The notes under the pieces: generated by a model
Database searches by the model: none
Told to the model about the DNA's origin: nothing
The model's input: only the letters and a program-made list of their open reading frames with translations
Program-made: the position numbers and the translations under genes
In this document: in pieces, positions 1 through 64,000 of the stretch
How the letters are laid out: the number at the start of each line of letters is the position of its first letter
Position numbering within the stretch: the first letter of the stretch is position 1
Assembly: GCA_000469685.2 (NCBI GenBank)
Contig: LS997566.1
Coordinates: 45,433,442-45,497,441, forward strand
Origin: Haemonchus contortus
Taxonomy: Eukaryota; Nematoda; Chromadorea; Rhabditida; Trichostrongylidae
Direction of reading: 5' to 3'
Length of the DNA stretch: 64,000 nt

Positions 1-319
1 TCACCTACTCATGAGAGTTTTTCTGGAGCTTAACTTTACAGATGAAGCTCTTGTCCTACCCCCTACTCCGCATACAAGAGACCCAACTAATTTGCCGAAG
101 AAATCGAATTTGAGTGGCAAATTAGGAGTGGAATCGAATGGCCAATTCAATAGGGTAGAATACTAGAAGATGATAAATGAAATCGAATAGGACCCTGAGC
201 TTTTGTTGACCTCCTGTACAATGTTTTCATTTTACGGCTACTCTTTTGTTAATGGACCTGTTTCAGACTGAAACTGGGTTCTTACTCATGTTCGCTTTTG
301 ATATATCTATTTTTTCGAG
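1..319. other. Sequence upstream of first recognisable exon
   Basis: No exon can be supported here. The RING gene that follows enters its first recognisable exon at 320 in phase 0, so its 5' exons lie either in this stretch or before the window. A TTTCAG at 269-274 is a possible acceptor, but the frame downstream of it is closed by a stop before 319. Confidence 0.4.
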
Positions 320-2949
320 AAAAACCTTCGGCGTGTTCCAATCATTGGCTTTGTCTCCTATAACTACGATGATGTGTGGGAAATCGATTTTGGTCAACTA
401 AAGAACTTTTACTCTCCTATCAAGTGGGTCTGCTTAGAGCTAACATTGATTGATTCTCAAAAGCCCATAGGTCTCAATCAAATCTCTTATTTTTAATCTT
501 AATCTTAGTCTTATTTTTAGTTTCTTTGGGAAGGCAACGGATGCGAAATGGCTTGGGAAAGACATTGCCCCAGGAGACGTCATTCAAATTGAGTTCAAGA
601 TCTGCGCAGATGTACTGTATTTCAGGTAGGTTTCACAGGCGTTCTCATTGGTCCGTGGTGGCCCTCCTGATACGGACTAGTGAGCGGGAAGATTAGGCAA
701 ATGTAAGTTGGTTTCGATCTATCTTTTACCTCTCATCCTTTGCATGTTATTGAGTCATCATAGAAAGCCGATGGATCCGTAACATGGCAAGGATGGATGG
801 TAAACGACTGCCAATGCTGTTTATTAGGGGGTTGTTGCAATTATGGTTGCGATAACATAACGTGCATTGGTCGGGAATTTCCACAGTTTCACAAATCCGA
901 ATTTGGTAGAACCCTTCACGCTAACTGATATGAGAACGGTTTTCGTCGTGTTCTAGATTGGGCAAAGATAGAAAACATTGGACATGCCCTCTTCGTACTC
1001 GATTCGATCCATCCATCAAGGTTTCCCTCGTCGTAGAGACACCTAAGGTGAGGCCTTTCGATTTATTGAAGCCAATTGATCAAGGAGTATTTTTCTTTCG
1101 CTGTTGCGTTATCTACTTCGTTCAGAAGAATTTTGTCGTGTTGCGGGACGACTTGTATCTCGACTATGTACTGAATGGTAATCCTCGAACTTTCCGCACA
1201 TGCACCAGCTGTTACGAAGATGATGACAAAAATCGGGTACGTCTTTACTGGAGCGTGGAATAGTCACCGCTTCAGCTTGGATCTTTCCTAGTGTTTTCTT
1301 GATATTTCGCTGTTTATGAAGAGCTGTATTATTGAGGAAATCAGAGGCTACTCGTGTAGTCGTGGTCGTTATTTTCACCCCACCAGTAGCATTGATCTTT
1401 TGGCTACATGAAAACTGTCACTGCAGCATAAAGCACTGTATATTTAAACCCCCTTTCGGCCCTGTAGGTGTCGAGGCAGTGGTTAGATGAGCATCGTCAA
1501 GCGATCGTTGAAAGTACCGTTTTAATTGATTATTTTCATCCAGTTCCTTAAAGTTGCTCAAAATGGTATGTTATTTGTCATGACTTTCAGATTGTGGTAG
1601 CGGAATGTGGACACTACATGTGTTCGAACTGTTGGAAGAAGTGGGTTAGGTCCAAACCGATGTCGAATTGCTGGGTTTGTTCCAAAGCGAGTAAGTCTTT
1701 TCTGGAAAGCGGTACCACCTGTTTTGATATTGTTTAAGTCTTGTGTTCTAGTTGAACGTCATGTATACGCGAGATTTCGAGATAGCCCTTGTCCAGTGGA
1801 TCACTGCCGTTCTGGAGATACTCCGAGGGACTACGTTCTTGTGCCATGCGGGTAAGCAGTGTAGCCTACTATTTTTTTTTGTTGAGCAAGATCCTTCTTG
1901 CATACCCTCTCAGTTTTCCTTGAAAAACATTTTTCTATCACACATGAAAAGCGGTTCAGCTGATGTTAGAACAGTCATTGGCGGTTGCTGTGGCTGGTTG
2001 ACAATGTTAGCTGCTTGCCACTATTCGCCACTGACTTAGCTATCGCGATTAGGGTGGAATTTGTAGAAAGGGAACTGACTTGCCAGGGGAACGGAACTTA
2101 CGTGCGTCCGAGGATGCGCGCGGCAAACTGCGCGGCGAAGTGCGTGGTGATTCGAACGACTCTGGCGCCTATCGTTGTGGCCCAAATTTGAAGTAGAGTA
2201 AATTAGTAGGCATGTACCCATACCCGACTTGCCACACTTACTAAAGAAGGAGATGATAGTATGTTATTATGAAGAATACTTAGGAAAATTGTCACTGACG
2301 AGTCAGTAAAGATAATAGGGGTAGGCGCTGTTGGGTGAGCACTCCCGATATTAATAAGGATAATAGGGAGAGACGGTGTTGAGTGAACGCTCCGGATAAA
2401 GACATCCTTATACAGCTTGTTAATCCTTGTTTTCCAAGCGCCTCTCCCTTGTTCCCTTTCAAAGAGACTATAATCAATAATGGGTTTTTAAGCTGACTTT
2501 CTTTGAAATCGTCATTTTAGAGAAGAAAGTAGAAACAAACTCCTATAACCGTTTATATTGTTGGCTTCACACTAAGTTCGATTTCATGAAAGGGGTTGTG
2601 TTCGGTTCTTTTCGGTTTCTGCCAAAGCACCGATAGAAGTTGCCCGGTATTCAGTAGCAGTGTGTATTCTTGTAAAGAAAAAAGCTGGTATGAGCTCTGG
2701 TAGTCTCATTCTTGCTTCGGTTTAGCCTTTGCTACCAAAAGTGGGACATAACGAGAGCTCTCGCACGGTTTTGTTTTGTTTATCATCTAATTTATTTGTA
2801 ACTTTAAGTAGTTGTGGCGAATTTAATCGATTACATTTAGATGTGTGACGCGCTGTGTTATGAAAAGCAGTGATGGAACGAAGGCCATCTGCCCGTATGA
2901 GGTGTGCGGCAGATCAGTTGAGGCGCAATGGCCTCTCTATGGACATTAA
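320..2949 (+). CDS. RING-type zinc finger protein, 5' partial
   Basis: Likely a RING-type E3 ubiquitin ligase or zinc-binding scaffold. Exons by splice phase: 320-423, 521-625, 957-1047, 1126-1236, 1468 to about 1510, 1591-1690, 1752-1851, 2841-2949 (TAA). The exon ending 1236 carries CTSC; the exon at 1591 carries CGHYMCSNC followed by CWVC. Together they give the C-x2-C ... C-x-H-x2-C-x2-C ... C-x2-C order of a C3HC4 RING. The last two exons add a second cysteine cluster (CPVDHC, VPCG, CVTRC, CPYEVC), perhaps a further zinc site. The N-terminal part (for example the run DIAPGDVIQIEF) is not a family I recognise. The junction between the exons at 1468 and 1591 is not settled: the obvious donor at 1514 leaves the frame off by one, whereas a GTTGAA donor after 1507 keeps it. 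The 5' end is missing. Intron 1852-2840 contains a partial copy of a MITE-like repeat. Confidence 0.7.
2098..2225 (+). repeat. MITE-like family A, truncated copy
   Basis: This GC-rich segment in the last intron of the RING gene matches the left end and internal part of the elements at 42871-43112 and 56584-56816: a CGTGCGTCCGAGGATGCGCG start, a GGCGAAG block, then an AAATTTGAAGTAGAGTA segment. The right terminal inverted repeat is absent, so it looks like a half element. Confidence 0.6.
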
Positions 2950-3180
2950 TGCATTGGTTCTCTGTAGTGCCAATGCATCTTGCAGCTGGAAAGCGGCATG
3001 GATATGAAGGACGTACAAATCTACGAAATGCTTGTCAATGGACGGTGATTATCAGAATTTCAAGAAGCGTATGCAGACATATTGCTTCACACATTCCCAA
3101 TGTGATAATGATTTGCTCATTATACTGCTGTTGTTTCTGTTTTTATGTGCTGTTTTCACCTCAGATTTGTGGAATAGAGG

Positions 3181-3212
3181 AATAAAGCTTGAAGGTATTC
3201 ATGTTGAATAAA
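3181..3212 (+). promoter_or_regulatory. Poly(A) signals of RING gene
   Basis: Two AATAAA hexamers, at 3181-3186 and 3207-3212, lie about 235-260 bp beyond the TAA of the RING gene and on its strand, a sensible position for 3' end formation. Confidence 0.55.
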
Positions 3213-3738
3213 ATAACTGAATCTTGAATTGAATTCTCGGTACCATTTTGGTTCTTTAGTTCATAGAGTTCTTAAAATTCCTTCGAACAAATAGGACGGA
3301 GTGAATTCGTACAAAAATGCGAACTATTACCCTTTCATGGTCTTTGGAGTAAACTCGCACGAGTCTGAAACCAATCTCGTCCACTGAAACGATTAACTTG
3401 GCAAGATCCATGTATAAGCTCTATTATAAAGATTTATCAGATTAGAGGGATTTTAACGTTTTAACTTTAACGGGGTACCTTTCCTTTGCGTCGACGGGTG
3501 TTTTGGAGGCGCTTCATCGTGTGTTTGAGTTACTGTGTCACACATTCACAGAACGATTAAATCCGTATTGTTTTATCAGCGTTCATACCTTGACGCTGGC
3601 CCCCGTCGACTCTAAACTTCAGCAGAACACTGAGCTCCTTACCACTTACACACACGATGTCGGTTTTTATTCAGAAGTGAAGACCCTGAAGATGTGGAAC
3701 AAAGTTATGAACCACCCCCCGCAAGGTACAAATAAATA

Positions 3739-3770
3739 CCCCACCCCCTTTCCCCCCCCCCCTCCTCCCC
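3739..3770 (+). repeat. Poly-C / C-rich tract
   Basis: A pyrimidine tract with an 11-12 nt C run interrupted by T. A similar tract lies at 5824-5843 in an ADCK1 intron. Such homopolymer G/C runs are prone to slippage and assembly error. Confidence 0.8.
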
Positions 3771-3952
3771 TCTCACCGACATTCGTTCGTGGGCTTTCGC
3801 AAAAAGACGTATTTCATCGTGTGGGGACCGCAATTGCGACCAATTCGTTTGTGATACCGTTTCCATGACGAAAATATTTTGTGCCACCGAACCGAGCTCG
3901 AGATGTCGTCAACGGATGGCTGCCGCTGGCATAAGACATTTTGATCACGAAA

Positions 3953-6900
3953 ATGTCATCAGCACCACGTCTACTGGCGTCAGCCGCCCGATGGCCGCTC
4001 AAGAAAAAGGTGTGTTTTGTGATTTTTCCTTAATTTGCTATTCTTTCTCAGGTTATATTCCTTTCCGACTGTTTATTAATGAACAACTCACATCCTGTAT
4101 TTGTTTTACTGTTTTTTATCGCTCTCTTATTGTCTCAGTAACTGTTCGTATGCATTATTTAATTTTAGATTTTTGTATATGGAGGATCAACAATACTTCT
4201 CGGTAGTGGAGCAGCTATTTATCGGGCTGTGGATTCATTTGAAGACTTGAAGCAAGTGGGACTTATTCGATTCGGCAGAGCAGCAATCGCTGTGAGTTTG
4301 TTTCTACATTGCTTCGAGGTTTGCAGGTGTTCCTTAAACGCTAGCAGTACCGGGTTCACTTTACGGATGAAAAGGACAGGTTCAACTTCATAAAGAACTT
4401 CTGAGCGCAGACCTTTATCGACCCATTCTTACCCGATTTCGTCCGCCTTTGAAAATCAAGATGTAGCAATCAAACATGAGTTCATGTCTCTCTGCGACTT
4501 TATGTAATGTTCGATTGTTTCGCGTTTTTGGAAGGATTTTAAGAGTTTTCCGTAAACTTTTTCATCGGATGTCGAAGGGACTTTTTTGCGTTTCCGCTGT
4601 TGCTTTTCTCACGAGCGAGATATGGTCGGCCAATCATTCTTCTGACCCCTTCTCCTTTCTGAAATTCAAATCCCCACCTCTGCATTTGTGATTTCAGGTT
4701 GGAAACATTGTTATTGATTACAAATCCTCGCTAAGAGGTCTGTATGACCCATCTGAGGAGTACAATGTTGCGATAAAGGGATGTCATAAACGAAGTGCCT
4801 CACGGTTACTTGATCTAGCTTGTGCCAACGGTGGAGTGTTCATCAAGGTTGCTTTTTGATCTCCTTTTAATCCTATTTCACATAAATGACATTTTTTCTT
4901 GTTGCATTTTCGCCTCTTCTTTGCTACATGTTCGCTTTCTGAATCGCCCTTCACGAATAGCGCATCAGTTCATACATTTTATTCGCATTTAGGTAGGGCA
5001 GCACTTATCAGCTTTGGAGTATTTGATACCAGAAGAATACACTTCTACGCTTTCCATATTGACTTCAAAAGCTCCGGAGGCAACGTATGATGACGTTGTT
5101 TATGTTGTTGAGTCGCAACTGGGAAAGAAGGTGATTTATTCGACACTTTTTGCTTTGACGAAGCGGCTTCATAGTAACATTTTCTATGCTACTCATAGGC
5201 CAGCCAGCAGAGTAGTTGTGAGCTGTTTTCGAATTTAGTCGCTTTTTTTTATTCAGATTGATGAAGTCTTTTCGGAGTTTGCGGAAAAACCAATTGGTGC
5301 CGCTAGTCTCGCACAAGTGCACATCGCGAAACTGAAGGTGACTTGTCAACTTTTACAATCATTCGAGTTTTTATTTTTGAGCGTTTAAGGAAACGAATGA
5401 GAAGGTTGCTGTGAAAGTGCAACATCGTCGAGTGTATAAAAACAGCCGTACAGACATCAATACTATGGATGTGAGTTAAGAGATTCGTTTTATGATTGAT
5501 TTATTGTATGCGGCTTACAACTAGTGAAGTTCAGAGGGCATGTTCTACTTTTGAGCGTTGTCCTGAAATGTTTGCGATTCCGATGGTTTGAGACGTAGAG
5601 TTAATATAACAGAACAGGGCTAGGATCAGTGTTGGTAAGAGAGCGTGTGTAAAACTTTTGATCACGCCACGCTCGGGATTACTCTTTGCATCTCATCGAA
5701 CTCGGCCGTTTTGGCTAAATCATTCTTCTTTTCAAGATTTTGATTTTTCCTGGTATTCTTTCCATGACTGCCTCCAAATGTTTGTTGTCACTTCATATTC
5801 ATCACCATCATTTTATAGCTTCACCCCCCACCCCCCCCCCCCCTCCACCCTGTATTTATTTATTTGCGTTTTTATAATTGAATAAGCATTCATTTATCCA
5901 CAGCGGGATATGTAAGATGTAAAGAGTGATATTAATATTACTTCATTCCACTTTTACATTTTTAACAGCAACTTTTTTAGTGCCACATTTTTTTCAGTTC
6001 TTAGTGAAAGTTGCTGATAAGCTATTTCCGGAGTTCAAACTTATGTGGTTAGTTGATGAGGTGAAGAAGAACCTTCCCCACGAACTTGATTTCCTAATGG
6101 AGGCAAAGAATGGTGATCGACTGGCGGAAATGTTCAAGCATCTCAAGTTCCTGAAGGTAACTATAGTGTATTATTACGTATCTCATGATTATCCTTTGTT
6201 TTCTATTCCTTTTATTCAGTCCTATGGGCTTAAAGGTTTGGCTAAGTGACGTAATGACAGTATGTCTTTTACAGATACCCAAAATGTATTACGAATACAG
6301 TACACCTCGCGTTCTTGTAATGGAGTTCTGTGAAGGGGAGCATATCGATAATATCAAATACATGATCGACAACAAGATCAATCGGCACGATGTAAGCTTT
6401 TCAGTTCGAACACTTTCATTTTTGGTATGAAACCTTTACCGCCGTACAATGATTGCTTTCTCAACTTTTAAGTTTATTACGTATCACTTTTTTAATGAGA
6501 AAAATTTTTGTAGAATAGCATATTCTAACGCGGTCACTTTAACAGTGAAAAACGGAAGTTTATTGGCTAGACCAAGGAGTAATTCATAAACCTTTCACAA
6601 GAAACATATTTGTGTTCGGTTAACCGTTTGGTGAGTTAGTGCTACAGGAGGGAACTTCCCTAGTAGTAACTCACCAATCTGAATCCTCTAAGTCTAGTTC
6701 TGCAAAGTGATGAAAAAATGATTTGTCATACAATGAGCAGTAAATGCCATAATTATGATCAGTCGATGACCGAATGCTGCTGTGTGGGTATGGCAGCTAT
6801 TGTAATTTACACATAGCGGATTATGAATGTTTACTCAAAGGTCGTACAGAAAACACGAGATTTCAAAATAATGGATATTTGTTGAAAAGGGACTGGAAAA

Positions 6901-8878
6901 CGCTTTGTTTGTTGCAATAAGAGTATGACCAAAAAAGGATCTGCAAGATAACAGAGTTAAGAAGTCAAAACCCTTTCGTAATGAGTGATTGTAAGTCGAA
7001 ATAAATTTCTCAAAACTTTGCTACGAAGCGGTCACATAATCGACCTAGTCTTTAGACGTCCTATGCTGAAAGTATTGTCTTTTTAATTTACCATATTCTC
7101 CAGTCATACGAAACTTTCTTCTGACAGTTTTTTCTACTAACCAAAACGCAGAAGAATGCTTTTTGAAGATGTTGTCAATTTTTCGTGGACCTGTTCTCAG
7201 GTATGCCGAAAAATGGGTCGACTATATTCGGAGATGATTTTCATCAACGGCTATCTTCATTCCGATCCTCATCCGGGCAATGTACTCGTTAATAAAAAAG
7301 CAAACGGCGACGTCGACATTGTCCTGCTCGATCACGGCCTTTACTTAGTAAGTATTATATTCAGAGAATATTAACCATTGTTAACTATTGAAATTCTCAC
7401 TTTACTTTATAGGACATCGGTGATCACTTTAGAGGGCTCTATGCAGACTTGTGGCTCGCTCTCTTAGCTCCTGATCCGGATAAGCTTAGAGTGAGTCAAT
7501 CACTAACGTTTCTCACAAGAACTTTTTGTTTTCCGTCTGTCATTCAATAGTACGAGCAATAGCGAGTGAATGTAGTGCCCTATTGATCATTTACTTCATT
7601 CTTTCTAGACTGTGGCGGCTGAGATGGGTGTTGGTGAGCTTTACGGCTTGTTCGCATGCATTGTAGCTCGGCGGTCGTGGAAAGCCGTATCACAGGGCAT
7701 CAAGAATAGGAAAATGGATATGAATGAGGTAATATTTGAGGTACTTCAGTGGGGTATTCTCAGTTCGTGAACTGACTTAAGCGCTGACATTGTAGATTTC
7801 GAACTTTTGATAGCCTCCAATTTTTTGACAGTGTTAGTGTCATTTGGATTCTGATTATTGTTTTCTTAAGCGCTGAAACATCCGTAACGCTCTATTAGAT
7901 CAGAGCAATTTGTTACCATGTTGCTTCACTTTTACAGCAACTTGATGACTTATTGAAGCTGTCACAGCTGGTTTCGGTGAAGTTTTTGAAAATGCTTTGA
8001 AGTTGTTTTCAGAGGAATGAACTTCGTCTCTATGCCGCGTCGCTCATTCCACAAATCAGCGAGGTTTTACATAGGATGCCGCGTGAAATGCTTCTTATTC
8101 TGAAGACCAATGATTTGCTAAGGAATCTTGAGCACGTGCTTGGAATTGAAAATCGCGCCGATTCGCATATTGAGGTGAGCGCTCTTCTTTTTTTGTTCTC
8201 ACCATTTGACATCAATCGATGTTTCAGAAAATGATTTCGGTCGTACTGAGTTAGAGATTATTCAGCTAGAAAAGTCACAAATAGTGCTCTGTTTGACATT
8301 CGGTCAACACTAACTAGTGGCGGCTTCAAGCTGCTTCCTAAGGCCCTAGAAAATTGGCTGCTTGGTAACTTGTCGGCTTATTCTTCAGCCACAACTGTGT
8401 TCGTAATAACTAACGATGATTAAGTCGTTGGCATCGAAGCCAAAATACTATGAATAGAGACCCCTCCCTTCAGTGCAAAACAAGTCTGCTTGGTTGCTTT
8501 TTTTCTATTTTAAGCAGTTTACCTACGGTTGTCCGCAGTCAATCTTTGTTGTTCTAGATTAGGATTTTAGCAATTTTCAGAGCTTATGACTCAGTTGCAG
8601 CACTGCTTTGTTGTTCTATTCTCTTTTGTTGTCTAATCTGTGTCAGTGCGACTGCCTTATTCTAACTTAAAACACGCCTATCTGACGTTCATTTTTTACA
8701 GATGTCGAAATGCGTAGTAAGGACACACTACGAACTCCAGCTCAAAGAGCCTAATAGAAGTATATGGAAAACCATTAAGATTCGGCTACGTTTGTTCTGG
8801 GCCCTGTTCAAGATTCGATCATACGAGTGGTACCTCATTACGTGGGACACGTTCCCGCTTAGGTTTTTAATTTCTTAG
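3953..8878 (+). CDS. adck-1: ADCK1-type mitochondrial atypical (UbiB/ABC1) kinase
   Basis: Member of the UbiB/ABC1/COQ8 family, closest in architecture and length (about 529 aa) to animal ADCK1, a mitochondrial protein linked to inner-membrane and lipid homeostasis. Exons: 3953-4009, 4169-4291, 4698-4847, 4993-5130, 5257-5337, 5390-5470, 5998-6156, 6275-6391, 7201-7347, 7413-7490, 7609-7728, 8013-8174, 8702-8878; every junction is phase 0. Exon 1 encodes a basic, Ser/Ala-rich start (MSSAPRLLASAARWPLKKK) typical of a mitochondrial presequence, followed by a hydrophobic stretch. Family motifs in order: KxGQ (FIKVGQ), the small-residue P-loop equivalent (IGAASLAQVH), the VAVK lysine, ExD (HELDF), the catalytic HSDPHPGN loop and the metal-binding DHG in place of DFG. 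These argue for an intact active fold. A possible 39 nt cassette exon lies at 7938-7976. The start is supported by the presequence and by exon phase. Confidence 0.95.
5824..5843 (+). repeat. Poly-C tract in ADCK1 intron
   Basis: Two C runs, the longer about 13 nt, interrupted by a single A. A simple homopolymer tract with no function implied. Confidence 0.8.
7938..7976 (+). other. Candidate 39 nt cassette micro-exon of ADCK1
   Basis: Flanked by TTTTACAG and a GTGAAG donor, open, 39 nt and phase 0 at both ends, so inclusion would add 13 residues (QLDDLLKLSQLVS) between the exons ending 7728 and starting 8013 without shifting the frame. It would fall in a variable segment after the kinase core. 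Only transcript data can tell whether it is used. Confidence 0.35.
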
Positions 8879-10993
8879 CTGATTACAGCTGATTACATGA
8901 GGTTGCAGTTGCTCGTAAATCCTACACTCTCTCAGGGAAAAATCATAAGTTTTCTGAGTTTTCTGCACGCTATTGGAGTACACACAGGGAATGGAAAGAT
9001 TCCGAGTCCGTAAAGTTGATGGAAAGCAATAATTTAGTATCCTCGGAAAACTCAATTTCATCGTTTCATCTCGGTTGTTGCGTAATTCAGAAGTAGAGCT
9101 CAAGTGATTGCCGTCTAATCGCCATATAAAGCCTGAACCTCCAAGAAGCGTAACAATGCTTTTCTCCATTTTTTGCGATTTTTGCCTTTTCTGCATCGTG
9201 TGCGAACAGGAGGCTTCTTGATGTGGCATTCCCTGCAGGTACCTACAAGTAGCACGTGTTTGATCATTTTGGAAAGGTTCTCTATTGATCGGAATATCTC
9301 CCTGTTTGGTTGAGCTATTTGTGGAATGACTCTCTCTTGATTTTATATAGGGTATATTGATTCGCAGTTTTTTTTTGTTGTTGAAAATAGGCTCAGCTGG
9401 TACCAGTTTACTGCCCGAAAGGGTATTCAAGTGCTCGCACTCATCAACCGTGTTGTGTTTATAATATTTCTTGACAGGCAGGTCAGCTAGACAGTAGTTC
9501 TTATTCTCTCATTTTACTAATGCGAATTTTTGTATAATTAATTGCTGTCACATAGCCATGGAAGAATTCGGAGAACTCCCTTTTTTCAGAATTCTTATCG
9601 AGAACTGTGATATTTTATAGTTCTACGATTGCTTGCATGCAATCGGATCACATTTCATGAACCTCTCAATATGATATCTAACTAAACATTGATTGGAACT
9701 GTAAATGTATGTTTCCTTATTATGCAGCCAGATTTGAATCATTTGATTTGCCTTACTTATTCTCATTTGAATGCCTTAAGAATCGTGCACCTCATTTTTT
9801 CATTTTGTTACATTTTTATTATCGATTATATAATTTTGATTGATTGATATTGTGATGTTTTAAGATATGCGATATTTTATTTTCGGTGATGTAAGAATAG
9901 GTGAGGCTAGGAACGTAGCCTAGAGATCGTGGTATGACGATTTTCTGTTGTACCTTTTATTCCTCTAAAGCTTAAATTCAGGTAGTCAGGAACTAAATAC
10001 ATGTGAATAAATAGTTTTAAACAATTTCATCCTTCCAGTTAATTTCAACGCTGATTCGTTCTACATTCTTAATCTGTACTTCCGTATTTTGATGACATAA
10101 TGATCATATCGCCATGGCTTTCGCTAAATTTGGAGCTGCGATAAGTATTTCTGTGTTTCATGAACGAGCACCTCACATAATTATTTCTTTGGTCCAATTA
10201 AAATCAGTTCACCTGGAGTCGTCCGCGGCGAGTCATGGTCCTGAAACTTTAGTAGCCTCTTCCGAGTGGTCCTATCCATTTCTGTCGTACTGGGGGCTAC
10301 CTGAGGTCCGGGCTAATGACGCCCATTGATTTGTATTACCGTTAGGTGCATGGATAAGTAGAGTGGCTTGCCAGGCTCTTATGTGAAGGCTAGGTAGGGT
10401 AGATCCGAGTAGCTAGCCAGGCTGTGCCAAAATGGTCAAAGGCTTCCTTTTTGAGGCGGCCCTGGTGCCAATTACTTCACATTACCTCCACGGCAGGCTT
10501 CTGGATAAGCTAATCTGCAGGATACCGACCACACCTGCAGGCACTTCTTACACGCATGCATGGATTCACCTGTAAAGCGATAGGGTTTAATATAGACCTA
10601 ACAGAGCAGAAACATGAAGTCCATACCTTGAATTCACCGAGTCGCTCCTCTTAGCCTCGTCACCAGCCGGCTGGAGATTCTTCAGTGAGAGGAGACCCTC
10701 AGCGAAAAAGGCCATGGGGAAAGCATTAAGAATTGAGAATCATAGTTTGTTAGAGGTTTTGGAGCAACGTCGAAAACCTGTTGCGGGAAAAGGTCTTCGC
10801 TCTTAAGTAGTAGCTCTTCGCTAGTCATCAAGGTGTTTTGATAAATGGATTCCTTGAGCCCTCCTCAGTTAAAGGCTGTTCAACCAATAATAGATTTTCC
10901 GGTAAATTGTTATTCCGGTAATTTCCGGTACAATATGTGTACTTTGCAGACCGATACCTGTTCAATCGGTCCTCAGTTCCACATCAGAGGTTC
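8879..10993. other. Intergenic between ADCK1 and MTG1
   Basis: Contains the ADCK1 3' region; an AATAAA at 10006-10011 is the clearest polyadenylation hexamer but would imply a 1.1 kb 3' UTR. A 187-codon open frame on the minus strand (8867-9430) has no recognisable motif, overlaps the kinase stop codon and is not called. 10440-10700 is richer in GC than its surroundings and may be an old repeat, but I cannot name it. A CTTTGCAG at 10941-10948 ahead of the MTG1 start could be a trans-splice acceptor. Confidence 0.5.
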
Positions 10994-13900
10994 ATGTCAT
11001 TGAAATATTTGGAGAATGAATTGATTAGACGATCTTTTTATCAATTTTGCAATTCAGCGCGCTGCACTACCACGTCAGCAGGAAGTTCAGGTAAGAACCT
11101 TTTTCTGAAATACTCTTATATTCCTCTCATCATAGTTTATTTCATAAAGCAATTTGATTCGAAGTCTGCGTTCCAGAATGGACAAGTGCAAGTCCCACGA
11201 CCTAGAGCCCTGGTTTTACTTGTAGGTAATGCCGTTCCGAATTTCCGCGAGGAATATGTTCTTCCTCCAAGTTTCGACTACAGAGTATGGTTCCCGATGC
11301 ATATGTCTGTACAAATGAAGAAGATGGAAGGGAAATTGCGTTCTGTGGATCTCATCGTCGAGGTAGTACATAAATACTTTGCTACTTTGTTTCAACGTTC
11401 GATTTTAGTGGGTAGAGTAATGACTGAGAGATGCCGCAACTGCGCTAAACTGGGTATGGGTATGAGTCGGAGCAGCCATTGCAGAGGCCACGTCGAAGGT
11501 TGTGTGTAGACAGCCAGGATTCCTGACTTTTTGTGTTTTTTTTCGTGTCAGGGTCCTTAACCTATTCCTAGTTGAATCTGAAGGTCTTGACGCTGTCAGC
11601 TGAGTTGCTGCGCGAGCAGCGATTTAGTTTCGATGAGAGATTTGCGGTGTTTCCCTTCCTCCCCTATCTTTACGGTTGCTTAGTCTGTACCGCATTTGTT
11701 CGAAAGATTGAACATACTGGCAAGAATATTAGCTGGTCCTGTTAGTTTCAATGATCTAGCTTTTTATTTTAATGCTTTCACAGTTCCGAATGGTTGTTAA
11801 ACTCCGTATTCGCTTCTGAGCTCGAAATGTTTCAATATGAGGGGTTTTTCTTTGTCCTTAATTGTTTTGTGTCAGGTGCACGATGCTCGCATTCCTGCTA
11901 GTGGAAGGAACTCAACGTTCCTGAAGCAGTTGTGCTCAGTTCGACCTCATGTGTTGGTAATGAACAAGATGGATTTAATTAACATGAAAAAGTATAAGTA
12001 AGTCCGATGCCACTTTTCTGTTTTTGTTTGGTTTTCGTTAAGTATAGGTTTTCTCTGAATCATGGGCAGGATACAAAGAGTATCGATCTTGGTTTTCATT
12101 CAGTTGCGCAGTGTAACCCACTGCCTCAACAGTAGGCACCCTGTCGTGTGGTATAGGGTGTCTCAAAAGTTTTGAGAAAATTTATTTGGTTTGTTCAACA
12201 CAAAAATACTACAACAAAAAGGTGAGATCAGTAATCGAAATAGTGGACCTCTTTAACCACGACGTCCCTCCACCGACTGGGCAGAGCACTGATGCCATTC
12301 ATCCAGAAAGAAGAAGGGCGTCGTGAAGCGATCCATTCATCCGCTGCATGTTTGACCTCCTGACGGTTGTTGAATTTTTCCCTTTCGTGTAGGCCTCCAG
12401 GCTTCTGAAAGCATGGTAGTCACAAGGGCTAAGATCAGATGAATATGGAGGGTGGGGTAGCCAGGTGATCCCAAGCCTTTCGAGCTCTTCAGCCGTCGCC
12501 CTGGTATGATGTGGTCGAGCGCTGTCCATCAAAATCAGAAACTTCCCCCTGCATTCGGTGTGAAACCGGGGCTCCAGACACCATCTCCCGCAGCTGCTCG
12601 CAGAATACCCTTACAGTCACAGCAGTACCCTCAGGTAGGATCTCATAGTAGAAACAGCCGGCGGAGCAGAAGAAGAAAAAGATCGTATTCTTTTTGACGT
12701 GTTCCCCACGCTTTGCAACGGCTTCTGGCCTTATGTCGATCGGTAGCCCCTGCAACTTCCTGTGTGGATTTTCATAAGAAATCCACTTCTCATCCTAAGC
12801 GATGATGAAGCTCGTCCAAGCCACCGTTCGCTTGCGGTCGAGTAGCTTCTGACAGACATCGACCCGCACCTGACGCTCGCGTTCAGTCAAGGTGTGGAGG
12901 ATAAGTGCAGGAAGTGCTGCGCGAGAGCGACGTCTGCTTAGGATGTCGTGGATGGTGGAACTTGGAGCAGAAGTCGTCCTCTCCATTTTCCTCAAGCTTT
13001 GAGAAAGATTGCTTTGGATAGAGGCTAAGACAATGTTGGTCTTAGTGGAACGTGGACGTCCGCTCCGTGGCGCTTCGTCGGAGTGAATCTATGCTCTAGA
13101 CCGCGACAGTACCACCTATAGCAGGTGGCGAGAGAAGGTGCAGTACTGCCCATCGATGACTGCAATTCATTCCGGGCTTGAGTGGCTGAGCGGCCAGAAT
13201 CGTACCAATGAAGCAAAAGGCGCCGGTAGTCGTGTCGGCTGGACATAATTCAATTAATGATAACCCACTTCCAAAGATGAAGTGCAATACAGTGCTCTTG
13301 TTATGATAGTCTACCAAGCGTGACCTTTTACTGACCTTTTCTCCGTCGCTCTGCCTCGGCGCTTTCTTGCGCAACATGGTTGCGAAATTCATGACCAAAA
13401 TTTTCTCAAAACTTTTGAGACACCCTAATAGCTGACTGTAAGCAATCGTTCGTGACAGCCACCAGTCATTCCTCGCTCATCTCACTCGGACTTGTTCCGC
13501 TTACAAGCCTGAGGATGTGAAAAATGAGCCCATCCGCACCACAAATTTCGAATAGCAGGCATCGCTTAAACGCGAAATTTTCTGTATGCGTCCCACTAGT
13601 AGGTTTACCATGCTAATTTCTCTTTAAAAATTATGAACTGGGACCAGACGGCGTCTTTTCTCACTGTCCATGTTGTCTGAATTAAACTAATGGTATCGTC
13701 GTCTACGGCGACGATCCCAACAACCATCTCGTCGTCTCACTGTCTGAGACGACTCTCCCTAACTTAGCCCACGCCCCTAAATGATACGGGGTCAAGCGGG
13801 ACCACCAAAAAGCGTGGTCCCCACTTCTTCCTCAAACAACGTCCAGGGCAAGACGTAGGTTGTGTTGTTAGATAAAGTATTATTTCCCATTATTCAACTC

Positions 13901-16651
13901 TTTCATTGCGGTAACGTCCGCACTTATTACATTACTTGTATTTTTACTCCGTTACCATCGGAGTTATAAGAAAACCACTGAACCACCAGCACATTTTTGG
14001 TGCATCGGCCGGGAATCGAACCCGGGCCGCCCGCGTGGCAGGCGAGCATTCTACCACTGAACCACCGATGCACCAAAAATGTGCTGGTGGTTCAGTGGTT
14101 TTCTTATAACTCCGATGGTAACGGAGTAAAAATACAAGTAATGTAATAAGTGCGGACGTTACCGCAATGAAAGAGTTGAATAATGGGAAATAATACTTTA
14201 TCTAACAACACAAGCTACGTCTTGCCCTGGACGTTGTTTGAGGAAGAAGTGGGGACCACGCTTTTTGGTGGTCCCGCTTGACCCCGTATCATTTAGGGGC
14301 GTGGGCTAAGTTAGGGAGAGTCGTCTCAGACAGTGAGACGACGAGATGGTTGTTGGGATCGTCGCCGTAGACGACGATAAATGGTTCCTGATGATTAATT
14401 GTGTAGGTGGTGCAGTACAAGGCCAATAAGTTAAGATAATAATTATATCCACTCATGCTTCCTGCACCTGATTGAGTATAGTATAGTTAGCCAACATCTC
14501 ATCTTTTGTATCGCTAGTAGCACTGCTTTTTTATAGGATCGATTTTGAAATAGCCATCCATTCCGGAAATGAATGATTAAAGTAGTCAGCTAAACTTTTT
14601 TAGACAACCGATTGAAGACTACTACCGTTATGAGCAAGGTATTACTCAAATTATCTGGACAGATTGCAAGAGGCGGCTTGGTCGTGCTTTATCGAATGTA
14701 CAAAAGGCTGTGCTTGACGTTCTCACTCGAGAGCCCAGGTTTAATCGGACAGTTAAGACAGAGTTTCAGGTGTGGTCTCCCTGTAATTATTATTGCCACC
14801 CGTCTTTCTTTCATTGGTGCCGTACCTATAGTTGCACTGTTACTCCTTTTGTAGTCTCACAGGAAGTGAGCTTCAGATTATGGTCGTAGGCATACCCAAC
14901 GTCGGCAAATCCTCTTTAATCAATACATGGCGGTCTCACAATTTGGGCACGAAACAAAGTGCCGTTGCAGAAGGTGAATGAAACAGTTTTTTTTCAAGTT
15001 TCTGTAAATGTTAATCGCAGCTTTATGATCATTTCTTGTTATTTTGGAGACCATTAACACCTCATTAACATTAACATTCAGTAATTCACATTGTTCCCCT
15101 TGAACGCAGGTTCAACTTATGGGTGGTGAAACATTCATTAGCTTCTTCTGTGCAGGCGCTCGACCCGGCGTTACGGTACGCGTTCAAAATCGGGTTCGTG
15201 TTCTGGACAAGCCCCCTATTTACGTTCTTGACACACCTGGAGTCCTTTCACCGTCGACCCGGAATGTACATGAGGTGAGGGTTTTCTATGATGAGCAGTA
15301 CCTCTCTGGCAGCCTGCTCGTTCAGCTCACTGCACTTTGTAACTGCATACTTGTGTTCAGGCGATGAAGCTAGCACTGTGTAATCTGATTTTGGAAAGTG
15401 CCACAAATCCCCGATATGTGGCTGATTATCTTCTCTATTGGTTGAATCGGTATGTCGTTTCCATTGATAGCTTTTTGTGGAAATCAATCAGTTGCAAGGT
15501 TCTTTCCTGGTCGTCTTCACTAATCGAATTGTGACAGGGTAATGAATGTCTGAGCAAACATGATTTCCACCACGTCCTTCAAACAGTGTAGAATTCTCTG
15601 AGAACTGAAGGAAATAGGATATAGTGATGGTAATACCATCAATTGTGTTTCTCATCGTCCATGAATCGCCTTTCTTTTTGTCTCTTACCTCTTTTTTGTC
15701 TCTTTTAATCAGTGTCGACGTTTTCCAGTTTGTCGTTGTTGATTTTTCCGAAGTCAATTTCTGAAGTTATTCTCACCTTCTAATGTGGGTTTTATCATGT
15801 GAATTTTAGGGACAGATAGGGGGTCTGTTCTGAAATCCAGCGGTCCTTGACACACAAGTTGTGTCTTGAATCAGTTCATTAAATTCTGTATTGGAGTTAT
15901 CTTTACTCACATTCAAGTTTTTTTTTTCAGAACTGGTGACTATTCCTATATCAATCATCTTGGGATCTCAGGCGAACCTACGGATGACATTGATAAACTG
16001 CTGCTTCGGATATGTTCTGCAAAGGTTGGCTATCAAATCAGAATATTTATACTAAAATGGTCTTGCTCTTGCTGTTATCTAGCTTATAGGCGATTGCCGA
16101 TAACTGGGAGGATCGTAGAGTTAGTACCGAAGTGCACATATGCCTATACTAAACGCAACAACTCGTGGAGTGGGTGGAAATAACCCCGTGAAAAGCCAAG
16201 AGTAGAGGGCTTCCAGCAGGCAAACAGCAACGAGGGAATACGGTTTTGTAAGCCTCAGTATAGATCTATGCAACACAAGAAAACACTCAAGCTTAACTGC
16301 ACATTTACTGCCAAGAGAGGCCGGAGTCGTGCAACGAGCCGTCACTACTATAAACTCGTCTGCTATCATACTTGTCAGGAATGTAACTTTTTGTGGAGCT
16401 AGTGTCTTTCACTTCTTCCGTATGAATTCATTTTAATATTTGATGACCAGGAAAGTCTGGCATCATTATTAATTCGATAACTTGGATTTATTACGTTCCC
16501 TCAGGACCTACGAACTCGTTGTCTCACCGGACTTACTTACGAAGAACGATGGGATTTTGACCGTGCAATAACGATGTTCATACAATTGTTCCGGAAAGGA
16601 GTTATCAAAGATTGCTGTTTGGATAAAGAATTACTGCGGCCGTACATGTGA
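10994..16651 (+). CDS. mtg-1: Mitochondrial GTPase MTG1 (circularly permuted)
   Basis: MTG1/YlqF-type GTPase acting in assembly of the mitochondrial large ribosomal subunit. Exons: 10994-11090, 11226-11362, 11876-11997, 14604-14769, 14877-14973, 15156-15274, 15361-15449, 15931-16024, 16505-16651 (TGA); about 355 aa, similar to animal MTG1. The permuted motif order is explicit: G4 NKMD in exon 3 precedes G1 GIPNVGKS in exon 5, and G3 DTPG follows in exon 6, with ARPGVT between as the G2 region. The exon 4/5 junction needs the acceptor at GAGCTTCAG (ends 14876) to hold frame; an earlier CACAG would break it. The start at 10994 is the first Met after a possible trans-splice acceptor; an upstream in-frame ATG at 10937 exists. 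The N terminus contains Arg, Ser and Thr but few acidic residues near the end, compatible with mitochondrial import. Intron 3 (11998-14603) has been inflated by a mariner element and a tRNA palindrome. Confidence 0.93.
12156..13425 (-). mobile_element. mariner (D34D) DNA transposon, degenerate
   Basis: A 1270 bp element in MTG1 intron 3, bounded by about 28 bp terminal inverted repeats (GGGTGTCTCAAAAGTTTTGA at the left, its complement at the right) and by TA target-site duplications at 12154-12155 and 13426-13427. Length, ends, TA duplication and an antisense transposase fix it as Tc1/mariner, mariner branch. The inner TIR contains a small perfect palindrome (CTCAAAAGTTTTGAG). Confidence 0.93.
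12253..13246 (-). pseudogene. mariner transposase remnant
   Basis: Minus-strand coding is spread over several frames: an N-terminal helix-turn-helix region with SATQARNEL and CYRWY at 13246 downwards, a middle part with HTLTERERQVRVDVCQKLL, the first catalytic block DEKWISYENPHRK, the second block with DSARPHHT, and the third with YSSDLSPCDYHAF. The last two aspartates are separated by 34 residues, the mariner D34D spacing. A TAG stop falls directly before the first catalytic DEKW and frameshifts separate the segments, so no intact transposase is encoded. Confidence 0.88.
13694..14379. repeat. 686 bp near-perfect palindrome centred on tRNA-Gly
   Basis: The left arm (from TATCGTCGTCTACGGCGACG at 13694) is repeated almost base for base as the inverse complement in the right arm ending at 14379, with only scattered mismatches such as near 13860 against 14213. 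The ends begin TCGTCGTCTACGGCGACGA and are flanked by TA on both sides, as expected for a Tc1/mariner-type foldback or MITE. The centre of symmetry is 14036-14037, the middle of the tRNA gene, whose acceptor stem continues the palindrome. Confidence 0.93.
14001..14071 (-). tRNA. tRNA-Gly (GCC anticodon)
   Basis: 71 nt, read on the minus strand from 14071. Acceptor arms GCATCGG and CCGATGC pair fully with discriminator A at 14001. The D arm (GGTTCAGTGGTAGAATG) carries the A box, the anticodon loop reads CTGCCAC with anticodon GCC, and the T arm is CCCGGGTTCGATTCCCGG, a good B box. All stems are intact, so it looks functional. It sits antisense inside MTG1 intron 3 and forms the exact centre of the palindrome at 13694-14379. 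Confidence 0.95.
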
Positions 16652-18401
16652 AGAGCAATTCTCAAGCTTAGTGCCTTGTTTTTGTTAAATTTATGTGGCA
16701 ATAGGAGATTTATGTTAGCTGTTAATTGTTAATGATTATTACACCCTTATTTGGTGTAATTGTCAATATTTTAAGTCAGACTGCTGTAGTGGTTGGTTGT
16801 TAAAAGTGATGTATTGCTACTCCTTTCGAATTTCACGTTCTATCAATTATTACGTTGTTATGTTGATTGATAGAGCCTGTTTTTTTTCTATTTAAAGTGC
16901 CTAATGTTGCGTCATTTTTTGTACGCTTTATTGCGTAGACAAAGTCAAGTTAAGCAGAATGAGAATATTTCTTTATTGGGTAGGAGTAAGGTAGAAGTAG
17001 GTTGAGGAAAGGAGGAGGGATGAGAGAGAGGAAGGACCCCAGGGTTCCCTGTAGACTTCAAATAGCATTTTCCACTTTGAACTAGTTTTAGTATTAAAAC
17101 TATATCAGTATAAAGGTAGGAAGCATTCAGCAATAAAAAAAGAAGGCATTCAATGATTTAAAGAGTAGCCCTCGTTAATTGGGGAAGTTTCTCATGTTAC
17201 AAGTTTGAGAGTTGCGATCTGGTCCAGATATCGACTGCCAAAACAAGTTCTATCTGGCTATGTTGATTCGGAAGAATTACCGAGTAACTAGCTCGTCTTT
17301 GGTACAACTTGCTATATCTATGCTACCTAGCCGTCTTTCTTTATGAATGAAACAATTGCTTTAATTGCTTCTAGAAATCTATTCGTATCAGAGAAATTTT
17401 CGCTAGATTCTTTCAAAAACAGAATCATTAAAGATCAGTATTTTGATAAAAACTCATTGTTAGAGCAGAGGTGTGGTAATACAAAAAGAATAAATACTTA
17501 GAATCTTACTTTCGCTGCGCCGTATACGTGACGGGTTCCGTCTGATCGTCTGGGGTCTCTCTTTTCCCCATGTGATTACTCTGTTCTGAATAGCAGAACT
17601 AGTTTCAGAAAAGAAACAGGTAAATTTTAATCAAAAAACCAAACACCAGTAAACAAGCGTCATTATGTGGCCAGCCACTCGACGATGATGCGTGATTACA
17701 TGCCCGTATGTTAGTTTTTTCACCAAATACCTCGGTGAATAAATACCTCTTTGGTATTTTTTTTGTTGGGTTCCCATCAGTTTCCAGGCTTTTACTACGC
17801 TGCTCAATTTGTTCTATTGAAGAGAGGAGAAAGTATAACTGTCGCGACTTCTGATTTATTTCCAACCGACTGACACCGATTTTCGGGAACAATCGATAAT
17901 GAAGATATTGATCACAACAGGGTGAAGTCCATTGTGTGGGAAACGAGCTTGTCATCTGGACCTCGATTCGGGAACCATTAACTTATAACAACTTTCCCAG
18001 AATACTCGACAAGGGGAGGAAAAGGGACAGAATAATTTATGCAGACTTTAAAATTCATTAAACCACTACTGACGTTTACAACTTTTCACCAGTCCTAAAG
18101 TAACAAGAACATAAACAAAAGATACCCGTAAATTACCACCCTAATACCAGTCGTAAAATAATTGTGAAAAGTTGCAGGGAAAAAAGAATTGGTTGGTTGG
18201 TTGTTCGATGGTCCTAGATTGATTATCGTAGAATCGATAGGAGCTATTCTATGACTGGTGTCATTATGAGCACTTTCCACAATGTGAATTTTATTTAGTT
18301 ATTGATCCCTTTCTTCCGAATGAGTCAGTACGATAACTATTGCAAATTCCGCATCATTTATTTGCCTTTACTTTTACAGTTAAACACCATCTGTGCCACA
18401 G

Positions 18402-18479
18402 TGTAAGGCGATATCTGGCCAGTTGGGTCAACTCGAGGAAGAGGAATCATCAGAAGTTTTAAGAGAAAAAGCAAAGCAA
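18402..18479 (+). other. Candidate coding exon, unassigned
   Basis: Open 78 nt segment between a CCACAG acceptor and a GTATAA donor, encoding an acidic, helix-prone peptide that includes SGQLGQLEEEESSEVL. The composition looks protein-coding, but it joins no gene I can define. It could be an exon of a small gene before ATG9 or an old fragment. Confidence 0.25.
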
Positions 18480-19679
18480 GTATAAAATGTACCTCTTGAT
18501 CAAGTGGATTTGCGGCCTACTCTACAAAAAGGTGAAGGCTGACGCGCCCCAGCGCGAAAGTTGCTGCGCAGTCGCTGTAACAACAGTGCGATACAGTTTG
18601 TTGTGAACTAATGGGCCTCCCAGACAGCAAACACCGCCTCCAGTGTAGTGTCAGCTGATTTTTGGTGCCATCCTCTTTTAAACAGGTGACGTACACGTGA
18701 TCGATCTGTTTCGCTTTGTGTACTCGCACTGAACTGATGGGAATCTAATGCTGAGTTATTCAAGTCAGAACCATTCGATCATTACATTTCATTACAGTAA
18801 GCATGTTTTGTTGGAACACGGCTGGGGAAATCTTGGTTTCATTCTCTGTATTCGTCTCTGTTCCCCTTTTGGGATCGTCCTATCATCTATATGCTATTCA
18901 AATTTGCCAGTTGTTTTTCAATCGAGCTTTTCTGACATTAAGTGGTTGAACTTGGGGTTTTTTGGCCCTCATCATAAGCTGAAATAGTGCAGCTACCTTG
19001 CTTTCTTCGTTCGAAAGACTGCGTATGACTTCAATGTGGGTGGATTCGTGAACTAATCATTTTCCCGAGCATTCATCCCATTTTTGTTGGATTCTGCGTT
19101 CCAATTTTGCCGTGGTTGAGAAGTTTTCACCTTCCTGCAGTTATCAAAGATACTGCACCATATTGTTACCTAATTTCAACAAGATGAATAGTCCATGTTA
19201 GTGGTTTTGAGCACAATAAAGAGTTTAGAAGAAAGAAACGCGAATTTTGCTACAGTGAGTGGAAGTAGGCTCCGCAGGCACACAGTTCCCGTTAAAGCCT
19301 CTTCTAAGAAATTTCAATTCGAAAGACTGGTACTGCAAATTCTATTCGCTCACATGAAATCGTAATCGAACCGAATTATCAGGGAAATTCCATCTGAATT
19401 GTTGTGGCTTCGTAAGTAATATCGCCTTCGTTCCACTTCACCTTCTGACTATCGCTTGGGTCGGCAGTCGGCATTTTTGCTGATTTTGCGCTGACGTAGG
19501 GTTTGTAAGCTTTGTTTGTTCGAAAATATCTCGTAAAAATGTGGAAGTTCTTATCAAATCGGCTGAGAATCTTCGTAATTGTTATCGTAAGCACGATGGA
19601 ATCATCGTTTTTATATCTTTGCAACGGTGGCGTTTTGATGGTGCATATTATTGATTCGATTATAAAGTGGTTTTTTTAG

Positions 19680-19747
19680 AGAATTCGTTTACGCGTGGTT
19701 GCAACCGCATGTTGAATTGGTCATCCAGAAATCAAAGATCGTATCAG
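19680..19747 (+). other. Candidate coding exon, unassigned
   Basis: Between TTTTTTAG and a GTGAGC donor, open in one frame with a protein-like peptide (EFVYAWLQPHVELVIQKSK). It enters and leaves one base out of phase and does not join ATG9 exon 1 in frame as modelled. It may belong to a small unannotated gene together with 18402-18479. Confidence 0.25.
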
Positions 19748-20535
19748 GTGAGCCTTTACCCTTCCCTCGAGCCTTCTCTACCGTCTGTGTCGTTCAAAAT
19801 TCCTATGTTGGTTTCTCAACTTCCACTGCTAGTAACGGGTCTGAAATGCCGTAGACGGGTTTACATCAGTTGGGTTTTTCTGTGTGCTTGGAAAATTGAA
19901 TCGAAGAAGAGACTATAATTCGTTGAAGTGGAAAAATTCAAACGACAGAGGTTCATTACTATCACGAGACATAGCGAAAACAATCGAATAGCTTCAAAAG
20001 TATGGCGAAACTAGAAAGCAGCTTTCATAACAAAACTGTCGCCGCTAAAGTGTGCTGCCCTGCGCACCAACCTCGGTTAGGATCAATACGTTAACGCTGT
20101 ATTGTCGCGGACATCTCAGTTTGTGCTGGCCAATAAACGCAGTTCCATGGTTATCCGTGTAGAATAGCACGAGTAGTTACTAAATCAATGTATTGGCGTG
20201 GACAAGTAAGACTTTCGTTTCTATTGCTTCTATTTTATCAAAAAGGTTGGCTGGGAGAAACCTTCCATTATGAACTATGAATTCGTTGGGAGTTTATATA
20301 TTCCTTATTCTTTTCAGTTTTTTAACATGAGGGTGAATATCATGAACTGTAAATAGGTCTGTGGAAGGGCTGCTAGTAACTTCTAGGAGCTACTGATAAC
20401 TGCTGTGCATCGTAATGGCTCTCATTATCTTACAACGGATTCTACGTTTAGCGAATTGATGACGAGTATGAAGACGAAAGTCAAAGAGCAAGCGCTTGTG
20501 GTCCGATCTTACCAATTGTAACTACGGGGCGCAAC

Positions 20536-23500
20536 ATGCTGTTTGGTGCTGGACCTAATAATTCAGAGGCATCACCTTTGTAAGTTTTTGGTCTAATCCT
20601 CTTTGTTTATAAATATAATTTAAACGTCGACCCAATCGAAAGACTGGAGAGTTGTTTTCTTCTTATTTCGTTTACATGCGGTGGTGGCATCTAGCTAAGA
20701 GATATTTGAACAGCTCTTCAACAGTAGGCGTTGTGATAAAACCCTGCTTTCTCTTCTCCATAATGACCATGACCTTTGGGCTCATAATGACAATGACTTA
20801 CAAGCAATACATGTGATTGTAAAGATTAGTTGGCTGTGACGTGAACCGTGACAGTGTGCTCAAGCCGTTTTTGGCCCATAAAACTCATTTGCACTTTCCC
20901 ATCTCTTATCTATCGTTCTTCTTAGTTACCAGTAGTTCTAAACACTCACATAGCCACGGCAACTTGGTTTCCACTGCCCCTAAAGGAGTCTCTGAATAGT
21001 CTTAAAAGAGTCGTTATTAGAGACCTCAACTTTTAGAAATTTCTGTATAGTTCCTTCTCCAATGAATTTTTTTGTAACAGAATATCTGGTACTTCGACAC
21101 CAGGCGATGGCTACCAATCGCCACCTTCTAGTCATGCTATGAGATCATCATTAAATGATGAAACTGGACGTCACACACCACCGGCAATGTCGTCATCCAC
21201 TCGACCGTCTGCACAACGATGGGACCATATAGAAAATCTGGACAGGGTTCGTTATTTTATTCTATTAATAGAAGTCTTTGATCACGATTCTTTTTGCTCG
21301 ACTAGCTTCCCCGTTGACGTATTTTTGACTCCTATGAATATCCTATTTCAGTTCTTCACACTAGTTTACGAGTATCATCAAGGTGGTGGATTCTTGACGA
21401 TAGCCGTCAAAAAACTGTTTAATTTGGTTCAATTTGTATTTGTCGTGGTAAGTAGTAATATTCATTCTATTTAATGTTCCTTACTTTCAAACATCTTGTC
21501 GTGACTTTTATTCATTGGGCACCATATTTACACATTAATGAACATTTTCCAGACGTTCTCGACGTTTTTCTTGCAATGCATTGACTACGAAGTTCTTTTC
21601 GCGAATAAAAATATGACTACTACGGGTGAAAAAATTACGGGAAAGCGAAGTTTTGATGTGAGTTGTGAATGATTTTCTAATTCATCCCCGAAATCTAGCC
21701 TGTTTGCTATTTAAGTACTAGAACGGCTTAAGACATTCAGTAAGATTAGTTTTTTTCTGGCATTCGGTAGCCACTACACCATAGAACGTGTTGTTAAGGC
21801 GAATATTGAATGTGATAACTTTGTTTTATTCGGTTTGATGCCATTCAAGGAGGTATTCCAAAAAAGACGGGGTTTAGTGGAGAGAACAAGATTCTATTGA
21901 CACCAAAGTCTGTCATATTTTCGCTGTAATTGTACTGCCTTAACTATTTGCAGTCATTTATTTCTCACTATGTTGTAAAGATCGTACTTATAATGCAGTA
22001 ATTTTGCAGGACGCCATTGTTGCCAACTGTGCTAGTCACCTGCATCCGCTTGTGGTGTTCTCAATTTTTGTGGCGACTATCTTTTGGATTCTGCGTGTTG
22101 TGAAAACAACTTACTATTTGCTGGAATTACACGAGGTAACCTCACAGCTTTCTCTTTTCTGATTTTTGCCTTGTTCATCAACAGTGGTGATGATGCTGAA
22201 GTTTTCATCTTGGTTTTATTACTATTCTTTACGAATGCAAAATAGAAGCAATAAAGGAGCAGTGGATCATGTCCATGTTTAGATCCAACTCTTCTATCGT
22301 TCCGCTTTGGTTATTAAAGATGCTCAGTTGTCAAATCTTAAGTGGCATGACGTCGTTCAACGTATTTGTGAGGTGGGTGTCGCAAATGTTCTCAACTCAG
22401 TTATATTTTAGTGAAATTGAACTGACATTTTCAACTTTGCCTTTTTCTTACTACTTCATTACTTGAGTTGCAGAGCAACCTCTTGAAATTTTGCAGGTGC
22501 AAAAACATCTGCATCTGAAAGTGGACCGTGACAACATAACTCCATTTGACTTGTACAATAGAATACTTAGGTTCAAAAATTATCTAGTCGCTCTGGTAAA
22601 TACGGTAAGTGGATTTTGTCGAAATTCATTTTGCTTGTTTTCTCTTTCGAAGCTCCTCTGTTGCTTTCACTACGTGTGAATGGTTCAGCTTTTTTAGCGA
22701 GTTCTTCCACCGGTTTTCAATGTGCCTTTTATTGGTCCCGTGCCCTATTTACCGAACGGATTGAAGTCGAACTTGCGGCGAATCCTGTTCTTCGGGTACT
22801 GTCAACCCCATTATCTATTTCAAATGAGAGATGTCATGACTCGTATGGATGTACCATTGTAGGTCTACGTCTCCTTGGGCTGGACCATATTTGAAAGATG
22901 AATACAAAGATTTGGATAATCTTGAACTATTGACAAGACAAATGGAGAAAGATGTGAGTATTTAGCCCAGATGTTCTTCTTTGACGTCTATGACTTTATT
23001 TTGTAGAACTTTCTCCATAATTGCCCCCCTAGAGTTGGTTAATATGTCGTTTTAAGGTTGCTATGTATGGGCTTTTGAATTTGATCTTCTTTCCGCTGAC
23101 ATTCCTCTATCAAATTTTGTACTCGTTTTTCACATTATCTGAGCTAATAAAACGTCGTCGAGATGCGCTGGGAATGCGCAGGTATTCGAACTATGGAAGG
23201 TAAGAGTTCTGTTCTTTCTCCTTCTACTTTCTACAAATCACATTTATGAAAGTTTCTGATTTGTTTTCGTTTTAGATACCGTCTGAGGCATTTCAATGAG
23301 CTCGATCATGAGCTGACGACGCGATTAAACAGATCACACTATCATGCAAATGCTTATTTGAACCAATTCACGTCCGCTTTAACAGAAATTTTCGCTAAAA
23401 ATATCGCATTCATTGCTGGAGCTGTAGCTGGTGTCCTGGCTGTCTTGTCAGCCTGGGATGAGGACGTTCTGCAGGTGAGGCTTGTTTAATGGTTCAACAT

Positions 23501-26500
23501 TCGCTCATGAAATTTCGCCTATGATCTGTTTGAGAGTTCGTTTAAGGTGACAATAGATGTTATGATGTTACAGACATTTGAACATTTGATATTCATTGGC
23601 TAAAGTTTTTTTAAACGTTGCAGTTTATTCAGTCAATTTATATCAAAGCATGTGCGGCCAACAACATAGGAAGGAAAGGTGCTCGTTCAGATTTACGTAA
23701 TTAGCGAGATGGCGCCGAAGATAGATAAACAGGTCTGGCTATAGTAGGTAGAGGCCTGCAAACGGGTTCTGTTAGAAATGTTTTCATCGTTTCCCCTCTA
23801 AAGCATGGAGAGTAAAACTGTGCGGCCATAATCACTACGGGCTGGTGCAGAATTATCGTCTCGAAGAAGAACCCAACCTAGCGAGCAAAACTGGCTAGAA
23901 TCAAATGAAATTTGTAAGATAACTTGAACACATTGAACTGAACAAGCCACCGTTGGCAATTTTGGTATTTTTTTATCTGTTTTTCATTGATATCACTTTC
24001 GTGGTGGGAGTGGCCTTCGTCAATTTCCTGGGAAACAGGCGATTGCACGACGCAGGTGGCTGGCGTCAACTTTGTTTACTTCAGGTTAGGGCAGATTTGA
24101 GGAGGTCACGAATTGGACGAGGTGGCGCATAAGTCCTCTACGTCACTGTCTTCTTGTCACTTCTCCTTGATGGTCCTTAAGTGCGCCAATTCCTCGGTAA
24201 CGTATTATAGTTCTGGAAACGGTGCAGGGAAAAGCTCGAAGGGTGCGTGCGATTGCGGCATTGGTTATTCTGCTGCTGTATGCCTAGACAGTGAGAGAGC
24301 GGTAAGGGAAAATCTCACAATTTGTGATAAATTCAAAAGTATAACACTGAGCTTGGAAGATGTGTCTAAAATAGTTTAGAAATTATAGATTGCATACGAA
24401 ATATAATAAAGCATTGCAAAAAAAACCTATTTTGATTCTGACCTCCTTCAGTAGTAGTCATTAGTAGTCTTGTGCCACCTCTAATTGACTAGATTGATTG
24501 TTTTCAAACTTTCTTCTTTAAGGTGGAGCATGTCCTAACAGTAATCTCTGTGTGTGGTGTTATTATGGTAGTATGCCACGGTATGATGTCGGATGAGAAT
24601 TTGGTGTGGCAACCGGAAGCGTTAATGACACACATCGCAAGCGAATTACACTACGTGCCGACGGAATGGAGGGGACAGGTACGAGGATTTGGTTGTGTGC
24701 TGGGGCTTTCAACATTCATTGTTTCTATTTCGTTCACAGGGAATCTTAATAGATGATCGCTAGACCATATCGTAGGCCGCTATCGCTTCCGAATTGGGAA
24801 AGAGGATAGAATAATAGAGATTTCAAATTTGTCTCTCCCAATCTTGTGTTTCGTATCAAGGACATCACTGCGATTGTTTAACACCATGAACGATTCTTTA
24901 AAGCTGTCTGCAGATGAGTTCAAATGGCACTTATCAGTAATAAACTTATGCGAAATGATAATGCCATGGCTTTCGCATCGCACTCTTGAAATGCATTTGA
25001 AATAGGGGAACTTAATATCTGATATCAAAAGAAATTTCGTTCAGTCGGAGGAAATGTCTGATGAGATAGGATAACTTTAACTGACTGACTGTTTACCAAT
25101 TTACTCAAACTCATGAATTAGCACGGTTCTGATTATTCATGATCAAAAGTAGTCCTCAATCATGTTGTGGTGAAATTCAAATACTATTCTGAGATAGTCT
25201 GAATTGTAGTAATGCCTTTAGAGTGCAGTAGCATCAATTCAGGCTCATACGGAACAAGTTCGACGTGAATTTGAGCAGTTATTCCAGTTGAAGTGGATGT
25301 TTTTCCTGCAGGAGCTGAGCAGTCCTATCCTCACCCCATTTATCCTTCTCTTCTGGTCAGTTACCATTTATGGCTAATATCACTGAGGGTTTTCACTACA
25401 ATTTTCTTTTTCACACCTGCCTTACCTTTTCATACTTTTCTCTGTTTTCATTTTGATTTCTAGTACCGGCGAATTCTAGGATCCGACCAAATTGTCGTGA
25501 ATTAGTTCGTTTCTTTCACGACAACACAGTACGTGTCGATGGGCTAGGTGACGTGTGTTCGTACGCATTAATGGATGTAGCCAGGCATGGTGATGTGAAA
25601 TGGAATGGTTCAACATCGCATCCAACTGCCGGTAAGTCTTATTTATTTTGTTTGTTGCTCAGTGTATTTTCGAGCAACCTCTGCTCTGCTCTAACCTCTG
25701 CTGGTAATCACCAAACACAGGCACAAAGTATCTTTTCTGCTGTTTTTGGGTGTTAAAGATGATACTTTTTGCTTTGTGAGCTATTTATTCCTAGGTAATT
25801 GGTTTTATCGTGGAACCCTCGGTTACAAAAAGAAAATCTAAATTATATCTTCTGCCATGCAAAGAGATTGCGTAAATCGAGATACTTAGATTTGATAGTC
25901 ACACATCTTTGGATTGGATTGCAGCTCTGACTAGTTACTTCCATTTTTCCGTTACTTTTATATTCCGGTATTCTCTTGCTTTCAGCTCCGGCACAGGATG
26001 GAAAAACCGAGCTTTCTATACTTCACTTTGCCTCTAACAATCCTGATTGGAAGTGTCCACCTGCCACAGAACAGTTTTTGAAGAGGTTCAGGAGTAGGGT
26101 TAGTGCGCATAAGGCCAGTTGAGGTGTTGCCTTCTTCAACTTGAACGTGAGGTTTTCAGCTGGAACGTGATCTCAACGCAACTCTGCAGCCGTCTGAAAT
26201 GAAGGACGAGCGGAATTTGTTATTGGATTCAATGCATTCAATAATGCCGCCGATAAGAGCAGCACCCTACAGGAATGTGATAGGTATGCATTTCATCCAT
26301 TCTTGGAAATAAATGTGAATGATAAGCATTTTGCACATTTCATTTACAATCTGTGTAGGTCAGAATTCCGTTTTGGAAACATGTTAAGCAGATGATGTGC
26401 GAAATTTCTGAAACAAAAGAAATACTTAAATTTTCTCAATATTTCAACAAGTTCCGTTCAGGGGATCGTTGTTATCCATCTGCCGTAGCTCCAGATTCAA

Positions 26501-27162
26501 TTGTGGGTGGTCTTCTTCCTACCCTGTACCAAACTAATCCTCAAGGAGCTGATTCATTAACGCACAGTCTCCAGCAGAGTGGTGAGGGTGATATTAAACT
26601 TGATTGTTATAGTAGAATTCTAAGTTTCAAAGCAAATGCCATGAAATCAGTGATGTTCTACTACCACTCCATTTTAGGCATCGACCTAGATTCAGCTGGA
26701 GCCGATATGCGAATCAAAACTTTGTTCCTTCGTGAAATGCACGAGGAAAGTTTACGAAGGAGCAGCGCGGCCGTGCCCAGTTATGGAGCAAGCGTGGCTG
26801 GTATTCATGCGCAAAGTGTTTTCGGTGTCCCTCAGCTTAGCCAGATGGAAGGTGAGTGGATTTCTTTGATCCATAGTTGCCTGGTTGAGTTTAGATATCG
26901 ATTCGTATCACGAAAACCTGACGTTAACCGGCCATCATAGCAGTTGGAAGGTGAATTGTTTTTACTACTGTTAATGAAGTCTGATTAAGAGTCGGTGTTA
27001 CCGGAGAGTGACGTCCGCAGTCGGCTCCTGCTCCGTCCAAATTTGCCAGGAACGAGTGAAGAAGAGCCAGAGGAGCGAAGTGGTCAAGACGAAGAAGAAG
27101 AACGAAGACGACGAGAAGAAGACGACGATGACGATTCTCCGCCACAATTTATGAATGTATAA
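20536..27162 (+). CDS. atg-9: Autophagy scramblase ATG9
   Basis: ATG9, the multispanning lipid scramblase of Golgi/endosome-derived vesicles that seed autophagosomes. Exons: 20536-20579, 21081-21246, 21352-21447, 21553-21657, 22010-22135, 22283-22372, 22497-22604, 22698-22795, 22863-22953, 23057-23199, 23276-23474, 24523-24678, 25222-25355, 25480-25631, 25986-26098, 26160-26283, 26462-26851, 26990-27162 (TAA); about 835 aa, the length of animal ATG9A. Family landmarks: the HIENLD motif in exon 2, ILRFKNYLVALVN (exon 7), GRYRLRHFNELDHEL at the exon 10/11 junction, YDED-like WDEDVLQVEHVLT (exons 11/12), and LSSPILTPFILLF. Hydrophobic membrane segments fall in exons 3-5, 10-13. The C-terminal tail ends in a strongly charged E/R/D run before QFMNV. 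Exon 1 is open upstream to an acceptor-like AG at 20450-20451, which would add 28 residues including IDDEYEDESQR, so the true start may lie upstream. Confidence 0.96.
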
Positions 27163-28602
27163 AAGATGGAATAGTCAAAGTGTCCGCGATAAGGAGATTG
27201 CACCGTGGTATTTGGAGGCACTGGCAGGTCGGTGACGGGACTTGTAGTTTATAGGCGCTCTTGTGAGACTTGATGTCGAGCTCTCGAGAGAGCGATTACT
27301 TCTTTTTTTTCGTTAACCCTTTCTCTTTCTGATAATGTGCAGAACCGCTTCAATTTTCGCTAATTTGAGTACGAGCAAGCATGATTTTTTCATATGTGCC
27401 TCTTTGCTTCATGTTTTGCATAATTTCGCAGCTCTTTAGATTTCCTTGGATCTTTTTTTCTTTTTTCATAAATTAACAGCTATTTGTACTTTTTCCTGCA
27501 TGAGAAGCTCAACCAATGACGATTTTCAAAGTTTTGTTCTGCGCTTAGTATCGCGATGGCTTGCTGTGGTGCATAATGCACATATTTGTCTTATCCTGCG
27601 ATTTAGGCGTTTTTGTGTGTTTCTTGTGTTTGCTTCCGATTTTCAATGTCTCTATTCTACAATACCCTCATCTGTAAACATGTGTCATGTATGTGATGTA
27701 GTCCTAACGTTTGCGAAAGATAATGATGGGCATTTTATTCGGATTTCTATCGGTATAGTGGTGAATTAAGTGAAAATTGGGGTTTCTCATTCGCACAGCA
27801 TGGGAGGAGGCTTTAGCAGCTTGGTGTGTGGCTGTGCACCGTGGATGGAACATGCGGAAATCTATAACTATTTCACCCTACCATCTTGTGACAGACTGAA
27901 GGGTCGATGAGGCCAACAACTTGAGAAATTTTAAAGTACTCATTGTAGAACATATCGCTGTCCATTTTTTGAGCCTCCCATTTTTTCTATTTTCCCGAAT
28001 CACGTTTTATCTGCGACTGTTTCTGCTCATCCTTATTTTAGCCGTTATCTGTCCTTTTCTTAATCAAATAGGAATCTCGTCAATGTATTGCTGTAGTAAC
28101 TCTGGGTTAAGTGAACTCAGAATGCATTTGTGGTTCGCTGAAAATAGTAGGGTTTTCAATATACGGAACATTCTGTGAGCAGCATAGGGATTTGCTCCCG
28201 TTTGGGTATTCTTGTTAGTTTTCTACACGTTTGCTTTTTGCCAAATAATTCCTCAATGTAGTTTTTGTACAATTTGCTTCAAATTTGTGTATATGACTAG
28301 TCGATTCGCTTTCTGGTTAACTTTTTTCTGTCTACATTTTCTATCAGTTCTATCAGTGTTGCACATCAAATTGACGCATTCTCGCCTGTGGTAGATTTCA
28401 TCTAGCTCGTTACTTGTACTTGTTTGCCTCAATTTGTACAAAGTGTTTTTTGTTTCTGTAAATAAAACGATTCGAGCTCATTGAGGATGTTTTGGAATAT
28501 TTACTTAGGTTACTCCTATGGAATCTTGAATGCTATGATCAGCAATCTAAACAACAGTGTCCGAATGAGTTCAAATTTTCCTGAACAATGTCTTACTTGT
28601 AG
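27163..28602. other. ATG9 3' region and intergenic
   Basis: T-rich sequence with no supportable gene. The clearest AATAAA on the plus strand is at 28461-28466, implying a 3' UTR near 1.3 kb for ATG9 if used. Several short frames here are in T-rich DNA and encode low-complexity Phe/Leu-rich peptides; I reject them. Confidence 0.5.
28461..28466 (+). promoter_or_regulatory. Candidate ATG9 poly(A) signal
   Basis: AATAAA in GTAAATAAAACG, 1.3 kb after the ATG9 stop and about 140 bp before the next gene. The large distance leaves open that an unrecognised variant hexamer nearer the stop is used. Confidence 0.4.
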
Positions 28603-31600
28603 ATGAATGATGAAGCCCCCAGAAGAACATTTCCAAAAAAAGCTAGTTCATTCAACATGAAGAAGAATAAGTTTAAGAAAAAGGCAAGTTTTCCCAGTAA
28701 TTTTTTCTTCGCACATACGAGAAATAAATTTAATTCCGGATCTGTCAGCTTGAAACGGCTGCGAAAGTTGCTATAATTCCTCTATGTCCTTTTTGATTTA
28801 TGGTTAAATTGAATAGCCTCTAGATCTCCTAAGATCTATCTAGAAGCGAAATAAGATTAGGAAATCCCATGGCAGTTCATGTACCAATGAACGGTAGTCT
28901 TTCCCTATCTTTTTTTTTAATGAAGCGGATGCGGTGAAGAGGTGGGTTACGGGTTGATGAACTTCCTCAACTACTGAGTTTTCTACGGAGGGTTCCCAGC
29001 ATATACACATTAATTGATGGCTTGGTGGGGTTGTTTAGGCAGCTTTGCATAGGTTTTTGCACTCCTCGCCCATCTCTTCATGAAGCGGGTGTCATCTGTC
29101 TACATATTAATCAAATAAGCATGTCCTTTGACATCGGTTTCGCTGGGACTTTATAAATGAATAATTAGTACGAATCAAATAAGGTACTGAGATCATGAAA
29201 TTATCGTTTTTAGCCTTCCTATTACTCCTTTGGTCTCTTCTTCATCACTTCGTACTTCCTAACTTACCTTACTTTGAGACTTCCATGTGGCAGCTTTAAG
29301 CGTTTCAGTGTGCTCTTTTTTATTCTGCTTGTTGTCTCCACTTCAAATCTGTCCCTTTTACTGCACTCTATGGTCGATCCGTTAGAGCCGTAAATTTAAA
29401 TTTCATGTGAACGACTTATCTGTATGTAGCTAATTTCAGCGCCTCTTTGTAAAGTCCCTGCACTGACTTGATTGTAGAGTTTTAGGGTCGGGAAGCATCG
29501 TACGGAGGCACTGTACTGCAACGGAAGCCAGCTCGCTATTTCACTGTGAGTTTATCGACCTATGATGCTTGCGCTATTCGTTTAGACTCGTTCAAATTAT
29601 GGGCCGTCCACCAATTTTTTAACGAGATTCTAGTAATACTATTGTATACCTAGGCTGATTTAACCGAAGATGCAGAGGGTCTCTCGCACAGCAGAAATAA
29701 AGGAAAGTTCTCACGTGGGAAAATGAACAAAAATGGGTGAGAACTTTTCGAATATAACTGATCATTGACAAAATTCAAGAGGGACATATCTAGCAGTGAA
29801 ATAGTCACAGCGCTACATTTAAAAATATGCTTTAGTAAAATGAAAGGTGGTGCCATGCTAAATGGAAAGAAGCCACGTGGAAAACCTGTGAAAGGGACGT
29901 GCATCGAACACCAAATGCTTGGTGGATCTGATGATGAAATGTATGCATCTGATGGCGACATTGTGGATGTATCCGATATGATTGAAGACGTGAAAAAGGA
30001 AGAGGAGGAGGAGTGCGCAACGGTATGTCAAAGTTTTCGGTTTCATAGCTTTCACTTTGGATTTTTTCGGTGGTTCCTTTCGCTGTGAAGGAGATGAGTT
30101 AGCATTATCATTTACTCAAACTGTCAAGTAACCTTCACCAAGCACTACTAAGAATTCATTTGCGATTGGATTAATATGAATTTTCTTGGACTCGATGTCC
30201 CAAAAGCCTCCTTTCCTATTCGTCACAATCGTTTGGGAATCTGCTGAATGGGAGCAGTGTGGGAGAGGAGAGAATAAGTTGTAGGCCAAGGCCGCACACT
30301 AATGTGGGCGGAGATGTTTCCTTCATTCCTTCTCTATATTTACTAACTCTTCTTTCGCAATGTTCTTGCCAAAATCCCAGTCCACATTTGTTCAGGTTCC
30401 AATGGCCAATACTTCAAACTCATGGCAACATTCTGTAGAAGCCACCGATATAAAGCAAGAAAACGCCGAGCTGACAAGCATTCCAAAGAAAAGGCCGAAT
30501 AAAAAGAAAAAGCTCAATCCAAAGGCGAGTTTTTGAGAAGTGTGAAATGAAGTACCTTTCTCATAAAAGCTTTTCACGGTATTCATTTTTATTAGTTTTA
30601 GCAAAACTTTGCTGATAGTGAGGATGGCGGGGAAGAAGAAGTTGTAGAATGGTCAACTGGTCGTGGAAGCTCACGTTTAGCACAAAGAGATAGCAGTGAC
30701 GATGAGAAGCCAGAGCCTGCTACAAGCAAGAAGGATAGTCGGGGTTTAGAACAGGTAAAATTTTATACACAATTTTTGATAATCACCGATCGTTTGCCTG
30801 TGTTAAGAAATATTATGGTACTTAAATCACCGACTACTGGTTTATCTAATCTTTCTCTAACCACAACGAAGAATAGCTTCCATTGAAAATCAGATTAATG
30901 TTCGTCGAGCAATATGGGCACATTCATAGTCTTGCATTTTTTCGCAGATACCTGTGTTAAAGAGGGGGTGCTATGAATGCGCCCCATGGGAGGGTTACTA
31001 GCGATGCCTTGTCGTTCTTCGTAATGGTGAACAATGAACCTTCACCATTTCGAAGTTAATCTCCAATCTTCTCTTTGTTCCCATCGTCGAATTCCAGTTT
31101 GAAGAGCAAGAAGATTCTGAAAGCGACTTCGAGGAAGAACTGCATAAGTACGATGAGAGCTCGTCTCATCATGCAGATAATGTGTCTATACCGTCAGAAA
31201 TGGTCGGAAAAGATGATGAGGAAGAGGAGCAGGAGGAAGTGGCTGCTTTTCGTGCTGGTTAGTCTTCCCTTCTCGCTGATTTTGTTTTCATTACCTGCAG
31301 GTGTTCATCGTACTTCATATCTTTTTTCGTTACACGTATGATAAGTTGTTGACTACATTGTTTCTTTATGATTGCTTTCAGCTGTCCTTCTTACTCTCCT
31401 GTTTGTTCAGAAATGGCAGATCTGCCACTTGCGAAAGTTCGAGAAATCAAAGAGAAACTTGGTTTGAAATTATTCAACAAAGCTTACTTTGGCACAGAAG
31501 CTAATGACGACAATAAAGAACAGCTCAAAAAGAAAGCAAAGGAAGAGAAGAAGGAAGAGGTTAGCTTCAGTGGTTATTCAGTGATCACGGTCAGTCCATG

Positions 31601-33525
31601 ACTATTTTTCAACTTTTAGCGTCGTGGTCAGCACCGTCCAAAGGAAATCTCGTCAAAGAAACCTGTTTCAGTCTTTCGGCCTTTGTATCAGGACATGAAA
31701 GGAAAGAAGTGTGTGTCACTTGACCCTTTCGATTTACTCCTTTCTTGGGCTCGATTCCTCAGAATCTCACACGAAGAAGGTTTTCCTCGCGATGTTTAGG
31801 ATGCTTTCTAATTCTTTCACCTCTCACTATAGATTGAAATGGCGAATACAGCGGCTGCGCTACTTGTTCGTGGCTTATGCTGTAATCTTGATCTTGTAGG
31901 AGAAGGGACCCACGATTTGACAGTCGAGCAGGCATGTTCAAGGAGAGGTGTTTTGAAGACAATTACAGTTTCCTGAATGATCTGAGAAGGCAAGAGAGAG
32001 AGGTGAGTGACTCCACTTAATTTTTATTAGTTTGCTTTGTGACTGTGTCCTTTGTTTTACCAAAGATTTAACAAACGGGATTTCTAAAGCAAACGAAAAT
32101 GTGTTTGTAACTTCACCACGGTTTGATAATCTTCTGTTAATGACAACTTCGATTTGTGGATTAAGTTGGAGTTGTTTGCCTGTTCTTGTACTTCAAAAGT
32201 TTCATATTATTATTAAACCTCTAAACCTCTTCCTTCCTTTTTTGATTCGAGTGAAGGAGTAATGGCTGCCTTGAAAGCTATCAAAACTAAATACAAAGTT
32301 CGATACTAACTTTTGTGAAGGGTTCTCTACGAATTGTATTGTTGTAGAGACCTGGCAACTGATCGGTTTTATTGAAATCGATGATAGTATGATTTTATGA
32401 GTATTTTAGGAATTGGCTAAACAAGCGGCTGAGTGTGATGAACAAGGAGACACGGAAATGGCGGAGAAGATTCGTGAGGTATTTGTTCATCCATTTGGCG
32501 GAGATAGTATAATGACTAGGGGAAGTATAATGACTAGGGGAAGACTTGATGTTTGATTAACTGCTGTTATTTCGCCGCAGTACGCGATCCGAAAGCCTCA
32601 CAAGGTTGGCGATTTGTGGACAAAACTTCAGCCTCGGACGGGACTTGAACCCGTACTTGTCCTTTCCGGGGACCGTGCTCTTATCCCTTACACTACCGAG
32701 GCCCCGCTTGCCCTCGCCTTCTTAATGGCTTATATGCCATAGCTTATATCTATATCTGATATCGGCCGACCGGCTCAACACGTTGTACGTGTGAGTGCTG
32801 ATAAGCTATGGCATATAAGCCATTAAGAAGGCGAGGGCAAGCGGGGCCTCGGTAGTGTAAGGGATAAGAGCACGGTCCCCGGAAAGGACAAGTACGGGTT
32901 CAAGTCCCGTCCGAGGCTGAAGTTTTGTCCACAAATCGCCAACCTTGTGAGACTAGGGGAAGAGGCCAACTCTTTTTGCTCTTCCGTTTGCCCTTGCAAA
33001 TTGGGTCAGCGGTAACGCTTAAGTTGAAGGTACGAGGCAGGAATAGCTTTAGGAGTTGCTAAGTCACATGACAACGATTTCCTTATTTTGAAGATTATCA
33101 TTTAATTTAAAACATTTTATGGATTTTTTTTGATTAACTAGACGTAGCGACAACCTAAAAGACCAAAACTTAGGCTATTCGTCGAATGGATAATCGTGAA
33201 CGGACAAAGGCCGAACGAAAGTTGAAAGAGGAAACGTTCAAGGAGCTGCGTCAGGAGAACATTGAACGTATGATGCGAGGAGAACGACCTGTTTTCAAGA
33301 CGAAAGGTAGTTTACTGGCTATGCTTGCCGTAAATCTCCGAGCAGTCAAAACTTATTGATATTGTTTCAGCAAAGGTTCGATTGATGCAAATGGAAAAGA
33401 AGTTTGCTCAACTGAAGAAGGATAACAAGCTTGATAATTACATGAAGAGAAAAGCGAAGAAAGAAGCTCGTAAGGAAGCCAAAAGGAAGCCGGATTTCGA
33501 GCACAAATACGGATATCAGGAGTAA
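28603..33525 (+). CDS. rrp-36: RRP36-type nucleolar rRNA processing protein
   Basis: RRP36 is a nucleolar component needed for early cleavages of pre-rRNA towards 18S rRNA. Exons: 28603-28683, 29486-29545, 29654-29736, 29836-30022, 30396-30524, 30602-30754, 31098-31257, 31411-31559, 31620-31708, 31900-32002, 32410-32478, 33174-33306, 33371-33525 (TAA); about 516 aa with continuous phase. The C-terminal half carries the family signature KRRDPRFDSRAG followed by the charged helical region (FLNDLRRQERE, KLKEETFKELRQEN, KRKAKKEARKEAKRK). The N-terminal half of about 300 residues is lysine-rich, then acidic, with poly-Glu/Asp blocks, and makes the protein roughly twice the usual RRP36 size; I infer one gene because every junction keeps frame. 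Introns after 28683 and 30524 use GC donors. The start follows a possible SL acceptor (TTGTAG) directly. The intron at 32479-33173 holds a tRNA-like foldback element. Confidence 0.85.
32630..32702 (-). tRNA. tRNA-like sequence, left arm (probable pseudo-tRNA)
   Basis: Mirror copy of 32846-32918 on the minus strand. The seven-base-pair acceptor GCCTCGG/CCGAGGC, a T arm ACGGGTTCAAGTCCCGT and a D-arm-like segment are present. The anticodon stem GTCC/GGAC closes a CCGGAAA loop that would give anticodon GGA, but position 33 is C not U and there is no long variable arm as tRNA-Ser requires. Function doubtful. Confidence 0.5.
32846..32918 (+). tRNA. tRNA-like sequence, right arm (probable pseudo-tRNA)
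   Basis: Same 73 nt sequence as the left arm, plus strand: GCCTCGG acceptor, weak D stem, four-pair anticodon stem with nominal anticodon GGA, a good TTCAAGT T loop and discriminator T. Internal A- and B-box-like segments could recruit RNA polymerase III even if the product is not a working tRNA. Confidence 0.5.
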
Positions 33526-34089
33526 TATCTGCTCTTTCTTCGAAGTTCAATTTTTTTCGAAGTCAAGGGCTTGCTCTGATGGCGAATAACATATTGCGGC
33601 GCCGTATATTAGTACTTGCTACTGTTGTTATAATATGATATGAATCGGTGCCACAATATGTGCTAAGGAAGCGTGCGGTTGCGTAGCGTTCTTGGATATT
33701 ATGCGTGCGCCAAGGTATTGCAAAAAAAAAAACCCTCAATCTCCATCTTCGCATGCATGCTACGGTCATTTCACAGCCTGTAACTGCCATTTCTGATATA
33801 TCCCGAATTAATAATTGCTTTCATCTCATCGTACTTTGCTAGCTTACAAGTATTAGCCTATCCCTTTGTAATGTAAGTTGAGTCACTGATAGCTTTTCCA
33901 CTACGCTACTTCAACTAAATATCTCTTAAGATAGATGTTGGAATGAATATCAGAATCCCAAAATTCTATGGTCTTTTTTCTTTCTCTTTTTAACGCTTTT
34001 CAGAAAAGATTTTTGAGAAATTTACAAAAAATGTTAGGTTAATCTGACGTTGTTGAGGGGGATGCCCTATTACGACAGCTGCCTCTTAC

Positions 34090-34498
34090 TACCCTAAAAT
34101 TCCATAGATAAGAGCGGGGTGAACCTACCGGTGAAAAATGAATTGCAAAAAAACTCGAAATTGAATGCAGTCACCCCTCTAACTTGGTGGATGGATAAAT
34201 TAAACTTCGAAGAAGAAGTTAAGAAGAAGCTCCGCCTCTCAACTCTAAACCCCGCCCACTTAATAAACAATTCATATGGAAAAATAGCGATCTTTACGGA
34301 TCGCTGTTTTTTTATATAAATTGTTTATTAAGAGGACGGGGTTTAGAGCTGAGGGACGGAGCTTCCTCTTAACTCCTTCTTCGAAGTTTAATCTATCCAT
34401 CCACCAAGTTAGAGGGGTGACTGCATTCAATTTCGATTTTTTCCGATTCATTTTTCACCGGTAGGTTCACCCGCTCTTATCTATGGAATTTTAGGGTA
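34090..34498. repeat. Foldback MITE with TA ends
   Basis: Inverted arms starting CCCTAAAATTCCATAGATAA extend about 190 bp each side and are flanked by TA, giving a 409 bp element. Its centre contains a second small hairpin (AGCGATC ... GATCGCT). No coding capacity. Confidence 0.88.
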
Positions 34499-34666
34499 CT
34501 TTTTATCGGAGTACAGTATCTATTCTTTGTTTCAAGGGCCTAGAGATAGCCCGATATCTTATGCGCTGTATTCTGGAGTCCTTGTTCCGATTTTTTTCCA
34601 CTCGTTGATGGACAGAGCGTTAAAAAAACGACTAGCACTGTGATCTGAAGATTTTGGGTGCGCTTC

Positions 34667-34937
34667 GTTGCGCGTGTCCGTCGAAACTAGGTCACGCCGC
34701 AGCCGTCGCACGCGGCGAGTTGGCCCGCGATATTTGACAGACGTCGCAATTGTCAGTGGGGCATACGCTTTGTGTTTGGTCCACGGCAGTCAGTTCAAGG
34801 GGAAGATAACACAGACAAATGCAAATCATTTGCTCCAATGGCATTTTGAGGTACTGTAATGTCATGTCGAGACCTAAGTGTGATGCGCCGCGCGCGGAGT
34901 GGGCGGGGTGACCTACTTTCGACGGACACGCGCAACG
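34667..34937 (+). repeat. MITE-like family B, copy 1
   Basis: 271 bp, GC-rich, with terminal inverted repeats CGTTGCGCGTGTCCGTCGAA at left and the complement at right. A second copy in the opposite orientation is at 39291-39563. The same GAAGATTTT motif lies just outside both ends, a possible 9 bp target-site duplication, offset a few bases from the TIRs. Confidence 0.8.
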
Positions 34938-36337
34938 GACGTTCTCCGAAGATTTTGAAGAGCTGAAAATCTGGTGAAAGTTTCATAGGGTTTCATTCGC
35001 TTATCGAAAACACCTCTTCAAAAGTTCAAATGATTTTTTTCTTTTTATCTGGTTTTAAAGTTTGTTGATGTTGCCGCTTGTTGACGTTGTTATTGTTATT
35101 GGCCAATATCAAAAGTAAATAGTTCTGGTTTTTAGTTTGTCCGATTTTGCTTATGATTTTGTATGTTGCAAAGCCAGTGTTCTGCAAACCTAATAAAACT
35201 ATACTCTTGACTTTCTGTTGATGTCTGGTGTTTTCACGAAGTGTTACCATGACTTACTTGTCCTCGTTAGTCCTTGGTCCGTTAGTAGTAAATAATTTGC
35301 AGAGTTTTTTTGCTAGACTGCTGGAGATAATCCTAGACGAAGGAGCTATGAAGGCCTTCAATTTCGATTTGATGTCGGAGTAAGTTCTTCTCTTCTTTTT
35401 TGTGGGGTCTTTCTCCAGACCCAAAAATTAAAAGCGATTTGGGAGTGCGTTCCAGTCAGCGCCGTTTGGTTTTGACCCGTCATACTCTTCCGTGGATTGT
35501 GATACGCTTCGTACCACCGGTGAAAGGGAGACGGGCGTTAGGAACGATTTTGGGTAGTCGATTTGCCGCACGCGGCTGTCGCGGACCACCCATTCGCCGT
35601 TATTACAGCTCTAGCGTTCTTCGTACAGCTCAATCGATATGCGATCATTATTTTATGCATAATTCTACTATTAGTACTTTTGTTCTTGTATTTTTTACCT
35701 ACTGCTGCATCCTGCTACATTCTACGCGCGCTACGCCCCTCCCACCGCGACGCGACCATTTCATTCCTAACGCACCACACCCCCTTTGAAGCTCGCCGCT
35801 CCTTCGAACACCATTTAGTGCACAGTAAATGTGCATGTTTAGGAGAGCTTCTGAAGTCGTGGATTCATATTGAAGTTGATTTAATTAGAACTCGTTTGGC
35901 GTGATCCTGTTGGACGTAATGATGCATTGAGTGTAGTTGTCTCAGTAAAATCAAGAAGTACCATGGAAAAAGAGTTCTGCATGAATATGTACACTCAATG
36001 GTACCATTGAGTTGTGGTGATGGCTGAAGTAGCGATGTAAGCTAGAGCGGAAGTCCTTTCTGACCGTTTGGATCGACTTGAAGGTTGTTCACATCTGCGG
36101 TGAACGATGATCGAACTTAGCTGTTCTTTATTAATGATTTATTGAGGATAGAACCTTATCCTTGATAAAGTCATGAAGCTGTTAGTCTTGTGAGAGAAGG
36201 TATGGTTCAGTTACTTCATGTACCTCTTCCTACTCGCTGTTGCTTTTCATGTTTCTCTTAATATCGGTGAGGTTGAGTAGTCTTTAACGGGGCCCCGTAT
36301 ACTTGATGGACAATCTAATGATTCAAATGTTCCAGTA

Positions 36338-39300
36338 ATGTGTCTTCCAAGTCGGAGTAAACGAAAACATACTGGGTCAACGCGATCTGGTGTGAGTTCT
36401 TCCCTGATTCAGATGTTCCTCGTTTCTAGACGCTTGGACTGACTCCTATTGGTACTTTTCATCTCTAGTTGGTCATCTGCTGTTATCTTTCAACCTGTCC
36501 AATCTTCGACTCTGAAGGCTGTACTTTGGCTGCACCCTCTTAACCAAGTCCGTTGATATAACGGCTGCACCCAAGGTCGTATCAGCCTCGTACCACCCGA
36601 AAATAACCATGACACTCAGGACACGGGAACCTTTGGATTCGAGAGTTTTTGAGTGACGAAGCGGACCAGATCAGTGCACTGTTCCCCTTGCAATGAACAT
36701 TCCTTGAACCGGTAAGCTAATACCATGGCATAGGTTGTTTACCTAGTTGCCGCTGACTCTGTATCAGTGATGATTTCGGCCGATTGATTTTGATCGTTGG
36801 CGAATCTTTGATGTCCACTCTTACGTCATTTGAGATGGCATTCACAGTTTAACTCGCCACACTTTTGCGTGTTCTTGGAGATAGTAGTGATTGGTTTCCC
36901 ACATAGAAGGCGTCGAAGATCTGAGGTCTTCGCACGCTGAAGCAACTTCGATACGGCTGCAGCGACGCTGAGGAGACATTTGCTGTGTCTCTGAGGACAC
37001 AGTTCTCGATCAGGGGTTCTGCGGTTATATCGAGGGGCGAACCTGGATTCTATGCGCTGGGCATGTGACACTGTCATGGCGAACTACTGTATAGGAATGG
37101 CGTAATAAGAACCCAATAAACCTAGCTCACTTTGTCAGGAATTGACGGGGTCAGCGACTTCTGAGTTGTTATACCGCCGAACCTGAGTTGTATATCAACA
37201 ACGTCATGTCTGAGACCTCAGTGGCCGTGGATTCCCCGAGTGCATAGTCTTCACAGAACCAATTTGATCATGAGCCGCACTCCCAGCCTTTTTACGTTTC
37301 AAACCCTCTTGCGAGCTCAAAAAGTAAAGTGGTACACCTGTAATTAGTAACCATTCTCTTGTTTTGCCCGGAGTCGATAGCTTTCTGATGTTTTGGAGCT
37401 AACCTCGAAACTCCCAAACTTCAGACCAAAACCGACCTCGAGACAGGACAGTCGAATAAGGTGAGCGAAAATAGTTAGTTTTGCAATTGAATTTTGTTCG
37501 CGGTTTATTTGAATTCCCAGTCTACTTATTCGTACTCTGGGATAGATATTGATCTGGCGCGCATAAAATCAATAGTCGTTCTTATTACGTTGTGTGGGAT
37601 ACTGATAAAATAACTAAGTCTCACTAGTAAATCTTCATATTACAGTACAAAAGCGAGCTGGAAACAGCGGTGTCGATCCAGGTAAGAATATATGGTTGAG
37701 TTTGCTATCAAATTTAATCTTTGGTTTCATTATGAAAAGGTAAAGCTGTCCATGGCGATGTCCAGGTGACATCCCACTCGGATGGTTTGGCTCACAGATG
37801 GGTAACAATGCTTTGTTTTGTTGATACGATAATGTGCAGACTGTAGCAGTGGGAATCTGTCAATTTAGGATTCCAAGGAAGACAAAACTCGTAAAGATGC
37901 TGCGCGGATAACTGAGGTAGGCTAGAGCTATTTGATATGTTCAATATATGACAAGACCTTTGTATTCAGGTGACTAAAGCGCTTGGCAAAGCACCAAACC
38001 CAGCTATAGCCAATAAACTTTGCAAAGCGAATGAGAATAAATCCGAAGCGGCCAATAAGAAACAAAGTGAGTACTGTTCTTTCGAATAGTACTGTGGAGA
38101 AGTTGCTCTACCATATTCGGTATAACCCAGAGGCAGCGATTAAAATACTCACCCACAGCGATACCTGTTATGAGGAAGCAGGGCCCCCTATAGCCTGCGA
38201 AGCCTGCAAGGGAGAACGAGCGAGATCAGTTCGATTCTACTGAAGTAGATGCGCCAGTGAAGCTGTATGGGTATCTAGAAGGCTGGGAATGGTAAAGTGA
38301 ATGTTTAGGGAAGATAGGCAAAAAGAGGAGGAAATAATCCATAGGTCGTTAGAAATGCCCTCCTGAAAAGTTGCTCCCATAACTAACCTATTCAGTCTAT
38401 CAAAGTGAAGCTCCATGAACCAATTAATTGACGATCATGGAAAAGACCCCAATCTTCCCATTGAGCTTTTCCTGGGAAGAAGTTACCTTCTCTTCTATTA
38501 GTTACACTTTACACTGTAAACAACGGTGATTACTCTTGTAACTACCGTTGTTTACACTGTAAAGTGCAACTGACTGTAATTAGCTGCCTTCAGCATTACT
38601 GTCCTTTCTGAATTGGATTATTATTTTAGGTAATAGGGATTCAATGCTGGACGACACTATATACGAAGTTTATTCTCTACGACATGGTAAACTGGCAAAG
38701 AAGCCTAGTTCAGAAGCTATCAAACAAACACAGACGTTGTGAGCCGTTTTTCCTGCTTTCATTTTACTTGGTATTGATTATTACTCAAATGTATAGAAAA
38801 AAAATACTAACTACAACCAAAAAGACGGAACAACAACTTCAGCATTCGGTCAGACTTTACGAAGAGGCGGAAAGGTTAGAAGTTAGCGAATGCTCCCATA
38901 AAAGAGGAGGAGAATCAGTGTAAACGTGGAGTCTTTCTGGAGAATAGGCATGGGCCCACAAAATCTATTATTAATCCTCTGATGTGAGCCGACCGAATCT
39001 CGAAATTTTGTTGGGCGAATCTAGTTTATTCTACCATCTCATGTAGCCCACCTCGAGAGCACGATGCTCCAGAAGCGTAGCTGATTGCCGATGAGCAAGT
39101 AAGACTCTACCGATCGGAACGTTTTGAGTAGCACTAACCCTCAACCGGCTCAGGATATGTTACCATCGGTCCTCACGAGGGCCCTTACACTCGCCGTTTT
39201 CTACCATGGATTTGGGCCAGCGAAATCGTTCATATTCTATCCCTGAGCCTAGTCTTTTCCTCTCCATCTCTCTTTTGGTCCGGAAAATGCCCGTTGCGCG

Positions 39301-41873
39301 CGTCCGTCGAAAGTAGGTCACCCCGCCCATTTCACGCGCGGCGCACCCCACTAAGGTCTCGAGATGACGTTGCTGTACCACCAAGTGTCAGTGGAGCGAA
39401 TGATTTGCATTTGTCCGTGTTACTTCTCCTTAAGCTGACTGCCGTGGACCAAGCGCTCATCGTACGCACCACAGACAACTGCGACGTTAGTCAAGTATCG
39501 CGAGCTGACTCGTCGCGTGCGATGTCTGCGGCGTGACCTAGTTTGGACGGTCGCGCGCAACGGAGCGCCCCCTTTATGTCCTCTTCTTTATCTGTTTTTA
39601 TTCTCAACTATCAGTATATTCGTTTGTTTCTCAAACCCATTCTACAACCTCTTTTCCACCGCCTTTCTTTTTTTCTGCTTGTTTTATTCAAATGTTTTCC
39701 TGTTTTCAAGCTTCAGGGTGATCTTTTACATTTATTCCTCTCTTTACTTTCGTACACCCTTCTGGCGACGTTTTATCTTTACCAACTTTTTTCCCCTACT
39801 TTTTCCTACACGTCTTACCTGAAAGTGGAGAAGAGGCGGGAGATGAAACTATACATCGATAATTTCGTAGAAAGCCTATCCCGCATCGCTCGTTGGCTCT
39901 TCATCTCCCATTCTTCTTATTTCTGCTATGTTTGTTACCCTCTCCTTCTTACCTAGGAGACTGGAAATTACTCTATTTTTCTATCCTTCATTTTTTCATT
40001 TACATTTATTCACCGTTGTCCTAACAATAAGTGAAGCGATACGCTCAGATTCAGATCGTTTCATTTCAGCTCAGACGAAGCAGTACAGCCACCCAAGTGT
40101 TATAAAGCAGGAAAGTTCTTTACAGAGGTAACTGCTTAACTGTTAATTCCCTTTTCCGAACTTTTTTCGTTTTTTTCGCACCATTTTGAACAAAACTCTC
40201 TAGTTTGGTCAGAAAAGCGATACTAAATGTTGGTAGCCCCAGTTTTCTGGCAGAGACCCCGTGCGATACTTCAACTTTTCCCGCAGTAATGGAAAAAATA
40301 GGAAGGGGAAGTATGATATGGGGTGATAGGGTTCCTCTTTTCGTATTTATCCCGTTTTTCTCTTCCCTTTCAGTGCGAGAAAGAGAATCAGGCCATCGGC
40401 CAGAAGTTTCGAATACCTTTCAAGTATTTGAGCCCTACCTCATAATGTCAAGAATAATTTCTCGTTTCCTTTCTAAGTAGATAATATTCCAGGAAGAAAA
40501 TGATGATTTTGGTCCACCGAACGCACAAAATTTCATGGCCAATATTACCGATATTGATTATGTTTCTCATGAAATGATAAGAACAATCAATCTATCAAAA
40601 GATTTGCCATTACCAGTTGCTATAGAGGTAGTTGTGTTATCATTTTTGCGGTAAATGATTATCCCTCAATGGGACTTCCCTGTTGGGAATAACAATCACA
40701 ACTCAGGAATGCAGATCCCGGTGGTGACGGCACCTCTTCGTAGCACAGCCAACAATGGCGTCGTTCACGATAACTTTTAGATGCTTGAATGAAATGAAAT
40801 AATTGCACCAGACGGCAGATTAGTGCTATGGTGGTGAATCTGCTGGTTTTGAAGAGAAATGTTTCGAAAACCATTAAAAAAGGAGGTTGTACGAGGTTGT
40901 AATGACAGAATAAGGCATGTAACGGATATATAGAGAACTGTCAGATGTGTGTTGTTGCCTGGAGCTGCCTACAGTCATCCAAAAATGATTCCCATTTTCG
41001 CCATGGGTTACGACTCTCCGAGGTTTCTGAAACATGACCACCTCTGGGTGTGGCCTACAGTGGATACAATCTTCGACCCCTTATTAGGTCCTGTCTAAGA
41101 CGTTTTCTGATCGAACACCGCCACATTTAGCCTTGGGGCCATAGATTCATGGGCCTTTAAGAAGGTTGCTGAGCAAGACATTCTTCCGTTTCATCTTCAT
41201 GGCACTTTCGGTGCGATCCCCATATTTGTGTTTTTACTTCTATTCAAGCTGGCAATTTTTGATTTCATTTCATTTCAGAATCATTCACCTGACTACTATC
41301 TAACTGCCAACTTGGATTCCCTAGAAAAACAACAACATTACGGATGGCAATCACTAAAGGCGAACACGTTTCTGTCAAATGTTCTATGTTTGCCGACAGA
41401 TCAAGAGAAGAATGATGTACACACCGCTAAAGAGAAGTTAGTTTTCATCGTAAGCAGCTCAGAACTTGCTCAAAATTCCAAAATGGATATAACCAATTCA
41501 GGTTGGCAAAAGTTACTTTTCTACCTAAGCAAACCATGATGGCTTTCTATGAAAAGACGAAGAATTCAAGTGAGTGACTCTGTTTCATCAATAGACCATT
41601 ATTTTGTGTCCGTTGTAAGTAACCTCTGCTCTAAATTTTTGAAAGGGGCGGGCAGCAGAAGCTGCCGCGAGCGTGTGCGACGCTTCTGATTGGTGAATAC
41701 GCGCTACGTTGACGCCAAGCTCACACTTTTTTACTCAGCTACTCATTTGTTCGCTTTTGAGATTTAATTTTTTCAAAATAATGCTCACATCATAACCATA
41801 GCCAGTTATTTTCGATCAAGTTGTTCTAGGAACTTTACAAATTCACGCTTTTTTTTTGAATACTTCAATATGA
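36338..41873 (+). CDS. Unrecognised multi-exon gene, lysine/serine-rich protein
   Basis: I do not recognise the product. A chain of exons with matching phases: 36338-36391, 37646-37681, 37869-37916, 37970-38066, 38630-38738, 40070-40127, 40493-40627, 41279-41436, 41502-41569, and possibly 41830-41873 (TGA); about 268 aa. The N-terminal part is basic (MCLPSRSKRKHTGSTRSG), the middle Lys/Ala/Ser-rich and probably disordered. The better-conserved-looking part is in the exons at 40493 and 41279, with FGPPNAQNFMANITDIDYVS, a DLPLPVAIE segment, and YGWQSLKANTFLS. The composition suggests a nuclear or chromatin protein, which is inference only. Small exons of 36-58 nt at the 5' end make that part the least certain, and the last exon rests only on phase and a stop. 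A MITE-like element (39291-39563) and a small palindrome (38501-38570) lie in or next to its introns. Confidence 0.5.
38501..38570. repeat. 70 bp inverted repeat
   Basis: Arms of about 32 bp, beginning GTTACACTTTACACTGTAAA and ending in the near complement, around a short centre. It lies in an intron of the unrecognised gene. The inner ACACTGTAAA and TTTACACTGT steps are themselves near-palindromic. Confidence 0.8.
39291..39563 (-). repeat. MITE-like family B, copy 2
   Basis: 273 bp with ends CCGTTGCGCGCGTCCGTCGA and its complement, the same element as 34667-34937 but inverted. Shared internal blocks include the AATGATTTGCATTTGTC and GTCCACGGCAGTCAG segments in opposite orientations. No coding capacity beyond chance frames. 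Confidence 0.8.
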
Positions 41874-44177
41874 AGTGTCCAGTGAGAGTACCTATTTCAG
41901 CGATCGTATAGGAAGGAATTCGCATCTCCAACGCCCTTACAATCAGTCGTTCTACATATCAGAAATGGAACACGCTACAGTACTCATCATTACCTTCGTA
42001 TTTACTTTCTCATTCTTGACTACGTCCTTCTATTCTTCTTGTTCATTCCCCCTTTCTTGTGATTAATTGAAAACGAATTTGGACTCTGATGACAGAGGGT
42101 GGTAAATGCATAGGAAACCCTTTGCATTACTACCACCCGGCTGGATCATCACAATTAGAATTCCCCGATGCTCTTTAGAGACTGATACAATATTAGAAGT
42201 ATAGACGAAGTTTTCTGAATGTAATCCATGTCCAATTTGTTATTTGAGTTTTTCCATTTAGAACCAGCCATACCTCCCTTCCAATGTCCACTTCCCCGTC
42301 TAAATGTGTTCCCATAAAGCTAAAATCACCCTCCTTTACAAGTGTGTTACCTGCTTCCTTATGGTCATTCTGTCGTCTTTTCTAATTGATCTTATAAATA
42401 TAAGATTCTTGAATAACTTTCGCTTGATGAGTTTCATTACGATATTAATTTAACTTTTTTATCTCCAAATCACGTAATGATTATTTAGCTCGCTGTTCAC
42501 TTTTGTGTTTGCCTCAAGTACTTGAAAATAGAAAGTAAAATTTATGATTGTATGAAGTAAACACAATTAATATTTTTGGAACAGCTCCAAACGGCTTTTT
42601 CTCACACACGCTGTTAGCAGGAATCACATTTTATTGAGATTCAAGAGCAGAGACCTATTTTCATATTCGAAATTATGAAACAAGCACTTTGGATGATTTG
42701 GAGTCTATAAACGGACACCATACCTCGTAAAACTGTGAAGGACAAGAACTCGTTTTGGAATTGTAATCCTGCCACGAAATTACAGTAAATTACAGTAGTG
42801 CGAGGACGTGGCAAAAATGGGCCTAAGGAGTGTAGACGCGACTAAATCGTCATAGTAGCACGGGGGACGGTACGAACGTGCGTCCGAGGATGCGCGCGGC
42901 AAATTGCGCGGCGAAGTTCGTGACGATTTGTACGACTGCGACGCCAATTTTCGGGGCACAAAGCCTAAGTAGTGTAGTTTAGTATGGTCAGATGATCCTT
43001 CTAATCTGCTCTATTTCAAATTTGGGCCCCAGTGATAGGCGCCAAAGTCGTTCAACTCATTACGAACTTCGCCGCGCAATTTGCCGCGCGCACCCTCGGA
43101 CGCACGTTCGTACACATACCCTAGTAGCACCATCCTGACATTTTTCTATCAACTTAGTTGGCAGTTATATATGAATTCGGGTACTGTCGTCGACCTAAGT
43201 GGGGATGTTATTTGGCTATCGGGAGCTTTTCAAGAACCCTTCTGTAAAAGGATTGTAACAGTCCAAGTTTAGTTTGATCCTTCAAGTTGGGTATTCCATT
43301 TTGAGTTCCGAATAGAGGGTAGGATCAGTAAGCCGGGCTGGCCATTCTATTTCTCATAAATTCGGTTTCAATTCCACCTTTTTACGTTCCTCCTTGGACC
43401 TCATGCTGTAGTACAGAACGAAAAGATCTGTTTAGCCTTCGGACCAAAGTTAATGTAAGATTTTCACCCTGGGAAAGCCAGCCGGGTTGAAATAACTCCT
43501 TTCTTCTTCTACGAGGCCTATTCATTTGTCTTACTGTCTCGATCTTATTCTTCTTTGAATGAGTCTCAGGAAGGATCGATTCTTAAAACCACAGTCTCCT
43601 CTTGAACGAGGGTTACCTGCCTTTATCACTTCCTCGCTCTTCTTTGGATTTCTTTCGCAAATAATCGATCCAGTCCAGTACAGTCGCAAATTTGCTTTGC
43701 CCAAACTTGTCTACGTTTTCATGCTGCCTCACTCCAATTCTTGAGCAAGAAGTTTTCCTTTTCAAAAAGCCATTATATTTCTGAACTAGTAAGAATAACT
43801 CTAGCTGTAAGTCGGCTGGTCCACAAACTCAGAATTTTCTGCAATAGTTCTTCCAATTCACGTCGATTACTGGTTTATTGAACGGAGATTTGAAGGTAGA
43901 AGCTAGGAAATACGCTGGCAGATACCAACAAACGAATCTTTGATGACCTTCAAACCTGAAGAAGATAGGAGCCCCTCGTTAGGTTGGTGCCGCCAACAAA
44001 AGGACCAGGCGACGTCTGTCGCCGTAGTGTACGTAGATGCACAGAAAGTATTCAAATTTACGTTTGTCAAAGTTCGTCAAGCGTTTTCGTTTTGCTTTAT
44101 TTTTAATTTTTGTTTGTGTATTGCGCATTTCATGTGAGCTTCTAAAGTAGTGTTTATTATCACACAAGTTACAGGAT
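41874..44177. other. Intergenic before OGFOD1-like gene
   Basis: Contains a full MITE-like element at 42871-43112 and otherwise AT-rich DNA. Short frames at 43081-43272, 43559-43744 and 43940-44137 show no recognisable protein. Confidence 0.5.
42871..43112 (+). repeat. MITE-like family A, full copy
   Basis: 242 bp with terminal inverted repeats of about 45 bp: TACGAACGTGCGTCCGAGGA at left, mirrored by CCTCGGACGCACGTTCGTA at right, continuing through GCGCGCGGCAAATTGCGCGG and GCGAAGTTCGT. Internal block GATGATCCTTCTAATCTGCT is shared with 56584-56816. Confidence 0.88.
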
Positions 44178-47100
44178 ATGGCGAGGTTCAGAATTTGTGC
44201 GACAAGGAGAAGCAATGATGTTGCGAAAAAAATTCGTTTACAGCTGTCTCACTTTGCTGTCAATGCTAAATACACAGATTCGAGCTTTATAGAACAATTT
44301 CGATCTGAACTTAAAGGTTAGTTTTCATGATGTAAGTAAGAATTGCGAAAGAAATGAGCTTCTAAGGTTCAAAATCCTTTCTAATTTTTGAAGTGGCAAT
44401 CGTTAAGTTCGAGCAAAATCTAGGTCTGCTTAGTCTTCAGTAGCGGACTTTCCATAGATAAGCAGAACGTTTTGAATTTTCTAGTTCCTTGGAGAGTTGT
44501 AAGTTGTTACGACCAAGTAAAAGACTGTTCAACAAAAGTATTTCACTACCTTGAATCCATTGTGGAGAGTATCTTATAGGACAACGTTGTCTTCTGAGTT
44601 CTAATCGGAATGTTTGTTATATTTTGGCGGTGCTAAGTGTGTTGGGAGGGGCTCTTTTGCCGATGTTTGAAAGGCAGGCTCAGTTCGCACAGAAAATATG
44701 CATGTGCCTTATGCTGTTGTTACGTGGTGTTTTTGCCATTTGTGTCAGTTCAGCAGCACTGTCGACGTTGAACGTCGCCCAAATTGCTTTATATAAAAAG
44801 GGTCACAAGGTCCACTTCAACGGTGCAATTCTTCGCAGAGGCCTTCAGAGTTCTTTTAGCACCCAAAGCCAAGTTCCCATCTTAATCACCTTATTTCTTT
44901 TTAAATAATAGATCATTTTCTATTTGATTTCTGTCCTCTATTTATTTTTGTTTTGAATTTTGAGTCTTTCACAGTGCGCCGCGTAATATTACAGAAAAGG
45001 AGCCGTTTCCTCATTGGCAGCTGTGCGATTTTTTGCACGTGGAACCGGCAGTTTTGAAGCGTCTTAATGATGAGCTCATCAAATACAAAGGATGGAATCG
45101 TAAAGAAAACGACTTGTACTCGCTTTACCAAACTCCTGATCTGAAGACTGTCGATGGAGTAGAGTACCCGACAATCCGCGCCTTCCGGTAAGACCCTTGC
45201 CTTTATTTATTGTGCTCTTATTTATCCTTGTTTCCTTTTTTGATAAGTGCTATTGAAGCCGCGATTCCATAGTAGAACACTCTTTGCACAACCTTATACA
45301 TACTCCGTCAAGAGCTTTTTTGCAGTGAATTTCTTTGTAATGAGATGAGGGCGTGGTTGTCATATACGAGTGGAATTGAACTTTTACCTGAAGTGGACTC
45401 CACTGGTAGTTGTTACCAAAACACCGACTGTCTTCTACCACATTCTGATCAGGTTTATTTTTAGAATTCGTTTTTGAATTGGCTGTTTTGTTTAACCACC
45501 CCTTGCCATCTTGGTTCAGGTCGAAAATAGACGATTTGCGTTCGTATTTTACTTCACAGAAGAGTGGCTGGAAAGTTACGGAGGGCAGACGAATATTTAT
45601 AATTGTGATGGTAGGTTTTCGAGATATCTCTCTTGCGCGGGACGCATTTGCTGATTTTTGTCCTCTTTCGTTTTCTTCCTCCTATCCACTGTATAGGACT
45701 TGCCAAATTTAATATTTTATTAGTTAAAATACTAAATCTCTTTTGTAAAGTTTCATGTGCGTTAGCATTTCCGAAGGTTTATTTCTGATGAAGAACTTTT
45801 CAGAAAATTGCGATCCAACAACAGTCTTCGCTTCTCTTACCCATCCTAGAAATTCTCTGCTTCTCTTCGAAGTGTCAGAAAAGTAGGTTTATCGAAAGTA
45901 ATAGCATTTCACAACTCACTGAAATGTAGCTATTTCACAGAGGGCAGTTCATTTTAAAACCCGACATTCGCCATGTTATGTGGGGTTCAAGGTTCAGCGT
46001 TTGTATGCGCTTTCTATGAGGTTACGGGTCCAAAATTTTGAAATGTTGAAGTGTGCAGATGGCAAAGGTGGGATCGGCCAACTCAGGATGTTTTACTTAG
46101 TCGACAGCTGGTTGACAGCGAGTCGAACTATTTTGCTCTTCGGATGAATGCGGCTAAACCCATCTGCACGGAAACGAGAGCTATCAACGGGAAGACAAAC
46201 CTTTGGCTGCTTTTATAGTCCGCCGGCACGCCGGCGCGCCGGCCGGCCTGGACTATGAGAGCAGCCTTTGTGGGCGGCAAAAGAGTAGGACTCGGCGTAC
46301 ATCGCGAGTACCATGGTGGGAAACAGCATGTTGTCAAGTCGACCGTGGTACAGCGGTATGCGCGACTTATTCATGCGGTAGCGGTCGCAACAATCGCCAT
46401 TCTACAGATATATTCTAAACATCGTCAAGATAGATACGATGGTAGGGTATCTGCAGGGAAACAACGTAATGGATTTTACTTTGTAGGTATGGATTTTGGA
46501 TTAGTGAGTTTTCAGTAACCTAAAAGGAAGGTTTGCGGGGATCTCTAAGACTTTATTGCTCCTAGAACGATGCTATTCTGGTAGGGGTTTGAGTATAGGG
46601 TTTTTGTGTCCGAAGTATTGTCTCTTTTTTTGTGGTTTAATTGAGATTTTCTTTCTCTCCATTTTTGTATCCCATGGTGAACAATGCTAATGTGACAAAG
46701 TAGCAGCCATGCCTGCTGCCTGCTACTTTCATTTCAACCGGTTGAGAGGTGGTTTTCCTCAATTCTATTGGCGCTGTAACGTATTCTTTATTTTAGCGAG
46801 TCAAGGTCTCTGGTTTGATATTAAAATATAGATTTGATAAGTCTTAAATACTGCCTAAATTTGCAAGGAAACTCAATGTTCACGTTCAGGTCTTGGCATT
46901 CTGTTACTGAAGTGGTAGGCGAAGATCACGATCCACGTCTTTCCATCAACGGATGGTTTCATACCACTCGTCCTATACAGCCACGCGTGCGACCACCACT
47001 TATTCGTCCTCGTCATACACCTAAAGAAGTGGGACTATGTTCTGCATGTTTAGTTTCTTTTTCGTTTTTTCTACTTTTTCTAATTTCTTTTTAGGAGGTG

Positions 47101-48709
47101 GATCTGACTGCCGTTCTCACTGATAAACTTTTTGGTGATAACTTGAAGGAGGATCTCAAGAAGGCTTTTAATGAGGATGGTCAAATGCTCATCAATCTTG
47201 CATTTCAGGTAATAATTGACATATAGCTAAATAACTTGTTACTGAATGGCCCTCCTTCGATGCTTTTTCAAAGGAATACAGGAAGTGTTACAGGAATCGT
47301 TCAGCAAGAAGGTCTTGGACGAGCTCGACTCTGCTACATGGATCGAAAAAGGGCCTGTGAACAAAAGGTTGGCATTAGCTTGCTCTGCGAATTTCTTTTT
47401 TTTTTGCAAATTTGCAAACTTCAAAAACTGGGATGGTATGATGTACGTACATATCTCAGATGGATAGCGGAGTTCGATGTTGACGGAGACGGTTGTCAGG
47501 GAGCTATTGCTGATTTTGTGAAAGCTCTTCGGTCCCAGACCATGATGAATTTCGTTGAGAAAATGACTGGGTTCGAGTTCAAAGGTAGGAATACTTCTAC
47601 AAAATTGCGATCTGGAAATTTACGGAGGCATTTCAGATCCTCAAAATACGATTTGGGCCTATCGCCTCACACGTGGTTGTTATACAGTGCTTGGAGATGA
47701 AGATGCTGAACAATTCGTCAAAGATGGACCATCGGTTGATTATTGGGTGAGTATTCCGGAGTAGCTATCTCGATTACCAGTATGTTGGGTCTGTTGAAAT
47801 ACATTCAGCAGCACTTAACAATACCTTGGCGGTTAAAAACTGAAGAGCGAACGCGGCTGATATTTATTTTTGGTGTTTCCGACGTAATTGCTATTTTACG
47901 AGGGCTTTCACTATTATCTTCTTGTGACCATATGAATTTACCGGAATAGTTTTTCGCATAGCCTCCCACCATAATAGGAAGTACTGCTATGGTAGTCGTT
48001 AATTATTTGTCGTACTCTAATTCTGCTCATCAATTGTGACAGCATTTTCGACATATTTCCGTGGAATCATGAATTAAAACATAGTTTTATTAAAAACTGA
48101 TATGATTATTTTCAGTTCTATTTTGGAAAATCGCAGTGGGAAGAAGATGCTGGTGGAGTAACAGTATATATCAGGAAGGACCAAGAGACACCGGTAAGTT
48201 ATTACTATCTCGTTTCCTTTCAGCGGGACTTTCGGTTACGCAATAACGAACGATAGATTTTGTCTCTAACATGATCCTTTTTTTTTGAAATCACTCCATT
48301 TTTGTAAAATATCGGTTCCCCATGTCCCTCGTAAAATTTTGAACTCTGTTTCGCACTACAGTTTATCAGGGTGTAACTAGGTCTAGGGGCCCTCGTGCCC
48401 TCTTTTTCGGTTGGAAAAAATACAACAAAAACCACATGCAGAATATTTATGAGAACCTAATGGAGCTAGAGAGGAAATTAGGAAACTGTGAAGTCCTTTC
48501 AGGTGCTTCTCTGTCCTCCTACCATCAATGCTATGGCCGTGGTATATCGTGAGAAAGATGTGTTTCCCTTCGTGAAGTATGTGAATCAACTCGCCGATGA
48601 GCATCCGATATATGTCTTCGGTTTGTCGGTGTATGGTGGAATCAAGCCAGCAAAAGACGATAATGAGGACGGTAGCGGTGATGCAAAAGTCCAGCAAAAT
48701 GGTGCCTGA
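44178..48709 (+). CDS. OGFOD1-type prolyl 3-hydroxylase (2OG/Fe dioxygenase)
   Basis: Homologue of OGFOD1/Tpa1, which hydroxylates a proline of small-subunit protein uS12 (RPS23) and affects translation and stress granules. Exons: 44178-44316, 44965-45187, 45326-45452, 45520-45610, 45804-45882, 46890-47028, 47095-47208, 47282-47367, 47460-47584, 47637-47746, 48116-48193, 48503-48709 (TGA); about 505 aa. The N-terminal double-stranded beta-helix domain keeps the iron ligands H and D in LLPHSDQV, the distal H in KSWHSVTEV, and the 2OG-binding R in RLSINGWFH. HWQLCDFL and KENDLYSLYQTPDL match the substrate-side N-terminal region. The second, inactive helix domain covers the later exons. Exon 2 must start after AATTTTGAG (44964) rather than the nearby CACAG to keep frame. 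The start follows an ACAG 3 nt before ATG, fitting SL trans-splicing. The 1 kb intron at 45883-46889 contains a GC-rich hairpin. Confidence 0.92.
46205..46266. repeat. GC-rich hairpin family C, copy 1
   Basis: 62 bp: GGCTGCTTTTATAGTCC at the left and the near complement GGACTATGAGAGCAGCC at the right enclose a run of CCGGC/GCGCC steps. A relative lies at 49179-49258. It is inside an intron of the OGFOD1-like gene. Confidence 0.85.
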
Positions 48710-49022
48710 AAGCGAAGTTCGTCAAAGTTTTATTGTTTTTGTCGTTTGTTTATCGTTATGAAGTAACTGTTTTCCCACTATTATTCAGTAACATGTAACT
48801 ATTTGATAAGAAGATCTTTGTTTTCTACTCGATTGCATTTTATTCTTCTGTTTACGTCCGTTCGTTCCAGGTAATGGAATGTTGTTTTGGCTAGGGTCTC
48901 GAAGTTGTTTTCCCGTTTCACGGTTTTATTGTTATTTTTTAATTTGTTAGTCTTCGTTTAGTGAAATGTACCGGTACTGTTGAACATTTATTTGTGTTAG
49001 ATTGTTTTAGAAGAATGGTTTT

Positions 49023-49028
49023 AATAAA
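49023..49028 (+). promoter_or_regulatory. Poly(A) signal of OGFOD1-like gene
   Basis: AATAAA in TTTTAATAAATGAAAG, 314 bp after the TGA of the hydroxylase gene and on its strand, the best 3' end candidate in the region. Confidence 0.6.
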
Positions 49029-49178
49029 TGAAAGATGCAAGGTGGTTTCTCATGCAGTCCAACTCGAAATTAGTTGCAATAGGGACATACAACAATAACA
49101 CTGGCTTTGAGCCAACACTCGTTGTAGGATCGCAGCTGGCAGGATGCCAATGCCAACACTACTGCGATAGCCGTTATT

Positions 49179-49258
49179 GGCTGCTTTCATAGTCCGCCGG
49201 CCGGCGCGCCGGCGTGCCGGCGCGCGTGCCGGCCGGCCGGCGGACTATGAAAGCAGCC
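49179..49258. repeat. GC-rich hairpin family C, copy 2
   Basis: 80 bp: GGCTGCTTTCATAGTCC and GGACTATGAAAGCAGCC are perfect inverse complements that bracket alternating CCGGC/GCGCGC steps. The arms can be extended through AATGGCTGC/GCAGCCATT-like flanks. Longer and more perfect than the copy at 46205-46266. Confidence 0.9.
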
Positions 49259-49592
49259 ATTGGCAAAATTTTTGATTCCTTGCTTACAGACGCTCTGTAC
49301 GAGTATTTCATCGCACGCAGACTGACACCTGTAACTGTATTACTACACTCATCAACAAGACAAGGGGAAGCGTTAAGAATTGATTACTCAGAAGTCAAGG
49401 AAACACCAGACGATCTTGGGGAACTCGTCGCATTAACGATCCACCCGTAGAAGGCAATAGACAGGCTCCCGATCAATGTAGCAACAAATTGAATCGGTTA
49501 AAGCCCATAACCACTTCTGTGCCACTTTTCCTCCCGAACAACTGCAACTTGGAAGAGAAGTTCGCCTACTCGTCGACGTGTAGTCAGTGCAA

Positions 49593-50165
49593 CATGGTCT
49601 TGATCTTCAGATGAGTAATCGATGCGGTTAACCATGTTAAGCATTCCTCCACAACCCTATACAACCACTATAAATACATTTCTCTGTACCCTCCTATCAA
49701 ATGATTTCCCTCTCCCAGACAGCTGCATGGAATACGAAACATAGGGTAGGAGAAACTCGAAGGAAGCTGATGTCTCTCGTGCGGGAGGTAGATACTTCGC
49801 GCGATCTGTTCGAAGTAGGCTAAGTTGAGGAAAGAGACTGTGGGGCTTTGAGAGGAGTGGTACTTTTGTACCACCTGATTTCCCCTCCCTCTAACCACTC
49901 AAATCGTTGGGAAGTTTGCCTCATGGTCGACATCCAACCAGTCCAAGATGGTCTTGATCTTCAGCTCAATAATCAATGCGTTCAACAATGCTGTGCATTC
50001 CGCCACAATCCTATACAATCAACATAAATACATTTCTCTGTACCCTCCTGTTAAATGATTTCTCTCTCCCAGACATTTGCATAGAATACGATACATAGAG
50101 TAGGTGAGAGCCCAGTGTCTCGATTTCGTGGGTATATGGGTACTTAGCGCGGTCTGTTCGGAGGA
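49593..50165 (+). repeat. Imperfect direct duplication
   Basis: Two diverged copies about 353 bp apart: 49593-49820 and 49946-50165. Both start ATGGTCTTGATCTTCAG, share CTATACAA, TAAATACATTTCTCTGTACC and TTCTCTCCCAGACA-type segments, and end near GATCTGTTCG/GGTCTGTTCG. It is non-coding as far as I can see. Confidence 0.75.
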
Positions 50166-51164
50166 GGCGGTGTTGATAGAAGAGACCTCTGTGAAAGCAT
50201 TGTTTTTCCCCCACTCAGCTGCCCAAGGGAGAGAAGAGTCGGCACCAAGGCCAAACGAGCGCTTCTCATTTCAGCCACAAGAGAGAACAATGAACAGACT
50301 CGAATTCATGGGATCAAATAATAAAGGATTCGAGTCCCAACTTGAAATATAACCTGGAATACAAAAAAAAGCAAATCGATGCGCTTCGAACTGAACCAGA
50401 AGCTCATACCGCTGCATAGCAGAAATTCATCAAAGTTGTTAAGTACCGCAACTTTTAAATTCATCAGCTGACACCAAAAGTTGAAGGGTCGCATTGTGTC
50501 CTGAGGGAAACGCACAAGTTTTAAGCTGTGAGGCTCCCTTACCATGTGATCCTCACAGTTCACTGAAATAAATTCGATAAGAAATTGCCTAAATATCGAA
50601 GTGCACTTCACTTCGCACTCACAGTTCCATGTGTTCTTGGAATAGTCAACAACCATTCCTTAACTCCGTTACCTTGCCTTGGTTTTCCTTGCTCTCATCT
50701 AATAGCTCGTAGTTAAAGATGCATTGTATCGAGCCCCTCTGAGCTTTGCTAGTTAGCAACCACCCAATGTTAAGGTGAGAATATGAGTCGCGCGATCTTC
50801 CTCTTCTGAACCTTTGAGGGTTAACTGTCTATTGAAGAATCACGGGAGATCGATACATTCTAAGACCCGAAAGAAAGAACGTTTACGTGTGTTCCACACC
50901 GCTGACGGGACAACCCATCACTGGACCACGAGCTTACTCGTGCCTTCAACAAATCTGGAGCATCGCCACATGGTAGTAATGGAATATCGGACGAAACACG
51001 GGTCCTACCCACTAGACCAGCACCCGGACAAGGCTGTTGAGCTGCTCTTTTCTTTTTGAGATTGCCGGAAGGTGTCTAATTCCGAAAGTACTAACTCAAC
51101 CTAACGGCAGCACACCTCTCGGGTCTTTGAGGGACCGCAACCAAAAAATCAAAACATGAAAATG

Positions 51165-51402
51165 TGCCGGTTAGAAAACCTACGTGGCAGTGGCCGTTGC
51201 GTGCGGTGAACTTTGGTCTCGTTGGGGGGTCTTCCGCCGAATTCCCAGAAAATCAATCCGCTCCGATATCGACAAAATACTTCACTTCTTTTACCCCTCT
51301 TGTTTTTCTTATGATTCTCCCAGATTTTGGCAGGAGACCCCCGTGCGCGACCAAAGTTCACCACAAATAACGACCACTGGCCACCTCAGTTTCCAAACCC
51401 AC
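51165..51402. repeat. Degenerate foldback element
   Basis: GGTGAACTTTGGTC at 51205 is mirrored by GACCAAAGTTCACC ending at 51362, and the GGGGGTCTTCC and GGAGACCCCC segments pair inside. Weaker complementarity continues outwards to about 51165 and 51402. The arms are much more diverged than in the other palindromes. Confidence 0.6.
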
Positions 51403-52010
51403 ACGTCAACACTTTCCGAGCCCCCAAAGCGGATCGATTCCCCATGATTTTGGTGGATCACTACTGGGATAAATCAAAGTCAGAATAAAGAGCAACTACC
51501 GGCCGTTCCTCGAAGGGCTCGAAAGGAATACCTTTCACTAGTTATAAGAGAGTTATTTATTCAATCACAGTGCAAAGGGTTAAAGTTTCGTAAGCGCAAG
51601 CAGGCTCAGTTGATCGATCTCCCTTGATTTGGGGGAACACCTCCGGGCTAAACCGAATTTCAGAAGATAAGAAGGGTGAAAAAGAATAAAAAGAAGCGTG
51701 GTTTTATTCCTGATTCGCTTTTTTTTTAATGGTTTTCTTTTGCTTTTTCGCAAGCTTTCACCTTTACATATCAGTTTTCGACTTCCTCCCGTTTTCGTCA
51801 CAATTGCAATGTTTCAGCTTTTACACTGAATTCCGACACTTTTCTATAAAAACTCAGTTCCCTGCCGAGCCTACTCACCGGATCTCCCGCCCGGTTTCAT
51901 CAGGCATAAATTCTCAGAGAGCCCCAGAAACCACGGATTCCGAGGCTTCATTGGGCATAGATTCCCCGACGGCCCACGGAAATTCCACACTCGCGGGGCA
52001 TTGGCCCGAA

Positions 52011-52140
52011 GTGGGTTGGCGGTGCCGATCACCCGCCGGCCAGCGGCCGAGCCGGGTGGTCCCTTCGGAACGCCTGCGGCGTCCCTCGGGACCACCCGGC
52101 TCGGCCGCTGGCCGGCGGGTGATCGGCACCACCAACCCAC
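52011..52140. repeat. 130 bp GC-rich palindrome
   Basis: Arms of about 53 bp, GTGGGTTGGCGGTGCCGATC at the left and GATCGGCACCACCAACCCAC at the right, are almost perfectly complementary, around a 24 bp centre that contains its own ACGCCTGCGGCGT hairpin. GC content is far above the surrounding DNA. Confidence 0.92.
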
Positions 52141-52651
52141 TCGAGCAGGCCTGTAATGACGGTGTACGCCCCTCCCACCCACCGAAGATGCTCTCAGGCT
52201 CCATCAGCACAAGTATCGTATTTTATGCTGTTTTCTCACAACAAACCTTTCCCAGGGAGGGCACAGAGAAACAGGGTGGCACAGGTCGGCGAACTCTGGA
52301 CAACAACGGTTGGCCGGCATGGACTAAGGAGGGTATGCTCAAAAGTATACATCCCTAGGCCAGTGATGGAGGTTGAAAATCATTCAGAAGGGCAAAAACA
52401 CAGCAGCTTCTCTGAATGAATCCACTGCCCAGTTCTTCTAGATGTCTAGGAACAGCTGCAAACCATACGCTCTTTCTTTAAATTGCAAATCTATTGTGCT
52501 GGACCGTGTATACAAATAAAAGTCGGCGTAGGAATCTTCGAATTGCTACAGGATTTCCCTGTTTATTTATGCTTCTGTTGCCTTCGACTTTGCAAGCTCC
52601 TTTGTAGACGACAGCTTTTATCTGTTCGTTCACCGGTTGTGAGCTTTTCAA

Positions 52652-54016
52652 ACGCACTTACGCTAAGTATAAACGCAATTATACGCTAAGTATAAACGTA
52701 GTTTCGCTAAGTATAAACGCAATTATACGCTAAGTATAAACGCAGTTTTGCTAAGCATAAACGCAATTATACGCTAAGTGTAAACGCAGTTTCGCTAAGT
52801 ATAAACGCAATTACACGCTGAGTATAAAGGCAGTTTCGCTAAGTATAAACGCAATTATACGCTAAGTATAAACGTAGTTTCGCTAAGTATAAACGCATCT
52901 ATACGCTAAGTATAAACGCAATTATACGCTAAGTATAAACGCAGTTTCGCTAAGTATAAACGCAATTATACGCTAAGTATAAACGCAGTTTCGCTAAGTA
53001 TGAACGCAATTATATACTAAGTATAAACGCAGTTTCGCTAAGTATAAACGCAATTATACGCTAAGTATAAACGCAATTCCGCTAAGTATAAACGCAATTA
53101 TACGCTAAGTATAAACGCAATTTTGCTAAGTATAAACGCAATTATACGCTAAGTATAAACGCAGTTTCGCTAAGTATAAACGCAATTATACGCTAAGTAT
53201 AAACGCAATTCCGCTAAGTATAAACGCAATTATACGCTAAGTATAAACGCAATTCTGCTAAGTATAAACGCAATCATACGCTAAGTATAAACGCAGTTTC
53301 GTTAAGTATAAACGCAATTATACGCTAAGTATAAACGCAGTTTCGCTAAGTATAAACGCAATTATACGCTAAGTATAAACGCAGTTTCGCTAAGTATAAA
53401 CGCAGTTTCGTTAAGTATAAACGCAGTTATACGCTAAGTATAAACGCAGTTTCGCTAAGTATAAACGCAATTATACGCTAAGTATAAACGCAGTTTCGCT
53501 AAGTATAAACGCAATCATACGCTAAGTATAAACGCAGTTTCGCTAAGTATAAACGCAATTATACGCCAAGTATAAACGCAGTTTCGCCAAGTATAAACGT
53601 AGTTTCGCTAAGTATAAACGCAATTATACGCTAAGTATAAACGCAGTTTTGCTAAGTATAAACGCAATTATACGCTAAGTATAAACGCAATTATACGCTA
53701 AGTATAAACGCAGTTTCGCCAAGTATAAACGTAGTTTCGCTAAGTATAAACGCAATTATACTCTAAGTATAAACGCAGTTTTGCTAAGTATAAACGCAAT
53801 TATACGCTAAGTATAAACGCAGTTTCGCCAAGTATAAACGTAGTTTCGCTAAGTATAGACGCAGTTTCGCCAAGTATAAACGTAGTTTCGCTAAGTATAA
53901 ACGCAATTATACGCTAAGTATAAACGCAGTTTCGCTAAGTATAAACGCAATTATACGCTAAGTATAAACGCAGTTTCGCTAAGTATAAACGAAGTTACGC
54001 TAAGTATAAGCGCAAT
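52652..54016 (+). repeat. 1.36 kb minisatellite with alternating units
   Basis: Tandem array built on CGCTAAGTATAAACGCA plus a short spacer. Two spacer types alternate, ATTATA and GTTT, giving units of about 23 and 22 bp and a higher-order period near 45 bp; roughly 60 units in total. Variants (CCAAGTATAAACGT, ATTCC, AATTTTG) recur in blocks, showing segmental spread within the array. It stops abruptly at ordinary sequence near 54016. Confidence 0.96.
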
Positions 54017-55709
54017 GGCCTCAACGTGGTTTAAGAGCATGCGCGACGACACGCGACAAAACTGCGCGATGCCATTACCTACAGCCGACCGCTATTGTGG
54101 GATAAAGCAGCTCACCACCTCAGCACTAACACCGGCAAAGAAGTGGAAAAATAGTAAAGGAACAAGAGTTCCCGCAGATTTGCAACCCTATTTATAGGCT
54201 CATGTAGGTCATGAGGTTTGCATGTGGGCCCGTCGCATGCGGTAATGAATAACCCAGTCATGTCACAGGGGTTGTCGATAGGCGTTTTCGATAAACGTAC
54301 AGTTTTCTGACCACCGCTAACCCGAGCATACCGTCTTTTCCCTTCGATTGATGAATTTTTTGAGATTGGTGAACAACTTATCACTCCAGGATGACCAAAA
54401 AATCAAAACAAATGCTGATTTCAAAATCAAAACAATACTGATTTCACAAATAGAAGGGAAGTAGGAAGTTGGCAGTTGTATAAGTCAGGCTCAACGAGTT
54501 CACTTGAATTCAGCCTTCTTCACTGGCACACTACGGTTATTTTTGGACAAATTGACTAAAACGTGTCTGATCGGTTGTCATCCAATGTGCTCTCCTTAGC
54601 ACAATCACATACAAATGGTCAATGATCAAGCGGAATGGTCCTCTCTCTCATAGGACAATTGACAAATAACTTCAATATGAGAAAAGATGACACAGGAACA
54701 AAGAACTGGGAACAATGTGAGTCGCAAAAGAGAGAACAACTCCGCTAGAACTTCCTGCTCGACGTCATTAGAGAAGCGGTCCCCACTATATTATATCAAC
54801 GCTTCCACCGAAAAGTCAACTTCGACCAGTAGAAATGCACCACATCCCAGAGATTAAGCAGGGATAACGCTTTTCTGACAAAACGGCAGATTCGAACATC
54901 GAGCGACAATCTCTCCAATGATTTTAATTGACAACCAACAGATTTTGGCGAATTGGGGAGCAAAAGCAGTAGACAGACTGTTGTACGGAAATACTTTTCC
55001 TAACATTCGACACAATTTTCACAATTCGTCACAAAACGGTTTAAATTCGCTTATGCATTGACTATACGTTCCATATCAGAAGTTGCTCTATCGACAAAAT
55101 TCTTTTACAGAAGCAACCCTAAAAAAAGAAAAGGAACTAAAAGAAAAAGGACTTAAAATGAATACAGGAAAATCAGGATGGGAAGAAACACAGCATTCCT
55201 TGAGCGATGCAGAATACCAAATACGGTGCAACTTACAAATATCGCTAATCGAATTTGGTTCAGGATTTCCCAAACATATTTTCGGCTACATTTAATTTGC
55301 AGTTAAATAATCTACTTTGGCTTTGTATTTTCATTATTCTTCATCAAGTTCACGTCCTGATTAACTTCTACCACTGAGGAAACGAGTCTCAAACCATGTG
55401 CGTCGGTCTGAAGACTGCGGGAAGGGTTAACAAAGAACCTGGCTTTGTTCTGGAGAGTGCTTGGTCTTGAATTCTCAATTAAATAACCCCACAGCTGTAG
55501 TCAAACTTGGGCTTAAAATGCCGATGAAAGTGAAAAGGTTTCACGAAGCACGGTATCTCTTACGCAAACGCATACGATTGCAAGGAAACCAGAGCGAAAG
55601 TCCGTTATTCCATGAAAATCGCACTGAGAATATCAAAAACAATATGTGCTAGGTCCACGCTCTAATTCACTACCTTCTAATTCACTACACATTAAGCGTA
55701 CTTATAGCA

Positions 55710-55722
55710 TTTATACTTAGCG
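55710..55722 (-). repeat. Solitary inverted minisatellite unit
   Basis: TTTATACTTAGCG is the exact complement of the array core CGCTAAGTATAAA, 1.7 kb beyond the array and in the other orientation, with no neighbouring units. It could be chance at 13 bp, but the neighbouring TTAAGCGTACTTA is also unit-like. Confidence 0.35.
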
Positions 55723-56476
55723 ATGCGACTGCGACTTTGCACCAACAGTCGAATAGGGCAGATAGATGATAGATGTGGAGACAGATATAATAGAGCAAAT
55801 AAAACTCGAAAAAGGCGTCTCACCGTGTAACATGATTGAGCAAATGAGCACAATTGTGTTTTGAAAATGTAAAATTCCCTTTTATATTGCACAAACAACA
55901 AGTTCTGAAGAAATTCGCTCACCTCACTTGAATCCTAGAGTCTTTCGGTAAGATCTATCATCATTTATGACTGATGAGCTTCACAAAATTTACCACAGCC
56001 CTTAAAAATCATCTCCATCAACGTTGCACTCCACCATCCAACTGAAATTCGTTCTCTCATAATTCTACTAAAAACGAAATTAACGTTAAAATGGATCGCT
56101 CCTAGACTCGCTTACCAGTATGCATTCACCCACAATACTGTTTCAGAGCGCATAATGAAGTTGGCATCTGGGAAGGAAGGAATCTGACAGTGGGTCCCAG
56201 CCCGAACGCCTTGTCAAGTCTCGCCACAGATGACTTTACGTGACTACTTGAATTTTCTTTGCGTCCTAACCGCAAAAGGTCCTAACCATACAGAAAAATA
56301 CCCTGGAGGAAGGACACGAGGGTTGGTGGTAGTCGCATTGGCCATACAAGCACAGCAGCTAAAGAACGGAGTGAACGGGAGTGTGATAGAAGCTGCGGTC
56401 GCCACAATTAAAGGGACTGAGTCCAAGTAGTCCGTGGGTCGCCGCGTGACAACCGCGAACACTCACCCCGTGTAAT

Positions 56477-56562
56477 TTCTGCAGTTTTTCAATTCCGCGG
56501 GAAAGTGGAATGGGACACGTGTATCCCACTCCACTTTTCCGCGGAATTGAAAAACTGCAGAA
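56477..56562. repeat. 86 bp hairpin
   Basis: Arms of about 39 bp starting TTCTGCAGTTTTTCAATTCC and ending in the complement, with one or two mismatches and an 8 bp centre (CACGTGTA). It directly precedes a family A MITE. Confidence 0.9.
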
Positions 56563-56583
56563 GACTCCTAGGGAGACGTGCAC

Positions 56584-56816
56584 TACGTGCATCCGAGGAC
56601 GCGCGCGGCAACTTGCGCGACGAAGTTCCTGACGATTTGTTCGACTCTGACGCCAACTTTCGAGGCACAAACTCGAAGACGAGTAGATCAGTAGGGTCAG
56701 AAGATCCTTCTAATCTACTCTACTTCAAATTTGGGTTCCACCGATAGGCGCCAAAGTCGTTCAAATCGTTACGTACTTCGCCGCGCAATTTGCCGCGCGC
56801 GTCTCGGACGCACGTA
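56584..56816 (+). repeat. MITE-like family A, full copy
   Basis: 233 bp with ends TACGTGCATCCGAGGACGCG and the near complement GCGTCTCGGACGCACGTA. It shares the central GAAGATCCTTCTAATCT block with 42871-43112. No coding capacity. Confidence 0.88.
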
Positions 56817-57074
56817 ATGCCACATACCCGTATTCCTAATCGATAAAGATGCGCCGGTAGAAGGTCCGATAATCATGTCGTAGGGAACGACATATTCCCC
56901 TTTTTGCTGGGAAAACTCCGAAAGAACTATGAACTGGAGTCATCGACACACCACAAATAGATAAGAATGTGGATCACAGACTGATTTTGATGATATAGCT
57001 GATATGAACTGGATGCTAAGCAGTAATGTTCATTTGTTACTACTGAACTACTCATTGTTAGTCGAGCTGCGGAG

Positions 57075-60000
57075 ATGAATGTGGAGCAGCGAAAGGCATC
57101 CGAGCACGAGTCGCCGTACTCCTTGGGAAATGTATGTTTGTACCGCTGTTGTTCCCATGTAAGCCTTTACTTATTTGTTTGTACCATTAGATTTCGTATT
57201 CAGATATTGAAATCGTCAAGATCACCTTTTGAAGAAGACAACATGAAGGTCGAACAGGTTATAAGACCAGTCGAGCCTGATTATCCACGAAATTTTATTG
57301 TGAGATCTGGGTGAGTTCTCCCTCATGGTTAGTTGGCACACAGTGATACCTTCGCCCATAAGTAAATTTACCATGAACAATGAACCAAGTCCGAAGAGCA
57401 GCCAGTATCCATACCTTCGCTGCAATTACCGCAATTTTCCACAGCAAATTCGAATCTTCTCCTCTGCGCGCCAGCGCGGCATCGATCTGGGTATAAGGAC
57501 CATACTCAATTCGAAGTATAAACTCACACGCCGGAAGCATCGCTTGAACCCTCTTCCATTAAACCCCTTAGATGAACAAAACAAGTGACAGAATTACGTA
57601 AGCGATAAGTGGCCCTATAATGTAGTTCAAACAAAATTTTCCTGGTCAAATTGACATAATAGTAATATGTATACCACTTTCAATGCATATGAGACGAGGG
57701 TTCGATACGGAACTCCCTACTACACTCATAATGCATCTTTGCCTTTTCTGACCGCTTTCCCGCACCGTACTTTGAGAAATGAGTGCAATTTTGATTGGAT
57801 AACAAGGGTTGAATCAGAACGACATGATAAGCGAGACGAGACAACTAGCTAGGAATCGCCCAATGCAGACCACACCCACACTGCTCCACACTCAAGGTTT
57901 GACTTACGCCTTGCCCGACATTGGAAAACAACTAAATGGGAAGAACTAGTTCAAGATTTCCCCGGACCTTTCTCGATTCCTTGATGAGCCATCCTGCATC
58001 AATATTTTCATAAGGTAACCTAAAATGGACTCATCGTGATGTGCATCTTCAAGGCACAGTTCCTGATGAAGATGTCCTGTCCTAAAACGGCCTAGACAGG
58101 ACTCATTAGGGCTCCAGAACTGACGTATACGCCCACGGACGAGTTATCACTGCGTTGTAGAGGCTGTAGAGCTTGCACCGTTCGCACTGGGACCCGCAGC
58201 TTGCACACTGGCAAGTTACTGCGCCTTTGCGCCAATTGTACTGTCTTTTTTAAGCCTAACACTTCTTCAAATACGCCGACCCGAGATAAACGTGAACCCT
58301 GCCTTTAAGGGGATCACCCGCAAGTTGCGCCTTCAAGGAAATCGCTTGAGAGATCGTTAGCGGATTCTTATTCAGCTCTCTGAATCAATTGGTTCAGCGA
58401 CCACATAACACTGAGATTTATGTAAGAGTTCTGTGAAAGCTACAACAATTGACAGCGCCCCTTCAGCTTTGCTTACTATCACGTCACGCTGAAATGCTAT
58501 GAAGGCATGAACTTCGGGCTGTTCGTGAAACACTACCGTAATCAAGTCATTGTCACCAAAGTAGAGAATGGTGAGATCCGTTCAATGATTGTTTCAGACC
58601 ATCATCCAAGAACTTCGGGATATTTAGCAGTTGAAATTCAGAGGCTTCAGTAGCTATGAAAGGCGCTTCCCACACCTGTAAAATGCCACCTCAATCGTAT
58701 AACTGCAGCTTAACTTTACAACTTCTTTAGCGAGCGCACCACTACAATCACTGGATCACATTATACAAGTCAATGGGATGCCGGTGTCAGATAAGGATGT
58801 CTGCAAAACACTTATGGTGAATGCGCTTGAGGTAGCTGTCCTTTCATCTGAGTGAGGCCGAACTGCTCCATTTAAGGACGGAAATGGAGTTTAAACACCA
58901 AAAATATCGTCACTTCTTTTCTCAATCGAAATACTCAACTCCGTTACAAATAACACTTCTTTCACGGAATTTCTCTATTTTGAAAGGTGCCCTCCTATTT
59001 CAGAGGGACAGTGTGGTGAACCTGCTCATCGAGAGACCAGTTGACCCAGCTGCCAAAGAACTCATGGAGGTTGGTCGTCAGCTAAGTCATCAGTTGGCAT
59101 AAGTTAAAAACTGACATGTCGCGAGCCTTTCTGATGTATAGTTCACTAGAGGATTGCTGTCTAAGAGCAGAGCATCGTTAAAAGAACAAGGTTTACTTTA
59201 TGCTGCGGACGAGTGGGTCAACTAGTAAGTAGGTTGGAAGTGAAACAGCGGCGAACGGTTCTATCATAGCGTTAGGAAGTTCTGCCGATTTTCGACAAAG
59301 TCTGGATGTTCCTGCGGTGTTCTAGACCAGGTCGACCAGAGCTGGGCTCATCTTCCAAACACTTCTTCCCTGCTCAGAAGCTTTGAAACCATGCGCTGAT
59401 AGATCGCTCAAAAGGAGCTTGGAAGTTGAATACTTGACATAAGTTTCGTCAGGATTAAGCAGCGGAGTGGCCGGATACGAATTCGTAAAGAGTAGTTGTC
59501 GGATATCGGGAGACAGATCGGCCATCATCGAGTTAAATATGCAAGGAAGATGACTTGACTATCTGTCCGCATACAAATCGGTCCATATATAGCAGCTCTA
59601 TGGAAATTTTCAGAATATTCCAGGAAAACTCTGGATTACTGCAAAGTTTTCGTCATTACCCTACAAGCGCCTTGAGCATTCAGATCGTATCCATGTGGAA
59701 TGAGCAAAGAACTCGACAATGGGGTTGATATGCCCACTAAGGATAATCATTTGAAGTCCTGGGACTATCACGCATCCAGTGCTGTCCTGCTTTTGAAAGA
59801 ATAATACAATAAATACCAGTGAGAAAGGCAGAACTGCTTAAATGGATCTGCTCATTTATTTCGAGCGAAGGAAGAGACAGGCGTGATGATCGGTGTAGAA
59901 AGAGAGGGAGATGAAGCGATTGTAGAGGATCGACAGATCAAATGAAGGAGAACTACCATAAGTCTGAACCGTCATGGTCAATAAGACCAAACTCACAGAG

Positions 60001-61072
60001 GGGTTATGTGAGTCTTGCAGAGCGATCCTAATAAGTCCTTACAGAACGCTTTGACGGTATCTATACAGCAACCACCATCGGTCACAATGGCTTCAGATGT
60101 TAAGTCAATCCTTCGACGTTATGTGGAAAAATTGAATGAGGGGCATGGTCAGATGGAACCGGTAATGAGCTTTTCGTTGTCCACGTTTGCTCTCCCAGTA
60201 ACATCGGGTTTTCAATTTCAGGATCACATATTATCAAGGCCAGACAAAAATAAAAACAAAGCAGAGCGCTCTCCACGACAACATATAAAAATTGATGACA
60301 AGAAAAATGAAATGCTAATTGGGATGGATCATGAGAATGAAAGGAAACCATTACAGGCAAGTGGTATGCTAAATTCGAAAAAAATCGAAAGATACCCTTT
60401 CTCCTCTGTGCTCTAGCGAATAATGTCAGAGAAAGGGTTGGCTCCTTGAAATAAATTAGCACCGAAAAGTCACAGAGGGACTATGGGCTAGGAGGTGCTC
60501 AGAGCCAGCAGTGTTGTGCTGCGATTCGACGACGCTAGGGGAAAGTTGGGGGAAAAAAGGCACAAAAGTGAACCACGAGTACGCGGGGTAAAACAGAGAA
60601 ACCTCGGACAGGAAGGGAAAGCGCGTTTCAGATAGGTGAAGCGTGGAAAATTCAACGAACTCCCGGGACAGGCTCAAAAATGGGAAGAAATGAGGATTGA
60701 GCAATTTTCCGTAGGGATTAGCGAGTTTCAAAGTGGGTGATTTTTGAGAATGAAAGTTCGCCCATCTTGATCACCTTTCCTCCTAGGAGCCTGCCGACAC
60801 CGGTTAATTTTCAAAGCCTATGAGCTTTGAAAATTATCCGGTATCGGCAGGTTCTTAGGAGGAAAGGTGATCAAGATAGGCGATGTTTGCTCGAGAAATA
60901 GCTGATAGGGCAACTCTCAAGGAACCTTTTGAAGCGCTCTCCTACTCACCATAACTGTTCGAAATGTTTTTAGAAGGTACCGCAGAAGACACCTCCGCTG
61001 TCTCGATCTCAAGTCAAAAAGAAACATCGAAAGAAGAAACACCTTGCCTTGCTTCTAAGGAAATCTAATTGA
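57075..61072 (+). CDS. Small PDZ-domain protein with alternative C termini
   Basis: Exons 57075-57131, 57204-57310, 58467-58570, 58731-58831, then either 59004-59102 (TAA; short form about 155 aa) or 59004-59069 spliced to 60021-60161, 60222-60356 and 60974-61072 (TGA; long form about 251 aa). One PDZ domain is visible: VTLKCYEGMNFGLFV with the G-L-F carboxylate-binding loop (GMNFGLF), then QVIVTKVEN, LDHIIQVNGMPVSDKDV and VVNLLIERPV. This resembles the nematode-expanded family of single-PDZ proteins, which bind C-terminal peptides; the partner is unknown. The long form adds QQPPSVTMASDVKSILRRYV and a very basic tail (QVKKKHRKKKH) that could be a nuclear signal. The long form requires a GTTGGT donor inside exon 5 and a GC donor after 60356. 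A palindrome lies in the last intron. AATAAA at 61090-61095 serves the long form. Confidence 0.8.
60759..60882. repeat. 124 bp palindrome in PDZ gene intron
   Basis: Left arm contains ATCTTGATCACCTTTCCTCC and CCTGCCGACACCGG; the right arm mirrors them (GGAGGAAAGGTGATCAAGAT, CCGGTATCGGCAGG), with a centre TTCAAAGCCTATGAGCTTTGAA. It is nearly perfect and lies in intron 60357-60973. Confidence 0.92.
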
Positions 61073-61089
61073 AACAAAGAATAGACATT

Positions 61090-61095
61090 AATAAA
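61090..61095 (+). promoter_or_regulatory. Poly(A) signal of PDZ gene long form
   Basis: AATAAA 17 bp after the TGA at 61072, on the same strand. Its closeness to the last exon supports that exon as a real gene end. Confidence 0.6.
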
Positions 61096-61614
61096 AACTA
61101 ACAATTATCATGAAAGTGGAGCTTTTTCGTCTGAACGAAAATGAGTTGGCCTCAGCAGTGCTGATCGCTGCAGTACAGCACGGATAGAAATTGGTGGCCA
61201 ATTTCAGAGCATGATCAACTAAGAATATGCACCCATTCATTTCTACTTTCTTTTAAGCGAACACATAACTCCCTTTCATGGCAAAGAGTTACCCGCTGAT
61301 ATAGAAAGGACACCTTGGAAAAGACAATGAAAATACGTGCTCATTGATTTGACAATGACAACTTCGAACCTATCTTATGCATCCTCCCCTCGAGAAAAAT
61401 CCATTCAAATCACCAGCAGTTGAAATGAGATGAATGAGATGTAGATAGCTGCTAGCTTGCAATAGTAATAAGAGTAGTAACAAGTTTATGAGGTGGTAAC
61501 GGTGATAACTCGAAGAAGGATGAATTCCTTGGCTTTCCAGAAAAGCTTTACAGTTGAATGTGCTTTTAATCTCAGTTTGACCTTAACATAAGTAATCTAT
61601 ACAATGTTGTGAAG

Positions 61615-61620
61615 TTTATT
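61615..61620 (-). promoter_or_regulatory. Poly(A) signal of left SCP/TAPS gene
   Basis: TTTATT on the plus strand, AATAAA on the minus, about 10 bp after the TGA of the minus-strand SCP/TAPS gene. The PDZ gene and this gene are convergent, about 560 bp apart. Confidence 0.6.
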
Positions 61621-61630
61621 GCCTCGAGAA

Positions 61631-62748
61631 TCATTTGCGGATAGAACAGAGCCCAACTTTCACATCACATTTGCACTTTGGACACTTACACTTTGAGCAC
61701 GGTTCTCCTTTCTCGTAAATTGCTTCATCGAACCAGTTCCCTCTGAAACTGAGCTTTATGTGTAATTTCGAAGTTAATTTATAAAAGGGAAGAAGAAACA
61801 CGATGTTTTTGTAATAACAATGGACTCACTGCTTCACGTATTGGCAGCCTGCAAACGTCATATGGTTACACCATTTCACTCCACATCCAAGTTTGGTGCT
61901 TGATTGCCATACCATCTTAAACAGCTATAGGTATATCCGCAGTAAATATCGCGGCAACAAGACCTGCTCAAACCTGTGTGTAATGGCCGACGCCACGGCC
62001 GAAGACCGCATCGGTGAGTATATTTGCCTGTCCAACACCCTTGTCTTTGAGCTCATCGAACCATGCAGTAGTGCTCTGAAAAGTGTTGGTGCCAGATTCG
62101 TTGAAGCCTTTCCATTTTGAATATTCTCACCTTTATTGCAGACACCGTCATGTTTTCCTTAGTTTTCGTCGTCATGTAAATGTTCTCTCCAACATTCTCG
62201 ATAGAAGAGTGGCCCCACTGACATTGATCCAACCAGCTCATCATACTTTTTTCCACATCACAACTGTATCCCTGTAACAATCTGATGTAGAACTATCCTT
62301 AATTCCTTACTGTTCAGATGAAAGGTGATCCCTTCAAATCAACTAACCATCTTCATCATCTTTGCGGCTTTTGGTGCAAAACCTCCGAGTTTATCTACGG
62401 CTTTTCCCCTAGCAACCAAGGATCTGCAAAGTTCCAAATTAGCATTCACCTACAGTTTGTTCACCCGTGTGATGAGAGAAACAGACCGAAACTTGTTGTG
62501 CATTCTAAGAAACGTCTTTCTGGCCTCATCGGTCATTCCATTGTTAAGGTTGCATATATCTAAAGAGTACTAATGGATGATGGTGATGAATATTCCAATC
62601 AGTGGAATCTACCGCATGTTAGTGATCGCTTACCTCCATATGCAGCTGCACTTAGAAAGGCCTGAAAAACCTTTGGTAATCTGTATGAGAGTCAGATTTT
62701 CGACTACTTCCAACTCACCAGGAACACAACTGCTGGAAATGTGAACAT
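61631..62748 (-). pseudogene. SCP/TAPS (ASP-like) secreted protein, probably splice-damaged
   Basis: CAP-superfamily secreted protein of the hookworm ASP type. Exons on the minus strand: 62748-62719, 62661-62634, 62559-62487, 62423-62348, 62271-62131, 62111-61974, 61915-61830, 61742-61631 (TGA); nominal 227 aa. Exons 1-2 encode a signal peptide (MFTFPAVVFLAFLSAAAYG). Landmarks: MHNKFRS (CAP helix), HSSIENVGENIYM, GRGVGHYTQ then MVWQSSTKLGCGVKWC, and a C-terminal GNWFDEAIYEKGEPC followed by a dense Cys/Lys segment. Between 62131 and 62111 the intron has shrunk to 19 nt and ends GG where the partner gene has AG; using the next AG breaks the frame. I therefore call it a likely pseudogene, although a sequencing or assembly error there would restore it. 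It is an inverted duplicate of the gene starting at 63228. Confidence 0.78.
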
Positions 62749-62789
62749 CGTTAAGGTTGAAGACGAATGCTCGCTAAGTCCTGGACAAG

Positions 62790-62797
62790 CTTTTATA
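62790..62797 (-). promoter_or_regulatory. TATA box of left SCP/TAPS gene
   Basis: TATAAAAG on the minus strand, exactly 41 bp before the ATG at 62748. The mirror-image gene has the same element at the same spacing. Confidence 0.7.
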
Positions 62798-63178
62798 CTG
62801 TGACATATGAAGAGATTTCCTTCTTCCTATTCGATATCTCATTTGTTTGAACAGTGGAAAAGGTAGTTAAGGCAAGTGTGGTGCTACTGTTTTTCGTCAT
62901 TTCAAGGGACATTGATTAAGTGGCCTAGGCTTGGTGACACGAATTTTGAATATGCTTTGGCGTCGAACAAGCGGATTTGCGTGTAAAATCCAGGAGCCAA
63001 GGGGCAAATGCTTCCTAGTACCATAATGCTCGCACTATATCCAACATCCGCTTCTTGTGGCAATGTTCCGACGAAAGCAATGCTCAGCACCGTTTTTACA
63101 GTTCTGTGACATGATTTCTCCTACGCTGTTTGAACAGTTGAGACATCGACGAGATAGGGAAAAATGCTCTCATAATGA

Positions 63179-63186
63179 TATAAAAG
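63179..63186 (+). promoter_or_regulatory. TATA box of right SCP/TAPS gene
   Basis: TATAAAAG on the plus strand, 41 bp before the ATG at 63228, the same spacing as the divergent partner. The region between the two boxes (62798-63178) is probably a shared or duplicated promoter; I see no further motif I can name. Confidence 0.7.
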
Positions 63187-63227
63187 GTCCTCTAGGATTG
63201 AGAGGGCATCGGGTTTCAACCTGAACA

Positions 63228-64000
63228 ATGCTATCGTTTCCAACAGTCGTGTTTCTGGTGAGTTGAAAAATTTTCTTTGCTCGTTATAAATTTGGTTTTT
63301 TTCTCGGGTTACTGGAGATTTTCAGGCTTCCCTGAGTGCAGCTGCATATGGAGGTAGGCGATGACCAGCATACAACGTACCTCGTTTCTGGCGATTTCAT
63401 CGACCGTGGTCATTTTTAGATATATGCAACCTTAACAATGGAATGACCGATGAGGCTAGGAAGACTTTTCTCAGAATGCACAATAAGTTTAGGTACGTTT
63501 CGCACATCACACAGATGAGCAAACCAACTATGGACAGTAAGACTTTGCAGATCCTTGGTTGCTAGGGGAAAAGCCGTAGACAAACTCGGAGGATTTGCAC
63601 CAAAGGCTGCAAAAATGATGAAAATGGTTTGTCGATTTAAAAGGATTACCTTTCGAGTAAATTGTAGGGAATTAAGGATAGTTCTACATCAGATTGTTAC
63701 AGGGATACAGTTGTGCTGTGGAAAAAAGTATCATGAGCTGGTTGGATCAATGTCAGTGGGGTCACTCTTCTATCGAAAATGTTGGGGAGAACATTTACAT
63801 GACGACGAAAACTAAGGAAAACATGACTGTGTCTGCAATAAAGGTAAGTCTCGTCTGTAATTCAAATTAGAAAGGTTTCGACGAGTTTGGCACCAACCCT
63901 TATCAGAGCACTACTGCATGGTTTGATGAGCTGAAAGACAAGGGTGTTGGACAGGCAAATATACTCACCGATGCGGTCTTCGGCCGTGGCGTTGGCCATT
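63228..64000 (+). CDS. SCP/TAPS (ASP-like) secreted protein, 3' partial
   Basis: Partner of the minus-strand copy, cut by the window end. Exons 63228-63257, 63326-63353, 63420-63492, 63551-63626, 63703-63843, 63871-64000 (continues). The signal peptide is MLSFPTVVFLASLSAAAYG. The mature part has MTDEARKTFLRMHNKFRS, GHSSIENVGENIYM and NILTDAVFGRGVGH, all CAP-domain landmarks; the SCP/TAPS family is secreted and abundant at the host-parasite interface of strongylids, while individual functions differ and none can be assigned here. Frame is open throughout only if the 27 nt segment 63844-63870 (GTAAGT ... TTAG) is removed, since it contains an in-frame stop. A TATA box precedes the start by 41 bp. 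Confidence 0.85.

Follow-up and report, generated by a model that had tools for sequence, protein, structure and literature searches.

An LTR-tRNA palindrome in Haemonchus contortus as a probable product of aberrant reverse transcription

The palindrome at positions 13694-14379 of the window (the whole stretch of 64,000 nucleotides of Haemonchus contortus DNA that was analysed, on contig C5 of a searched genome of 7 contigs and 283,439,308 bases) very probably arose when reverse transcription of a BEL/Pao-type LTR retrotransposon went astray and the product was integrated in the usual way. It looks like a lasting record of a copying mistake, in which the whole primer tRNA was read through, the strand folded back and the product was inserted.

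Structure of the palindrome and identity of its arms

The palindrome in the window is real. The repeat search placed two arms of 315 nt at 13694-14008 and 14065-14379, with 56 nt between them, and a script comparison found a single mismatch between the arms, G versus C at 13859. The sequence-only reading had described near-identical arms and a dyad axis inside a tRNA-Gly(GCC) gene, and both descriptions held, with the tRNA at the centre on the minus strand (13998-14071). When folded as single-stranded DNA, the central 130 nt reached -56.9 kcal/mol (z -12.04), and none of 200 shuffles was as good.

The structure opens with one copy of the target-site duplication AATGG (13689-13693), whose length of 5 bp is shared by the duplications at 10 other family loci; next comes the 300-bp left LTR, TATCGT...AGCACA (13694-13993, plus strand), whose ends were set by paired LTRs. 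A TTTT spacer (13994-13997, plus strand) leads from the LTR to the primer-binding site of the element, with which the plus-strand complement of the central tRNA begins; this tRNA is complete and has an encoded CCA at 13998-14000. The left arm ends with the acceptor-stem strand GCATCGG (14002-14008, plus strand), and the other stem strand, CCGATGC (14065-14071, plus strand), would be the 3' end that folded back and primed. The fold-back junction ACCA + AAAA (14072-14079, plus strand), which is the reverse complement of TTTT-TGGT, is followed by the right LTR, an inverted copy with one mismatch in 300 (14080-14379, minus strand), and by the second copy of AATGG (14380-14384). In each arm, 300 nt of LTR, 4 of TTTT, 4 of TGGT (the complement of CCA plus the discriminator base) and 7 of acceptor strand make up the observed 315 nt, and the predicted centre (74-4-14) equals the observed 56 nt.

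The one-arm genome search proposed by the sequence-only reading gave many copies among the matches listed (40 of 310 candidates scored, so that the counts are lower bounds), and these copies are LTRs, several of them in direct pairs about 4.3 kb apart, typically with the match ending at query position 300 in one member and at 307 in the other. An adjacent inverted pair, however, was present only at the window among 90 matches to the U5-end/PBS pattern (at most 2 mismatches), and a perfect palindrome of the window LTR was found once among these 90 and the arm matches listed. The paired LTRs fix the LTR of the family at 300 bp, TATCGT...AGCACA. After the 5' LTR copy comes TTTT and then TGGTGCATCGGC or a near variant, a primer-binding site four bases past the LTR that is complementary to the 3' end of tRNA-Gly; TTGCCGGCGGAG, the likely polypurine tract, lies directly before the 3' LTR copy. 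Full-length copies start with TATCGT; the outer TA, which had been taken for a target duplication, is thus the LTR's own end, and the duplicated target is AATGG. A 5-bp duplication was found at 11 of the 13 family loci printed, including the window and one solo LTR. The exceptions were L076, with one LTR in the stretch, and L079 (C6:18751000-18760000), a large inverted duplication of LTR-bearing sequence plus flank with no 5-bp duplication. At C6:26543671-26543851 (L027-L029), just inside a 5' LTR, the U5-end/PBS region is repeated in tandem in 54-bp units.

The ORFs of two relatives (L073 and L083) matched DUF1759, which we take to be a mark of Pao elements, and gave protease matches below the cut-off, and in a third relative (L074), the region 691-2988, which encodes DUF5641 together with a Phlebovirus_G2-like domain, follows an 18-nt PBS copy (L018); scanning these three ORFs revealed neither RT nor integrase. 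The arm family would fit a tRNA-Gly-primed, BEL/Pao-type LTR retrotransposon. The window insertion is not a standard provirus of direct LTR, internal region and LTR, as its LTRs are inverted around the tRNA. The two arms differ at 1 of 300 LTR positions, whereas the nearest of 17 other aligned LTRs differs from them at 6 of 300 and by a gap; thus, the arms came from one copying event. At 13859 the right arm carries a base absent from the 17 other LTRs.

Elsewhere in the window, a second near-perfect inverted repeat has 154-nt arms at 32594-32747 and 32801-32954, 53 nt apart, and each arm contains one tRNA-Ser(GGA)-like gene of 75 nt; because neither gene is followed by CCA, this repeat looks like a genomic inverted duplication. 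The minus strand at 12302-13249 holds a broken mariner with HTH_48, Transposase_1 and a below-cut-off DDE_3 in separate frames, and its fourth frame gave no domain match. Two exon-like ORFs carry the motifs NKMD (11801-12001) and DTPG (15104-15367). They did not confirm an MTG1 identity, as neither had a Pfam match at E 0.01; the G4-before-G3 order of the motifs fits a permuted GTPase such as MTG1.

The central tRNA and other copies with an encoded CCA

ARAGORN identified a tRNA-Gly(GCC) of 71 nt plus CCA on the minus strand at 13998-14071, and Rfam matched tRNA at 14001-14071 with 66.7 bits; the cloverleaf is intact. Its 71 nt are the same as those of 93 perfect genomic tRNA-Gly copies, but its CCA is encoded, unlike in an ordinary gene; nuclear tRNA genes of eukaryotes are not known to encode CCA. 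The tRNA-Gly search listed 130 matches, of which 93 were perfect (71/71), 24 carried CCA and 13 were partial or variant, and with 40 of 69 candidates scored, the numbers 130, 93 and 24 are lower bounds. The match stops before CCA in all of the at least 93 perfect copies, 85 of which lie in three clusters on C3. Tandem arrays of tRNA-Gly(GCC) with a period of about 162 bp were observed at C3:29321434-29329118 (48 perfect copies) and C3:28521151-28526891 (32 perfect copies). In control searches, 14 of 16 tRNA-Asp rows (at least 85% identity) and 39 of 40 tRNA-Glu rows reached the last gene base, and no row of either tRNA entered CCA, the single CCA-reaching row of the tRNA-Asp search being the tRNA-Gly copy of L045.

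In every one of the 24 CCA copies, TGG directly adjoins an LTR-like U5 end on the CCA side, in about 15 sequence groups as judged by eye, so that tRNA copies are also carried by elements with other LTRs, in line with the earlier idea of tRNA-carrying mobile elements. Several CCA copies have a flank in common (L040/L041/L092, L044/L089, L045/L086, L046-L048/L093 and L095/L096), L043 has a paired LTR, and the L090 family includes 16 other elements with the same two segments. All eight flanks covered by recurrence searches (a set that excludes L042, L095/L096 and L097) had further matches in the genome, among them those of L085, L088, L087, L091 and L094, and that of L098 had a single one, in part. 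A pattern search over 28 nt with at most 2 mismatches gave 42 matches, 36 of them of the CCA type, and the reversed pattern gave none; flanks were read for 22 of the 36.

According to the accessible part of PMC13191261, plus-strand synthesis normally halts at m1A58, once 18 nt have been copied. The tRNA copy of L018 has exactly 18 nt, the canonical stop, and 51 exact 18-nt matches were found in the genome. Among 21 aligned read-through copies, 10 extend as far as tRNA nt 1 and 6 stop at nt 5 (L085, L086, L090, L091, L095 and L096). Over 28 positions of 31 CCA-type loci (the 36 rows minus 5 taken as neighbour duplicates), there are 27 substitutions, and 7 of them, 5 to A and 2 to C, fall at position 19, the complement of A58 (P=3.5e-5); the next-highest positions have 3 each, and a uniform distribution would give about 1. 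When all 36 CCA-type rows were counted, 9 of 32 substitutions were at the A58 complement (P=1.3e-6). Of the seven loci changed at position 19, the three that were read (L090, L092 and L097) have different LTR flanks, and L098 is a fourth case outside the 36-row set. Reverse transcriptases misinsert opposite methylated A58, and the excess at the A58 complement is what mis-copying across methylated A58 would leave. The window copy has the unchanged base at A58 and hence no m1A58 scar. Because CCA is encoded at LTR ends and substitutions occur at the A58 complement, mature tRNA primers were copied end to end, and the central tRNA, judging from its sequence, is such a copy of the mature primer, CCA included. 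An encoded CCA may hinder processing by tRNase Z.

Read-through copies were also observed in other arrangements. L020, a second product of the same type as the window palindrome, consists of a GTCAT duplication, a full LTR, TTTT, TGGT, sense tRNA nt 1-66, LTR positions 64-300 and the duplication again. L099 has the same fold-back junction (with TGTT for TGGT), a partly deleted LTR like that of L045/L086 and sense tRNA nt 1-65, with no target-site duplication visible. Both loci are broken 2-3 nt into the acceptor stem, at the start of the hairpin stem, and the other side beyond this point is lost; we infer that these breaks reflect a hairpin opened there. At L045 (duplication GAACA) and at L044/L071 (duplication CCGTG), the LTRs enclose a full tRNA copy that is fused to other sequence. 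L046-L048 are three tandem 840-bp units, and since L093, on another chromosome, shares their LTR end, tRNA and following sequence, the element seems to have moved with its tRNA. The L090 locus, read on one side, is a composite within a larger element, in which an LTR end, a tRNA copy and a segment inverted relative to 16 of 16 other family elements are followed by the LTR end and tRNA start once more, in facing orientation; this is the second facing pair among the 36 CCA-type matches (C2:19749364 and C2:19749629). A target-site duplication around the LTR-tRNA unit was absent at L040 and L041, and that of L070 matched at only 4 of 5 bases.

Proposed mechanism and alternative explanations

We propose that tRNA-Gly(GCC) would prime minus-strand DNA at TGGTGCATCGGC, as the primer-binding site suggests, and that plus-strand strong-stop DNA would then copy the LTR and TTTT, pass m1A58 and copy the whole mature tRNA with CCA; the tRNA copy is present in the sequence, and similar read-through is found at other loci. 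Because the acceptor stem is an inverted repeat, CCGATGC at the 3' end can base-pair with GCATCGG within the same tRNA copy. By pairing with its own strand or with a sister strand, this end would prime a copy of the LTR, and extension from the folded-back stem would copy TGGT, TTTT and the LTR. The junction is observed, the act of priming would account for it, and the outcome is two 315-nt arms and a tRNA-shaped centre. Folded as DNA, the pre-extension strand had a closed stem that was not unusually stable (z -1.65, with 9 of 200 shuffles as good), and with five more bases z was -4.43. Finally, integrase would insert a double-stranded form bounded by U3 ends on both sides, with a 5-bp duplication, and the duplication is found in the window. 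Since only one end of a hairpin is double-stranded, this step requires the assumption of a two-ended form; one possibility is that two strands primed on each other, which would give a duplex with a central bubble.

A variant compatible with this explanation holds that the second LTR arose when the strand primed on a plus-sense sister in the particle, giving a dimer, and not by intramolecular snap-back; within the main explanation, we regard it as possible, if on the doubtful side. Its two U3 ends would arise directly, as integration with a duplication needs, and the segment of L090 that is inverted relative to 16 of 16 relatives suggests, from a composite and partly read locus, that plus-strand ends can join plus-sense templates. 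Against this variant, the stem used at the junction is the acceptor stem of the copied tRNA, and an intramolecular fold closes it too; both routes would produce identical sequence. A further reading places the second arm later, with an LTR-tRNA unit inserted first and the arm added when a replication fork switched template. A fork could be stalled by the tRNA hairpin, and L079 is a larger inverted duplication that involves the arm family; however, the LTR end is exactly where the right arm stops, and the 5 bp duplicated from the left flank come next, both of which fork switching would give only by chance (about 1 in 1000 for the duplication alone), and we consider this reading improbable. The sequence-only suggestion that a fork copied the flanks of a resident tRNA gene conflicts with the encoded CCA, the primer-binding junction, the LTR ends and the duplication outside the arms. 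Inverted artefacts occur in long-read libraries, and the palindrome could in principle have been assembled from a fold-back read; such an artefact would mirror whatever flank lay there instead of stopping at both LTR ends beside a 5-bp duplication, and the arms differ at 13859 by a right-arm base absent from the 17 other LTRs, which makes this origin very unlikely.

That two independent LTR insertions flank a resident tRNA-Gly gene is scarcely credible. Some LTR elements insert beside tRNA genes, as Ty3 does, but the arms are only 1 in 300 apart, against at least 6 for any of the 17 other LTRs, at least 93 perfect tRNA-Gly copies have no CCA, and the TTTT-TGGT primer-binding junction is present on both sides. 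The sequence-only reading had offered, as one of two possibilities, a TA-inserting MITE that carries the tRNA. A mobile-element insertion that brought in a complete tRNA stands from this proposal, whereas the element is not a Tc1/mariner MITE, a class refuted by the AATGG duplication and the LTR pairs. A foldback element or MITE that inserts at TA and has captured a tRNA gene would agree with the TA...TA ends and the broken mariner nearby; it is extremely unlikely, as the arms belong, as LTRs, to elements with putative gag-type and protease domains and the duplication is AATGG, not TA.

With aberrant reverse transcription as the preferred origin of the window palindrome, we lean slightly towards a general view, in which acceptor-stem fold-back of read-through plus strands recurs in the tRNA-Gly-primed LTR elements of this worm and seeds CCA-bearing, possibly transcribable tRNA genes, some of which moved with their element, and in which the A58 changes record mis-copying of m1A58. 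If this is true, primer modification and reverse-transcriptase errors have left a legible record in the genome, and integrated failed intermediates would show, from the genome alone, how frequently m1A58 is passed, which base is inserted there and what becomes of an over-extended plus strand. The integrated copies would also be a source of dispersed tRNA-like genes with an encoded CCA, and tRNA gene counts may include them unless they are filtered.

Comparison with known systems

BEL/Pao elements (Belpaoviridae) have LTRs of 0.2-1.2 kb, a primer-binding site to tRNA-Gly or tRNA-Arg and a polypurine tract (PMC8742986). The family described here is alike in its LTR size range, its tRNA-Gly primer-binding site and its likely polypurine tract, with DUF1759 and weak protease matches in relatives. 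Unlike these elements, the window insertion lacks an internal region and carries its LTRs in inverted orientation around a tRNA; the usual primer-binding match of the family is about 12 nt, against 18.

For Ty1 and Ty3, the accessible part of PMC5371799 describes element RNA outside the primer-binding site that pairs with the primer tRNA in bipartite or extended sites. The window is alike in that the U5 stretch ACCACTGAACCACC (13974-13987, plus strand) is complementary to nt 6-19 of tRNA-Gly, a possible second primer contact (score 14, p 0.0033, the floor of 300 shuffles); it differs from what that part reports in that the pairing here is computed complementarity alone. Beyond the primer-binding site, 14 of 20 U5 sequences, some of them related, were more complementary to the tRNA than dinucleotide shuffles (p<0.05), and the remaining 6 of 20 were not significant against such shuffles. 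As an alternative to an extended primer contact, the complementarity could be an old copied tRNA.

TAR-dependent self-priming of HIV-1 minus-strand strong-stop DNA was reportedly described by Guo et al. in 1997. Both there and here, strong-stop DNA would prime on itself; the minus strand and TAR are involved there, the plus strand and a copied acceptor stem, followed by integration, here. We found no report of an integrated full-tRNA read-through or an LTR-tRNA palindrome in the accessible parts of the open-access literature, including PMC13191261, PMC7472051, PMC6934838 and PMC10986323. In HIV-1, the accessible part of PMC13191261 describes P1, a plus-strand strong-stop DNA with copying of the whole tRNA on unmodified tRNA, and extension beyond A58 in methyltransferase-mutant cells, and P1 is not among the active templates listed there. 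As far as that part of the source goes, the worm copies are alike in that the reverse transcriptase would copy the whole tRNA past the m1A58 stop, and unlike in that the worm products are integrated in the genome, some of them with a base change at A58.
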